Shown here piece after piece: positions 1-64,000 of a stretch of 64,000 nucleotides of DNA. Positions within the stretch are counted from its first letter, which is position 1. Every line of letters begins with the position of its first letter. Both the position numbers and the translations under genes were made by a program. Source of the DNA: Pseudofabraea citricarpa (lineage: Eukaryota; Ascomycota; Leotiomycetes; Helotiales; Dermateaceae). The notes under the pieces are model-generated. The model was not told the origin of the DNA, made no database searches, and was given only the letters and a program-made list of their open reading frames with translations. The stretch covers positions 2,046,001 through 2,110,000 of the forward strand of contig JAPWGK010000002.1 of assembly GCA_029641185.1 (NCBI GenBank). The letters run 5' to 3'.

Positions 1-3000
1 CTCCAGATATCGCCGGGTCCAACGGCTCATATGAGCCAAACTGACAATAATGCTGGACGGACATGCCAAAGCGCCAGCATTCTCGTTCAACGGCCCGCAA
101 GGTAACATGCTGCTCTCCCAACCCCGTCAGGTACATCTGGATCTCATGAAGCATCTTCTGCGTGAAGTCTGTGGCAAGCGCTGCACTCCCTCCGCATAAC
201 ATCATCTGCGCGACAGCCAAAGAGCGCTTGTAGAGGAGAGGGCAAAGTGCTACCACATGATCGACTGCCTCCTTCGAATAATCACCTGCGCCTCCCATCC
301 GCCTATTGACAAGGTCCGATTCATCTATCTCATCATTGTCAGAATATTCAATCTCGAAGTCTTCTACTTGGTCGACAATCCCATTAACTACGTCTCTGTG
401 TATCTGACGCAAGCGCTCATGAAGTTTTTTCCTGAGAATCGTCAGTTGGTATTCATACATGTAACAACAATAAGCGCTAAGAAACACTTCTTTCAGAACA
501 AGAAGGCTGTGACTCAGAGTTTGCTGAAAATTGCATAACATGTGCCTTGTCCATGTTTGTCTGAAACTGAGCTGACAATTCATGTCTGGGGAAGCGCCAC
601 TATCCAAATGGTGTCCTCGAGGAGAAGCTGATTGGTATGCGATGTCGTGCGGCTGAGAAGTCCCCCAGCACAGGTTCGCCTCAAGATATTTTGATAGGAG
701 ATATTGGCTACTTACTGCTGAGTGTCCAGCTTCAAGGCAGCATCTGTCTCCTCGGGCGGGAGGCAGTCTGTGAAGTTGATGTTCTTGTGTGGATCGATGA
801 AACTAGGGAACATGTGTGGGCCTAGTTCATCATCAACATAGCGTGGTGGTGCAATTCCGTCAGCTTCTGTTACTGTTGGGTCGACCCATGGAGTGATGAT
901 TGGCTGCGGAAGCACTAGTTCAAGCTGTTAGCATTTTTTCATTGTAGGATGTTGTCTTAATAAAAAGCTCCTTAGAGAAAAGTCAACTCTTGTAGAATAG
1001 AGGTTTTACCTTGAGCTTGTTCCAAAGCTAGTTGCGCCTGGGCAACCATTTCCGAAGTCGTCTTTAGGTAATACTCGTGGGCCCCACGTATTCGCAGCTC
1101 GCGGACAAGATTATCTAAGTGTAGAGATATCTTCTGTGCTTTATGCTTCGATCCCACCAGGGGTTGCGATCTCGGCTCTAGTCCAGTTCCAGGCTGAGCT
1201 GCGGCTGTATTTTGTTGGACAGGTTGTCGAAGAAATCTCTTGTAGAGTGCTTGGTAGAAGTCTTTGCATTTTGATCGAGCCTTTCTGAGATGTGACGATA
1301 AGGTCTTGAAGTTATCAAAGATGCCGCCGCATCTATCACATTGGTATGGGCCACAGCGCTCAAGAGACTCGTCGTCGCTAAAGGTCTTGTCGTTTGCCTC
1401 GAGCAAAATACGCAACGCCTCTTTCTCGTCTATTGGCTTTGGATGGTAATCGGAAAAGTTAGGGAATGGGACTGGCGGAGGTACATTTTCCGTTTCGATT
1501 GTCATAGAAGTCCCTTGCTGCACCTGTGGAGTTGCCTTTGTGACTTGATCTGTCTTGGCGATGGTTGCTGTACCAGATCTCTGATTTGCCTTGGCCTTTG
1601 GTATGATCTTCGGGAAAGAAGTCTCTTTCTTTGTAGGTTTGTGATCCACAATAACAGGCTTTCCTACTGCTCCTTTAATGAAGTCGTGGGCGGGGACCAC
1701 GGTAGAGTAGAAAACCATCTCTTCCTGCCCGCTGCTGGTCTTGCTACTCTTCTGGGTTCTGACTACCGTTGAGTTTCCCTTGCCAATTATATCCTTCCGA
1801 GGTACTCGACTAGGCGCATCGCAGATTGCTACGTGCGACCTTAACTCCTTAAAACTGGAAAACCGACCATCGCAAGCATCACAAATGAAAAGCTTCGTGA
1901 TTACAAGACGACTGAGCTTGGTTCTGTATCTCCTAAGCAGTGTGTCCCTAGCATCCTCAAAGTCCTCTAAAGTTGGAGGACCTTTCTTGTCGACCTTGTT
2001 AAGCTTTTGGTGCATATATCAGTATTTGTATCTTAGCGAAACAAGAACATGTACTTACAGCGACAGCAAAGTTCTTAATATTAGCGACAACATCTTCATT
2101 CTCAGACCAGGCGTCAGAATTTTCATCGGAGACATAATCCAATGGGTCGAAATCAGGATCTGTGTAGGTGTCGGAATCGTAATTACACGGGTCACTCTCA
2201 TACATGTCAGACTCCTCTGACTCATCCTCGTCCTCGACTGTAGCCGTGTACGGACCTTTGATGGCTGTCTGATCTGGATTTTCCACTGTGCTTTGTGCGG
2301 TTACTTTACCATCGGATCTCCTAAGATTGGCCACCATGTTTCCATGACCGCAATTGCCCGGCGCTTTGCCATGTGCTTCACCTTCTTCTGGCTCTGAATC
2401 CATTCCATCATATTTTTGCATACGCTCATTCATGTCATCCTGCGTAATGACGCCTGCATGGAGACACTTTAGCATATCTCGATAGTACTTGGCACGCTCG
2501 TCTCGAAACTGCGTCTCCTCCGTGTACATCTGAGTCCACCTTTGTCTGTTTTCACGGTTGCCGAGTTTCGCAACGCTTTTGCCGTATGCGCTTTGCGAGC
2601 CATGCTGTTGAAACTCTTTCAGGCATTGATCATCATTCTCGATGTATGCTACAACCTGGTCTCGGGTCTTGTAGCCTGCCTTTTCGGCCATGAGCTTCTC
2701 TCTTTCCCATGCTATCCTGCCAGTTGCAAGGATATTTACTTCACCTATTATCAAACCCTTAGTTAGTACGCATTTTCAAAGGCTCCTTAGATGCCTCTAA
2801 TAATTAGACTGTGAAGCTTTCTCACGGCCGACGTTTTAGTGTGATATAGGGCCGTCCGCCTAAAGACGAAGAACGGTACGCTAAAACTTACGGGTTGAAA
2901 GCTCCTCTTGAATTCCCATTAAAGCTGGCAGCACCAGCCCACCATGCTTGCTGAGTAGTTGCTTGGTATAAGTCTTCGACACATCGAATCCCTTCTTCTT

Positions 3001-3456
3001 GCAAGCATCGATCAGAAGTTCAACGGCATTTTCGTCTACATCGCTACACCCGGACGTCAGCTTTCCCAACCGAAGTCAACCAAGCGCGCAAAAGGAGATA
3101 ACTCACTGGACGGAGACTTCTCCGCGAGCAAGACACAGCGGACAGGTACAAGAACCCCTTTTCCTTCCCTTGCCCTTCCGTAAGCCTCTTTTGCATTCCT
3201 GTCTCAAGTCTTTGGTGTCGCGCGTCACAGTCCCTTGTTGCTCGAGCTCCAGCTTGCGAATCGCATCGGCGACGGCGTTAGCTGTGATTCTCTTGTGATC
3301 TACCTTTGGCGCTACAACAGCCGGGCTGGCCTTGGTGTTTGCTTTTTCTTGTGGATGTGATGCGCCTGCTTCTCTTGCTGGCGTCTTCAACGGCGCGGGC
3401 TTGAGGCTTGGCTCCATTTCTGATGTTGGTGTACGTGCGGGTGCTGAGGTTGCCAT
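1..3456 (-). CDS. Uncharacterised multi-exon protein with zinc-finger-like motifs (3' end off the window)
   Basis: I do not recognise this family. Exons read 3456-3107, 3043-2892, 2744-2059, 2003-1010, 914-716 and about 599 to beyond the left edge; phases agree at each join, the last join being least certain. The product so far is near 990 residues. Exon 2 holds a short helical stretch (ENAVELLIDACKKKGF). Exon 3 is rich in charged residues (WTQMYTEETQFRDERAKYY) with an acidic tail. Exon 4 has two Cys2-His-Cys-like fingers, ICDACDGRFSSFKELRSHVAIC and YQCDRCGGIFDNFKTLSSHL, suggesting nucleic-acid or protein binding. The last exon is Cys, His and Leu rich, and contains DQVEDFEIEYSDNDEIDESD. The start at 3456 (MATSAPARTP) is the first Met after an in-frame alternative upstream. 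A nuclear role is inference only. Confidence 0.7.
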
Positions 3457-4009
3457 CTTGTGTTGTGCGCCAACTTGCAAGGTTGAACTTCCAGTTGTTG
3501 TTCTTCAGAGAGCGCGTTGCGCGTCTTTCATCTCGGTTCTGAAACAAAAGTGTCTTGTGTGCTGAGCCTCTGATAGTTCAAAGGCGGTCCTCCTCACGGT
3601 TGCGTGTGAGTGCCACCATCCCAGAGCTGAAGAGATGAGGATCAAGAGATCTCAGAAGTGAAACCACAAGCTCGAGGTTTCTTGTCCTAATAAAGAGTTG
3701 TGAGGCACTTGGTTGGCTTAGATTGTGCTGTTCATGTTTTGTTGTGTTGTGTTGTTTAGTCGTATCTGCATCAGTCGCATCGCATATCGGGTGAATATTC
3801 ACTAACGAACTCAAAGGGGACGTAACTTAGATCGCTAGCCATCTCTTCTCTCACCTCTTCTCTCGAACTCAACTACACACCAACCAACCCTCTTATCACC
3901 TTCCCATAGTCACTCTTTACCCGACTACACTCTTTACCACGCAACCACACTCCTCACAACTCGTTCAAACCATCTAACGTCCTCGCTGCGCAAGTTTCAA
4001 GCCACAGCT
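3457..4009. other. Divergent intergenic region, likely shared promoter
   Basis: The stretch separates two genes transcribed away from each other. The last 170 bases before the plus-strand start are a pyrimidine-rich leader (repeated CACTCTTTACC and CTCAAC blocks), typical of fungal 5' untranslated regions. No further gene is seen. Confidence 0.5.
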
Positions 4010-5206
4010 ATGATCCTTAAGATCTTCATCTGCCTTATGGCAGTTGTGGTCTCTCTTGTAGCTGCATCGCCTGCGTGCAACAATGAGTACTGCCATGGCA
4101 AGGGCGTCTCCACTCGTTTCTTGCCAACTGCCTCCTCGGATATCTACTCTCTTCCAACCTCCTTCGTTACCCAGACTCAAGACAGTCATTCTTTCGCACA
4201 CAGTTCTGGATCTACTATCAGCCATAATCGCAAGCACTTCGCCATCCCGCGCGTTCAAACCTTACATCTTGGTCCCGAGCATGCCAGTACTAAGGCACGT
4301 AGCCTCCCAGTTCAGACACCTGGACCAACCCTCAAGGCTCGTTCACCTGTCCCACCTTATCAATTCTCTGATCCAGAAGGCATTGTCTACCGTGCACCTG
4401 GTATGATCAAATCAACTGTCACCACCTCTGTAGCTCCCTCGGTCCAAGGCGCTTTCAAGGAAATTGACCATCAACCCGACCTGGTTCGGACTTCTTGGCT
4501 ATCTTTCAAGGGTCGTACACGTCTCCAGCCTCATGGCTCCGCTGATCCAGCGGCCCCTGTCTACCAGGCACATGAAATGAAACTACCTGTCACGACCTCC
4601 ATAGCTCAAGACGTTTCTGGAGTTGTCCACCACCACTCCACCAAGACAACCACAGCACCCGTTGTGGGCCATGCGATGGCTATTCCTGATAGAGTCAATA
4701 CCGGTACTTTGACATCAACTTGGAATGGAGCAGGTCTTCGTCCATACGGTGGTGGGCTGATCTATATCCCAGATCTCCCGACTCCAGCTATCATTGCTAG
4801 AGACATCTCCACCCAGACACCTTGCCAGAGTGAATCGAAGATTGTCCAAGGAGCAAATACTTTCACATCCATGTGGAACGGAACTGGTCCACGTCCTTAT
4901 GGTGGCGGCCTCATCCACATCCCGATCCAGACCAGTCACAGCATCACCGAGACCTCGCTCGCTAAGCGTCATAGCCATGCCACACAATCTACTACTTGCA
5001 CCACCGAGGTCTCCAATGCACCACACTCTACCAAAGGATCTACCATGGCTTACTGGAATGCCACGATGACTAGTGATTCTGCTCCCTGTAGCGGCTGCGC
5101 CTTGCAGACTGGCAGTGCTACGGGCCATGGCTCTGCAGGTATCTACAATACCACATCTACTGTGGCTAGCACGCGTACGATCTGTGTGACAGCTTGCCTG
5201 CCATAA
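4010..5206 (+). CDS. Secreted protein with imperfect internal repeats, unknown function
   Basis: A single uninterrupted frame of 398 residues. The N terminus (MILKIFICLMAVVVSLVAA) is a clear signal peptide, with likely cleavage near residue 19-20. No membrane segment follows. The mature part is rich in Thr, Ser, Pro and His. It contains two internal duplications: VYRAPGM..TVTTSVAPSVQG (about residue 124) against VYQAHEM..VTTSIAQDVSG (about 182), and TSTWNGAGLRPYGGGLIYIP (about 235) against TSMWNGTGPRPYGGGLIHIP (about 286). Cysteines cluster near both ends. No catalytic domain or GPI tail is visible. A cell-wall or extracellular matrix protein, or an effector-like protein, would fit, but that is inference. 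Confidence 0.8.
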   Translation: MILKIFICLMAVVVSLVAASPACNNEYCHGKGVSTRFLPTASSDIYSLPTSFVTQTQDSHSFAHSSGSTISHNRKHFAIPRVQTLHLGPEHASTKARSLPVQTPGPTLKARSPVPPYQFSDPEGIVYRAPGMIKSTVTTSVAPSVQGAFKEIDHQPDLVRTSWLSFKGRTRLQPHGSADPAAPVYQAHEMKLPVTTSIAQDVSGVVHHHSTKTTTAPVVGHAMAIPDRVNTGTLTSTWNGAGLRPYGGGLIYIPDLPTPAIIARDISTQTPCQSESKIVQGANTFTSMWNGTGPRPYGGGLIHIPIQTSHSITETSLAKRHSHATQSTTCTTEVSNAPHSTKGSTMAYWNATMTSDSAPCSGCALQTGSATGHGSAGIYNTTSTVASTRTICVTACLP

Positions 5207-6378
5207 GACTTAACTGCTCGCCCGTCAAAGTTCTATGCAGCAGGCTTTCAGTAATGGTTCGCCTTGCATGGGCCATCGATGGATATGACACGGAGAAAAC
5301 CTCTGGTGTTGAAGTTGTGCTTCTGAGCCGGCGATTCTCGATTTTGCAGGTACTTTGCAGGCAGAGTTGTATCAGATGCTCCGAGAGCCTTCATCGTTCG
5401 ATGGTCGTTGTGTGGTTTTCCAAGTCTCCTGCTAATGGTCTTTTTTCTTATCTGATCTCTTGTTCTATGGTCTGTTTCGCCTCCTGAGGGTTTCCTATCT
5501 TTGCTCGCTTCAGGAAATGTGAGAATGGATGGACAGCAGAGAAGCGGTGGGACTCGACAAGGAATGTTTCTTGTTCTTTGTCGACGGATGGATGGTGTAG
5601 TAGAGCTTCGCCATTCATGATTGGTCTGGAATCGCGACAAAGTTAGGGTAGTTAAAGCAGAAAGTCAATCTAATCTCGGTCCTCCCTTGAACTACTTTTC
5701 TTTTCCCCTGCTGCTAATCTCTCGTCGTTCCTTAGAAGCGTTGGATAATCCGCTCCTTTCTTGGTTTCCCCCTCCTCTTTCTTGCTAAAAACACCTGCGT
5801 ATTCGCCTGTGTAAATTAAACTCGAACCCCAAAACGTCGATGCCTAATGACGAGTGAGACCTGAAATCAATCATTTATACCCAAGCAAGGAATTTCATTT
5901 CCGCAAATCAATAGAATGATAATCTGAGCTGCGTCACAATATACTTTAGGACATCGAAGAAGCTTTGGAAACATCCAAACGGCCATTCTATTCATATTTA
6001 CATATTTGAGCTGATAATATTTACCAATTTGTAGAAGGACTCGATACATTCAAGGCCATTGCTAGATGTGTAATTGCTATTGTTTCTCTTCATCATACTC
6101 TGGAATTTAAATTTTTTTTCCCTGCCAGCGGCTGTCGTTGTTACGTTCAGATATGTTGTTTGGAGAGGTAGTCGCTTGTCGAGGATCGTCGCTTAGCTTG
6201 GTAACTTGTACATCGCTTAAAGGAAGATCGCTATCATCAAGTTCGAATTAAGTAAATGTTTTGAAATGATATGTAGGCTATATAAGTTATGCCATGATAT
6301 GCTAATTCGAGAAATGATGGATGTGTTCAGAGGTTTAAAAACAGTTGTATTTACGACGCCAATTTCGTTATCGACAAA
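5207..6378. other. Convergent intergenic region, no gene seen
   Basis: Two genes converge here, so both 3' untranslated regions and terminators should lie inside. Short open frames are not conserved-looking, and A/T content rises towards 6100-6350. I see no RNA gene or repeat. Confidence 0.4.
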
Positions 6379-7968
6379 CTAAAAAGTCGTCTTTTTACCC
6401 TTACTCTCCACAATACCACCAGTCAACCTTGCAGCATAAGGCTTTCTGTACTCCACGACCTTGACCGGCTTGATAGCCTCTAATTTTGGAGCCACTTCTC
6501 TTGGAGGAGCATCTCCAGAATCCCCAGCTGTAGAAGCCTCAGCAGTTCTCTTGGTTCCCTCTTTGCCATAACGTTTCTTGTATCTAACCTGAGCATCCTC
6601 GGCAAACTCCATTCGCAACGGCCGGCCTTGAATTCTGTTTACCCACACTTTCCTTAATTTGGTCTTCTTAGGTTTGGCTTTGCTAACAGCCTCTTCTGCA
6701 TCAGAATCAGAGCCGCTCTCAGATTCGGACTCCGACTGATCAGATGTCTCTTCCTCAATTCGCACGAAACCACGGACCGCGCTCTCTGCTGACTCCAACG
6801 CCTCAAATACAATCCAAGCGTAACCTTTGCACTTTCCAGAGTCCTCAAATGTAGCCACCTTGACGCTCTCGACTGCTCCACATTTTTCGAAGTGTTCCGT
6901 AAGACTCTCTTCCGTCGTATCAAATCTTAGATTTCCCAAGAAGACTCTCTTGCTGGGAGGTTTGCCTTCGGCTCTTGTCTCCTCTTTCGTCTTTTGCGGC
7001 CTTCCTTCGAACGACTTATTGTTCTTTATCAACACACGGCGACCAGAGAGTAATTGCTCTGATAACTCTACAGCTAAATCAACAGCCTCGGCAGTGGAAA
7101 AATCAACATACGCAAATCCTTTGTTGTGCTGCTTCTTGCCAAACCTTCTATCCTCGACTTTATTGGCAGACTTTCCGTCATCCGGACCAGGCATATGTAC
7201 CCGAGTAATCATCTCATCGGTAAGATCTGAATATTCCACAAAGAATGTCTTAAGCTCCTCCTTCGATACCGACCATGGCAAATTTCCGATCCAGATACCA
7301 TGCTCAGATCTCTTCTCTACTTCTTTCTTCTCTTTCTTTTCTTCCGGCTCTGGGGTGTTCTCTGCACCCGACTTGGATGGTGGAAGAGGCTTTCCTTTCT
7401 TAAGTCGACGAAGCGCTTTCTTAGATGGTGGCTCGGGAGCTGTGATATCAACCTCTATTTCTTCTACCGACGCTTTGCGCTTCTTTGACGGAGGTTCGGA
7501 TGATGGCTCAGCATCGTCAGTAATTGGGTTGGGTTCTGAGATCGGATCTGCAGCGGTTTCCTCGACATCCAAAGGAGCGTCCGTAGATTCTGGAGCATCT
7601 TCGACTAATGTAGCGGCCTTCCTTTTCTTGCTTGACTTCTCCTTCTTCTCTTTACTCGACTTGTCCTTTTTCGATTTCTTCACAGATGCTGTAGGCTCTT
7701 CGACTGTTTCTGATGCCTCGACTACCCCCTCCATTGCAGAAGGTGAAGCTGACTCAATTGGCTCTGTAGACTCAGTGGATTTCGAAGAGATCTTTCCTTC
7801 CTTCGCATGCTTGGAAGATTTGCTGGACTTTCGAGCGGCCTTGGGAGACATGGCTGAGATACTATCGGTGGATTTGAGAGGAGCTGTAGATTCGTCGTTG
7901 AGAGATACCGACTTTCTCTTTTTACTAGACTTGTCCTTCTTCGGCTTTACATCTGAAATGGCGGACAT
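6379..7968 (-). CDS. NOP13: Nucleolar RNA-binding protein Nop13 (two RRMs)
   Basis: An intronless 529-residue protein. The first 200 residues are very rich in Lys, Ser and Glu with repeated KKRK and SSKK blocks, as expected of a nucleolar targeting tail. RRM1 lies at about 223-320, with RNP2 IWIGNLPW and RNP1 KGFAYVDF. RRM2 lies at about 338-415, with RNP2 VFLGNLRF and RNP1 KGYAWIVF. An acidic Ser/Glu insert and a basic C terminus follow. This layout matches fungal Nop13, a pre-ribosomal RNA-associated protein. A long open frame on the opposite strand is a shadow of the low-complexity codons. The gene is divergent from the IEC3 homologue 311 bp away. Confidence 0.88.
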   Translation of the reverse strand: MSAISDVKPKKDKSSKKRKSVSLNDESTAPLKSTDSISAMSPKAARKSSKSSKHAKEGKISSKSTESTEPIESASPSAMEGVVEASETVEEPTASVKKSKKDKSSKEKKEKSSKKRKAATLVEDAPESTDAPLDVEETAADPISEPNPITDDAEPSSEPPSKKRKASVEEIEVDITAPEPPSKKALRRLKKGKPLPPSKSGAENTPEPEEKKEKKEVEKRSEHGIWIGNLPWSVSKEELKTFFVEYSDLTDEMITRVHMPGPDDGKSANKVEDRRFGKKQHNKGFAYVDFSTAEAVDLAVELSEQLLSGRRVLIKNNKSFEGRPQKTKEETRAEGKPPSKRVFLGNLRFDTTEESLTEHFEKCGAVESVKVATFEDSGKCKGYAWIVFEALESAESAVRGFVRIEEETSDQSESESESGSDSDAEEAVSKAKPKKTKLRKVWVNRIQGRPLRMEFAEDAQVRYKKRYGKEGTKRTAEASTAGDSGDAPPREVAPKLEAIKPVKVVEYRKPYAARLTGGIVESKGKKTTF

Positions 7969-8279
7969 GAATGCGGGAGGTTGGGATACAATGCCGAACT
8001 ATATTTCATAGCTCTGAGAATCTTTCAAGAATTATTTACTGCGAAAACCCAGAAATTCCCCACGAAGTGCGGCCGCTAGCGTCTTGCCGGTTCATAGTTG
8101 TTCCGCTCCTCCAGGATCCGTGAAGTCGACCTGGATACAGCTTCAAGGGTACACACAATGTCCGGAGATACCTCATTGTAAAGAACACGAGCTTCATCAC
8201 CTATTCGCAATCGTCACATCAAGTCTGCGCTGTAAAACTTTCAATCGACGCGATTCTTACTCTCACAACCTATGCGACA
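7969..8279. promoter_or_regulatory. Short divergent promoter between NOP13 and IEC3
   Basis: The 311-bp space between two opposite start codons must hold both promoters. It contains a NotI-like GCGGCCGC at about 8069. I cannot assign specific factor sites. Confidence 0.4.
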
Positions 8280-9609
8280 ATGACGACAGCTATGGACACG
8301 GATGGAGGGGAGATAATTGTCGCAAGAGATGTCAAGTCAGAGGATGTTAAGATGGAAAAAGCAGACGACGAACAGATACCACAAGCAACAGAAAGCAGTG
8401 GCGACACTAGCAAACAGACATACAAATCTTTCAAGTACGTGCCATGAATCTCGCGCATTCCCACATAACATCAAAGGATGGTGTCGCGTATCGAACCACT
8501 GCTAATGCTCTTGACAGAAAGAAGTATCGCAAGATGAGAATCAAGTTCGATGAGAAGATGCGTCTAAGCAACGAGTACTATACCGAGGAGCAGAAAGCTA
8601 CGGATACTGCAAGACGGCTTGCGCAAGAGAACGAGTAAGTCTCGTTCAACAACTATCACCGGGAATTGAGACTAATGTTTGCAGTCGACTATTAGATTTG
8701 CTACTCGATGTCAACAGCTCTGCACAGATTCCTCCCCATCACCGATTTGATCTGTCGCTTGATACGCCATCACTAACTGCTGTACCCGGCTTGATACCCG
8801 AAGACGAGGTCTTGAACCGGATCGAACGCAGCACGGCTGCAGGAGAAGCCCTACACAAAGAAATCCAGACGATGCTGGAGGAGAAAGCGGCCGAGAAGGA
8901 AACAGCGAAACTGCCCGCCAGCTACGGTTCCAAGGCTTTAGCAAGCATGATGCAAGTGATTCCTCACCACACCCTCAGCAGTCCGCTGGTATCGCCAGAA
9001 TTGATCGCATCACTGGAAGTACCGGAAGAAGGCCACAACGCGCCTATCTCTTACCTCTCTCTCGACCAGATGGACGAGTACCTCCAGGAGATCGACTCGG
9101 TCCTCTTCAAAACACCAATCCCTCCCTCTCTCGAGCACAAATCAGCCTACCTAGATTTGGCCATGAAGAATCCCCATAGCGTGTACAATTGGCTCCGCCG
9201 TCACGAGCCCAAGATCTTCCTACAAGATGGAGAAGGCAGCGAGAAATCACTGGGCAAGCCAGGCGCACTACGCGGCGCAGGCAAACGAGCCAGTATCCCA
9301 GCGCCGAGCAAGCCAGACTCCCTAGAGTTTGTTGAGGAGGACGGTATTGGCTATGACGCGACACTGACCGGCACGCAAGGCGGGAAGGGTGCGTATGGCA
9401 AGAGAAAAAGAGAAGAAGATGACGGCTATGCACCCAAGAAGCGGAATAGTATCGATGATCCGAAACCGAAGAAGGTCAGGCAGGCGAGGAAGAAGAAGGG
9501 CGATGCTCCTGAATTGACGCCTACCGGCAGGAAGAGCAAGGCTGCCCGGGAGAGGATGGCAGCTTCTTCTCCGGCCCCAGCGCCGGAATTGGCTTCTGTA
9601 ACAGAATAA
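8280..9609 (+). CDS. IEC3: INO80 chromatin-remodelling complex subunit Iec3-like
   Basis: Exons 8280-8434, 8518-8634 and 8685-9609 give 398 residues. The splices rebuild the family core KKYRKMRIKFDEKMRLSNEYY followed by ENDRLLDLLLDVN, the hallmark of the IEC3 family of INO80 subunits. This core starts near residue 53. A Pro/Leu-rich middle follows (APISYLSLDQMDEYLQEIDS), and a basic C terminus with several KKR/RKKK clusters suits a nuclear protein. INO80 slides and edits nucleosomes; Iec3 is a small accessory subunit known from fission yeast. Introns of 83 and 50 bp have GTACGT and GTAAGT donors. Identification rests on the conserved core; the rest is poorly conserved in the family. Confidence 0.82.
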
Positions 9610-10049
9610 GGATGTGTACTATGATGGGAAAAGGAAACATTGGGAGGTAGGTTTAATGGGCGTTTTAGATGACCAGATATCTCGTTCGGCGACAAGGGAT
9701 AAAAACATGTACAATATGATCAGATTCACTGAGGGAGCACGCCAGAAACGAGAAATCGATGTTCAAGTATTCTCTTTTAGATGCTGATAGATTGATCTAG
9801 CCTTTATGAAGACAAGCCAAGACCAGGGCAGGCAAGCAGGCAGGCATGCAAGCACGCAGTCGCTGTTTTTTTCCTTCTATGTACAAAGTCGCATTACGGA
9901 TGCTAGATATCCCTCCTGCCTATATAGGATGCCGTCCTTCCTTCTCTCTTCTCTAAGTGCCATACCATGCTAGCGAGCCATCTTCTTTCTATCCAAGAAC
10001 TTGCAGCAAGCAGGAGTCAAAAGTCAAGTCTACTGTAGTGTGCTCTACT
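9610..10049. other. Convergent intergenic region
   Basis: The 3' ends of IEC3 and IDP1 face each other here. A short GGCA/CAGG-rich repeat (GGCAGGCAAGCAGGCAGGCA, about 9827) is present. No gene is seen. Confidence 0.4.
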
Positions 10050-11541
10050 CTACAACTTCGCCTTCAAGAGGTTCTGCATGCGCTTCTCAACAGCGTTCAA
10101 GTACTCGGTGGTGGTGACATAGTCGCTTCTCTCGGTCTTTCCGCAAGCCAGGGCCAGATCCTTGGTCATGATGCCGTCGATGTCGACCGTGTCGATGCAC
10201 GCTTGCTCCAGGCTCTCGGCAAAGGCTACGACCTCGGGCGTCTCGTCCATAATGCCGCGCTGGATCAATCCCCGTGTCCAGGCGAAGATGGAGGCGATCG
10301 GGTTCGTCGACGTCTCCTTGCCCTTCTGGTGCTCGCGGTAATGACGCGTCACGGTTCCGTGGGCGGCTTCGCTCTCGAACGTCTTTCCGTCTGGCGTGAT
10401 GAGGATCGAGGTCATGAGACCTAGCGATCCGAAGCCCTGAGCAACAATGTCAGATTGCACGTCTCCATCGTAGTCTAGAATTCGTTAGTTTTTCCTCTTG
10501 ATTTTCTTCTTGTTATTTGTGGGAGAAATGGAACTTACTCTTCAATGCCATAATATATCCTCCTGAGCTCTTCATCATTTGAGCTACCATATCATCGATC
10601 AGGCGGTGCTCGTACCAGATCTTCTTCTCCTCAAACTCGGCCTTGTAGGTAGTCTCGTAGATCTCCTCGAAGATATCCTTGAAGCGACCATCGTACTTCT
10701 TGAGAATGGTGTTCTTGGTGCTCATGTACAGAGGGAGGGACTTAGCCAAGGCCAGCTTGAAACTAGCATGTGCGAACCCAGTGATGGACTCGTCGGTATT
10801 ATACTGTGTCTGCGCAACACCTCCAGCCTTGAAGTCGAAGACCTCGATCTCCTCTGGCTTTCCTCCTGCCGGTGTGAAGACCATCGACAGCTTTCCTGGC
10901 TGCTTGATGACCAGATCCTTGGCTCGGTACTGGTCACCGAAGGCATGGCGACCGATGATGATGGGCTTCTTCCAGCCGGGAACGAGACGCGGGATTCGAG
11001 GAATGACAATTGGCTCGCGGAAGACGGTTCCTCCTAGGATATTTCGGATGGTGCCATTGGGAGAGAGCCACACTGCGAATTTTAATTAGCTTGGTATCCT
11101 TCCTGTCTTTTTTTGCTGCCCCTGCACGCAACGCCGTAACTTACTCTGCTTAAGCTTGAATTCCTTGACGCGGGCCTCGTCAGGTGTGATGGTAGCACAC
11201 TTCACACCGACCGAGTATTTAAGGATAGCCTCGGCGGCATCAGAGGTGACCTTGTCGTTGGTCTGGTCTCTGTACGGCAGGCCCAAATCGTAGTACTTGA
11301 GGTCGATGTCGAGGTACGGGTGGATGAACTTGTCCTTGATGTCCTTCCAGATGATGCGCGTCATCTCGTCGCCGTCCAATTCCACCACGGGGTTCTTGAC
11401 CTTGATCTTCTTGAAGCTCGCCATGCTGCGCGAGTGTGTGAAGCTGGCTCCAAACTGGGCTGCCTGCACGGGGATTCTGCTGGAGAGGAGAGGTCGGGCG
11501 CAGCGCAAGAGCGTGCTCCCGGTACGTGTGGCCTTCATCAT
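10050..11541 (-). CDS. IDP1: NADP-dependent isocitrate dehydrogenase, mitochondrial with possible alternative targeting
   Basis: Exons 11541-11145, 11072-10539 and 10474-10050 give 451 residues. It oxidatively decarboxylates isocitrate to 2-oxoglutarate and makes NADPH. The family signature [13 protein letters not shown], the substrate-loop region [18 protein letters not shown] and the [19 protein letters not shown] block are intact, and length is normal. Residues 1-39 are rich in Arg, Ser and Ala and lack acids, as in a mitochondrial presequence. A second Met at residue 40 (MASFKKIKV) starts exactly at the usual cytosolic N terminus. The protein ends in AKL, a peroxisomal PTS1-type tripeptide. 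Introns are 72 and 64 bp. Confidence 0.95.
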
Positions 11542-12607
11542 GATAAGGGCTTCTTGGGAACTCGACTGAGTCCCGTCGGTATTGATCTGGCACTAGAAAC
11601 TGGGAAGATGATAGCCGCGGTATTCCGCGGTGGGGGAGAGCTCGGGAGCTTCGAAAGGTACGACGGTACTTAGCAAGGTGTACTAAATAGATGATGTTCC
11701 GAGGAACCAGATGCAGATGGGCAACAATAGATAGATGGCTTGGAATGGGGAAGAGAAGAACGGGACTCGGGCGACTTCTTAAGGAGGAGAGGAGCAGAGA
11801 ACAGGTGAAACCCAATTCAGCCTTTTGTCACCCAAGCTCCAGGAATATTTCTCGACCTCTCCCCGCTTCTCGGAGTCTCAGACACGAAGCGACACGAACC
11901 AAGCCAACACCAACCGGCGCATCACTTTCCGTAGGCGAATCCATTGGTTCAGCGTGCACGGTCGCTTCTGCAACCAGCAGCATATTCCCATCACGTGCAC
12001 CTTAGAGTTCAGTCTACTGTATCTGCCGACTGCACGAGATGGAACGTGCTCGCTCTGAGCAAAAAAATCTTAACTTGATAAATCTGCATGCTACCGCCCA
12101 AGTCCTGTGTGATCCTCGTGGTTTGGTAATACTCATAAACTCACAATGCCCTTCCCTTATCGTGCCTGTATCGAGACCCGGCCCTATATATCGCTACCGA
12201 AAGACCAACTCCACACACTCCACAATTCCCAATGAGATATAACGCCGACGTCGGACAGAAGAAAAGAAAAGCAGAGTCATAAAGTGTCATTAGGGTATAT
12301 CCCGTAAATCGGGCAATGGAAAGGAGCAGAAACAAAAATCCATCAGACGCCGTGTTCATGTTTATAGCCCAAAGGGAAGCGACCGACCGTCCGTCGATAA
12401 TGAGAAACCCAAGTAAAAAACAGTCGTGACAAATTAGACTAGATGAACCATTCCGTTCAATCAATGGGTTCGTTAAACACCCCGGCCGACCATTATCCAA
12501 CTCCTTGTATTGCTGTCTCCTTGCGCCAACGCTAATTCATGTCCTCCAAACCATGTGGTAATAGTGAGTCTGGATCCAATTGTTTTGCTTCCCCAAGAGT
12601 TTCTGAC
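11542..12607. other. Intergenic region upstream of IDP1
   Basis: This holds the IDP1 promoter and the 3' flank of the neighbouring C2H2 gene. An ATCACGTGCAC E-box-like site occurs at about 11990. Short open frames on both strands look non-coding. Confidence 0.4.
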
Positions 12608-13982
12608 TTATTGTTGAAAGTTCGAGTAGGGAGGATAATCATAGTTGGCCCAGCTGTTGCCCGACTCGTTAAGCGACGCAGAGGTACCAGGCACGCCTCG
12701 TGGGCAAACAGTGCACTTGATCCAATCTTGACCATGAAGCACCCAGCCATTATCATCGCAAGTTGGACAGTTCGGGTAGTATGTGGTGGCCGATCCAGCG
12801 CTGGTATTTTGTGCATCCAGTTCGGCCTCATCGTCCAGCTCGTGATCGAGATCCTGCTCAGTCTTCTCAACTGGTTCTGTGTCAAACTCTTGAGTGCTTT
12901 GACCAGCCATTTGTCGTCGAACGGCGGCACGATCTGGCTCGCACTGAACGTTGCAACCCATGCATGTAAAGCCGTCGACTGCAATCTTCACCTTTTCAAG
13001 GCACTTAGTGCATCTCCACCACAAGCTGTCATTCTTCCTTTCTGCCCACCACTCCTGGCGGGCCTCGCTGTCTGGGAAGCGTTTGCCAGGAAGATCCTCC
13101 TTGTGATACTCTCTGATATGATCCCTATAATGATCTTTTCGACCAAAAGGTCTCTTGGATCTTGCACACTTTCTGTAGCAACAATGGAACTGCTCTCGCT
13201 CTTCAGTGGCAGCATGTGAACCGGCGTAATGACGGCCTAGATCTGCAGATCTCTTGAACTTTTTTTTCTTGTCTGCGCAGTCTGGGTGCTGGCAATAATA
13301 GTGACCGCTAGAGCTCCTAGAATCTCTATGGCTTGAATTAGCAACTACTCTACCCTTAGAAGATCCGAGCTTACTTTGAAGGTTCGAGATATACTACCGA
13401 TGGACAAGTACGAGATGGTGCTATATTTGGACACAGCTCTAGGTGGGGAAACTTCTTGTCTGCAAACTTGAACTGATAATTTTTCCATATGTTGGGATCT
13501 TGTGGCCAGCTAAGACTCTGGAGATTTGCCTGAGCGGTTGAAATTTGCACTTCGTCGGAAGGATAATGATGGGATTGATGTACAGTTGGGATTTGTGAAA
13601 AGTGAGACTGGGGTTGATCATTGTATCGAGGGAGAGCGAGATATCCTTGTTGGCTGTAACCACCTTCAGCCGAGAGGTTATATTGAAAATCATCGTATAC
13701 CCCACTGTATGGAACAACCGGGTCAGGTGAGGGATGGGGAGCTTGCGCCTGTGAGTTGCTGCTCTGGCTACTGTATCCAGAATAACCTCTTATCATCATA
13801 GTAGCGCCAGGTGGTCGAGTGCCTCGAGCATAGCTCATATCTGGTTCTGGAGCTGCTGGCAATGCATTGATTTGTGGGGTACCTTGAGTGTTGCTTATCC
13901 CCGATAATTCATCTCCATTCGGTGCCGTAGAATAGGCAGCTTCCCAGGGGCCCCCAGTCAAGTGATAGTGGTTGTACTCCAT
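12608..13982 (-). CDS. C2H2 zinc-finger protein, probable transcription factor
   Basis: Exons 13982-13375 and 13325-12608, split by a 49-bp intron with a GCTAATTC branch site, give 441 residues. The N-terminal half is Gln, Ser, Pro and Tyr rich and probably disordered, with YSGYSSQSSNSQAQ-type stretches. After the intron come two adjacent fingers: YYCQHPDC..FKRSADLGRHYAGSH and FHCCYRKC..FGRKDHYRDHIREYH. A Cys-rich segment follows (WWRCTKCLEKV..FTCMGCNVQC), then an acidic linker and a final Cys-rich element (CPTCDDNGW..CTVCPRG). The paired fingers resemble fungal C2H2 regulators that bind DNA. The target is unknown. The intron position and the continuous conserved frame across it support the model well. 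Confidence 0.82.
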
Positions 13983-16163
13983 CAGACTTTGTTATGAGTA
14001 AGTGTTGTGCAGATAATTCAGGCTTCTTGCAATATGTAACAGTGGTATCAAACCTAAATTCATATTTAGAATAGTGACTACTGAGACTTTGATGCAAACT
14101 TACAAAGCGTACAGCAATAAAACAGGAGGCAAACTAGTAACTTAGAAGGAGTGATAAGAAAGGAAGAATGAACTACCCGTGCTTGTAGAGATCATCAGTC
14201 GAATGTTAATACTTGAGATGGGATCCCCCAGGCTTTGTATAACGTCTCACGTCCATATGAATACAGGGCAGCCATTCATAATCGAGGGTAAGTGGGCCAA
14301 TACATGGATGAGCATTTAATGCCGTGCATTACATATGCATTACGACCGCCCGCTCATGAATCAAATCCATTACAAGTAAATGATATGTCAACACGTAGAT
14401 GGCCTAGATACCAATCGTAACATCGTTGCAGCTCTACAAGCCCTACTTCGCCTGAGGCTATGAGTGCTCCTGCGGACTTGAGAAGCGAATCATAGCTAAC
14501 AGCTTTGGCAGGTTAATGTTATTAAGCCTAGCTTATTTCGATCACCGAAGACTCAACATTTCCGAATACTCCTGAATGGACAGAGGGAGCAAGGCAGCAT
14601 TAAAGGCACCTTGGTTTGGGCAGTTCGCATGGCAGGCCTACAAAATCGACCATAGATGCTGCATGGTAACAGATATTGGCCGGAGTCTATTTGCCTGATG
14701 TCCAAAACAGCCTTGTTTGAGGCGAGCGGCGGCTCTTTCTCGAGTATCCGAGTCAATTTTTCAACGCCCAGGCAGACAGGTAGGCTGAGTTTCCTTGTGT
14801 GTCGGTGACGAGTAGCCAGCCAACCGATTTCCACTCACCTGCACCACAAGGCTCTGGTACTTGGGGCACATCTTGCCCTTCGCCTTCGCCCTGAATGCGG
14901 AGGGCTCGACAAGGGCGGAGAAGGGCGAAGAAGGGCGGCGGATCGATGTTTATCGAGCACAATAAGTTGTCCATGACTGATTCCGGTGGTAACACATCTC
15001 TTTTTCATTGCCTAGGTTCTTCACCGAGCCGTGCCCGCAGGATTTGAAACCGTCCAGTCCCTCTTTGTGGCAGCAGATAATTGGCAGGCACAAGCCTTCC
15101 ATCAAGAATTGAGAAGGGCGAGGCTGTGAAGGCAGCTGGAGTGGAGAAAGGCTGTTGTTGCCTTTTAGGGTGCCCTGCGCCGCTTTAGCCTTTCCATTTG
15201 AGAACAAATGAGGCTGCCATAGTGAGGCATTTTCGGATGTGCTGGTTAGGTAAGGATGACTTCGCCGTCGCATTCAATCGCAGTCAGTCGCAATAAGCCG
15301 CACTGCCTCATACAACCATCGCTGTGCTCTACCGCGACTGTTTTCCTTTTGCAAAGTACATACGAGGCATGCAGCAGCATGCAAGCACTAGTCGGCGAGA
15401 AATGTGTGAGATGGCAGCGGACCATTGCGCCAGTCTCAAGACCTAGGATTGTTTCGTTAGCATAGCCAAACAATAGAGAAAGTCGCGGTGGGATGTGCAT
15501 TTGGGGCATCATTGCGGCTCAAGTCGACCCAATCAACATGTCGTCCAAAGCGGCCATGGTCCGCATTATACAGGCAACGACGTAAGCGTAGACAAGAGCA
15601 TGCGCCCTCGAGCGTAGAGACTCACCAGGCTCAACCTTGACCGAGGCAAACAAAACGTGCATGTAAGAAGTTCATCAGTAAAGAGATGGAGGTTTTGAAG
15701 CGAGGGCGATTTTGGACATGTCTTATATGAGGCAGCTTTCCGCGTGGGCCCATATTCCGTTCATGAATCCGATGCATTTGAAAGTTGGGCAGCAATGCAT
15801 GCTGCAAGCCTCGTGCATAACACACAGATCCGAGCTCCTCAGCGCCAAAGAGACAACTGTATTCGTGATTTTCCATGGTTGTTGTCGAGCGGTACTCGCC
15901 TTACCCGGCATAGGACTTTCATTGGGCCACATACTATGTGACAAGTCGAATCTAGGCCTCAAACGATAACCTACTTGTAAGTAGCACTTCGGGAAGGGAA
16001 TTGAATAGTCGTAGAACTTCAGAACACAGACATGCGTTCATCACGATCAATAATCTTATCAGCTAATTAGAACAGCTCAAATGTGTGAGCCAACCTGACA
16101 AAAGGGTGTGCCATGCATGATCATGTCACCCAACATTCGAATTCCCGTACGCCATCCCATAAC
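13983..16163. other. Long intergenic region, no convincing gene
   Basis: About 2.2 kb between the start of the C2H2 gene and the end of NOT3. Open frames on both strands are short and lack conserved texture. A purine/pyrimidine patch at 14870-14945 has GCCCTTCGCC on the left and GGGCGAAGAAGGGCGG on the right, which could fold into an imperfect hairpin. A regulatory leader or non-coding RNA cannot be excluded. Confidence 0.4.
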
Positions 16164-18490
16164 TCATACATCATCCTCTAAAAACTTATAGGCAAACTTG
16201 AAATCTGCCTTTCTTCGGTTCATCCTAGGAGAAAGAGTAAGCATTTTGCTGGCATGTAACTGTTTTCGTACACTGAATCTATAGGCGGGGGAAGCCTCTA
16301 CGAAAAATGGTCATGACACAAGGAACTACTTGGTCAAGTGCGAAGGCTGAATGATCGTCTTGGGGATTTTGCACGTTGTATGAGAGAGTAAAGAAAAACA
16401 AGTAACAGATGGAAAGCAACAGACGGAAAGTAGACAAAACAACAATGTAGGAAAAATCAATAGACGAAAAAAACTAACCATGTGCTCTCATAGTCAAAGA
16501 AGCGATAAGTCCCTTGCTCGTACTCCTCAGTAATTGTCTTGGGCTCTTCATGTCGTTGAAACCACGTCTGGTACTGCTTATGAAAGCGCCAACTCTGGTC
16601 TTTCAGTGCTTTCGCCGCAAGATACTGTTGGTATGTCTGTTGCTTGTAGTAGAATATGTAGAACAGCGTGTCTGGCTCGATACGGGAGTAGAACCGAGGA
16701 TCGTCAAAAATCGCAGGCACTTCCTGTGGGTAGTGTGCCGGTGTCGTGTACCGATTCTCAGGCTTATAGCTTTTCGGGGGTTCCAAATCGGAAGCACTTG
16801 GACAACTGAGTCGAGATTGAGCAAGCATGCGCTGTGACTGTGGTGACGGTGCAGATGAGACACGTTGTTGTGTTGTCTCAAACGATTGAAGCAAGTCTTG
16901 TAGGCCAGCTGGGAGGTGATATATTGACTCATCCTCTTCAACATGCTCAATCTGAGTACCATTTGACACTCCATTTGCTTGTCGGAGTGCTGCTAAAAAT
17001 ACTTAGCATCTCAAAGAAAAATCCATTTGAAAGATTTGACAAACCTTGTGACCCTTGGGGCAGACCTTGTTGTCCTGAAGGCACACGTGAATTTCCAGGT
17101 CTAGCACTGTCTGCGGGTGTTTGTGGTACACTAGTACCACTCGGACCAGCACTTGAATGACTTAGTGCTGGAGATTTAGTCTGACTGCTTGATAACCCAT
17201 CACCTGTATTCACAGATGCTGGTAAACTAGATTTAGTAACTGGAGTTTGTGAAGCGCTTGCAGGTTGAGAATGTAAAGTACTTGGAGATGCTGTAGCACT
17301 TGTTCTTCTCGTAGAATGTGACGGTAACGGCGGATGACTTCCGTTGGTGATTGTATTTAAAAGAGCTTCTGGTGGTGGTGGTAAAGGGGCAATTCCTATA
17401 TTTGCCTTATCACTTGCTGCAGCTGCTGCCGCCGCTGATGCATATTTCAGTGTCTCTCCAGGTGCACGTGTAGGTACGGCTGCTGGCTTCATGTGAGAAG
17501 TGCTACCTGTCGATACATTTGTTATTGGTGTGTGCAGCGTTGCAAGTGCCGGTAGAGGGCTCTTCATCTGTGTTGACGGCCGTCTTGCAGCAGCAAATGG
17601 AGGCTCAGAATTTGACGCTGCTTTAGCTTTCCCACTCGGTATACTATTTGACCGTGTATCTGGATCTGGAGTATCTTCCTGTATCGACTGTGTATCTTGC
17701 GACGAGACTCTGTCATTGTCGTTGTTCATTCCGTATGCATCCTCTTCCTCTTGAAGGTTGAGATCATCGTACATCTCATCGTCCTCCATGAAGTCGTCAT
17801 TCATTCCGTCCGATATGTAGTACTTGATGGTTTCTTCCAATTCGGTGACCTGCTCAGATTCGACACCACCATTTTCCAACGAGCGTTTGATAAGCTCCAA
17901 TTTCCCTTGATGCCACTTATGACGTTCTATTATCCGCTCAATTTCTGCCATCCGCTCAGCCTTGGCAGTATTTGCTTTTCCCTTTTTCATCGTGGCCTGT
18001 ATCGATTCGGCCTCGGCCTCAAGAGCCTCTTTCTGGCGTTCTAGCTCATCAACACTGTTTGTGAGGAAATTGTCCGCTTCAATCTTGGCTCGTTCTTTAG
18101 GGTCCATCTTCCCCTGTGATAATAACCCTTCTTTCGAATATGCCTTGGTTTTCATAGCCTTCTCAACCGCCTTGAATTTCTCCATTTGCTGTTTCTGAAT
18201 TAGCCTATATTATACTATGCTCCCACCAGACGTACAGTTTCGATCAGTTTTCGATGGTCCAGTAGCGGACTTTTGTCCTTGATGTCGTTGCTCGCGGCCC
18301 ATGTCTTGATCTGATCGCGAAGCCTCTGCAGCTTCTTGATCTCTCGTTTTAGGTTGTCTTCAAGCTTCTCTTTCTGCGCCGCGTTTGTAGATTGCTCGAT
18401 CTTCTCGTAGATGGATTCGAACTCGGCAACTCCCTCCGAGACCTTCTTAAAGCACTTGTCAACTTCTTGCTGGAGTTTACGAGCAGCCAT
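16164..18490 (-). CDS. NOT3: CCR4-NOT complex subunit Not3/Not5
   Basis: Exons 18490-18236, 18194-17045, 16992-16479 and 16224-16164 give 659 residues. The N-terminal Not3 coiled-coil domain (about 1-230) begins [19 protein letters not shown] and continues across the first intron into [25 protein letters not shown] long Ser/Pro/Ala-rich linker follows. The C-terminal NOT box (about 500-659) includes [22 protein letters not shown] and [12 protein letters not shown]. The last 20 residues ([19 protein letters not shown]) come from a tiny exon behind an unusually long 254-bp intron and are easily missed. The protein is a scaffold subunit of the deadenylase complex acting in mRNA decay and transcription. 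The first intron is only 41 bp. Confidence 0.95.
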
Positions 18491-19093
18491 TTTGAGCAGA
18501 TTGGATGGGATGAATGTGCGGTTGGTTTTGGGTTTAGCAAAGTGATGTCGTGTTCACAGATCTGGGTTCTGTGGCGGCGGGCTGACCCATGTGATGAGGA
18601 TGTATTTTGTATGCGCGATGCGTTACCAGACGGTAGTGTCAGGAGACGGTAGACGATGGAGGTTCAAGGTAGGATCACGGTCGTGTGGTGGGTTAGTGAA
18701 GGTAGTCGGCGTTTGCTTTGCGCGGAAGCTTCCCTGTGGTTCTCGATTGAAGTCGTACTAGCCTCGCTTCGTCCAGCCTTGGCTCCATGCACGGCTAAAC
18801 CTTGCCGTCTGCAAAATACGGGGAAATCAACGTCGCACATCGCAGTGAATAGCTTAGAATCACCATCTTATGCCAGCAATTTACTACTTGCAGCCAGCCT
18901 CTGTAAATCTAGCTCCAAGAATACGCTCAAGTGGAAATCATCCCTAGGATATTTTCTATTCTTCAACTCAACATAGCAAGCATTCGGCCCAAGTCACGCC
19001 CTGTGCTCAATATACCAAGTAAAGTGTCAGCTTTAACACAAAGAATCTTTCAAAGCCGAAGCTCAAGCTAGAACTTTTAATCACTTTTACAAT
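18491..19093. other. Divergent intergenic region between NOT3 and DTD1
   Basis: This holds both promoters. No repeat or RNA gene is visible, and open frames are short. Confidence 0.4.
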
Positions 19094-19787
19094 ATGAAAG
19101 GCGAGTTGAATAGCTTTTGTTATGGTGGGTGTCATGCCATCGCTAATCACCAAGCCAGCCATTCTCCAGCGAGTGCTTTCTGCCTCAGTAACCGTCGACA
19201 AGCAGCTGGTTTCGTCAATTGGGAAAGGCGTTCTTGTCTTTGCGGCTGTAGCCCCGGGTGATACAGAAAAGGACGTGGAGAGTTTAGCAAATAAAGTATT
19301 AAAGATGCGCTTGTGGGACGATGAGTCTGGTGGTCGGGTACGAGAAAATGCATCCGTTTATATTCGGCGCTGAAAGACGTAGTAGTAAGCTAACCTTTGT
19401 TTTAGTGGAAGCTAAATGTCCAAGATATTAGCGGAGAAGTCCTTTGCGGTATGTTAAGGATAAGGCCCGCTTAAGCTTATTTCTAATTATAACAGTCTCT
19501 CAGTTTACACTGCTAGCTTCAACTAAGAAAGGGACGAAACCAGACTTTCATGGAGCGATGGGAGGCGACGAGGCTCGGGTACTTTACCAACACTTCGTTT
19601 CAAAAGTTCAACAAGGCTATGCGCCAGACAGGGTTAAGGATGGAGTATTTCAAGCCATGATGGAAGTTGCACTTGTAAATGATGGTCCAGTAAGTATTTT
19701 GGTGGGTTTATCATGTGCTCATATACTAACTCTATGGTCTAGGTCACGCTTGAAGTAACGACAGGAGTAAATGCTCAAAAGTCGTGA
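19094..19787 (+). CDS. DTD1: D-aminoacyl-tRNA deacylase (DTD)
   Basis: Five exons, 19094-19100, 19159-19337, 19406-19448, 19496-19689 and 19743-19787, give 155 residues. It removes D-amino acids from mischarged tRNA. Family blocks are present: MKAILQRVLSASVTVD, SQFTLLAS (the catalytic SQ-containing motif) and VNDGPVTLEVTT (the GP motif region). The first exon has only seven bases, and its intron begins with GC instead of GT (AAAG|GCGAGT); this is chosen because it restores the conserved Met-Lys-Ala N terminus. The alternative, an unspliced start at 19122, would give a non-conserved 13-residue extension. The other introns are 47-68 bp with standard signals. Confidence 0.88.
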
Positions 19788-20271
19788 AATGATAGGCATT
19801 GGGCCATGAGTCTAGAAATTAGAGAAAGGACTTTAAACAAGAGAATACTGTTAAAATTAGATAGAGTAGAAATGTGTAATAGCCCATAGAGCAATATCCT
19901 AATAGGCATAGAGGTCACCCTTCCTGGGCCTTCCGTCTTAGAAAACTTTGAGGATTTTGTTTCTCTATAGCATGTGTCTAACAAGCCAAAGGTCTTCATA
20001 CTTCCATAAACAGTTAAAGCACTTCCCAAACCACTAAGGTTACCGCAAAATCCAATCGCTCAAGCTCATCTTAGCCACGTGACCAGAACAGCTTGCTTCA
20101 TGTTTGCTTCAAGAGCAAATAGCCCCACCATAGAATCTTCTAGGGAATTCATTCAGCCTTGCGCTCCACTAAGTCCACGTCCAAACATCCTCCCTTCGAC
20201 CACCACCGACGACCATTAAGGTTCCCAATCCGCAACGCAACCGTCAAATCCGATAGTCAATCCCCGTAACC
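19788..20271. other. Promoter region of the cyclophilin-40 gene
   Basis: This contains a CCACGTGACC E-box-like site at about 20075 and a heat-shock-element-like stretch at 20133. The last 80 bases before the start codon are C/A-rich, as in fungal leaders. Confidence 0.4.
20133..20150. promoter_or_regulatory. Possible heat-shock element (imperfect)
   Basis: The sequence GAATCTTC gives two properly spaced inverted nGAAn units, followed by GAATTC displaced by two bases. Cyclophilin-40 genes are commonly Hsf1 targets, so the site fits its neighbour, but the gap makes it a weak call. Confidence 0.3.
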
Positions 20272-21443
20272 ATGGCCGCGGAGACCAAAGCAGAGCGAAG
20301 CCGCGTCTTCTTCGACATCTCCATCGGCAACAAGCCCGCAGGAAGAATCACCTTCGAGCTCTACGATGACATAGTTCCCAAGACGGCAGAGAACTTCCGA
20401 TGCCTCTGCACGGGCGAGAAAGGCGTAGGCAAAGCTGGCAAGGAGCTGTCCTACAAGGGCTCCAGCTTCCACCGCGTCATCAAGCAGTTCATGATCCAGG
20501 GAGGTGACTTCACAGCCGGCAATGGAACGGGTGGGGAGAGCATCTACGGCGAGAAGTTCGCCGACGAGAACTTCGAACTCAAGCACGAGAAGCCCTTCTT
20601 GCTCTCCATGGCAAACGCCGGTCCGGGTATGTTCTGCAGTGGCGTATCTCCTGCACCCTGCGCAATGCTGAAATGTCACTAGGTACCAACGGGTCGCAAT
20701 TCTTCGTCACGACCGTCCCCACCCCGCATCTGGACAGCAAGCATGTCGTTTTCGGTGAGGTCCTGAACGGCAAGTCCCTTGTGCGCAAGATCGAGAACCT
20801 CGAGACGCAGAGCGATAAGCCAAACAAGGACGTTACCATCACCGACTGCGGTCAGCTTACGGGCGCCGAAGCTGAAGCAGCAACCCAAAAAGCCCCCGAC
20901 AGCACTGGCGACCCCTACGAAGACTTCCCCGAGGATAACTCCAACCCCGACCTGTCAGCGCAGGAGATCATCAAGATCGCAGGCGAGCTCAAGGGATTCG
21001 GCAACACGGCTTTCAAGGCTGGCAAGCTGCAGTTGGGTCTGGACAAGTACCAGAAGGGAATCCGATACCTGAATGAGGACCCAGACCTTAAGAACGAGCC
21101 GGCTACGACCAAGACGGAGCTCGATTCTCTGCGCTTCACGCTGAACTCTAACTCGGCTCTGTTGGCCAACAAGCTACAGGCCTACGACGAGGGATTGAAG
21201 TATGCGTCTGCTGCATTGGACGTCGGTGGAATTAGCAGCGCAGACAAGGCCAAGGCCCTCTACCGTAGGGCGCTAGCCGAGATTGGATTGAAGGACGAAG
21301 AAGCAGCCTTGAAAGACTTGGAAGAGGCCAACAAGCTAGTCCCAGGAGACGCCGCCATCACGAAGGAGCTGAACGCTGCGAAGAAGGCCGCCACCGAGAG
21401 AGCAAAGAAGGAAAAGGCCGCTTACAGCAAGTTCTTCTCTTAA
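20272..21443 (+). CDS. CPR6: Cyclophilin-40, peptidyl-prolyl cis-trans isomerase and Hsp90 co-chaperone
   Basis: Exons 20272-20626 and 20683-21443 give 371 residues. The cyclophilin domain spans about 1-172 and holds the catalytic signature [24 protein letters not shown] and the [23 protein letters not shown] block restored by splicing. From about residue 217 a TPR region follows ([21 protein letters not shown], then [13 protein letters not shown] and [13 protein letters not shown]), which would bind the C-terminal MEEVD of Hsp90. The length is typical for Cpr6/Cyp40. The single intron is 56 bp with a GTATGT donor. It is a cytosolic chaperone partner for kinases and receptors. Confidence 0.96.
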
Positions 21444-22149
21444 GCGGGAAACGGTCAAGGATGAAATAAACGAAGCTCTCACGGTTGCATGACGGAATCA
21501 AAACAAAAAAATTCAAAGGTGTTGAATGGGGGGGGGAAGGGAGTCTTGCCTTGATCTTCTGAGAAATGAGATGAGATACACGATCAATCTTAATGAAAGC
21601 GAGTGAGTTTCTAAGAAGTCCTCTATTCTAAAGAGCAGAGAATAAAAGGTTCATCGTACGTTCATTTATCATGAGTGACTAGAAGTGATGCTTCTAAGAA
21701 TAAAAAAAAAAAAATAAGAATAAAAAAAAGGGTCATAATTTTGAGTTTGGAATTTGGAATTCTGAATGTGAAGCCTGCGTAGCGACGCCCACGCCCTCCT
21801 CCAGCCTGCCATGCATCGCTAAATCGCAAAAGGTGGTATATGTATGTGAGAAGCAAAAGAAAGGAGCCCAACCAACCCACCAGCCAGCCAAACCAAACCA
21901 GAACCAAGCCAGTAGCATCCCCAAAATCCGCCCGGTCATAATAAGTGAGTTTAGAGAGAAAGGGAATAAAAGGATGAAAATAAATATGCCGTCCGTAGAT
22001 AATCATGACGAAGAAACCCGCCGCCGCCGCCAACCAGCCATTTATCATGCATACAGGTCATCAAACAATCCATCCACCTTTTGAAGAAAAGAAAATAGAA
22101 AGAAAAGAGTTATAGCAACTGAGATAGAGACAGAGGCTCATAGATCAGA
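21444..22149. other. Convergent intergenic region with a solitary repeat-core match
   Basis: This holds the 3' flanks of CYP40 and the RasGAP gene, with A-runs at 21706-21730. At 21484-21496 the 13 bases GTTGCATGACGGA match the core of the repeat arrays found 10-20 kb further right. No gene is seen. Confidence 0.45.
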
Positions 22150-25100
22150 TCAGATCATCCCGCCGTTCCCATTTTGATTCTGCCAGCCCGTGCCAGTTCT
22201 ATCACGATCGCGGTCACGGTCCCGATCACGATCTCGTTCGCGTTCACTCGTTCCTCCAGGAGAAGTGAACAGATTGACCGCTGAATCTTTAGTGCCTTTC
22301 CGACGCAAGCCGCTCAGGAAGCTTCGCTGCTTCCCAGAATTACGACTCTGCCCCCGACTAGGTGGACTTTGACCAGCGACATCAGTTTCCGATGGTCTTC
22401 TCTCCTTGTTGCCGCTGCTACTATCCTTTCCAAAGGTATGCTCCCAGAAGCTTTGTCTTTCCTTGCGGCCAACCTCGCTGCCCCTGCTTCCCATCTGACT
22501 TCTCCTGCCAGCCGTAATATTCGCCGTATATTCTGCCCAAAGTGGACTTTGCAATTGTTCTGGTTCGGGTTCTGACTCTTGCTCGTCTGCTCGTTGGTGA
22601 TTGGACATGGCTGGTGACTTTAAAGATGTTGATTCGAGGTTATCGGCTATCTCTTCCCATTGTGGATAAAGTTGATCTAGAGACCTATCCCCATACTCCG
22701 CCTTTAATAGACACTCGTCAGTTCGGCGTTGGAGGGATATGCAATGCTGATTGAACTCATAAAGTTCCCCTTGAAGGCCCTGAGGTACGTTCAAGTGTGC
22801 AGTTGACTCGAGCCATAACTTAACAAGAGCTGCAAAATTCCGGGCGTGGTCAATTAGGTATGGAAGCGAAGGGAAACCCTCCCTTGATGTGGGAGGTAAT
22901 CTAGCAAGAATAGTAATTGGAGTTGAGTATGATGCCGGGACGGCATAGGTATTACGTTCCGCAGGTATAGAACAGATTCCGTCTATATAATCCTTTACAT
23001 CTTGTCGATGGCCAGAGAGGAATTTATTCATAGGTGACATCCATTCTTCCTTTTGACCGAATGTAGATAGGTTTGCCAGGACTTGCAAGCTTTTTGCAAT
23101 GAGCGTCAGTGCTCTCTGGACTTTTGGCTGCGGATGATCACGCAACAGTCCGAAGAGTTTTGGATTTAAGATAGCTGGACAGAAAAATCGTAGGAACAAG
23201 AAGCCAGAGACACTTGTGTATTGCACAGTACGTAGAAAATCTCCGTATCTATCTTCTGCAACAGCACGTATGTACTTCATGAGTGATCTGACCTCGGCTG
23301 GGCAACGAGTTACCGATGCAAAAATTCTATCCCATATTCCTGTGGTTAGAGAAATCAACTGAGTCCAGTTTTTACTGGCATCATCACCGTTAGCTAACCG
23401 AGAGGGATCGACCTCACAATCGGGATTGAGAGTGTTTATCTCGTGAATCTTTGGACCAAGGACATCTGTAAGATATTCTTTTCCAAGTCTCCGCATATGA
23501 AAATCGAGAGCCTGAGTGAGTAGAGAGTTTCCACGGAACAATAAGTTGGCCTCCCCACTTAGACTCTTTCCCATCTCACGGACGGTCAATTCTCGGTCAC
23601 CAACAGACCCGAAGGATTCGTTCGAGCCTATTCTCTTGCTCCATCTCAAGCGAGAAACAGGGACCTCTTTGCCAACACCATCGATCTCATCCTCCGCCAA
23701 AGCCATCAGCCATTCTGCAGAGTGACCAGAAACCTGAAAGATGTTCATGAGAATCTCGGATAACTTGCGCAGATCTTGACCGACAACATGTCCAATTTGA
23801 ACAGTCAGTCCAGTGCTAAAGCGGTGCAGCAATTCCGATATTGGTTGATAATCCTTCGCAAGCAGAACTACGAGTTCATCGTGTCTGACTTTTAGATACA
23901 TCTCACCAATCTGGTCATTTGTGTCGTCCAGAATTGGCCACCATGACTCCGAATCCTTACCCCGTTCGAGTTTATCCATAGGGATATCTACAGTTCCGCA
24001 AATGACCTCCGAAGTCTGTTCAGGGGTGTGAACACTAGTTGAAGAGAGAAACCCGTGAATAGTTAATGCTGGAGTTTCCATACGCTTTAATATGACTGAT
24101 AGCCTCGGTAAGTGAGCCGGGAGGTCGAGGAATTCACAGTCCTCTCTCCAGAATGGATTTGTGGTCTCGCGTTTCGTCATGGTTCTGGCACGAATCTCAC
24201 CATCTAACATGACCTCAACAAAGTAGTCTCCCAACCAGGGGTCTAGTGGTGTCTTGGAATGCCTCCCGAAGTGCGATGTTTCTAGTTTCGTAGTAGTCTT
24301 TTTGAACTTGGCTTCAACAATGCGAAGAGATAGAGACTTTTCGATGCGGAACATGCCATCTGTAACGGTATTGCCTCCTTCCGAGAGATCATTGTCATAG
24401 ACCGATTGTTGTGGACCATAGATTTCTGGTATCGAGAATGCACGTAGGAGGACAAACCAAACCTCGAACAAAATCCGAGACTCCAATGCAACATAAACCG
24501 GCCGAAATATGGATAAAGTGGTGGAAGTCGACGTATACTGGGGAAATATTGCAATGCAGTATTCCTCGTCCAACACGGACTTGTCTAATCTCTGGATTGC
24601 AAAGCGTGACAGTTGTGAAAGCTGTATAACAGAGAGGAGAGTAGAATCATTCTCTGTCAAAAGCTTGAACTCTCCGTTGTCCTGGAGTATGCAAGAGACT
24701 CTTCGCCACGAACGAGAAGTCGTTTTCAAATCCCTCGTTGAAGGTTGCCTTGCAATTGCAGACGGTGACAGAGGCACTCCCTTGTCCCACAAGAGCAGCT
24801 TACCAACTTTGATGATATTGCCTTCTCTTAAGCTGCCATTCATAGTCGAGACAGAGTCGTGCCTCCGGATTTCGGGTCTTGCCGCACGCTCCCATATTCT
24901 TGGTGAGGATGCTCTAGGTGAGCTAACCTGGCTTGGACCATTTCTTATTTGCTGCCAGCATAATAGTGCTGCCAACCAATGATCAAATTCCGCATCTACC
25001 TTTGGACGCAAACGAATGTCAAGACCAATCCCAGGATTTGATATCTCTAAACATCTCGATTGCTTCTCACTTGACTCAATGGGTTTGACACGACAACCAC

Positions 25101-26037
25101 GAAGATTCTCTACCACAGTAAGATGGAATGGACCTCTATCATCTCCATCATACATCAGACAACCTTTAGTCTCATCAATATAGCATCTCCCAGAATTCCA
25201 AGGCCCTCGATCTACGGTTTGGTATTCTGCATCCCCTTTCATACGACCACACAGGGTCTTCATTAACATTAAAATTTTATTCGCATCGCTTGTAGCCACA
25301 GGGAAGGGAAGAGAATCGACGGTTGGTATCTCATTTGGCGGTGTAGGTGAAGCAGGCCTGGAGCCGCGCTTAATGAGGCGACCTTTGCCACCATCTTTCT
25401 TTCTGATAGAACTAGATTTTTGAAGTTGACGAATTGCTGGAGCATTAGAATGAGTAATAGTGGTTGTGCTCGATACTTCGATTGCATTTCGTGGTTCAAC
25501 TTCTTGGTAGGAGCTGGCCGTAGAATGTACAGAGCCTATGCGATGCCGGCTCTTTGATACACTCGTTGAAGAAGAACGAGGGCGTGATGGCTCTTCCATG
25601 GTGCGTGTACGTGGTCTTGTATGAGCACTGAAACTCACAGGCGGGCCAGAGCGACTCGAATATCCTTGAGCTCCCTCAAGTGTATCATCGTACGAATCCC
25701 CGAAAACCAGACCTTGCCGTCGATCTTTAGGTTTCTCCCCTCCAGGTATCGAGCGTGGGGAAGTCTGTAAAGACTCATGACCTCCAGCCCCGGTTGTGCC
25801 AGGGACGCCTAATATATCATCTTCTTGTCCTTGGGGCGGCTCTGGTGTAGCGTTCCTCATGATTCCCTGCATATTCGGACGCAGCCTTTGCGACTCCAGC
25901 GGCCTCTCGAGGCTTCTTGTCAAGGTCTCGGCGGCATTCTGCTGCCATTCTTGTAAAGCACCGTCCTTGCCCACGTATGCATTATGTCTGCCGTCCATCC
26001 CTGGGGGCAGGATGCTCATCTCACGGTTCCTTCTCAT
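22150..26037 (-). CDS. BUD2: BUD2/CLA2-like Ras GTPase-activating protein
   Basis: A single 1295-residue frame. An N-terminal disordered region of about 250 residues is followed by two PH-like segments (about 260-360 and 400-535), a C2-like domain (about 570-680) and a RasGAP domain (about 812-1020). The RasGAP core shows LLFRGNSLLTQALDFHMRRLGKEYL with the arginine-finger region, and FLFLRFFCPAILNPKLFG carrying the second conserved arginine. This order matches fungal Bud2, which stimulates GTP hydrolysis on the Rsr1/Bud1 GTPase in polarity and septation. The C terminus ends in a run of Arg-Asp dipeptides encoded by a simple repeat. A second Met at residue 7 is an equally good start. Confidence 0.88.
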   Translation of the reverse strand: MRRNREMSILPPGMDGRHNAYVGKDGALQEWQQNAAETLTRSLERPLESQRLRPNMQGIMRNATPEPPQGQEDDILGVPGTTGAGGHESLQTSPRSIPGGEKPKDRRQGLVFGDSYDDTLEGAQGYSSRSGPPVSFSAHTRPRTRTMEEPSRPRSSSTSVSKSRHRIGSVHSTASSYQEVEPRNAIEVSSTTTITHSNAPAIRQLQKSSSIRKKDGGKGRLIKRGSRPASPTPPNEIPTVDSLPFPVATSDANKILMLMKTLCGRMKGDAEYQTVDRGPWNSGRCYIDETKGCLMYDGDDRGPFHLTVVENLRGCRVKPIESSEKQSRCLEISNPGIGLDIRLRPKVDAEFDHWLAALLCWQQIRNGPSQVSSPRASSPRIWERAARPEIRRHDSVSTMNGSLREGNIIKVGKLLLWDKGVPLSPSAIARQPSTRDLKTTSRSWRRVSCILQDNGEFKLLTENDSTLLSVIQLSQLSRFAIQRLDKSVLDEEYCIAIFPQYTSTSTTLSIFRPVYVALESRILFEVWFVLLRAFSIPEIYGPQQSVYDNDLSEGGNTVTDGMFRIEKSLSLRIVEAKFKKTTTKLETSHFGRHSKTPLDPWLGDYFVEVMLDGEIRARTMTKRETTNPFWREDCEFLDLPAHLPRLSVILKRMETPALTIHGFLSSTSVHTPEQTSEVICGTVDIPMDKLERGKDSESWWPILDDTNDQIGEMYLKVRHDELVVLLAKDYQPISELLHRFSTGLTVQIGHVVGQDLRKLSEILMNIFQVSGHSAEWLMALAEDEIDGVGKEVPVSRLRWSKRIGSNESFGSVGDRELTVREMGKSLSGEANLLFRGNSLLTQALDFHMRRLGKEYLTDVLGPKIHEINTLNPDCEVDPSRLANGDDASKNWTQLISLTTGIWDRIFASVTRCPAEVRSLMKYIRAVAEDRYGDFLRTVQYTSVSGFLFLRFFCPAILNPKLFGLLRDHPQPKVQRALTLIAKSLQVLANLSTFGQKEEWMSPMNKFLSGHRQDVKDYIDGICSIPAERNTYAVPASYSTPITILARLPPTSREGFPSLPYLIDHARNFAALVKLWLESTAHLNVPQGLQGELYEFNQHCISLQRRTDECLLKAEYGDRSLDQLYPQWEEIADNLESTSLKSPAMSNHQRADEQESEPEPEQLQSPLWAEYTANITAGRRSQMGSRGSEVGRKERQSFWEHTFGKDSSSGNKERRPSETDVAGQSPPSRGQSRNSGKQRSFLSGLRRKGTKDSAVNLFTSPGGTSERERDRDRDRDRDRDRTGTGWQNQNGNGGMI

Positions 26038-27911
26038 CTGTGGTCCTCCCTACCATCCCGGGTTGAAGGCCTTTACACTGTATCAAGGTCGGAGCCAGTT
26101 TGCTGTGTCGCAAGGAAATTCGGGACCTGGAACAAGCCGCCTTGGGTAAGAGCATTGGTGGAATGCTTGCAAGGTGGTTCGTACGCCCAAGGCTGCTGTT
26201 CAACCACATCAACAGCTACCGTTCGAGCTCGGAGGAATGGGCGGGTGGGTGAGTATGTAATGGCAAGGCGCAGAAGGTGTTGGAGCAGTATCGATCGGTG
26301 TGGTGTAGGTCGTACTTTTTTTTTTTTTTATCGTACTGAAGAGGGTTCCTCCTATTGATCACTCTGGTTCCGGAGCGCCTGTTTTCTTCCCAATGTCAAT
26401 GTCGAAGATCGACTCTTCATTCTCACACTCTTGCTGGAGTACCAATCTCTCGCAGCGGTTTCCTGGAGTGGGACCGGTCTGTGTTCCACTTCAAGTTAAG
26501 CGGTCCGAAGTGTCCCCTCGTGCTTCCAGCTGGCTATAGATTAATGCAAATCTCAGGTAATAGATTGATGGCACACGGCGAGCGTAGGCGCAGAGGGGAA
26601 ATTTGGGGTGCACAGGGCAGAGGTACAGCTGTTGAAAATGGGTAAAAGAGAAACTAGGTCAGGAAGGTCGGGGGGGTCGTCTACAGTAGTCGTCGAAACT
26701 TTAAAGATGACGCAGGATCCGCAAAGTACCGTGCGGAGATACGGTCCAGGAGGGAGAGCAGCTCGGGGAACATATGCGGGCAGTGCATACAATTGGGTTG
26801 TACGGTAGAGGTAATACCTCGTAGGGTAGTGGTTTGTAAGTGTAGTGTGCAGTAGGACCTCGTAAGCATCTCTTGAGTACCGGTAGAGATAGAGTCAGGA
26901 TGGGAAACCGGGAACTCAACTCGAACTCAACTCAACTCAACTCAGTCGACTCGAACTCAAGCAGACACCGAATCATTAAACCTTGTGTGGCGCAATTCCC
27001 GGTGGATGATGTCGTGGATATCCTAGACATCCTAGACATCCTGGACATCCTGGACATCGCATGCTGGAGCGGGCATACAAATAGTATCATCCAGCAGATT
27101 AAAATAACCACAGCATGAGCTACCTCTACCGTACGGCGCCGGCACAACTCTAACTTCCTCAGTCATCGACTCATCTGGCTTCTGGCTGGACGAGATGGTT
27201 ATTAAGGGTCGTGCCAGCGGGTATGGAAATGTTCCAAATCTCTTCTAGGCAAGGATCACTCCTCGGATCCCCCACAAGCCAGGGACCATTGAACCAGGCC
27301 TTCCCACTGTGGCTTGCCTGCAGCTTTCTTTTTAGTGGGAGTCCATCCTCCTCTGAAGCTTGTGATAACGTCTTTCAAAACAATCACCGGACGCTGCATG
27401 TTTCCTCACATCACGCGCTGGAAACAAAAAAACAAGTCTGGTCCGGGGCAGCCGGTGTCCAGATATCCTCCCAAGAGCAACCCATCCTTGGCGAGCCGGT
27501 GCTTTTGGGCCCTGGGTGGCTTTATGCTTTTCGATAATTCCATGGATCGACTGTAGAGTTCAATCTTGCAAATACCACAGTCAACAAACTTCCCTTGGTA
27601 TATTGAAACGAGATAGCCCGGTCACTGCATGCCACTGACCTTTCCGAGATAAGAGCCCAACATTCCCACAAGAACCCAAGCATTGGAGACGTATTCGTCA
27701 CTCAATTGATATATATATAGACCTCAGCTAGAAGACAAGCACCGCAAGCCACGACTCCAATTCCCGTCCGACGGGAAATCAACCAAACCACATTCCCCAT
27801 CCCTCACTAGAAAGACCTCCAAACCCTCCCTGGATATATAGCATTTGTTGAAACGAAAGATAAACCGTATACTGCCCAGAATCAACACCCGTGAAATCAA
27901 TCATGTACTTC
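26038..27911. other. Long intergenic region with simple repeats
   Basis: This holds the RasGAP promoter on the left and the 3' flank of the next gene on the right. It contains a T-run at about 26318, CAACT/GAACTC repeats at about 26910-26960 and a four-unit 9-bp tandem repeat listed separately. Open frames look accidental. Confidence 0.4.
27020..27055. repeat. 9-bp tandem repeat, four copies
   Basis: The unit ATCCTAGAC occurs twice, followed by two ATCCTGGAC copies. It is a small minisatellite in intergenic DNA. Confidence 0.9.
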
Positions 27912-28997
27912 TCACTTAAAAGGGCTGTCGGTAGACATGGCATCGTTGCTGACCGGACTCAAAGGTAGGCTCCGAACACCGCTGAAATCCCCACTTCCAG
28001 TTCTTCGGAGAGCCTGCGTCATGGTTTCAATGGTCAACTCCCCTCCAGCAGTAGGGGATGTAAGACTCGCCGGACTGGCCAGACCTGTAGATCTTCGGCC
28101 GGGCGATATCTCAACTCCTTTCATCGAGGCTTCCTTGCTTGTTGGTGGTGAAGTATTAAATCCTTGGGAGGAGACAGGAGAACGCACAGGGGATGGCGAT
28201 CTGTTCAACCCGCTTGACGATAATGAGCTCAATCCAGCAGCATGGATTGACTCACGACTTCCCACATGTTCTGCATGCTCTGATTGTACGACATCTGCAA
28301 AAGAGATGAAGCTGAGTCTGCGAACATCAGCGCTATCAAGAGCACCGTAATTCGAGGCAGCATCATCCTTATCTGGGTGAGCAACCAATTCATCTGCCCA
28401 ACTTGACCCAGTAACATCGCTGCTTCCCAGTCCACTCACCGTCACGGCAGCGGGTTGGTGGGAGGAGTGCATCACAATCTCAACACTATCCGGATCGAGT
28501 TGTTTATTCGTGATGGCTTCTGAAGAAGCATCCAGTACGGGTGGAATATGGTTCTCGGTCTGGATGTGTGAAGGGATTGCCGGTGAAGCCGGTACTGGAA
28601 TAGAACTCTCCTGCACGTCACGCTCAAAGATTTGAGATCCTGCAGGAGACACGATACGCGGAGAGGACGAGTGGATATTGCGACTCGTTGGTGAAGATGG
28701 GTCTCGATAGGGATGATTCGGGCGAGAGGGAGATCCAGTATGAATGGGTCTTCCTTGTGTTGTAGGTTTTGCGATTGGAGCTGTCGAATCGCCCTTCTTC
28801 TTTGCCTTTTCCTTCTCTGCGTCCTTCTTCTTGCCAAATCCAAACAATCTGCGCTTTCCAGACTTAGCGCCTCCGTCGCTTGTGACCTCAGGTTCTGTGT
28901 CGCTACTCTGCGCAGACTTCGAGATTGGTTTGCCCGTTGGTTCTTGGAATCCCTCACCGAGTATAGGCACCTTGGTTTTGTTTACGGGGTCTGCCAT
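27912..28997 (-). CDS. Fungal-specific, mostly disordered protein of unknown function
   Basis: An uninterrupted 361-residue frame starting MADPVNKTKVPILGEGFQ. I do not recognise a domain. Features seen: a basic patch RRLFGFGKKKDAEKEKAKKK at about residues 49-68, long Ser/Pro-rich stretches with many SP sites (likely phosphorylation targets), and a more ordered segment ALDSADVRRLSFISFADVVQ at about residue 220-240. A conserved-looking C-terminal part (ELTIETMTQALRRTGSGDFS) follows. Sustained codon structure and these ordered islands argue for a real gene. No signal peptide or membrane segment is present, so a cytosolic or nuclear adaptor is plausible. Confidence 0.78.
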   Translation of the reverse strand: MADPVNKTKVPILGEGFQEPTGKPISKSAQSSDTEPEVTSDGGAKSGKRRLFGFGKKKDAEKEKAKKKGDSTAPIAKPTTQGRPIHTGSPSRPNHPYRDPSSPTSRNIHSSSPRIVSPAGSQIFERDVQESSIPVPASPAIPSHIQTENHIPPVLDASSEAITNKQLDPDSVEIVMHSSHQPAAVTVSGLGSSDVTGSSWADELVAHPDKDDAASNYGALDSADVRRLSFISFADVVQSEHAEHVGSRESIHAAGLSSLSSSGLNRSPSPVRSPVSSQGFNTSPPTSKEASMKGVEISPGRRSTGLASPASLTSPTAGGELTIETMTQALRRTGSGDFSGVRSLPLSPVSNDAMSTDSPFK

Positions 28998-29846
28998 GGT
29001 CGTAGATCTCCCTTGTGTGTTGAAGTCGTTCAGTCAATGTGGTAGGTAAACAAGAGATCAGGAGCAGTAGAGTGGGAGCGGAATGTGATGTGGGTTATGT
29101 TCTTGATATCAGTCAGTACTTGTATATAACAGAGTGTGTTATGCATAAAAAACAAAACATTCGCCTTGGTCCAGTAAGAAACAGACCAGACATACGCGTG
29201 CTGTTGTCGAGTCAGAATCGAGGGGATTGACAGCAAAGATGGAGAGACCAGGGACAAGCATGCAACGGATGACAGTGGAGTGGAGATGGAGTGTTCTCAG
29301 GAGGAAAACGAAGACATGTTCTCCGGAATAGGTTTCTTCATATGCTGAACCTCGTGGTGGCGTGTACTGTACTTATGTGCGGCGGGCAGTGCCTTCAGGA
29401 GACCAGGGCCCTGCGGTGACGACGAGCATTGATTGAAAGGACGATATGCCTTGTCCTGGGGTTCTATCCGGGTCAAATATTGTTGGAGCTTCCCTGGCTG
29501 CCGAAGATGGAAATCAGTACGTCAGCCGATCAGAGGATCTGTCTCCTCGCTCTCGTTTGCAGGGCGCATAAAACTGCCGCTAGGCTGAATCGAAATAGAA
29601 GTACTGTATAATAGTTGTGCTGATTTGTGCTGTGCTATGCAGGGCGGGTGATGCTTATGCACTTATGCACTTATGCACTTATGCACTTATGCGTGTCCAA
29701 GCTTAACTCCTCAGAGCATTGAAGGTCCGTCGTGGCCACCGTATAAATTGCCTTCGACCAAAATTCATGAAGCATCGACAAAGTCTCCAGAGACCGCGTG
29801 CTTCCAACTCCCTACTCTCTGCTCCGCCCACCCTCTCTCCCTCACT
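28998..29846. other. Divergent intergenic region
   Basis: This holds promoters for the disordered protein and for mL58. An 8-bp tandem repeat lies at 29655. No gene is seen. Confidence 0.4.
29655..29692. repeat. 8-bp tandem repeat TTATGCAC, about 4.7 copies
   Basis: Perfect consecutive copies lie 155 bp upstream of the mL58 start codon. Confidence 0.9.
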
Positions 29847-30470
29847 ATGGATGTACGATTATTCAGAAAGCCGGTGGCCGATGTCTTCTCTGCGAGGAGT
29901 CAATGTCTCTTTACTCTTAACACGACCGCCCGACGGCACGAATCTTCCTACCGGCGAACCAGGCAAAAACTGAACATCAAGCCCAACTCGAGCTTCCTGG
30001 CCGATTCGTCCGCAGAGCAAGATCACATCATCTTCAATCCTCCTGCTGCAGCTCCCTCGGTTCTCCATACACCAACCAAGTTCCTCCCCAAAGACGACAA
30101 GCGGCGGCACATCCTCGAGTCCACAGCGGCCAGACGCACGCCATCCACACTCCCCCCTGTCATCAAACAGTTTGTACCAAAAGAAGAGAGGCACCATCTT
30201 ACCAAGGCGCATGTGGATGAGATACGGAGTCTGCGATTATCCGATCCAAAGAAGTGGTCAATTGTTACCCTGGCGAAGAAGTTCAATTGCTCGCAGACGT
30301 TTGTGCAAATCATCAGTGCCGAATTGACCTACAAGCAACCGGAACTGAGGGAACATTCTATCCAGGAGCGAGAGAAGAGAGAGGCATACATGGCGCGATG
30401 GGGCAATAAGCGGGCGAAGGCAAGGTTAGACCGGACCAAGAGAAAGGAGTTGGCATTGAAGGACGAGTAA
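29847..30470 (+). CDS. MRPL20: Mitochondrial large-subunit ribosomal protein mL58 (MrpL20 family)
   Basis: A 207-residue protein. The start at 29847 (MDVRLFRKPVADVFSARSQ) gives a basic, acid-poor presequence; the open frame extends 58 codons further upstream but that part lacks protein-like texture. Family features are the SYRRTRQKLNIKPNSSF segment, then RRTPSTLPPVIKQFVPKEERHHLT, and a helix-turn-helix-like region KWSIVTLAKKFNCSQTFVQ. The C terminus is very basic (RWGNKRAKARLDRTKRKELALK). The protein is a fungal-specific structural component of the mitochondrial large ribosomal subunit. No intron is needed. Confidence 0.87.
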   Translation: MDVRLFRKPVADVFSARSQCLFTLNTTARRHESSYRRTRQKLNIKPNSSFLADSSAEQDHIIFNPPAAAPSVLHTPTKFLPKDDKRRHILESTAARRTPSTLPPVIKQFVPKEERHHLTKAHVDEIRSLRLSDPKKWSIVTLAKKFNCSQTFVQIISAELTYKQPELREHSIQEREKREAYMARWGNKRAKARLDRTKRKELALKDE

Positions 30471-31106
30471 TGATGAAAGCTGGTCTGAGATGGAAGTCAA
30501 TTGAACATCGCCTATCTTTTCCTATTTCTGGTTTCAGTCCCATGAAAGGATTCAGATGCGAGAGGGGTGGAAAATGTATAAAACAAAAGGTTGGAGCGGC
30601 CCACGTTCTTTTCATTCATGTTTGAGACGGGGTATATCATGGAGCGGCGGGCGTTCTAAATGTTGTAAAACTACCTATGTATAAAGATATCAATCACCTT
30701 TTACTACTAAAGTCAGATTCCTATTGACAGTGAATGGAACCACTGTCCTCTGGGGAGATTAAGGCTTAGTAGCTACAGAAGCTGCGGTTAGAGCAGCTAA
30801 TGATTGTCAATTGACTTTCTCTTCTCTAGTCTTGAATATATCAAGATCTGGAGATAACTACCACCAAGCTAATTGTTTCCGCACACTTAATTGTGATATA
30901 TTTCCCTGGCTTACACCATCTTTCACAAAGACCTTCTATAAGTGGTTATATATTCAAGCATTAATTCTCAAAGCCAGAGGCTTACCCAAAACTAGACGCA
31001 TATGCCTGTTAGGTTTCTTTTTCAACTAAACCAGGACTTGGGATTACATTTTGCTAGGTAGGCAAACCTCAAATTATCAACAGTAGATTAGTAGATTCTA
31101 ATAATT
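30471..31106. other. Intergenic, AT-rich towards the right
   Basis: The 3' flank of mL58 grades into AT-rich DNA leading into the left repeat array. One 72-codon frame at 30811 has no recognisable features. Confidence 0.4.
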
Positions 31107-32236
31107 ATTTCGTTGCATAACGGACTGCAATATGACTCACTATATTATAGATACAATAGATAGGCATACACTGAACTTAACTAAACTTACCTAGGTAGTC
31201 TTATGTGCCCTTGGTAGTGAATCATAAGAGTCCGTCACGCAACGAAATCTGGCTATAGGCTCTGGGTCGTTGAGGTTAAGCAGCTATTAGTGAGTGAGTC
31301 TCTCCAAAGTCCGTCATGCAACGAAATCAGGTACCTAGTTACCTAGTGAGCTAAGCAGTCTTCAGCTTTGGGTCGTTTAAGTTAAGTAATCATCAATGGA
31401 TGGGGTCATCTGAAAATCCGTTATGCAACGAAATCCAGCTTCTTGGGTCGTTCAAGTTTAACTTATTATCAGTGAATAGAAACCCGTCATGCAACGAAAT
31501 CCAATGTCCTGGGTCGTTCAAGTTAACTCATCAGTGAATTGAAACCCGTCATGCAACGAAATCCAATGTCCTGGGTCGTTCAAGTTAACTCATCAGTGAA
31601 TGGAAACCCGTCATGCAACGAAATTCAGCCTGTTATGCACCTTAGTGAACAAGGTATCTATCTACCTAGTAGTATATAATAAGTGACAGATTCACTTGAG
31701 AAGTCCGTCATGCAACGAAATGTAGCTTACTATAGAATATATAAGGTATACCTAGTTGAACTGCATTCATACTATCATATAGTGGCTCTTGTGAGAAATC
31801 CGTCATGCAACAAAATCCAATAAATACAAGGTAAGGAGAATATTTATAGTTCTCTAAGGCAGATCATGAGTGAATCACCAGCGTCGTCATGCAACGAAAC
31901 CCATATCCAGCTATCTAAAAACAAGACAAAGAGTAATGTGGTATATGTGACTGTGAGTCACTTGGAAAGTCCGTTGTGCAACAAAATATAGTATGCTACT
32001 CATTTGTGCAGTTATAGCAGCATGCAGTAAGATAGTGAATCATATGAGATGTTCGTTATGCAACGAAACACAGTATAGTCTGCCTAGTTAAGCTATAGTA
32101 ATGTAGTGCAAGTGAGTGACTTATATGGAGAGTCCGTCGCGCAACGAAATGTAATATGTTATTCTAGCCAGAATTACTAAAACCGTAATATAGAGTAAGA
32201 GAGAGGGTCATGTGAGATGTCCGTCATGCAACGAAC
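31107..32236 (+). repeat. Left interspersed-repeat array: 15 copies of a 19-bp core with a companion box
   Basis: The core GTCCGTCATGCAACGAAAT recurs at 31230, 31309, 31416, 31482, 31544, 31606, 31703, 31798, 31882, 31969, 32051, 32132 and 32219 on the plus strand with small variations, plus one inverted copy at 31107. A further degenerate reading may exist between them. Distances are mostly 60-100 bp. Most copies are preceded by AGTGAAT or AGTGAGT, 6-15 bases upstream. The DNA between is AT-rich and mostly unique, except for a 62-bp tandem at 31435-31624. Cores vary almost only by transitions. It is not a transposon I recognise, and no open frame accounts for it. Confidence 0.92.
31435..31624 (+). 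repeat. 62-bp tandem repeat inside the left array, three units
   Basis: Units at 31501-31562 and 31563-31624 are nearly identical; a first unit at about 31435-31500 is diverged. Each has a GGGTCGTTCAAGTT box, AGTGAAT and the core. Two more GGGTCGTT boxes at 31264 and 31370 belong to older, further diverged units. Confidence 0.88.
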
Positions 32237-33138
32237 AAGAGTAACCCTTGAGTTATTGAAAAATGTCATACTCCTAAACAACCTCGCTTAAGCTATCACA
32301 ATGTTATAATATATTTGTTACTTAACGTGTTTTGTTATATAGTGATATGAAAGTTCAAAAGTATAGGATATTATAAGAGGGCCAAAAATGGACGTAGAAG
32401 TAATATCTATGCTAGTTTAACAAGATCTAGAATCTTAGAAAACCTGTTATATATTTGGAATCTTTAATAGGTGACTTTATCACATTTGTACCTGTCTAGC
32501 ATAATTTATTAGTTTATCCAGAGAATACCAACGACCGCAGGGTAAAATAAGTGCTTCCTATCCAACCAGATCGCTTGATTTATTGTCACCTAGTAACATA
32601 CCCTAATATTGATATAATATAGCCGACATAATCTAAAAGCGAATCTCTGTAATAGCGGTTCTACCTCCTTCCTAATATAGGCAGTAAGTATACGCTTCGT
32701 CGTTATAACGCCACCTGATAATCGGCCGCGTCCGGATTCTATATATATATATATATATATATTAAGGAGGGTAGAATCCTCTTCTCTCTTCAGAGATAAA
32801 TTATATCACAAAACTATAACATTCTACTCACAACCACTCTTACAATCTCTAGAGGCGTTGTCATACTATTAAAATTTTATATAAAAGCTTTCGAATTACA
32901 CTGCCTATCTACACGATTGTTATGCACAAGAGGCGAATTTTCTATTCACCAAACTAACAGCAGAGTATGAGATTCAGGTAATTCGCGTCAAGGTCTTGGT
33001 TACTCAAGTGTTTTGATTTATAAGATAATCTGCCCTTAAATCCTAATGGTATCCCAACATTAAATAAGAACCACAAAAGAAATCTGCGTCCATATATGTA
33101 TACAAGTTTCAATGCACAAAGTTTGATATTAGTCCTCT
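32237..33138. other. AT-rich intergenic DNA between the left array and the nuclease-like gene
   Basis: Very AT-rich, with a perfect (AT)11 run at 32741-32762. No gene or RNA is visible. The pattern would fit decayed repetitive DNA. Confidence 0.5.
32741..32762. repeat. (AT)11 microsatellite
   Basis: An uninterrupted AT dinucleotide run in AT-rich intergenic DNA. Confidence 0.95.
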
Positions 33139-34718
33139 TCACTTTCTCTCTTCTCTTTCTTTATTCTTTCCAAAAAGTGATCCTAGACCATGATGTTGCT
33201 TAGGACTCTTCGTATGTTCTACGGTCCTCTTTGGAGCCTGCGGCGTCTCGGTCCTCGTTTGAGCAGCCCTTGGTGGAGTTACTGGAGTCAAAGCAGATGC
33301 ACTGGATTGCCCTTGAGAGGTAGATCCGTACAGGTTCATTCCTTGCACCCGCGCTGAAAGCTGATCGAATCCGGGCTCCTGGCGTGCTCCTGGCGTCGTG
33401 CTCGAGGTTGGCTGGCTAAGTGGGTTGGTAGAAGGGGCAGGCTTTTGGTACGGCAAAGATGTTTGAGGTTTTTTACGATCGGGAGGCGTGGGCGTTTTTG
33501 GCTTCTGTGTAGGCGGCGGCGGCGGCGAGGGTGACTGCGAGGACTGATTCAAAGCAAAAGCCACAATGAACGTTGCAAATCTTTTCATACTGTCTTTGTC
33601 AGAAAGTATAAATGGCCCATACTCCCTCATGCACATAAAACTATTCGTATGTGTCCCCTTATGAAGGTAGTGCAAATAGTTGTCATTGTACATAGCCAAT
33701 GTGATCCATAGTTCGTTACGGTCTTGCGATATCAACAAGCGACTGAATATTATAAGATAATGACCTCCATAAAGATGGGTAAGAACACATACCAATTTTC
33801 CCATTTGCCCTGTAAACGATCACTAATGTGTAACGTTCCTGACGCATAAGGATCTGAGTAGATCCAGCATACCATCTCGCCAGCTTCTTGATGTCGAATC
33901 TGCTCTGGCTTTCTCTCCCGCATGAACGGTTTGACTTCGAAAATCGCGTGCACTTTTTCCGAGTCGTTGAAGCTTCTAATATAGCCATCTGTTGTTGCAG
34001 TCCACAGATTGCTGAATTTGAATCTTTTTCTTTCCAGAGTCGTTTCAACTTTGATACCTTGGTGTCCTAAGAACAAGGCATCCAGTAACAGGATCAATGC
34101 CGTATTTACAATCTGCTCGTCCCTTGCAACAGCTGTGTCATCATTACGTGCTTCATTTGTCATTGACCAAGTTGAGGCTGGGGTATCAATGTTCGATGGG
34201 GTTTGCATCATGACTCCATAATTTAAGGGGGCTTTTTGTCGAAATTTCCGTGGAGTTGAGTAAGGATCAGTAGCATTTGACCGCTCAGAAGATTGTAACC
34301 GCTCCAGAAGAGGTTTCTCAGGCGTTATCGACGATGTTTCGCCAATATTGTCAACATCAATTTCTGTGATTGCTAGTTGATGCCAGCGCACCAACGTAAA
34401 CAGGCCAATATTCTTCGGTCTAGGTGTTCTTGTCTCTTTACGACCTGGCAATGTTTCAAGGTAGGCTTTCCAGCTCTCAGAACTTTGCAGGAATATCTGC
34501 GCTGCCTCATACTTGTCAGACATGTATTTCGATGAATCCAAGGCAGCCGGCTCCCTTGACTCCCATAATACATGAAGCAAGAGGTACTGGTCCTTCAACA
34601 TCTGCGAGGCCGACTTGTACGGCCTAGATTTGTGCATGGTGTCCGACATATTTAAACCCATTTTTGCAGCTGCAGTTTGCCATTCCTTGATAGAACTTGG
34701 CACTGTGAGTTCTGCCAT
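33139..34718 (-). CDS. PD-(D/E)XK nuclease-like fungal protein
   Basis: Exons 34718-33793 and 33742-33139, with a 50-bp intron, give 509 residues. The core reads DEQIVNTALILLLDAL (about 201-213), then TDGYIRSF with Asp244, IFEVK with Glu261 and Lys263, and IRHQEAGEMVCWI (about 274-286). This is the helix, D..ExK and (R)xxQ arrangement of PD-(D/E)XK nucleases as found in a fungal-specific family. After the intron comes RLLISQDRNELWITLAMYNDNYLHYL and MREYGPF, also typical of that family. The C terminus is Pro/Ser rich and ends basic. Biochemical activity is unproven. It lies between two inverted repeat arrays, about 0.9 kb from the left one. Confidence 0.78.
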
Positions 34719-36017
34719 ATTCAAGACAGCAGAAGTCCTGTAATGATGGACTTCGCTTCCTTTTCGTATGTAGGCGCGGCGATCTTGAATACTTTCGTAA
34801 TTGTGACAGGGCAGGAAAAAAAGATGCTATGAGATAATTTGTGAGAAGACATAGAACTGATGTATCCTTAAGTAGAAGTCAGTTCCCTGTAATGGTGGTA
34901 GTCTTAGCGCCTGGTGAAACATAACCGCAAGGCTGTACTGGCGCCTGGAAAGTCGAAATTCGTCCAACTTGCAGGACTTCAGAGCTGCAGAGCTGCACTG
35001 GCGCCTAAGACACAATCAAAATAGCAATCGGGCCCGAAATTTGGTGTCAAAATCTATGTTGGACTCGCACTAATCCCACATAAACAAAAGGTCAGGGATA
35101 TCCAACAAAAATGCAGGAATCCTTCTAACACCATATAAATGCCATCTTCAGACATGTCAGGTGACGAACCCTGATAGTTTGTATGCCTTTGGAGTTCTTG
35201 AGAATCGTTTATTTCAGGCTGTAATATTATCAATAAAGATAGAAGCCATTCACCTATAATATCGAGCAGAATTTCTCAAGTAGATAATCGCTTGAAGATA
35301 GGTCAAGATGTGTGTCAGTACCTAAAAGTAATGTTTCCTCCGTCCGAGGGCGTTAAGAGAGGTACTTTGTCGGATTGAGGGCCTCTAAACAGGAAAAATA
35401 CTCGATCAGCTCATTGCCTCATGCATTAATCCCTAAAATAGGAAGGAGTAATCAGGTCAGCAAGGCGATGGCCCTACTCTCCAAATTTGGCTTCAGCTTC
35501 CTCTCTCGCGCGCGCTTCCTCAAAGCGCTGCCTCATTAAACGCCCATCCCACCTTCCTCTACCAACATCATCTTCTTCACAACCTTGAAACAAGTCAAAA
35601 GTTTGCAATGAAGAGCAGCAATGTTCGCGTCATCTGGAAGCAGTGTAATACCAGAGACACAGTGAGGCTGACCATGCGCAAGCACAGCGGGCCAAACCTC
35701 GCGGCGAAAAATAAGAATAATCATTGATTGCTTCGTTGAAGCGTTTCAGAGATTAAACTGAAAAGAACAGATACTACACTTGATCTAAGCCAATTGGCAA
35801 AGAGGAGCTGGGGAGAAAAGAAGAAGAAGAGGAAGAGAGAGGACGGGAGGCAGTCTTATATATTGTTGCGGCCGCGCTAGTTTGGTTAGTATATTTGCTC
35901 TGTTTGCACCGCTTGTTTAGGGCGGTCAGATGACTTCTCAGGAGGAAGGCAGACAATGGAATCCATGAGACAGCTGATACAATTCCATTACTACCTGCCC
36001 GCCCGCCTAGTACCTAC
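34719..36017. other. Intergenic region, no gene supported
   Basis: This contains the promoter of the nuclease-like gene and the 3' flank of the sugar transporter. Direct copies of CTGGCGCCT occur near 34900-35005. Small minus-strand frames near 35540-35950 lack conserved features. A GCGGCCGC site lies at about 35870. Confidence 0.4.
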
Positions 36018-37635
36018 TTATCTGCCCCTCAACAAAGGCTCCTCCTCACCGTCGCCCTTCTTCCTCGGTATCCTCAAGAATTTACCCTCGTCAACCTTCC
36101 GTACAGACCAACTCTTATCCTCAGCAGCGCTGTTGAAGAACTCCTGGTTCTCCTCGAAACTCCGTCCACCACTCTCAGGCGTGTACTTCCAAGTCCACCA
36201 GCCAGCGAAAGTATTGGTAGCAGCAAAGACGAGGAACAACCAATACTTCAGGTTATTGAACCCGATGGGTGTCAGCAATGTCACTGCAAAGTTGGCCAGA
36301 CCCCAAATAATCACACTCACAGCGCTCCCTTGTGCGCGAGCTGTGCTAGGATAAATCTCAGTTGGGATCAACCATACTGTTGCCAGCCAACCAATGCCAA
36401 AGATGGCCGTTGCCAGATAGAGGACAATGCTGCCTGGTATCTCAACAGCCAGGTCTGGTATGCCAGGAATATCTTGAGCCAGGCCACCAAAAATGGTAAG
36501 AAGTGCGAATGAGGTTGCAAGACCAATTGCACCCCATACCATAAGTCTACGCCTCCCGAGAACATCAATCGACATCCAGGCCAAGGTCATCATGGCAAAG
36601 TAGAAGATGTAGTTCCCAAGGGTCAAGTACTCGGCTTTGCGAACTCCAAATCCAAGAAGCTCGAAGATCTGAGGTCCATAGACCGAGACAGCACCATAAC
36701 CAGTCAAGGCTTGATTTATCTGACCCATCACAGTGATCATTGTGGGATGAAATTGAGATCCTCCCGGCAGCAACATATCTCCGTAACCAACCTTCTCGTC
36801 ATTCTCCTCCTCTTGCGCTTTGTCAAGATCGTCCAGTTTTGGTTTGGCACCTTCCTTTCCATGTATGGACTCCAACGCAGTTTTCGCGTCGTCTCTTCTA
36901 TCCTTGCTCATGAACCAGCGTGGAGTTTCTGGCAGTCGGCTAATGATGGACATTAACAGGATCGGGAATATCTGCATGATGACAATTGGAAGCCTCCAGG
37001 CCCATTGGTTATCTTTCCCAAGTCCAATTGTTACACCGAGATTGATTGAGAATGCCATCAGCAGGCCGAAGATGTTCATCTGGAATTCTTGGGCTAGAGC
37101 TCTTCCACGAGCTCCATCAGATGCCAACTCACTGCTGTATACAGGAATCACAGCGTCTATCCCACCAACTCCCAAACCCATCACAATTCTTCCAACCAAC
37201 ATGATCACAAATGCGCCGCCGCCCCATGGAGATGATCCATTCATGGTGAGACCCGACACAAACATAAGAATGTTTCCAAATGAGGTTGTCGCCAAGCAAG
37301 TAAAGATAGAAGGTTTACGTCCTTTTTTATCTGCAAGCCATGATGCTATGACAGCGCCGACTGCGCATCCCAGGTAATAGACAGACACGATGATACCGAC
37401 GATGGAGGAATCTTCGGCGATTTGCATGGTCTTGAGGTAGGATCGGTTTGTATTGATCAAAGACATCATTCCTGTACATTATTAGAGTCGTTCAAAGACA
37501 GTTCGCATTCTACTTGCCTTGATCGTAGCCATAGAGGGCAATTGCTGTGCTTGAGAAGGCAACAATCTCATGTTTCTTGGAGATCAAGGGAAATAACGTG
37601 GTATCATCCTTCATACGAGATGGTGGGTTAGGCAT
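36018..37635 (-). CDS. MFS sugar transporter
   Basis: Exons 37635-37518 and 37471-36018 give 523 residues with about twelve membrane segments. Sugar-porter signatures are clear: GYDQGMMSLI in helix 1, DKKGRKPSIF in loop 2-3, GRIVMGLGVGG, PETPRWFM, and DVLGRRRLMVWG in loop 8-9. PTEIYPSTARAQGS follows, then WKYTPESGGRSFEE near the end. It should import a hexose or related sugar by proton symport; the substrate cannot be named. The single 46-bp intron starts with GC (CAAG|GCAAGT) and ends GTACAG; no GT donor gives the conserved join. Confidence 0.93.
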
Positions 37636-38260
37636 GTTGACGGCAGTTCTCTGCAACAGCAACTGGTCCGGTAGCAAGACAAGAGGATCCAATGGATAGT
37701 AAAATCCCAGCGGTCTGGAGTGGCAGTCGCAGAGATGGACCAACTTCAAGTGACACAAGATTAAAGTGAGAGATTGACTGGATTCCACGATGATTGGAGC
37801 GATGGCTCTAATATATCTATCGCAATTGACAGAGGAACTTTCCCTGCCACGGCGTGGGATGACTTGGCATGGTGGGGGATCGCTCGTCATGTAGAAGTAA
37901 TGTACGATGACATCAAGATACCGACATCTCTAGAGAGCCTAGAAGCAGCATGGCCAGCACGAGCGGATATGCATTTGGCAATTGGCTATCTACCAATTGC
38001 TCACCGCTCACATCAAGTGCACACACTACGCGACTCGAGATAGCCATGGCTGATTCGTCCCATGGTAAGCCTCGGACATGGTCATATGAGATGGGACGAG
38101 ATGGGAAACCAGAGATCTCGTTCTGAAAGTGACGCGAGCAACAGGGATGCTTACTTCTACGCATCACCTCTCACCTCTACGGAGTAACATCTCGCGTTCT
38201 GCCTATCATGACCGCCTTCATCTCACCTACAACACCAACCATGAACATGAACGTGACAGC
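37636..38260. other. Divergent intergenic region
   Basis: Promoters of the sugar transporter and of the next gene face away from each other here. No gene or repeat is seen. Confidence 0.4.
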
Positions 38261-39431
38261 ATGTCTCCTCCGCCGGCGGTGAGTTCATGTACTACGTCGC
38301 TGATACTTGTCTGATTTGAAGATATGACAGACCCCCTCTCCGCATCGGTTCATCGTGAAGAAAGCGGCGGCGCTGCCACCAAAGAGAACCCCACTGGTGC
38401 AAGAACATACCCCTCGACGACCGAGCTTCACTGCCCCTCCTTCGAATACTCAGCAGTTCAGTTCTACGCCACGGCCTAGCACGCAGCAATTCAATGCTAC
38501 TCCCAGATTCAACTACTCGTCGACTCCTAGGTTGACGCAAGAGCTACCTACGTCAACCCCAATCTCAACTCGTTACGCGACCCCGGCGCGTCCTGTACCC
38601 AAGGTTCACGAGACAATTGAGAATTCTTCAGATGATCTACCACATGATTTCCATGACTCGATCGAGGCGGAAGATCAGGATGTGCCATCAGATTACGAAC
38701 TGGAAGTAGACGAGGACGACTATGCTATAGATGCACGAAGTACAAAACGACGGAGACTCTCTCCATCTCTCACTCCAACAGAACATGCTCATGTTGACCA
38801 CGGATTCTCAAGCTCTCCATTGCCGATCCTGTCATCACCACCTGCTCCACGCCACCAGCTCACGTCTGCTGCTCCGAAATTTAAACTTGCGACACCGGCA
38901 CCATCTTCCATACCGCAGCCTACCTTGACTCAACAATCAACGTTTGCCAAAGCCCCTCGCTTTCGGCCACCAGATCATTCTTCACAGGTGCAATCGAATT
39001 CCGAGCCCCTCCCCGAGCACTTCTCGCCTCACAGGCGCGGTCAGAAATATCTGGCTGGCGGGCTGGCAGCAGAGGTTCGAGAATGGCTCGTCAATCTCGA
39101 TGCGGCTATCCCTACAAACGCCGGTCAGAAACATAGAGATAGTGCATGGGCAATGCGAATTCTCGTCGAGGAGATCAGTGGTGGTGGTCGAGCTGGTATG
39201 ACTTTAATTAGGGGTCGTCAGATACTTGCTCAACCTGAGAGATCCGGGAGCGTGATGGATAACTTGGGAGTGGTACGGGTCGCCCTCGCAGGTGATGGGG
39301 CGCCTACGGGCATACAGAAAGGTAGCAAGGCAGAAGTAGGTTCGGTTGTTGGTATCAAGGGACCCCTGTGGGAAATCATGATTGATGAGGAGAAATGGGG
39401 CGTTGGTGTTGATTGGAAGGTGCTTCCTTGA
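38261..39431 (+). CDS. Unknown fungal protein with a beta-rich, possibly OB-fold-like C terminus
   Basis: Exons 38261-38278 and 38331-39431 give 372 residues; the first exon is only 18 bases (MSPPPA) and the join gives TPSPHRFIVKKAAALPP. I do not recognise the family. The first 230 residues are Pro, Ser and Thr rich, with acidic (EDQDVPSDYELEVDEDD) and basic (TKRRRLSP) clusters. The ordered part starts FSPHRRGQKYLAGGLAAEVREWL and ends with short strands including VVRVALAG, VGSVVGIKGPLWEI and WGVGVDWKVL. This spacing recalls an OB fold, which is inference. The KRRR patch could be a nuclear signal. Confidence 0.75.
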
Positions 39432-39611
39432 TGATTTATGCCGGATACGAAGGTCTGGAAAATACCTACCTACCTACCTTACCTATGATTTGAGAGCGCT
39501 TAATAAAGGGTTCTGCTGGGCCTAGAGGTCACTGAATTAGCTTACATGCTCCAAGTTGTACAATTTATTTTTAAATTTGCCCTAGCTTGTAGATGGCTGG
39601 AAAATTGTTAC
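39432..39611. other. Short 3' flank before the right repeat array
   Basis: This contains TACC tetranucleotide repeats at about 39465 and AT-rich DNA. Confidence 0.4.
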
Positions 39612-41308
39612 ATTTCGTTGCATGACGACGCTTGCTATTCACTATTCACTCCCAGTATACCTTGTATATTATCAGAATTCGTTGCATGACAGACCTCTGT
39701 TTCTGCTGTTCACTTCTTCTCATATTTTGTCGGCATTGCGTGAACGTCCTACAACCATATGAGTAACGAAACGATGAGTTGACGACTCTCTACAACCCAG
39801 CTATGAAGAAGAAAACTTACATCTATGATTGACGAGCATGAGGCTGTCTCCAACAAATAAAGAACGTATCCTTTGTATCTAGGTATGTTATTAGCTTCGT
39901 TGCATGACGGACCTTCGTCCACCATTCACTTTTCATCTTTCCTCCGTGTGTTATTGGTTTCGTTGCATGACGGACCTTCGGACAATTTTCACTCCTAATA
40001 CTTGTTTTATACCTGGGTTTCGTTGCATGACGGACTATCATTCACTCTTCACTGTGGATTCTAGATTTATAACACTAGGTTTCGCAACTTTCGTTGCATG
40101 ACGACTCTTGCCATTCACTTCTGGTATATCTTATATCACTGATTTCGTTGCATGACGGACAACCATTCACTTGTCACTGTGGGCATCATATTTATATCAT
40201 TAAGTTTTGTTGCACAACGGACTTCTAACCCCTATTCACCCTCTATGTTTCCTTTGCATATCCCTGATTTCGTTGCGTGACGGACTTCTAACCCTAAACC
40301 TATCCTCTCTCTGTCTCCTTTGCATATCACTGGTTTCGTTGCATGACGGACTTCCAACCCTAAACAACCTATCCTCTCTCCATGTTCCATCTCACTCTTG
40401 ATACATGTTTTATGACTGGTTTTCGTTGCATGACGACTCTTGCAATTCACTGCTCACCATAAACACTTCCTTTATTTATTATCAGTTTCGTTGCATGACG
40501 GACAATTATTCACTGTTCACTGAAAGTCACATTTATATCACTGATTTCGTTGCATGACGACTCTTGCTATTCACTCCTGATACATCTTATTTTTCTGGGT
40601 TTCGTTGCATAACGGGCCTTTACTCACTTCACTGTTCACTTATAATACATGTCATACAATCAGGTTTCGTTGCATGACGGATATTTGCCATACTTCACTT
40701 TTCATGTTTCCTCTTCTTATTTTCCCTCTATGCATTACATTATTAGTTTCGTTATGTAACGGGATTTTATTCACTGTTCACTGTGAATATTAATAATTAT
40801 CTAATACAGCTGGAGTTCGTTGCATGACAGACAAATATTCACTCTTCACTTCGGTGTCTGGTTACACCAATCCAGCTATATTCTGTTTCGTTGCATGACA
40901 GACTGGAAACAAATTTCCAAAATAGGAGGCAGATTAAGATTTCGTTGTGTAACGGACCTTTTTTCACTACTCACTATGAATCACTATGAATATCACCTGT
41001 GCATATTACTAGTTTCATTGTATGACGGATTTCTGTCCACCATTCACACACTCTCTATTTCATTTATACCTTATTCGTTGCATGACGGACTTTCCACAAT
41101 TCACTTCCTCTATTTCCTTTATATGTTATTTCGTTGCATGACGGACAAGTATTCACTGTTAGCTATGAATCACTTTAGCTATGAATCACTATGAATACCA
41201 CATGCATATATAACTAGTTTCGTTGCATGACGGACAAATATTCACTTTTCACTATGAATCACTTTGGATATAACCTTTACACATTACTTGTTTCGTTGCA
41301 TGATGGGC
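39612..41308 (-). repeat. Right interspersed-repeat array: 24 copies of the same core, opposite orientation
   Basis: On the plus strand the core reads ATTTCGTTGCATGACGGAC. Copies start at 39612, 39676, 39894, 39957, 40017, 40088, 40142, 40204, 40267, 40333, 40420, 40485, 40544, 40599, 40664, 40746, 40814, 40885, 40939, 41012, 41072, 41128, 41217 and 41290. Most lie 54-89 bp apart; one gap is 218 bp. Most are followed by ATTCACT, often doubled as TTCACT, after 4, 7-8 or 11 bases. All copies share one orientation, opposite to the left array. Four copies have a one-base deletion (GACGAC). Short open frames here are read through the repeats and are not genes. Confidence 0.93.
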
Positions 41309-41423
41309 TCTCAGATGAACCATTCACTAAGAGTTGGTAGACTTAAATGGTCCAGGGCCTGAGGTAATTCGACTACTTTCTAGGGCTCATCTCAAGACAG
41401 AGTCAATTATCTCTGCTAACGTC

Positions 41424-42936
41424 TTAGCTACTATCCTCGCTTTCATCTCTCTGCCTCTCTATTGCTCTTACAAGCTCAAGCGCCTGGAGGGCTGATATCC
41501 TATCCTCTGGCTTAAATCTCATCAAGCCTTGGATTACTGGAAGTAGAGATTTCAAAGATTCCTCTGTAACCTTTTTCTCAAACGTTATTTCGAGTCCGCA
41601 TTGTGTATCCTGAGCCGAATCTAGAGAAATGCCATGTCAGATTATTTCTTTAGTATCAAGCAAACAAACAAGTGCCTCTTATTACTTGAATGTATAAGTT
41701 TGAGGATGACTTACCCTCAGAATTCCCAATTTCGTGTTTTGCGTTCAGTAGTAGCTCCTGGAATTTTGGCTCCCATTCTGTCGGCAGCTTCTCCACAAAT
41801 CCAATCATCGCCGTAGCAAGAGCATCATCTCCACCGAGATAATGAAAAGGATAGGTTTGAAGAACAAAAGAATGAATCTACACAAATGTAATCAGCTACC
41901 TCACCTCTAACGCGGCAAACAGGTGGCTTACCGCAATACCCACCCTCCATAGATCAAGTCTGTAATCAAACTTATCTGTGAAAACCGTCTCAGGTGCCCT
42001 CAGAGATCCAGGCTGGGCGATTTTCTCGGGCTCAGCACCTTTCTTGAAAGTCTCGCCGAAATCAATCAACCGGAGATCCTCCTCATCTTCATTGACCCAA
42101 GTATCCCAGGCAGCAGCCTTAACAAGTTGACTGGGCATGCTTTTGGGCAATGGCAGGGCGTCAATGCGAGCGACTTCATCGGTTTCAGGAGTTCCGATGA
42201 TTTCGAAGAATTCTTCCTCTGATAGTCGTTCGGCTACACCGCATTTGAAGGCGATTTTTCGGCTGCTTATGTCTATTTTAAGTTAGCAAAGAGTGGAAAA
42301 CGTTGAATGGAGTGTGCTATTTTGTCGAAAATCAGGTCTGAGATGCCTGTTCGAACATACCTCCATGAGAAAATCCAGCGCCATGAATAAATACCACAGC
42401 TTCCAACAGTTGCTCGCACATTCTCAAAATAACATTTGGCTCTAGCGGCTCACCGTCATCACGATACTCATGATACTCCCTGAGAACCTGATCTACAGAA
42501 GGGCCCAGCAACTCAAACACCAAACACTGATGCGTACCATTTGGACCCTCGAGTTGAAATTCATCAAGCAGCTGAACAATGAATTTTGAAGCGAGGTCTC
42601 CTTTCGCATGACTTGCCAGATCTTGTAGATTGAGAAGTTCTTGCGACTTACTTCCACTATCAGCTGTCATGATTTTGATAGAGACCCATTGGTTGTTCCT
42701 ACCATGCTCAGTAAAAGCTCAGTTAATATGTTGTAAAAAGGATTGGTATACTTGGTGTCTCGAGCCAGCCACACGGTGGAAAATCCTCCCCACCCGAGTT
42801 TGTGACGTATCGTATATTGGCCGCCATGCAGCCTGTCACCGAGACACACTGGATGATATCCACCAGGCTGATATCTTGACAAATTTTCTTGAGTATAAAG
42901 AAGGTTGGTGGGCTCGTACATAGAGTAATCCTCCAT
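41424..42936 (-). CDS. SRPK-like protein kinase with altered catalytic loop
   Basis: Five exons, 42936-42752, 42698-42361, 42272-41932, 41877-41715 and 41620-41424, give 407 residues in one frame. The kinase fold is complete: Gly-loop KLGWGGFSTVWLARD (about 47-60), ATP-binding Lys70 in WVSIK, the loop HGDISSRK with Asp165, DFG at 235-237, LRAPE, and DLWRVG. A C-terminal helix ends RFKPEDRISALQALELV. The layout matches fungal SRPK-type kinases, which phosphorylate Ser/Arg-rich proteins. The metal-binding Asn normally five residues after the catalytic Asp is Lys170, so activity is doubtful. The gene begins transcription away from the right repeat array, whose edge is 115 bp beyond its stop codon. 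Confidence 0.88.
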
Positions 42937-44079
42937 CGTGAGAGACTGAGAAGTGAGAAGTGGTGAGGCGTGCGAGGAAACTATTTCGTGTTGGGTTGAA
43001 GTACTAGAAGTATCCAGATTATGTGTACTATCTGGTTTGGATTCACTCCTAGATTATCTCGATATTCTTGTGCATGTATGGCCTTGTCACTTTGTGGCTA
43101 TTATAAAAGGGTCTACACACTTTTCCACGCTAAAGGTTACTAGTAAAGCATCTATTTAAAAAAAAATACTTCGAATGACTTGTGGCCAATCACTTGTGAT
43201 ACATATATATAATTATAGCTTGTACACTATCTGTGCAGAAGCACAAGTAAAGAATTTTGAAAACAAACAAAGAAAGAAAGAAACGTTACATTTCTACTTA
43301 TTTGAGGCAGTTCAGCTATTTTCAGACGCATCATTCCACACCTTGTACCAAAATCTCAAGAAGAAACATTCGGTCCTACGACTTAATTCTAAACCCATGT
43401 TCTTGTATTTGGTTAGCCCATCACTACACATACCTTTCTCCAACTCACATCTGGTATCTTGCAACCTCCTTTGACTAGCCTTGATATCGGTTTCGACACA
43501 AGTGTATACTATCTCTGCGTCGTTTTTTGTAAACAAAGAACAAAGAGGGCTAGACCGCATTCCAAAAGTCCCATTCCGACAACAATAGAGACTCGACCAA
43601 AACCACATATAAACGTTTCCAAGGCTGTAATCAGAGTGGCTGGCTTTTAGTAAGCATTAATGATACTATATAAGGAGAAGTACGGGTTGGGATTATTGGG
43701 AGGCTTTGCTAGTTAAGTGCAATATGTTTGTAGTCCTGAATATCACGTGATAGTTAACCATCTGGAGAGTGGGGCGGGGTGTTGGTGAGAATAAAAACCG
43801 TGGAAACCTCAGAGTTTTATCATAATGCCTTCCGGCCTGTTGTCGAGTTAGGGATTAGCAAAGAAGGATTGCCCCGTGAACGCGTTGAAGTTTAGATAAT
43901 CGCTTCGCTTATCCCACACGCGCGACAACATTCATGCACCATGTCATGTGATGCGGCCCGGCCGTTGCTCTGCCAACAAGCCGTCGAGTACATAAATAAA
44001 TACCTAGGTAACGTCAACAACTCCCTCAGACATTGACGCGAAAATCAGCAGCACAGCAGGGAAAAAAGGTGCCTACACG
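42937..44079. other. Divergent intergenic region
   Basis: This holds promoters of the kinase and of the unknown gene to the right. It contains a perfect 12-bp E-box palindrome at 43741. No gene is seen. Confidence 0.4.
43741..43752. promoter_or_regulatory. E-box palindrome TATCACGTGATA
   Basis: A perfect 12-bp inverted repeat centred on CACGTG, 330 bp upstream of the plus-strand gene. bHLH proteins such as Cbf1-type regulators bind this core. Function is inferred. Confidence 0.4.
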
Positions 44080-45164
44080 ATGGAGTCGACAACGTGCAGC
44101 AAAATCAGAGAGCAGAATTTCCTTGCAGTCCATGGCATCCTGGCTGCCATCAAACCTCCCAACCATGTGCGAGCGCACTTCGTGGATCCTCAAATATTCT
44201 CCCGTCTCCCAATCCGCCTATCTCAGATGCCTTTCTACCCCGATAGCCAGGTCGACTTTGGCCTCCGGTTTAGCAAACCCTTTCCCGAGCAACAATTCGA
44301 TGAGGCCTTCGCAGAACGGTTTGGCGTCGAACCAGCTCTGCTTTCTTGGTCGTCTCCCAAAGATTCGATAGTCGACGCACGTGCTTGTGCCTACGCTCTT
44401 AAGACGAACCTGAGCTCTGTCCCCATTTTCGAAGACTCTCCATGGTCCATTGACCGAGAGTATGGCAAGTCATTGATGAAAGACAGCAAGTGGAATTTCA
44501 CAACGTACGTCCGACACGACCCTGACCTTGACACTGCGGGAAGCTGACAGTACTTAGCCAACGATTCACCAAATCTAGATGGGCGAACTTAGGAGAAGGT
44601 GGAGGCCGTGGGCCAGGATCAGATGTGTATTGGGATACCATAGGTATCTTCCAGGCCTGTGAAGTTGATCCCCCCGAACCGGGCGAAAGCTGCTCTACAC
44701 GCGCTCCTCACATGTCCTGCATCCTCGCCCATGATGCGCCACTCGATGATCGTGTGCTGCGAAGCGAGCTGGTCTGCATCACAACCATCATGAAAGAAAG
44801 GCTCAGGTATCCAGAGTGGCACGCGCATCGCTTCTTCCCAGTAAGTTTGAGACTCTTTGTTTTGAATGGTCATTGGCCCTAACCACAGATGAACTTGGCA
44901 CAGGTCTTCGTCTATACATTAAATGGATCTCACGTCCGCATCACACAGGCTCATTTTGACGGCCAATTCTTGCAACTGCGCCGCACGGAACCGGTCGAGA
45001 TCTCCCACGGAGAAACCGACCTCGCTTCAATGAAAATGCTGATGAGGTGGCTTATGGCCGAACCTCTGGGAGATACGAAGTGGGAGGGCGAAGTAGAAGA
45101 AGACGTGGAAACGTCGCATGCCATTCCACCGTCAACCCCGAAAAGGAGGGCGATGAGAGTCTGA
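44080..45164 (+). CDS. Conserved fungal protein of unknown function
   Basis: Exons 44080-44504, 44558-44840 and 44889-45164 give 327 residues. Splices are in phase and join smoothly: NFTTQRFTKSRWANLGEGGG and HRFFPMNLAQVFVYTLNG. The protein has a mixed, globular composition with no signal peptide, membrane segment or low complexity until the final basic PSTPKRRAMRV. Distinct elements are HGILAAIKPPNHVRAHFVD, ILAHDAPLDDRVLRSELVCITTIM, and VRITQAHFDGQFLQLRR followed by MKMLMRWLMA. I recall this style from fungal lineage-restricted proteins but cannot name a domain or activity. Confidence 0.78.
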
Positions 45165-47350
45165 TGTTGTATGCAAGCGCATGTTTTTTCTTTGGGGGAG
45201 GGGGGAGGGAAAGGCGTTTTTGGCAGATGTTTTCTTAGCGTGTCTTGATTATAACCCAACGACTTTCTTCTTTCTTCAATCATGATTTTGATTATTATGG
45301 CATTTAGCCATCATGAGCAACTAGCTCTCTTGTGTGAACTCTTGCCAGCTTCGATTGTTTTGTTTTATTTTTTTCTTCCCTTCTCTAATCTGTCGGATAT
45401 TTCTTGCTGGGATTTTGTTGTAAGGTATATAGTTTATTTATCTACTTATAAATATATACTTAAGAACGAGATAAATATCAAGGAATAAATAAAGTTTACT
45501 TTATCCTAATATCCAACGTCTTTTATAAGAAAAAGAAAGAATAGCAAGTAAGGTACATAATTATAAAAGTATTATAAGTAGTAAGCGAGATTCAAAGAGG
45601 AACTTATTATATATCTCCTTAATAATCGAGATACTTTCTCTCTCTATAGTCCCTAAGGGGCCGTATCTCTAGATATATATATATAAACGTACGAGCAAAA
45701 ATTTCTTTCCTATGTAAACTGAATTTTGCGGTAGCGTACCTATATTCCATAACATCCCCTAAGTAGTATCAAACATTCTTTTCTACAGCCTTTCAGCACC
45801 GAACTGAGATGATTTTAGATTCGTATCTACATCTTCGAGCCATGTGATTCAGCTTTGATTTCCGTGAGGCAAGCAAGCCATAGAGTATGGTATGGTATGG
45901 TACGGCACATGACTTGAGAATCCACCTAGTTAGTATAAAACAACAAAAGAGGTTCAATACCTGATGGAAGAAGCCAATTGAAAGCTATAATGGAAGACCC
46001 AGCTGGGAAGGATGTTGGGAGGTAAGCAAGCGACAGAGGAAATATTCCAAACCCGCAGACGAGCAGGCGTGAGATCAGTCGCGTCGGTAGAGAAGGAGGG
46101 CGTCGTATTTCGAGATATGCACGCATGCGGGAATGACAGCGAGGAGAGCAGTGACAACAGCTGTAGAACAGCTACCAACAGCACATAGCTAGCTACATAA
46201 TGAATTAATCGTGATCGCCACGACTTGAATCCCCTACACTCAAAATCCCGCAGCTCTGCCGGCTTCTGCTTCATGAATAAATCTGCTGTCACTCTTCATT
46301 ATTATCATCATCAGCAGCTAGGGTGTTTAGGTATTTCTCTCGGTTTCGATTCTTCTTTATATAGCCCTTCTATTTCTACTCGGACCTGACTCCCTATTGC
46401 TTACCTATCTTCGTTGCTATTTTTTACCCATCGCTTGAATACGCCCAAGGGAAGGAAAGGAGGAGGAGGAGGAGGGGCGAAGTCATTATTGGATTCAAGA
46501 GGTTCGCTTCAATGTCGGTAGGTAGGTACTCTTACTTAGCATCATCTCGAGATCGTGCTCGTCTCAACTCAACAAAAAAGAAAAAAAAAAAAAGAAAAAA
46601 AAAAAGAAAAAAAAGAGAGAAGAGAGGGTTGGTCTTCGCGTGCGGAGCTCTTGTGATTTACGTTTTCATTTGACTTCATTTTGATGGGTTGGTTTGCTGG
46701 GGTATTTACTCCCCGAGGGGGGCTCCTGTACAGGCTTGCTTCTCTGATCATCTGCAGCATAATGTGGTACGATACATCTGTCACTTCCTATTGTAGGAGC
46801 TGGTGATTGCTCAGGACAGACTTTACCGATCATCCGAGACGACATCCGATCCGATATAGATCCTCGGTTAAGCGCCCTCCCCCCCTTTCTCTCCTCTCCC
46901 TTTCCCCGAGGCATCACCAATCAGCGTCACAGACACGCCAGACCCACGATTGTTTACCAAACGTTTTTGCATTCTTTTTCGAATCTTGTCGACAAACCCG
47001 AAGCCAATCTATCTATCCCTTAAAGCACAGTTCCGGTTTGAAAAGACCATATCCATGCCTTTAAACCATGCCACATGCCACGAGTCGATCCACCGACTCC
47101 TATAAGAAGAAAGAGACAAAAGAGAAAAATAGAACGAGAGCGATATGCGGAATCTCGAGAATACCCTCCATTACGCCATGATTTCACAATGCCCACCCCC
47201 GTACCAACCCCATCCTTTCGTCCAGAAATTAGAAGAAGAAAAAAAAAAAAAAAACAACGCCAGAGCCACTGCCTTATGTAAAAAACACATTTGATAAAGT
47301 TTTCTCCCGTTGATCGCGCCCAAACTCGTGTATAGTCGTTATATTAGCTC
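45165..47350. other. Convergent intergenic region with an AT-rich block and poly-A tracts
   Basis: From about 45390 to 45720 the DNA is strikingly AT-rich, unlike its surroundings. Interrupted A-tracts lie at 46574-46613. The rest holds 3' flanks. Open frames near 45926-46292 and 46666-46920 look accidental. Confidence 0.45.
46574..46613. repeat. Interrupted poly-A tract
   Basis: A-runs separated by single G residues, in intergenic DNA. Confidence 0.85.
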
Positions 47351-49969
47351 TTATTGTGTGATCTCGGTTGAATGGCTCCACGAAGATCCTAGTTGCTTCC
47401 CATCCTCGTGCTCGTGACTCAGTGCTGCCGGTGTGACAGGAGTAATCATAACCTCTGGAGTCGTCCTTTGTGTCTCTGGAATGGGTTCGTGCTTGGGCAC
47501 TAGATTCTCATCATCTTTCGGTAGGATGGTGTTACTACTTTTGATAGTAGAAACACTCTCATCTAGTCGACCCAAATCCAATCCACGGAGCTCATCCACA
47601 TGGGAAGAACCTCGAGAGTGACCTCCATGTGTTATAGAGGCAAAAGGATTTGAACTCTCTCCGGCACCATTCTCCAGATGTTCGATATGCCGTGCAACAT
47701 CCTTGTCATCAGGATCCTCATCGCCAAGCATGCCTGCGAGGCTACGGAAATTAAATAAAGGTTCGGTACCATCCTCTTCTCGCCTCTCGTTATTAGTGAC
47801 ATCCAGACTTGATGAAGATCCTTGAACCCCATTGCGAAGACTGTTCGGTACAGACTCGCTCAAAGATGAAGAGTGACTCGAAGCCGTACTCATTTGACGA
47901 AGATGAGAGGGCTTGTCAGGCGCTGTAGGCGATGGTTGATGATCGTTCGATACATTCGGTTCAAGATGTCGTGCTCCAGGAAACCCATGACTTGAGCTGG
48001 CGCGTGCAACATCAATCGGGGCCGTCATAGATGCAGTACCACGATCGATACCTTTCCCTTTTGGATCTGGACCTTCAGCAATTTCGGGTGTGGGCTCTCT
48101 AGCAAGGTGACTTGCACCACTGTTACCTCTCCTTCTACCAATACCAGGCAGAGAAAGACTCAATGCGCTTCCGTTGGCAGAATTTGCTCCACTCCCATAG
48201 ACTTTTCTTTCTCTCTTCTCTTTCTTCTTGTCCTCCTTGGCCTTCTTCTTTGCCTCTTTCTGTGCCTCCTTGTCACTCTTCTTCTTCCTCTCTTCCTCGG
48301 CAGCCAAACTCAATCTGATAGCTTCCATCATCATCATATCTTCCAGGTCCTCAATCCTACTTCGTCTCCTTGAACTAGCACGTCCACCGTCGGGTCGAAG
48401 AGAATCGCCCAAGCGAGGGCCAGCTTCACCCGGCCTAGTAGAGGGCGTCGCAGAGCCACTTGCAGGATTGGAACCGCTGTCGCCCCGATGCCTTCCAAAT
48501 CGACTCCTACCTGTGAACCCGAAACTCCTATTATCCGTAGCTGTATTGCCCATTAGATAGGCTGCTGAATGTAGGGCTGTCGCCGCCGCTGATCTTCGAG
48601 CTAGATGTGATCTCGCGTTTGCTAACTTTGTCGCCCAATCTGGTCGAACACGATCAGTTGTAATCACAGTCGAAGCATTTGCTGAAATTGATGTTGCCCT
48701 CCTCTTATTTCTTTCGACAGGCGCAAGTGTTGGACTAGCTGCAGAGTTCAACGATGAAGATGATGACATAGCCGGAGAAAAATTCGCAACTCCTTGACCT
48801 GTGTTCGCATATGCCAAGCCTTTACGGATAGGTGGGGGCTCATATGTGACTCCAAATTCTGGTTGTTGACAATAAGGGCAAGTAGCAGGTTCAGATACGA
48901 GCGATTCTGGCTCTTCGTTTGTAGGTGGTGGTGCTGGATTTGACGGGTCGTTGTGTTCATGTTCCGGAGGATGAGGATCTGGTCTCTTGATTTGTACAAA
49001 GCACTCGGAGCAGATTAATTGATCGCAACATCGAGTCTTGTTAAGGTATGGTGGATAGTAAAGAAAGCAAATCGGGCATTCGATAGCATCCTTGTAAAGA
49101 AATACCTCGAGAGCTTGTCCATTGACATAAGGATCATTTGGAAGCTGTACCTCTCTTGGTACCATTTCTGGCTGAGTAGGTGTCTTGGAGGTTGTGAGAG
49201 AAGCAAGTGTCTTCGATCGAGGTCGAAATGGAGAATGTGATGCCTGCGGAGCTTGCGGGCTTAGTGGGGAAGTGGGAGATGGCAGAGAGAAAGCTGGATG
49301 GGATGGTGAAAGGGTAGCAGATGCATCGGAAGCAGCGGAATGGGATCTTGAGGTAATCGGAACTGTCAAGCTATGGATATTCTGAGTTGACGTGTGCGTG
49401 GATTCGGATGGCTGGGGTCTTGATATATCTTCAGGTGGAATCTCATCTGCAGCCGGGATTGGAAGTCCCCTTCCAGCCGCCACCAACTGATGCTCTGTCC
49501 ATTCCTCCTTGAAATCATCCAAACCCCTCCAAAAAGGAGCTATTCGTCGCTCAATCTAGACAATGTTAGCTTCGCAATCGTTCACGGATGCGCGCATCCA
49601 TACCATTAGCTGTCGAACAGTAGGTTTGCTAAAGTCCTCGGTCCCGGTGTAGACGCCCATTGTCACTAAAAATCCCCCATCGACATGTTCTTCCTTCAGA
49701 CTTCTCTCCCTCTCCTTTTCTCGAGCCACCCTCTCTTTCTCCAGCTTCCGGGCCTCTCTCTCCTGCTTGGTTTCCCTCCGCTCGGGCTGATCTGGGTTTC
49801 CTGTCGATCCAATGCCCAAGAAGGACAAGTCCGGTCTATTACCACTCCTCCCCCCACGGGACGAATGGGTCGCCGTGTTGGGGGATGTTGGACCGCTTCC
49901 TGACAGTGTTCGACCCATGGGGTTTGCCGAGTCAGGACCCCGCGCTTCCTTTGTGCTGCTGTTCCCCAT
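47351..49969 (-). CDS. SIP5: SIP5-like protein with RING-type cysteine cluster
   Basis: Exons 49969-49604 and 49555-47351, with a 48-bp intron, give 856 residues. The start at 49969 gives MGNSSTKE, a possible N-myristoylation sequence. Conserved parts are [24 protein letters not shown] joined to [25 protein letters not shown] across the intron. A cysteine cluster follows at about 275-345 ([44 protein letters not shown]). A charged helix rich in Glu and Lys ([18 protein letters not shown]) and long Ser-rich tails follow. Yeast Sip5 is linked to Snf1 kinase and Reg1/Glc7 phosphatase in glucose signalling; a ubiquitin-ligase role is inferred only from the RING-like pattern. Confidence 0.9.
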
Positions 49970-50307
49970 GCTGGCGATGTCTCTGTTGATGTCCGCGACT
50001 GCCGGCACAGGATCCTTTTGACTATCGGACGGCGAGAGCAGGTCGAGCAGGTCGCAGAGAAAGGAGAGGGTGATAGATTAAGGTGAAGTCGTGTGTTTAT
50101 GCGTAAATGGTGGGGGATATGATTCAGATGTTCAGGGAGAGTTGGCAGGTTTGGTATGGATCACACGACAGGGAAGATGCCCGTGGCAGTGTTGTGGCAT
50201 CGAGACAATCAATCGGCGCTGGGTTGCATGATCATTGATGTCATCTGCAGGTCGACGTGGGCTGGGGGGGGATGGTGAGTGAGGGTGTGTTGGAGATGAG
50301 TGTTGTG

Positions 50308-50347
50308 TGGTGGTGGTGGTGGTGGTGGTGGTGGTTGTTGTTGTGGT
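50308..50347. repeat. (GTG)n / (GTT)n trinucleotide tract
   Basis: About nine GTG units grading into GTT units, upstream of SIP5. Confidence 0.9.
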
Positions 50348-51372
50348 GTTGTGTGTGTCGGCGGGATGAGGAAGTTAGTTGGTGGTTGATGGGGGTGTAG
50401 AGAGTTATGAGTTATGGAAGTTTTATGAAGTGAGTGTCATGATTGCTTGGTTGGAGGTTCATAGTTGGCGAGTTGGCTGGTTGGCTGGAGGTGGAGTTGG
50501 GTGCCGGTGGTGGGTGGGTAGCGGGAAAGTGTGTGTGGGTAGCAACCAGCAACCAGCAACTAGCAACTAGCAGGTGGAGCAGTGACGGCCGCGCTTTCCG
50601 GCGCCCAAGAAGGCTGAATGACGGTTGACGGTACAGACTGGACTTAAAACTTGTACGTACGGTACGTACCTAGGTACTTACCTTTAAAGTACACTACATC
50701 ATTTGTTTGTTGATTATTATTCACTTCCTCACTTCACTTCACTTCTTCACTTTGCCCAACTGACCGAGTAGGGCCATGTCTGAGACTCGATATCTTCCCC
50801 CTCCGCATGCGGCCATGATGAATCTTCGCTACCAGCTCCAGCTCCAGCACAACTCTCAGGCACAGGCACCGTTACTATCCTATCCCCCTTTTCTTGTCCA
50901 CCCAACCTCAGGAGTCCGTGAGCACTGAACACACTGTTTTCAGCGAGCCTCTTACAATCTTAGCTCTTAGCTGATCCGTTAATGCTATTGCCATTTTCAA
51001 GCGGCTGAATCGCATATCACCATTATTCCTAGGTCATGCCGGAGATCAAGTCTGATCCTCCTTGTTTGCCGCCTTTGCTTTCTGCTGGATATGGCTTGCT
51101 CTCGTGGTGTCCAAGCATGTATTTTGGTTTTCTTCCCCAGCTGTCCCTTGCCTTAGCTGGCTCTCCTGCTCGATGAAGACCGTGTCGGGCGTTGGGCGGA
51201 CCGCAATTGTACCTGACTTTATGCGGAGCGGTAAGCTCCTCCCTACCAGAATCATGCTTAGAGCCTTAGACGGGTGCTAAAAGAGGGCTTGAAACCCACC
51301 AGACGAGTGGGTTCACTGGCTTGGGTTGCGGGAACTTGGAAGGCCAGACGCCAGAAGGCCAGCGGTGAAGTA

Positions 51373-51400
51373 GAGATTCGAGATTCGAGATTCGAGATTC
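51373..51400. repeat. 7-bp tandem repeat GAGATTC, four copies
   Basis: Four perfect consecutive copies in intergenic DNA. A related GCGAGAT repeat occurs near 60538. Confidence 0.9.
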
Positions 51401-52700
51401 ACGATGACCCATTCCTGGACGCAGACTCTCCGAATTCCATCCCGACTCGGCTGATGCGTTCATCTCATTCATGTGAAATCAAGATGAAGACGAAGAGCGT
51501 CTCAGCATTGGCAGGCGGCACGTGATCCGCGTGTAGTGGACCTCGGAGCTGAGATAACGACATAGATAACAGAAATTTGTACGAGATCAGCAGGGTCTTT
51601 GCTTTTTGTCGCTGAACGCTGCATAACAAGACGCCTACGCAAGCAAAAGAGCCTTGAAACAACGACGACGACAACAACAAGAACAAGAGCAACAAGGGAT
51701 CCAAAGGAACCGCAAGCCAAAACGCAATCTTCAGCCTGTCCAGGACGTGGCGATGATGAATTGCTAAGACAGACAGATGTACGAGTCACAGACTTCGGAT
51801 GAACAGAGCAACCAACGCCGTCTCCCGTTTCCTGTGCCACTCATCTCTCATCTCTGCAGCCACAGCGAGATCTAATCGGTCTGCATTTTAACCCAGTTTA
51901 TTATCCACCATCCAGAAAATCAAACCTCGCCAAGCCCGCTTGCGTGCTCCTCCACCTCTATCCGCTTTGAGGATTACCATCCCATGCCATCCCCCCCCAC
52001 CACGCAGTCAGAGAAATATACATTTCTCAAACGCGACTCATCTTGTCATCATGTTATAACAAATTCAGAACACCTATCTTCCCTTTCTTCTCTTCTATCC
52101 TCCTTGACTCCCAATTCAATTCCAACCTAGGTACGGAGTACAAAGTCCTCAAGAGTGCCTCTCAAAAAAAAAAAAAAAAGTTATACCTCGTTATTTCCAC
52201 TGGCTATCTTTTTGGATTGGTTAGCGTGTCTATGGCCTAGATGGACGGAGGTATAATTCTATTCTATGATTTGAATGACCGATCTGGTATCTCTTGTTGT
52301 GAATGTGACATTTATTTAGGTACGTGCTTGTTCGAGGGACTTGGTATGGAATAAGCAGCGAGTGCTTAAGTCTAGCGAGATCTGCCAAGGAGACGATGGG
52401 AAAACAGTAAACGGGAAAACAAACAGGCCAAGCTCAATAATGGAAATTTGCTCATTTTGGGGGGGGGGGTCTCTTGGCGACCTACCGACAAACTGGATGA
52501 TACCCAATCCTTCTGCTCGACTACAAAACATGTATGACGGAGTTTGTGGTTCGATAATCTATTTATTCATCACAGCTTTTGGTGATCTTTAAGAGACCTA
52601 TTCCAAAGGCGGCTCTTGACTGACTGGCCCTCTCCAACCCCCCGCCCCCTTTTCTTTCGTACCCGACGCCTCCTTAGAACTGGATTCAGAAATATCAGTC

Positions 52701-54196
52701 TCAATGCACGCCATTCGTAGCCTTCTTCACATCCACCGCGGCCCCATTCTTGCCCGTAACCTGATCCACCATTTCTCGACAGCATCCAAGATAGCGCAAG
52801 GGGTCACAGAGCTGGTGCAGAGTCTGCTGATCCACCGCTTTCGAAATGGCTGCATTCTCCTGCAAGACGTCCAGCAAAGGTCTCTTGAGTTCGATAGACA
52901 GCTTGCACGATGCATACACGACATCGTGGGCTTTCTGGCGGCCGATCTGCGGCGCGATGCCCATCATGACGGCTTCAGCTACGATCAAGCCGCGTGTCGA
53001 GTTGAGATTCTCGAGCATGGCGTCCCCGTTGACGACGAGGCCGCTGAGCGCGAAGCACGTCTGGTGCAGAGCGCCGCAGCAGAGCACGAAACTGTCTGGT
53101 ACGGCGCTCCATTCCAGATGCCACGACCCGGAAGCGCGCTCAAAGTCGGATACCATAGCATCCAGTGCCAGACCGGCGTTGGAGCGGAGTAGCTTCGAAG
53201 CTGCCAGGATCACTTCGCTCGAGATCGGATTACGTTTCTGAGGCATAGTAGATGAAGCTCCGCGGTGTGGGACGAAGGGTTCGGATACCTCGCCTAGTTC
53301 ATTTGACGACATGATTATTATATCGAGAGCAATCTTCCCCAGGGAGCCGCCGATCAAGGCTAGGTAGTTGACGATTTCCGCAATGTGGTCCCGTGCCACG
53401 TGCCATGTTATCGACGGGTCTTTTAATCCCAGCTCTTGGGCTAGCTGGCGCCGTACTTGGATTCCTGTTGAATCGCTCCCTAATGATGCGAGCGTACCAG
53501 CTGCACCACCGAATTGGACCAAGAGACAACGTGACTCGATCTCGTCGAGTCTTTCAACGTGCCTTTGAATCCCGGAAAGGTAGACGGCACACTTGTAGCC
53601 GAAAGTGACTGGGAGAGCATGCTGAAGATGTGTTCTCCCTGCCATGGGTCTTCAACTGATTAGAATTGTAACGCTAGGGATTTCAAAGTTTAGTACTTAC
53701 AGATCTTTATGTGTCTCGCTCAACTTGGTCAGGATATCTACTAGCTCCGTCAATTGTCTCCGTACAAGTACGAGACCAGTACGCATTTGTAACATAGATG
53801 CGGTATCCATGATATCTTGGGTCGTTGCACCCCAATGAAGATAGCGGCCATATTCGTCACCAACCATCTCTGAGAGTTGGTTCACCAGTGGTAAGACAGG
53901 ATATCCAACGATATCTGTCTCGGCGGAGAGTCTCTCAAAACTAGTCAAAATTATTCAGCATATGAAATTTGGGAGTGCGGACGGAAGATTTACTTGATTT
54001 TTTCAACTGTGGCTAGTGATGTAATTGCTGCTCCGGCATCTTTTGGAATCACACCTAGAAAAGATTGCGCTTTTGCAAGGGCACCTTCGACTTCAATCAT
54101 ACGCCGTACGTACGCTTCATCTGAGAAGATCTTTCTCGCCTCTTCTATGCCAAAGAGATTTCGAAAGACACGGGAGTCGAGGACGCTGACTGCCAT
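52701..54196 (-). CDS. PcaB-type lyase of the fumarase/adenylosuccinate lyase superfamily
   Basis: Exons 54196-53994, 53940-53701 and 53649-52701 give 463 residues. The superfamily signature GASSTMPQKRNPISSEVI lies at about 277-294 and holds the catalytic serine loop. HWGATTQDIMDTA (about 98-110) and PMAGRTHLQHALPVTFG are also conserved. FERASGSWHLEWSAVP resembles bacterial-type 3-carboxy-cis,cis-muconate cycloisomerase more than Ade13. Fungi normally use an unrelated beta-propeller enzyme for that step, so the substrate here is open; a C-N or C-O lyase on a dicarboxylate is the safe statement. Introns are 51 and 53 bp. It is divergent from a transcription factor and a permease, suggesting a shared catabolic pathway. 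Confidence 0.85.
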
Positions 54197-55099
54197 TTTG
54201 AAAGATGTAACGGGTAGATAGATGGTAGATTTTAGTAAAACAGGAAGGATGAGAAAGTTGTAATAGAGAATTAGCTGACTAGGAATAAATGAAAGCTGTT
54301 TAAAAGATATGGAAGATGTGGAAAGAAGTCATACTTGACCAGTATCTGCACAGATATATGTGGAGAGCTGCCCGGAAGGCAAAGTTGGGGTCCAAAGACC
54401 TCGCTTTCTTATTCCGGCCGGAATAGCAGACCCTACCTCGGAATACTGCTGGTTGATGAAAAGATCCGCCTCTTCCCCACTTGTGGATGGTCTTGGGAGT
54501 TTGGCACCTGATTCTCTTCCTTCCAGCGAAGTTTCTTTCGCGTCCTTAGCATGATTAAGGGTGCATCCGGTTTCATGCTTCTTGATTGTATCCCTGTGAA
54601 ATGGTGTCAAAGGAAAGGTTAAAGTGAACGAAGTTGGGGTTCGCTAAATGCCCGTATTGCCAAGCCACCAAACTAGCTTGAAAGTAGAGCTAGATAATGA
54701 CACGTGACCATGCGCTCTCTCCATGAATGGATCTTGGACTTCGTAACGATGCACTCGTACAGAAATGGCGAAAAGAAGCAATATGTCCGCATTTACCCCA
54801 AGGAATTCAAAGACAAATCATGGATCTTGGTAACTCGCTTCTCACCGGTTCAACCAAAAGCACAAGTGAAAGTAGTGAAATTACCCCTCAAGTTTGGTAC
54901 GTGAGCTGTCCAACGACCAAGCGTTTGTCTAATAACAGTGCAGTGACCGCTGTAGGATGTAAGATTACTTCGAGTCGATCTGAGATGAAATAAAGGCTGA
55001 GAGATTGTTAGAAAGAAAGTCAGGTGTGACGGGGTTTTGCCATCAGTAGGTCACGATTATCATCAAGCCAGCATTTCACAACTGACCGAAACACAACAG
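54197..55099. other. Intergenic region between the lyase and the transcription factor
   Basis: This contains the 16-bp CCGG palindrome listed separately, an ACACGTGACC E-box-like site near 54699, and possibly an unresolved first exon of the transcription factor (in-frame ATGs near 54704 and 54727 do not connect clearly). Confidence 0.45.
54410..54425. promoter_or_regulatory. 16-bp palindrome TATTCCGGCCGGAATA, likely zinc-cluster factor site
   Basis: A perfect inverted repeat with everted/inverted CCGG halves, 215 bp upstream of the lyase start codon. Zn2Cys6 factors bind such CGG/CCG pairs. The neighbouring regulator is a natural candidate, by inference. Confidence 0.5.
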
Positions 55100-57346
55100 T
55101 GTGCCAATTGCATAACAGCAAAAGTGGAGTGTATTAAATCTGTCAGGTTGCAGAGGAAAACAAAGCCAAGAAGGTGACTTTCTCCACATTTAATCAAAAG
55201 TATTCGTTGACAGGTTCAAAGATATGTCCCCTCGAAAGATGAATCAGGAAAGAGATTGAAATCCAATAACGAGCCATCTCCTGTTTCAAGTAGTGACTAC
55301 AATCCTCTATCACCATTACCAGCATCTCAGCCACAAGCTTCCCACTTATCTACAGAAAGGCAGCCTGTTCATTTACAACCGGCATCTTCCAACAGTCTTC
55401 ATAGCTACACTTTATCAACAGCAGACAGTACTCAGCCACGATTTAATCATGGAATCCCACCTCAACGCCCACAAGGGCCTGTAATAAAGCATCTTGGTCG
55501 ATTAGTCCCGACCGAGACAGGTGTTGATAGGTTTGCAGGGACAACTACTGGTGTCCATTTTTTACGGTCGGTTGAGCAAAAGTATCAACAGCTCTTCCAC
55601 ACATCGGACTCTTTCCCCGAAAACGTCTTTACCTTACACATGATCCCGCAGCCGGAAAGTCTATACAAAGAACCATCTGGCCATGCAATCAAAAACAATA
55701 TCCTGTTACATCCTTTCGGGCTGTGCGTTCAAACCGCACCTTATTGGGTCAAGATCGAACGATTTCAAAGCAGATGGCTACCATTGTTCCCTTTCCTGAT
55801 TTTAAAGCAACTTCGTGATGACTGTCAAAGCATATTTGACTGTGTTCAGAGGAGTGAGCCTTTCATCGACGAACATCGCATTGTAGCACTGTACAGACTG
55901 CATTTGATTCTGGCAATCGATGCATGGGATGATGCAGATACTTCTGGTGAGGGTGTCGTTGATGATTCGTCGTATCACTACAAGATTTCGCAACAACTAT
56001 ATTTTCAGGTTGTTGAAAGAGGAGATATCGCAACCATCCAATCTCTTCTTCTCCTTTCGCAATACCTTCAACTATCTGGCAAACATTCTTTGTTGATCCA
56101 GATAAATGGGGTAGTTGTAAGATTAGCCCAGTCTCTTGGCTTGCATCGTAATACTCGAAGATTCAAATTTCACATTGGTGAGTTAGAACTGAGGAATCGA
56201 TTGTGGTGGTGTGTATTCAACTTAGATATGTAGGTTATCCAATAGTGATATTCTGCGATCCAAAACCTTACAAATTATAGGATTTCTAGCATCAATTACG
56301 GATTACCAAAGATTATCGACGAAGCAGATGTCGACAGCGATATGCCATCCGACAGCGACATTGAGGATATCAATGCAAACTCTCTCCCACGTCCTCTACC
56401 GGGCGAAGCAACCCGCTTTAGTTTGTTCATCTCGTACATAAGACTCTCGCGGATTATGCATAGTTGCACCAAACAACTTTACACTACAACTCAACGAAGG
56501 GGTGGCATCGAAAAGATCAAGATACTTGACCGTGAAGTTCATGTTTGGGAAGACCATTTCACAACGACGTTTGGTCACAGTCCATTTAATCCATCTGAGA
56601 CCCAAGGCACCCAAATAAGGGAACTCGACAACAATCAAGATCCTTTATCTGATGATGAACGATTCATGATTCCTTACCTACAAGTTCTGGGAAATGTATC
56701 ATTACTCATGATCCATCAACCTGCACTCACATTCGGTCCTGAGGCACCACAATACGAGATTAGCTTAAATGTATGCGCTCAAAGCTCTGCGAACATTATG
56801 GTATTATTAAACAAGAACAGAACTGAGCGGAGGCTTTGTTATCTGCAACCCATCGGACCAAGGTTATATGTCCAAGCTGCAATGATGTGCTTGTATCACT
56901 CTTGGCATCTCGGTATGGTCGAATATCACATTTCCAGCTCCTTCCCCTCTACTTTTCAAAGTCAGATTCCAACCGCTAAAATAATCACCTTGGCTATAAA
57001 TCTGCTCGAACTTCAACTTTCGGAATATAGATTTCAAAGCTCACAAGGGCAATGTTCGACCGCCTCTGATATTATTTCTAGTACGATATCCACACTTCAA
57101 ATGCTCTCATCGCAAACACATGAGCATGAAAGAGATGAAACTATCAACATGAGTGGGAATACGTCAGGTTTCGAAGATATCGCCATCGAGCAGTCACAGC
57201 CTACTACGGCATTTTCACAAGCCAATGATGATTTCTGGAGGCCGAGCACACTGGGTAACCTCAATCAGCTAGATATGCTAGAATGGTCGACCGAGTTAGC
57301 ACCTGCTTCAATAGATCCGTACATGTTAGATTTTCAAATGTCATAA
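55100..57346 (+). CDS. Fungal-specific transcription factor with degenerate Zn2Cys6 cluster; 5' end unresolved
   Basis: Likely exons 55100-55173, 55222-56229 and 56281-57346, about 715 residues without the unplaced start. The middle homology region of fungal factors is clear: ALYRLHLILAIDAWDDAD, VERGDIATIQSLLLLSQYLQLSGK, VVRLAQSLGLHRNTRRFK and LRNRLWWCVFNLDMISSINYGLP. DSDMPSDSDIEDIN follows. The N terminus begins CANCITAKVEC, the first half of a zinc cluster, but continues IKSVRLQRKTKPRR, where normal relatives have further cysteines (Ser and Thr stand in two places). No ATG is in frame before 55100, so an upstream exon or a lost start is needed. It sits between a lyase and a permease and probably regulates them. 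Confidence 0.72.
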
Positions 57347-57799
57347 GTTTGGGTCCAGCAATATCGTCACTTTACTAGACCACTGACCTCTGATGTTGTA
57401 ATTGGCTTTGAATGTGTGTAACGCCAAAATTCAAACCCAAATTCATTCTCTTTCACGTAAGATTAAAATGTTGAAAACGGCGCCAAGTGATCCAGGACGC
57501 TACTGACTCAGAAGACAGATTCGATACCAAATTTATCCCGAGTTTCTCACCGCGTTTCTATCCCGGACTCTATCCCGAGACCACATTTCAAGCCCTCGCT
57601 TATTCCGTCCGGGGAAGAAGAACTCCTTATTCACGATGAAGCTAATCCCGCATATGTCACTCCACATTCTCTCCACAAGTCAATGCATCTAGTCCCCAGA
57701 CATTGCTGGCAGCTTCCCCGCAAATTCTATAAGATCAGCGACTTACCCATTGATTGACAGCATCAGAGTGCCATTCCAATTCACACGACCACTATCAAC
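57347..57799. other. Promoter region of the permease
   Basis: A tandem intergenic space. It has ATCCCGAG/TATCCCG repeats at about 57535-57575. No gene is seen. Confidence 0.4.
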
Positions 57800-59438
57800 A
57801 TGTCTTTCAACCCCTCAATTGCCCCCACCAAAACCGACGAGAAAATGATTTCGAATCACCTCGAGGATCCTGAGCTTAATCTCAAGGAAGATCCAGGACA
57901 AAATCGCCATGGGGATTATTCTGGAGCAGTGGCCAAAAGTGACCCTATTGAAATTGCTCTTGTTAAGAAGCTTGATTGGCGAATCATGCCCACTCTTTGG
58001 TGCATGTATTTCTTGAACTATGTACGTGGAATATGTCATCTAAGAGAATGGAACTAATAGTCCATGTAACAGCTCGACAGAAATGCGATTGCCAATGCAA
58101 GATTGAACACCCTCGAAGAAGACCTCGGATTAATTGGAACACAGTATAACACTTGCATATCGATTTTGTTCGTGGGGTAAGTTTTCCTAACTCATACAGC
58201 AAGATCCAATTACTGACTCTTATCACAATAACAGTTATCTTCTTATGCAAATTCCATCCAACATGATCATGGCATCTGGAAAAGTCCGACCGTCGGTATA
58301 TATGGCGATTTGTATGGCGGTCTGGGCCGTCATATCAGCACTTACAGCTCTTGTTCATAACTATACTGGTCTGCTCTTGGTTCGATTCTTCCTCGGTGTA
58401 GCAGAAGCTCCTTTCTATCCAGGGGCTCTCTATCTACTCTCGATATTTTATACTCGAAAGGAGATTGCTGCTCGTATTGCGATTTTATACTCTGGAAACA
58501 TCCTCGCTACGTCTTTTGCAGGGCTTATCGCAGCAGCCACATTTGCCAGTCTGGACGGTGCTCATGGTTTAGCTGGTTGGAAATGGTACGTTTATTGTTA
58601 CCTTTGAGAAGATAAATGTTAATAGAATGGTGAAAATAGGCTCTTCATTATTGAAGGTGTTGTCACATTTGGTGTTTCGATAATCTCTATCTGGCTTCTG
58701 CCTGATCACCCACTTACAACCAAATGGCTTACAGAAGAAGAGCGAATCATGGCCGATGCTCGCATCCAGCGAGACACCGTTGGGCTTGCACCTAGCAAAG
58801 GAGCGCTTGCAGGCCTCAAGCAATGTGCTCAAGATCCACTCCTGTATGCGTTTACACTTCTCCAGAACCTTCATATCTCAGCTTGCTCTTTCAACAATTT
58901 CTTCCCTACAGTCGTAGGCTCACTTGGATTTGATCGCACACTTACTCTCGTACTTACCTGCCCGCCGTACCTCCTCTCCGGCCTCGTCGGCTGGCTGTTA
59001 GGCATGAGCTCTGGCCGTTTCAATGAGCGAACCTGGCATATCACCGCCGCTATGGGTACGGCGCTTGTAGGATTCATCATCTCATGCGTGACGCTCAACA
59101 CGGCTGCTCGCTACGTTGCATGCTTCATGTTCGCCTCTGGAGCTTACGCTATAAATTCTGTCATCCTAGGCTGGGTGACAGCATCGCTTGGCCAAACGAC
59201 AGAGAAGAAAGCCGTCGCCTTGGGTATCGTCAATATGTTTGCCAATGCTTCTTATGTCTACACGTCTTATCTCTATCCTAAATCGGATGGCCCTCGATAT
59301 CTGACGGCTATGTCGGCGAATGCTGGGTTTGCTATCGGTACGATTGCACTTACGTGGGGATTGAAGTTTTGGTTGAAGAAGAGAAATGCGAAACTTCTGA
59401 GAGAGAATGCGGATACGGCTTTGTTGTATGCCTACTAG
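57800..59438 (+). CDS. Anion:cation symporter (Dal5/Tna1-type MFS permease)
   Basis: Exons 57800-58021, 58073-58176, 58235-58585 and 58640-59438 give 491 residues. Hallmarks of this family: KKLDWRIMPTLWCMYFLNYLDRNAIANARLN at the first helix, GTQYNTCISILFVGYLLMQIPSNM, RFFLGVAEAPFYPGALYLLS and WLTEEER. SLGQTTEKKAVALGIVNMFAN in the C-terminal half matches as well. About twelve membrane segments are present. Relatives carry allantoate, nicotinate, biotin, pantothenate or aromatic acids; the substrate here is unknown but is plausibly what the neighbouring lyase pathway degrades. Introns of 49-58 bp are standard. Confidence 0.92.
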
Positions 59439-59826
59439 ATTTGGGAGGGAGAGAGGAGATATTGAGAATGAGACAATGGCTGGATTTGTTTATTGATAGT
59501 CGTATATATTGCAATCCATCGCTGGTTATTTCACAAAAGAAGAATCTTAATATGAAAAAAAGCAGTATAGATCATCAACCAATGCCCAGCTTGAATTTCG
59601 AGTGATCATTATTCGTCGCCTTTGAATTATGGCTATTTTCCTTAGGCCATTTCTTCGAGTTAGGTAGGTAATCAAACCACGCCTTTTTTTCGAGTAACAA
59701 TCCCGGACTGTCCTATATATCCCCGTTCTGTCATGGATGTTCTACATCCACACCATCCCATCCCATCCCATAAACGCAGGAGTTTCTGCTCCTCAGTATA
59801 GACCAGCTTGATTTTCCTCTCTTCAT
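59439..59826. other. Convergent intergenic region
   Basis: The 3' flanks of the permease and of the small secreted protein meet here. CATCC repeats lie near 59752-59772. No gene is seen. Confidence 0.4.
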
Positions 59827-60152
59827 CTAGTTGCAGCATTTTGTATCACAACTAATGGCCTATTCCAAATCTTCATTAGCAAACTCATTTATCTTATGCG
59901 GTAAGAAAGAAGAAGAAAACTTACATTGCCCTCGCCAGTCTGATTTGGGCCCTGAGAGAACTTCTTGCCCTGCGCTACACAACTTCCATCCAACTCCTCC
60001 TTGGTGACAGCAAAACATAAACAAGCTCCTCCAGTACAGTAGGTGAAATCTAGCGGATCAGCACAGGTTGCCTGTGAGACTGGCGATGGGAACGCAAGCA
60101 CTGTTGTGGCGCTCATCAAGAGAGTGAAAGAGAAGAAGGTTGAGAATTGCAT
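59827..60152 (-). CDS. Small secreted cysteine-rich protein
   Basis: Exons 60152-59925 and 59859-59827 give 86 residues. The signal peptide MQFSTFFSFTLLMSATTVLA is followed by FPSPVSQATCADPLDFTYCT and a compact body. The second exon has only 33 bases and encodes AISCDTKCCN, bringing mature cysteines to eight, an even number suited to four disulfides. The intron is 65 bp with a GCTAATG branch site and an AATAG acceptor. One NQT glycosylation site is present. The family is not recognised; size and cysteine pattern are like those of fungal effector candidates or small surface-active or antimicrobial proteins. Without the last exon the protein would lose three cysteines. Confidence 0.78.
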
Positions 60153-61349
60153 TTTGTTTGTGTTGGGAATTATTAGTTTCGTTTTCGGCAAGGGATGGAA
60201 TAAATGACAGTGAGTTTTATTAGTGCTGAGAGTCTTGCTCGTTCCCGTGGATTATTGGGATGGGGCTAGTTTATGTATCCTAGGTACATATAGAAGAGGG
60301 CATGAAGCGGCCTCCGAGATGCGAGGGAGACTGGAAAATCCAACAGGTGCAGTTGGTGTGACGTGAGGTTAGGTTGACTGCCAAAGGATCACTTCTGCTA
60401 CTTTCCTATGCTGCCAAATATGCCTTGTCTCATCTCATGTTTCTTCATCCTCCGTGACACCCGCTCCCCGCGTCCACATACCCAAGGACCAGGAAGTGCA
60501 CAATGCACCCCAGAAAGCATGGCATTCTCCAAGTACGAAGCGAGATGCGAGATGCGAGATTGATCTAGATTTTTTGATCTACCCCTTCTCTTCTCAGCGT
60601 TTCCTATGTGCTAAGAGCCTAAGAAAATCAGACCGCTAGTTAGGATCAGCTAAGCCACTCAGATAAGCTCATGTGAAGCAGTTGTGGATTAAAGTTTCGC
60701 CTCGAGAATATCATCTTGGCTTGATCGACGAATCGTACTGGCTGTAGTTTGCCGAGGACCAAGAAGGCTCACTTATGTCTCTCGGAAAGCCGTTGATATA
60801 ATACTATACTATTACCCTAAAGCATTGTGTTAGATTTAACCTTTTTTCTGGGATTAGTTTATCTTTGAAAGATCGGACGAGTTTACCTTTCTCGTTTGTT
60901 TCGTAGCTCTATAAGCGAGTCCTCCTTGTTCTTTAGGACTGATCAGCGATATATTTTTATTGAAATATGTCATTGAACCTGTTTTTTCGATTTTTGAATT
61001 ATTAAACTGCTTGACTACTAAACCTCCCTTTTTTAAAAAAAATGTTTGGAAGTCGTTTTGTTCTTCCTTGATGTTGTGAACGGGACCTATCACGATAAAA
61101 CAAAAGGGGGGGAGGTTTGATCTCCCTCTTCGCTTCGAGGGCATACTACGGCCTTGGGAAATCCTCCGACATTTCGAGTAGAAGAATAGAAGGACTTGAG
61201 ACAGACCTTTTTGAACTGCGTTCCTTTTCGTTATGTAATCCCGATATCTTTCTCCGAATCTTGTCGGTTTTCGCCGTCCTAGTTGAAAGAAGCAAAAATT
61301 TGGATCTGGACGTAAACCAACCCTTTTGAGCTTATTTACGGCCAGATCT
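60153..61349. other. Intergenic region with a segment of unusual texture
   Basis: From about 60840 to 61340 the minus strand stays open for 187 codons without recognisable features. The segment has G-runs, A-runs and a GC hairpin (CCCTC TTCGCTTC GAGGG, 61124-61141), a style seen in fungal organelle DNA. No gene can be supported. Confidence 0.4.
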
Positions 61350-61423
61350 TGGCCCCGACAGGATTCGAACCTGCATCTCAATGTTGTTAAACATTGTGTA
61401 CTAACCAACTGTACCACGGAGCC
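61350..61423 (-). tRNA. tRNA gene, probably Val(AAC), with an eight-base anticodon loop
   Basis: The 74 bases fold as a cloverleaf: acceptor GGCTCCG with CGGGGCC, D stem GTAC/GTAC, anticodon stem CAATG/CATTG, T arm GCAGG TTCGAAT CCTGT, discriminator A. The A box (TGGTACAGTTGG) and B box (GGTTCGAATCC) match the Pol III consensus. The body GGnTnCGTGGTnnAGTTGGTTA resembles fungal nuclear tRNA-Val. The loop TTTAACAA has one base too many, so the anticodon is AAC or, less likely, TAA. No CCA is encoded. Confidence 0.68.
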
Positions 61424-63665
61424 GTTTGCTTTCTTATTTGCTTCACTTTTCTTTATGCTTTGCTATATACTTCTGTCTGGTTCTTTACAAACTTAGACGT
61501 CGGACATTATACAAATTGGGTATTATGATCCATGTTTTGTGAAATTCTTTACTGTAATTATGAAGATTGACTAAAATTGTGTGATCACTAGTTTTTTCAT
61601 GTCTGATGACTACTTCTACCGGTGGAAAACTGAGGTGGGATTTGGTTATAGATAATATGGCTTAGTACACCTGATTTAAGATAAGGGGGAAGGTTCGCTT
61701 GAGTGTCCTCCAAATCCACCTGTTGTCCACTTATTTAGCAACCGGTACATCTAGGGAATGAAACTGCTTAGACAAATTCCAGGTACGTGATCAATCAAGT
61801 GAACTGCCACCCTACAGTAAGAGTGCTCGTACAATTGAGAGTTAATAATTATTTATTGGGACTTGGAAACCCGAGGTTCTGAATGGTTAACGCTTGAGTC
61901 TCTTCCTCTGCTGCGTAGCTAACCACTGTATGCCTTATCATTTAAAACTCTAGATCCCAGTCAAAACAGATGGTAGAGTAAGTGAGACTTGCTATACGTG
62001 AATATTTAATGCTGAAAATCATGCCTTCAGTTTGACGGCTTGTTAGACCTTCATTTTTACCACGTACACCAAATACCTACGTGTGGGATAATAAAACACA
62101 TTTCGAGTCTCGTGGTACAGTGATACCACATATGTACTGTACTTGTAACATAGTTCACGTGTGTTTTTCTTTCCCCCCTTCTTTAGTTTCGAGTTCATGT
62201 GCATATTCCTGAACCTATCGGCTCTACTCCAGAATTGGAAGAGAATCTTTTCAGCCACCCGAATTAATTTTCTGTACAGAACTTGTACAGCCCTACAGCC
62301 GGAATCGATGCCAAATTGTCACACCCAAGGCTGAACAGCCACCGGCCCATCGGGAAGGTAAGTGAGAGTGAAATATGGTTGGCAGTATGGTTCATACTGT
62401 ATGGAGCACTTGGCTATTAGCTTAAAGTGCAAGTTGGTATATGGCACAGACACTCGAGAAATGAAGAAGCGCCGTAGCTGCAAGTGAGGTCTGACAGCGG
62501 CTTCCGTGCATAATCGCGATGTTCTGGTCCTTGGGATCACCACTCCCAAGGTTCCATTGGGCATGGAATCGGGGACACTCCCGGAATTTCTTTTTTACTC
62601 CGACATGCTCTTATCCATAAGTCGGCCCTGCATACCCAATCATCTCGGGTCCCAGCAGAAGAGAGCCCGTGGAAGGACTGTGGCGATTCATTAATTTGGA
62701 ACCGATCTAGATTGCTCACCTCATATCAAAGCACACCTCGGCTATTGCCAAGTAAGCGACACGTGACATGATCTACATTTGGTGTTGTTTTTGTTTGTTT
62801 TCAACCCATGACTCCAGATTTCAACTGGCTACCACCCCCTCCCCTGCTGCATTCGCCGATGCATCTTCCTTACCTCACACATCAGCAGAGAGAAGACGAC
62901 ACGCTATCGATAATTTGACATAGTCCTGGCCATCTGCTGCCACTCGTGCCACTATCCTAATATGGAAAAATTCACACTCGATTACACCAATCACAAAACC
63001 TGCCATAGACAGCGTGACAGGTAAAACGTTGCCAGCCACCCGAGATGAACAGATCAACAGAGCTATCGAGAGGCCAACGTGGCACAGTTTGAGTTTCCAG
63101 AAGGCTCGCCAAACCTTTCTGGAATCAAGGACGAGAGATGCTCCAACTCGTATGTTCTTGGATGGGCGCGATGAGGCTGCTTGGGACACGGTACCAAGCT
63201 TCTTTAGGCTCGTCAGGCCAGTAACACGAGCGAGTTCCACGATCAGTGAGGCGTCTATGCCATCCATGGACGCTCGTCTACGGATAGCACCTGCGATGAG
63301 CCGATATGGGCAGGAGAAGTCATCCGCATGAACGGGCCGGTCGTGTGTGGCTTCAGAGCTCGTTTCCCCTTCTGGTACACGAACCGCAGATATTACCTCC
63401 GCGAAGCGACCGCTACCCCTGTGTACATATAATTAGGCGGGGTATGGGGTAGCTTTTGCCGGAGTTGAGACCTCCGCAGCCTGCATTTGGCACCTTAGCC
63501 GCCGTCTGAGGGTGACTATCCAAAATCATACAATCTTACACCTGATGCAGGCCAGTTATTATATTAAGGAGATGCTCCTCTTGAGTTTTGGATTCTGTAT
63601 CCCCGTCGGCAACCTCCTCGAAGACATTACTAGAGTCGACTCTCAGTAATTGTGACAATCTCAAG
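61424..63665. other. Intergenic region, no gene supported
   Basis: At 62875-63331 both strands are open for over 300 bases, so neither frame can be trusted. The right end holds the promoter of the next transporter. An ACACGTGACATG site lies near 62760. Confidence 0.4.
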
Positions 63666-64000
63666 ATGACAGACGAAAAACACAGCTATGGCGTCGGCCA
63701 TGAAGATGTGGGGGAGAAGGCACCTTCTGTTGCGGCCGTGAAGGTCGTTATCGGCGATGAGTCTTTCCAACAAGCTTTGATCAAAGAACCACCCAAGGCA
63801 TTCAATACGATTGCACTCCAACTGTACCTCATCTCTCTGGTCGGATTCTTCTGTTCGACATCTAACGGTTTCGATTCTTCCCTGTTTGGTAACCTGCTCG
63901 CCAACAAAACCTTCAAGGCATTCTTCGATGTTAGAAATGTGGGTATTTGGGCTGGCATTGTCACCTCCATGTCGCAGATCGGTGGTGTCGTTGCTCTTCC
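63666..64000 (+). CDS. MFS sugar/lactose-type transporter, N-terminal part (continues off the window)
   Basis: The frame opens MTDEKHSYGVGHEDVGEK and runs to the window edge, 111 codons. After a cytosolic tail of about 60 residues, the first membrane helix LQLYLISLVGFFCSTSNGFDSSLFGNLL carries the family NGFD(S)SLF motif. GIWAGIVTSMSQIGGVVALP begins helix 2. This pattern is typical of fungal lactose-permease-like sugar porters. The substrate and 3' structure are outside the window. Confidence 0.85.
   Translation, partial: MTDEKHSYGVGHEDVGEKAPSVAAVKVVIGDESFQQALIKEPPKAFNTIALQLYLISLVGFFCSTSNGFDSSLFGNLLANKTFKAFFDVRNVGIWAGIVTSMSQIGGVVAL

Follow-up and report, generated by a model that had tools for sequence, protein, structure and literature searches.

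Minisatellites with a shared core grow in tandem and can carry one core at several loci, and for human minisatellites the core has been proposed to act as a recombination signal. The pairing centres of Caenorhabditis elegans contain motif clusters that are read by the ZIM/HIM-8 zinc-finger proteins, with one such region per chromosome. Heterochromatin and DNA methylation in fungi are usually tied to bulk repeats or to AT-rich decayed transposons. The core recognition sequence of the CENP-B box is given in an excerpt of PMC4904201 as NTTCGNNNNANNCGGGN, and passages of a review tie Thr44 and Arg125 of human CENP-B to the CpGs of the box (PMC6721688). Fission yeast has the CENP-B homologues Abp1, Cbh1, and Cbh2, which sections of PMC10799480 present as pogo-derived proteins with a DDE_1 domain and link to centromeres and retrotransposon silencing.

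Here we describe arrays of a short site in a helotialean fungus with a 44-Mb genome, two of which lie in a 64-kb stretch of DNA (the window). A search of the open-access literature, judged mostly by title, found no work on such arrays in fungi. From sequence comparisons, we place slightly better than even odds (about 0.52) on the window arrays being members of a dispersed, selected family of two-part protein-landing arrays that mark chromatin.

Arrays in the window and across the genome

The original prediction of two core arrays at about 31.1–32.2 and 39.6–41.3 kb was reproduced with a matrix whose training set was 445 site calls, all outside the window. This matrix gave 39 calls in the window, 14 in array 1, 24 in array 2, and one counted twice, because the near-palindromic site at 40746 (−) was also called on the + strand at 40745. 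The sites score 22–36 bits each, except 40745/6 at 12–13 bits, whereas 20 first-order Markov shuffles of the window yielded 7 calls of at least 9 bits altogether, the highest at 10.2 bits. A plain consensus scan of the window concurs with the matrix scan. The predicted single direction per array, opposite between the arrays, was likewise recovered, with 13 cores on + and one on − in array 1 and all cores of array 2 on −:

31107..32237, + strand: array 1, 14 cores in 21-bp windows (out-of-sample matrix scan, first scan)
31107, − strand: start of the first core of array 1
31228, 31307, 31414, 31480, 31542, 31604, 31701, 31796, 31880, 31967, 32049, 32130, 32217, + strand: core starts of array 1
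31414..31624, + strand: young tandem expansion in array 1, 3.3 copies of a 62-bp unit, 91% matches (Tandem Repeats Finder)
Array 1, 5' of several cores: partner motif AGTGAAT or AGTGAGT
39612..41310, − strand: array 2, 24 cores (out-of-sample matrix scan, first scan)
39612, 39676, 39894, 39957, 40017, 40088, 40142, 40204, 40267, 40333, 40420, 40485, 40544, 40599, 40664, 40746, 40814, 40885, 40939, 41012, 41072, 41128, 41217, 41290, − strand: core starts of array 2
40241..40380, − strand: young tandem duplication in array 2, 2.1 copies of a 66-bp unit, 87% matches (Tandem Repeats Finder)
Array 2, + strand: partner motif ATTCACT (AGTGAAT in core sense)

The repeat at 31414..31624 shows how array units multiply. 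The unit site of 17–21 bp, AAGTCCGTCAYGCAACGAAAT, holds 26.7 bits of information over 17 bp and its conservation ends sharply at 17–21 bp, while the spacers hold almost none (near 0).

A search of the whole genome, as had been proposed with the prediction, extended the family far beyond the window, to 26 main arrays with 484 site calls by a weight matrix, plus smaller or variant arrays; the matrix was trained and scored on the same loci except in the window re-scan. With two mismatches allowed, the core has 206 + 243 genome matches (449) vs. 7 + 6 (13) for the reversed pattern, and the generalised core GTYCGWYRYGCAACRAA has 280 vs. 0. Loci L009–L032 and the window account for 383 of the 449; some of the remaining 66 fall in smaller loci, and chance would account for about 13, which leaves some small arrays uncounted. 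Main arrays are 0.2–4.2 kb long with up to 50 core copies, and contigs can carry several of them (six on C1 (4.07 Mb), four on C12, including the two in the window, and four on C23). Most of the 26 are solitary and one-directional. Because the arrays belong to a family dispersed over the genome, the earlier view of the window arrays as brackets around a 7.4-kb segment that forms a unit finds no support, and the bracketing is incidental.

The semi-regular spacing first noticed in the window extends to the family, with a median of 71 bp and a 5–95% range of 54–112 bp (n = 436 same-strand spacings), but without a significant helical period (best 8.4 bp, P = 0.07; 10–11 bp not significant). At a lower threshold, 437 neighbouring cores lie on the same strand and 16 on opposite strands; orientation switches occur within L016, L023, and L030, and a single reversed end copy is found in L014 and in array 1. 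Rfam gave no match inside the window arrays or in 29 further loci, and a strict two-core pattern was not found in IMG/VR viral contigs.

The spacers also contain a conserved partner motif, which was absent from the original prediction. It reads AGTGAAT in either orientation and lies mostly 0–12 bp 5' of the core. The density of AGTGAAT/ATTCACT is 5.0 per kb inside arrays vs. 0.11 outside, and partner words occur within 24 bp 5' of the core at 248 of 484 cores vs. 73 of 9954 random 24-mers. A recognisable partner is thus present in about half of the units, with 236 of the 484 cores lacking the word. Its orientation is mostly fixed per array (mostly sense in 9 arrays, mostly antisense in 11). 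In locus L030, the partner is replaced by TTATCTG, which we take to be a GATA-factor-like word, in 13 of 19 units vs. 10 of 478 in the other non-window loci.

Divergence of cores and spacers, and CpG loss

Random pairs of cores differ at 0.146 of sites (about 15%), and spacers from different loci are identical at chance level (median 0.46). The predicted excess of divergence in the DNA between cores is real but is seen in older pairs only. In bins built from overlapping pairs, and hence not independent, core divergence is 0.105 at a spacer divergence of 0.234 (n = 92 pairs), core and spacer divergence are 0.067 vs. 0.097 at 85–93% spacer identity, and they do not differ in the youngest pairs with 93–99% spacer identity (0.037 vs. 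0.041), partly because the flanking core may lie outside the duplicated unit. Among adjacent spacer pairs of similar length, 44% of 154 are above the 99% null, and the spacers of the young array L009 resemble those of L017, an array on another contig. Comparison of the copies shows units that multiply by tandem duplication and keep the core as their spacers decay to chance level.

Of the explanations offered with the prediction, two, a core under selection and a core recognised by a sequence-specific protein, are supported by the similarity of the core across chance-level spacers, its kept CpGs, and the co-occurring partner motif, with core constraint inferred from copies within one genome. 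Recurrent conversion, the third, seems unlikely, as it would need confinement to 17–21 bp with sharp edges.

CpG depletion is centred on the arrays and, as far as base composition shows, spares the cores. The CpG/GpC ratio is 0.20–0.24 in arrays vs. 0.73–0.80 in noncoding DNA of matched GC below 44%. It rises through a halo of about 400 bp, from 0.45 (0–100 bp), 0.49 (100–200 bp), and 0.61 (200–400 bp) to 0.74 (400–700 bp), and recovers to 0.79 at 1.2–2.5 kb from the arrays. Despite these CpG-poor surroundings, both core CpGs are retained in 400 of 484 cores. Pooled, the 26 main arrays contain 204 CG to 751 GC (0.27) vs. 230 to 251 (0.92) in eleven variant or small arrays, making repetition alone a poor cause of CpG loss. 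Depletion is uneven among loci (0.54 in win2 (13 to 24), 0.60–0.78 in L011, L013, L018, and L029, and an uninformative 1 to 1 in L027) and tends to be strong in large arrays. The small arrays L034 and L035 have main-type cores and are undepleted, so that the number of copies may count for as much as the type of core. The variant arrays L044 and L047 consist of tandem units of about 90 bp (83% and 85% matches) with CpG ratios of 0.87 and 1.0, and L050, with 11 copies, has 0.94; none of the three is as long as the large main arrays.

The (CA+TG)/(AC+GT) ratio shows no increase in arrays (1.18 vs. 1.24), which is at odds with simple CpG deamination. TpA/ApT is 1.06 in arrays vs. 0.78 at 1.2–2.5 kb, a RIP-like signal with a halo reaching into unique flanks, and 40 pairs of related spacers differ by 101 transitions vs. 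40 transversions, most often at CpA. The core contains CpA and CpG targets and has kept most of them. DNA methylase domains are found in the genome.

Neighbouring genes and a candidate binder

Gene orientation was taken from coding potential, scored by hexamers with 46 long ORFs as the training set, which gives rough gene calls rather than annotation. The neighbours of the window arrays are:

29673..30470, + strand: left neighbour of array 1, predicted coding with a weak exon score of 34, 3' end facing the array (ORF list, coding-potential exons)
33139..34805, − strand: right neighbour of array 1, predicted coding, 3' end facing the array (ORF list, coding-potential exons)
38355..39431, + strand: left neighbour of array 2, uncharacterised Helotiales protein, 3' end 180 bp ahead of the array
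41947..42240, − strand: right neighbour of array 2, predicted exon with a score of 44, 3' end facing the array

A Pfam search with 33759–34805, within the right neighbour of array 1, gave no match. The segment between the window arrays contains a sugar-transporter gene and U2 snRNA.

Across the genome, 27 of 34 strong exons flanking arrays have the array on their 3' side (P = 0.0004 vs. one half, uncorrected for gap lengths), and the counts by exon cut-off are 33/47, 29/38, 27/34, and 20/28. The gaps that hold arrays are convergent in 11 of 23 cases and divergent (promoter–promoter) in 2 of 23 at an exon cut-off of 25, 8 and 0 of 14 at a cut-off of 60, and 5 and 1 of 11 at a cut-off of 100. 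On these predicted genes, the arrays are shown to lie mostly behind 3' ends. The flanking genes scanned have no common function or functional theme; two of about five velvet-domain loci adjoin arrays.

The reverse complement of the core, TTTCGTTGCATGACGGAC, agrees with the mammalian CENP-B box YTTCGTTGGAARCGGGA at 13 of 17 positions without gaps (P = 4e-4 vs. shuffled core, uncorrected). The strict recognition sequence is matched at only 7 of 9 positions in register (counted by hand), because the CGG is shifted by 1 bp. With 12 of 17, the variant core is hardly below the main core and shows no CpG loss. On the basis of the box likeness, we tentatively name a CENP-B-type protein with both HTH domains, encoded at C11:359 kb, as a candidate binder of the core, an identity that we hold to be clearly less likely than not. 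Its two-HTH domain matches human CENP-B (1hlv) at 1.7e-10, and the counterparts of human Thr44 and Arg125 are both Lys, as read by hand from the 1hlv alignment. Orthologues, among 120 of 824 matches listed, occur across Pezizomycotina under names that are “hypothetical” or follow the domain or the CENP-B likeness. A genome search for DDE_1, run without a positive control, gave no match, and core sites indicative of autoregulation were not found at the CENP-B-type genes (best score 0.0 bits in L054–L057). A likeness of the core half TGCAACGA to the fission-yeast Sap1 site was considered and dropped as too short.

Possible function and comparison with known systems

If the arrays are protein-landing sites, a sequence-specific protein of long footprint would bind the units jointly with a partner protein, and up to several dozen copies could load onto one array. 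The loaded array would then nucleate a patch of chromatin with methylation or some other modification across its own 0.2–4.2 kb plus a few hundred bases, leaving spacer DNA free to decay around the bound sites. In 3' intergenic DNA, such a patch may be tolerated because promoters would not be silenced.

Much of the duplication history would also be expected of ordinary minisatellites that arose from an old shared seed by slippage or unequal exchange, with the core kept as an exchange-initiation or homogenisation point and no host function. Head-to-tail growth is plain in the related spacer pairs (44% of 154) and the young 62- and 66-bp repeats, L009 and L017 share similar spacers, cores and spacers are equally diverged in the youngest pairs, and tolerated junk should likewise lie off promoters. 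However, exchange ought to homogenise spacers together with cores, whereas the unit has a privileged segment (cores 0.105 vs. spacers 0.234, although equal in the youngest pairs) with sharp edges at 17–21 bp, a second motif is also kept with free orientation and variable spacing, and CpGs survive in the cores amid a CpG-destroying environment. We therefore regard a minisatellite origin without function as unlikely. RIP or a similar repeat-sensing mutator, with the core as a residue of selection or mutation context, would explain the raised TpA/ApT, the halo in unique flanks, and the transitions at CpA, and is in line with the methylase domains and the tendency of large arrays to strong depletion. 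Nevertheless, the tandem variant arrays L044 and L047 and the 11-copy L050 are spared, though shorter, and a mutator accounts for spacer decay rather than for a core that retains most of its CpA and CpG targets; as the sole explanation it is improbable, but it may hold together with the protein-landing reading.

Clusters of activating sites, at which a transcription factor and its partner would control nearby genes such as the two velvet genes, would fit a composite site with a flexible partner, which is typical of regulatory DNA, as well as the GATA-like word in L030; the GTTACGCAAC form of the core presumably also allows a C/EBP-like bZIP reading. We consider this rather improbable, as the arrays face gene 3' ends instead of promoters (27 of 34 exons), bZIP and GATA factors would be expected to have shorter footprints than 17 bp and 27 bits, and the flanking genes lack a theme. 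The opposite orientation of the window arrays around 7.4 kb recalls the subterminal repeats of a large DNA transposon. This is very improbable, given that most other arrays are unpaired within the 3–10 kb read around them, that 36 compared sequences have no common flanks apart from the L009–L017 spacers, a 24-bp L034–L036 match, and a GT-rich low-complexity match, that a sugar-transporter gene and U2 snRNA lie in the segment, and that the genome search for DDE_1 (no positive control) gave no match. A centromere or pericentromere satellite, despite the CENP-B box resemblance, is hardly credible for several arrays of 0.2–4.2 kb per contig among genes, judged by number and setting rather than by mapped centromeres.

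A more specific version of the protein-landing reading, speculative and by our estimate unlikely, sees the arrays as sequence-encoded chromatin nucleators on the chromosome arms of this filamentous-fungal lineage. A domesticated CENP-B-type protein and its partner would read the composite code and bring cytosine methylation to intergenic DNA behind gene 3' ends, and the arrays would persist through selection for binding despite turnover of the DNA that carries them. The system would then be a non-centromeric counterpart of CENP-B and its satellites, and main and variant cores would be “dialects”, with the main core alone recruiting the mark. A 27-bit site survives in about 26 arrays while the surrounding DNA, CpGs first, is lost; if a protein reads it, the arrays would allow chromatin nucleation specified by sequence to be assayed directly in a filamentous fungus, and they may supply a target for a CENP-B-type protein conserved across Pezizomycotina.

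CRISPR arrays, to which the window arrays had been likened in appearance, have the same repeat–spacer–repeat look, but a CRISPR identity was rejected because tandem duplication accounts for at least part of the spacers; moreover, cores and spacing vary and the genome is fungal. Shared-core minisatellites grow in tandem in the same way, whereas here the spacers reach chance, core and partner stay, and CpG loss is centred on the array. C. elegans pairing centres are likewise dispersed clusters of a short motif with unrelated DNA between copies, unlike the several arrays per contig with semi-regular spacing of about 70 bp found here. In contrast to Abp1, Cbh1, and Cbh2, the candidate binder has both HTH domains in a genome without a DDE_1 match (no positive control). 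A further likeness is to the centromeric satellites of primates and mouse, where, according to passages of PMC6721688, one 17-bp site with two CpGs, as in this core, is kept in diverging tandem monomers. Those satellites are centromeric with units of about 171 bp, whereas the fungal units of about 70 bp form many short arrays per contig among genes and, unlike CENP-B box satellites, carry a second motif beside many cores.

Core arrays in the window and across the genome

Both opposing arrays of the original prediction, whose core counts and directions proved right, were recovered by a consensus scan and by a matrix whose training sites all came from outside the window. Window cores score 22–36 bits, except for a near-palindromic site at 40745/6 (12–13 bits), compared with a maximum of 10.2 bits in shuffled windows. 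A coding-potential scan placed convergent genes on the flanks of each array.

29654–29692: 8-bp unit CTTATGCA repeated perfectly in tandem (4.9 copies) where ORF 29673–30470 starts
31107–32237: array 1, 14 cores
35618–35809, - strand: gene for U2 spliceosomal RNA, in the stretch that separates the arrays
38355–39431: protein matched best by one from Phlyctema vagabunda (72% identity); those matches that carry a name, among the 120 listed of 226, fall in leotiomycete genera, which places the source among the helotialean fungi
39612–41310: array 2, 24 cores

In the 44-Mb genome (43 contigs; the window is C12:2046001–2110000), a 16-bp core, with up to two mismatches allowed, has 206 + 243 matches and the reversed pattern 7 + 6; for a generalised 17-bp core the count is 280 against 0. 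The 26 main arrays, i.e. the two in the window and 24 further loci read (4 to 54 site calls per locus outside the window), hold 484 site calls. Neighbouring sites share a strand in 437 cases and oppose each other in 16, so most arrays are one-directional. Because the family is genome-wide and mostly one-directional, the bracketing of a 7.4-kb gene segment by two opposite arrays turned out to be no rule, and the window pair represents two neighbours within this family. Smaller arrays, and arrays or groups of a variant core GTCCGAYATGCAACAAAA (L036, L044–L047, and L049–L052), were found around apparent single copies and by a variant search; L044, L047, and L050 have a unit length of about 87–93 bp and the common 5' word AAGTCTAGCGACG. 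No description of such arrays was found in the literature searched, as judged from search listings.

Core conservation, partner motif, and array evolution

The core is probably a selected protein-binding site, to which we assign a probability of roughly three in four. Across 407 aligned copies its conservation edges are abrupt, with flanks up to 45 bp contributing no more than some 0.2 bits at any position, while the central 17 bp hold 26.7 bits, which is much for a eukaryotic binding site. At a spacer divergence of 0.234 the cores differ at only 0.105, and in unrelated units the cores differ at 0.146 and the spacers at chance level. Counting against core constraint, the rates are alike in the youngest bins (0.037 and 0.041 for core and spacer at 93–99% identity). 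Cores flanking identical spacers already differ at 0.035, a value inflated because one core may lie outside the duplicated unit.

A partner motif occurs as AGTGAAT or, reverse-complemented, as ATTCACT, usually 0–12 bp to the 5' side of the core and very rarely adjoining the 3' side, at 5.0 per kb in arrays versus 0.11 outside (about 46 times). Its orientation is mostly constant per array (mostly sense in nine, mostly antisense in 11), but even in L024, with some opposite copies in L023, L026, L032, and the window. L018 and L030 contain one partner motif each, the word is absent from L010, L011, and L029, and 236 of the 484 cores lack it within 24 bp. At the partner's place, immediately 5' of the core, 13 of 19 units of L030 (C40:1268 kb) carry TTATCTG, found in 10 of 478 units of the other non-window loci, and the variant arrays L044 (5/5) and L050 (9/11) share AAGTCTA and CTAGCGA. 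Paired proteins would be expected to leave such a pattern, in which the core stays the same and its 5' partner can be exchanged.

Among adjacent within-array spacer pairs of similar length (n = 154), 44% are more alike than the 99% null, indicating that tandem duplication adds new units, whose spacers decay afterwards. The young five-copy array L009 (C1:933 kb) has spacers resembling those of the older, larger L017 (C8:493 kb) and is likely a case of new array birth; this likeness across contigs indicates that new loci can be seeded with arrays. Otherwise, comparison of 36 sequences (L009–L043 and the window) gave only two matches between loci, one of 24 bp between L034 and L036 and a GT-rich low-complexity one.

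CpG loss and genomic placement

Array spacers are AT-rich, with a CpG/GpC ratio of 0.20–0.24 versus 0.73–0.80 in noncoding DNA of equal GC content (90 segments from arrays, compared with 261 control segments >800 bp from arrays); the five array segments exceeding 44% GC show weaker depletion (0.48 and 0.78). The loss fades outward over about 400 bp, from 0.45 (0–100 bp) through 0.49 (100–200 bp) and 0.61 (200–400 bp) to 0.74 (400–700 bp), then 0.73 and 0.79 (1.2–2.5 kb), and both CpGs are kept in 400 of 484 cores. CA+TG is not raised in arrays, which speaks against simple methyl-CpG deamination, and TpA/ApT is raised, resembling RIP. A DNA methylase domain has nine genome matches at six places.

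Pooled CG to GC sums are 204 to 751 (0.27) in the main arrays and 230 to 251 (0.92) in eleven variant or small arrays, of which at least two, L044 and L047, are good tandem repeats; the eight variant-core groups counted (L036, L044–L047, and L050–L052; L049 left out) show no CpG depletion. Such tandem repeats lacking CpG loss count against repetition alone as the cause and make recruitment by the main core type more plausible, though copy number differs too. Depletion is little in the small main-core arrays L011, L013, L018, L029, L034, and L035, only moderate in window array 2 (13 to 24), and present on few counts in the small L009, L010, and L031 (0 to 11, 3 to 15, and 0 to 7). That the arrays act as nucleation sites for a local chromatin mark is about an even bet.

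Arrays mostly face gene 3' ends, making a promoter function unlikely. Among the strong flanking exons of the coding-potential scan, 27 of 34 point their 3' end towards the array (p = 0.0004), with eight convergent, six tandem, and no divergent gaps; the weakest cut-off gives 33/47 (11, 10, and 2, respectively) and the strictest 20/28 (5, 5, and 1). The flanking genes scanned have no common theme apart from velvet-domain genes, with an array on the 3' side within about 1 kb of L021:2018–3202 (C12:2890 kb) and about 0.5 kb of L023:1536–2261 (C17:278 kb). These are two of about five velvet loci in the genome, possibly by chance given how many families were looked at.

A candidate reader and the CENP-B box

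The reverse-complemented core TTTCGTTGCATGACGGAC agrees with the CENP-B box in 13 of 17 positions (P = 4e-4 versus shuffles, uncorrected for other motifs considered), and the variant core in 12 of 17. The whole genome has four matches to the CENP-B-type HTH (HTH_Tnp_Tc5) and none to DDE_1 in a search without positive control, so CENP-B-type proteins are present where no pogo transposases were detected. One of the four, encoded at C11:359 kb, carries both HTH domains; it can be aligned to the domain of human CENP-B (1.7e-10) and, weakly, to fission-yeast Abp1 (0.017). Among the 120 listed of its 824 homologues, which range across Pezizomycotina classes, the one in Phlyctema is 98% identical. 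This protein is at most a reasonable candidate for the reader of the core, an identity that we consider rather unlikely. Its residues 44 and 125 are both Lys, positions that a review ties, in CENP-B, to the box CpGs (PMC6721688). The core differs from the CENP-B box in that its second block is displaced by 1 bp, because of which the strict box definition fails at two of nine positions (hand count), but like the box, the reverse-complemented core contains two CpGs.
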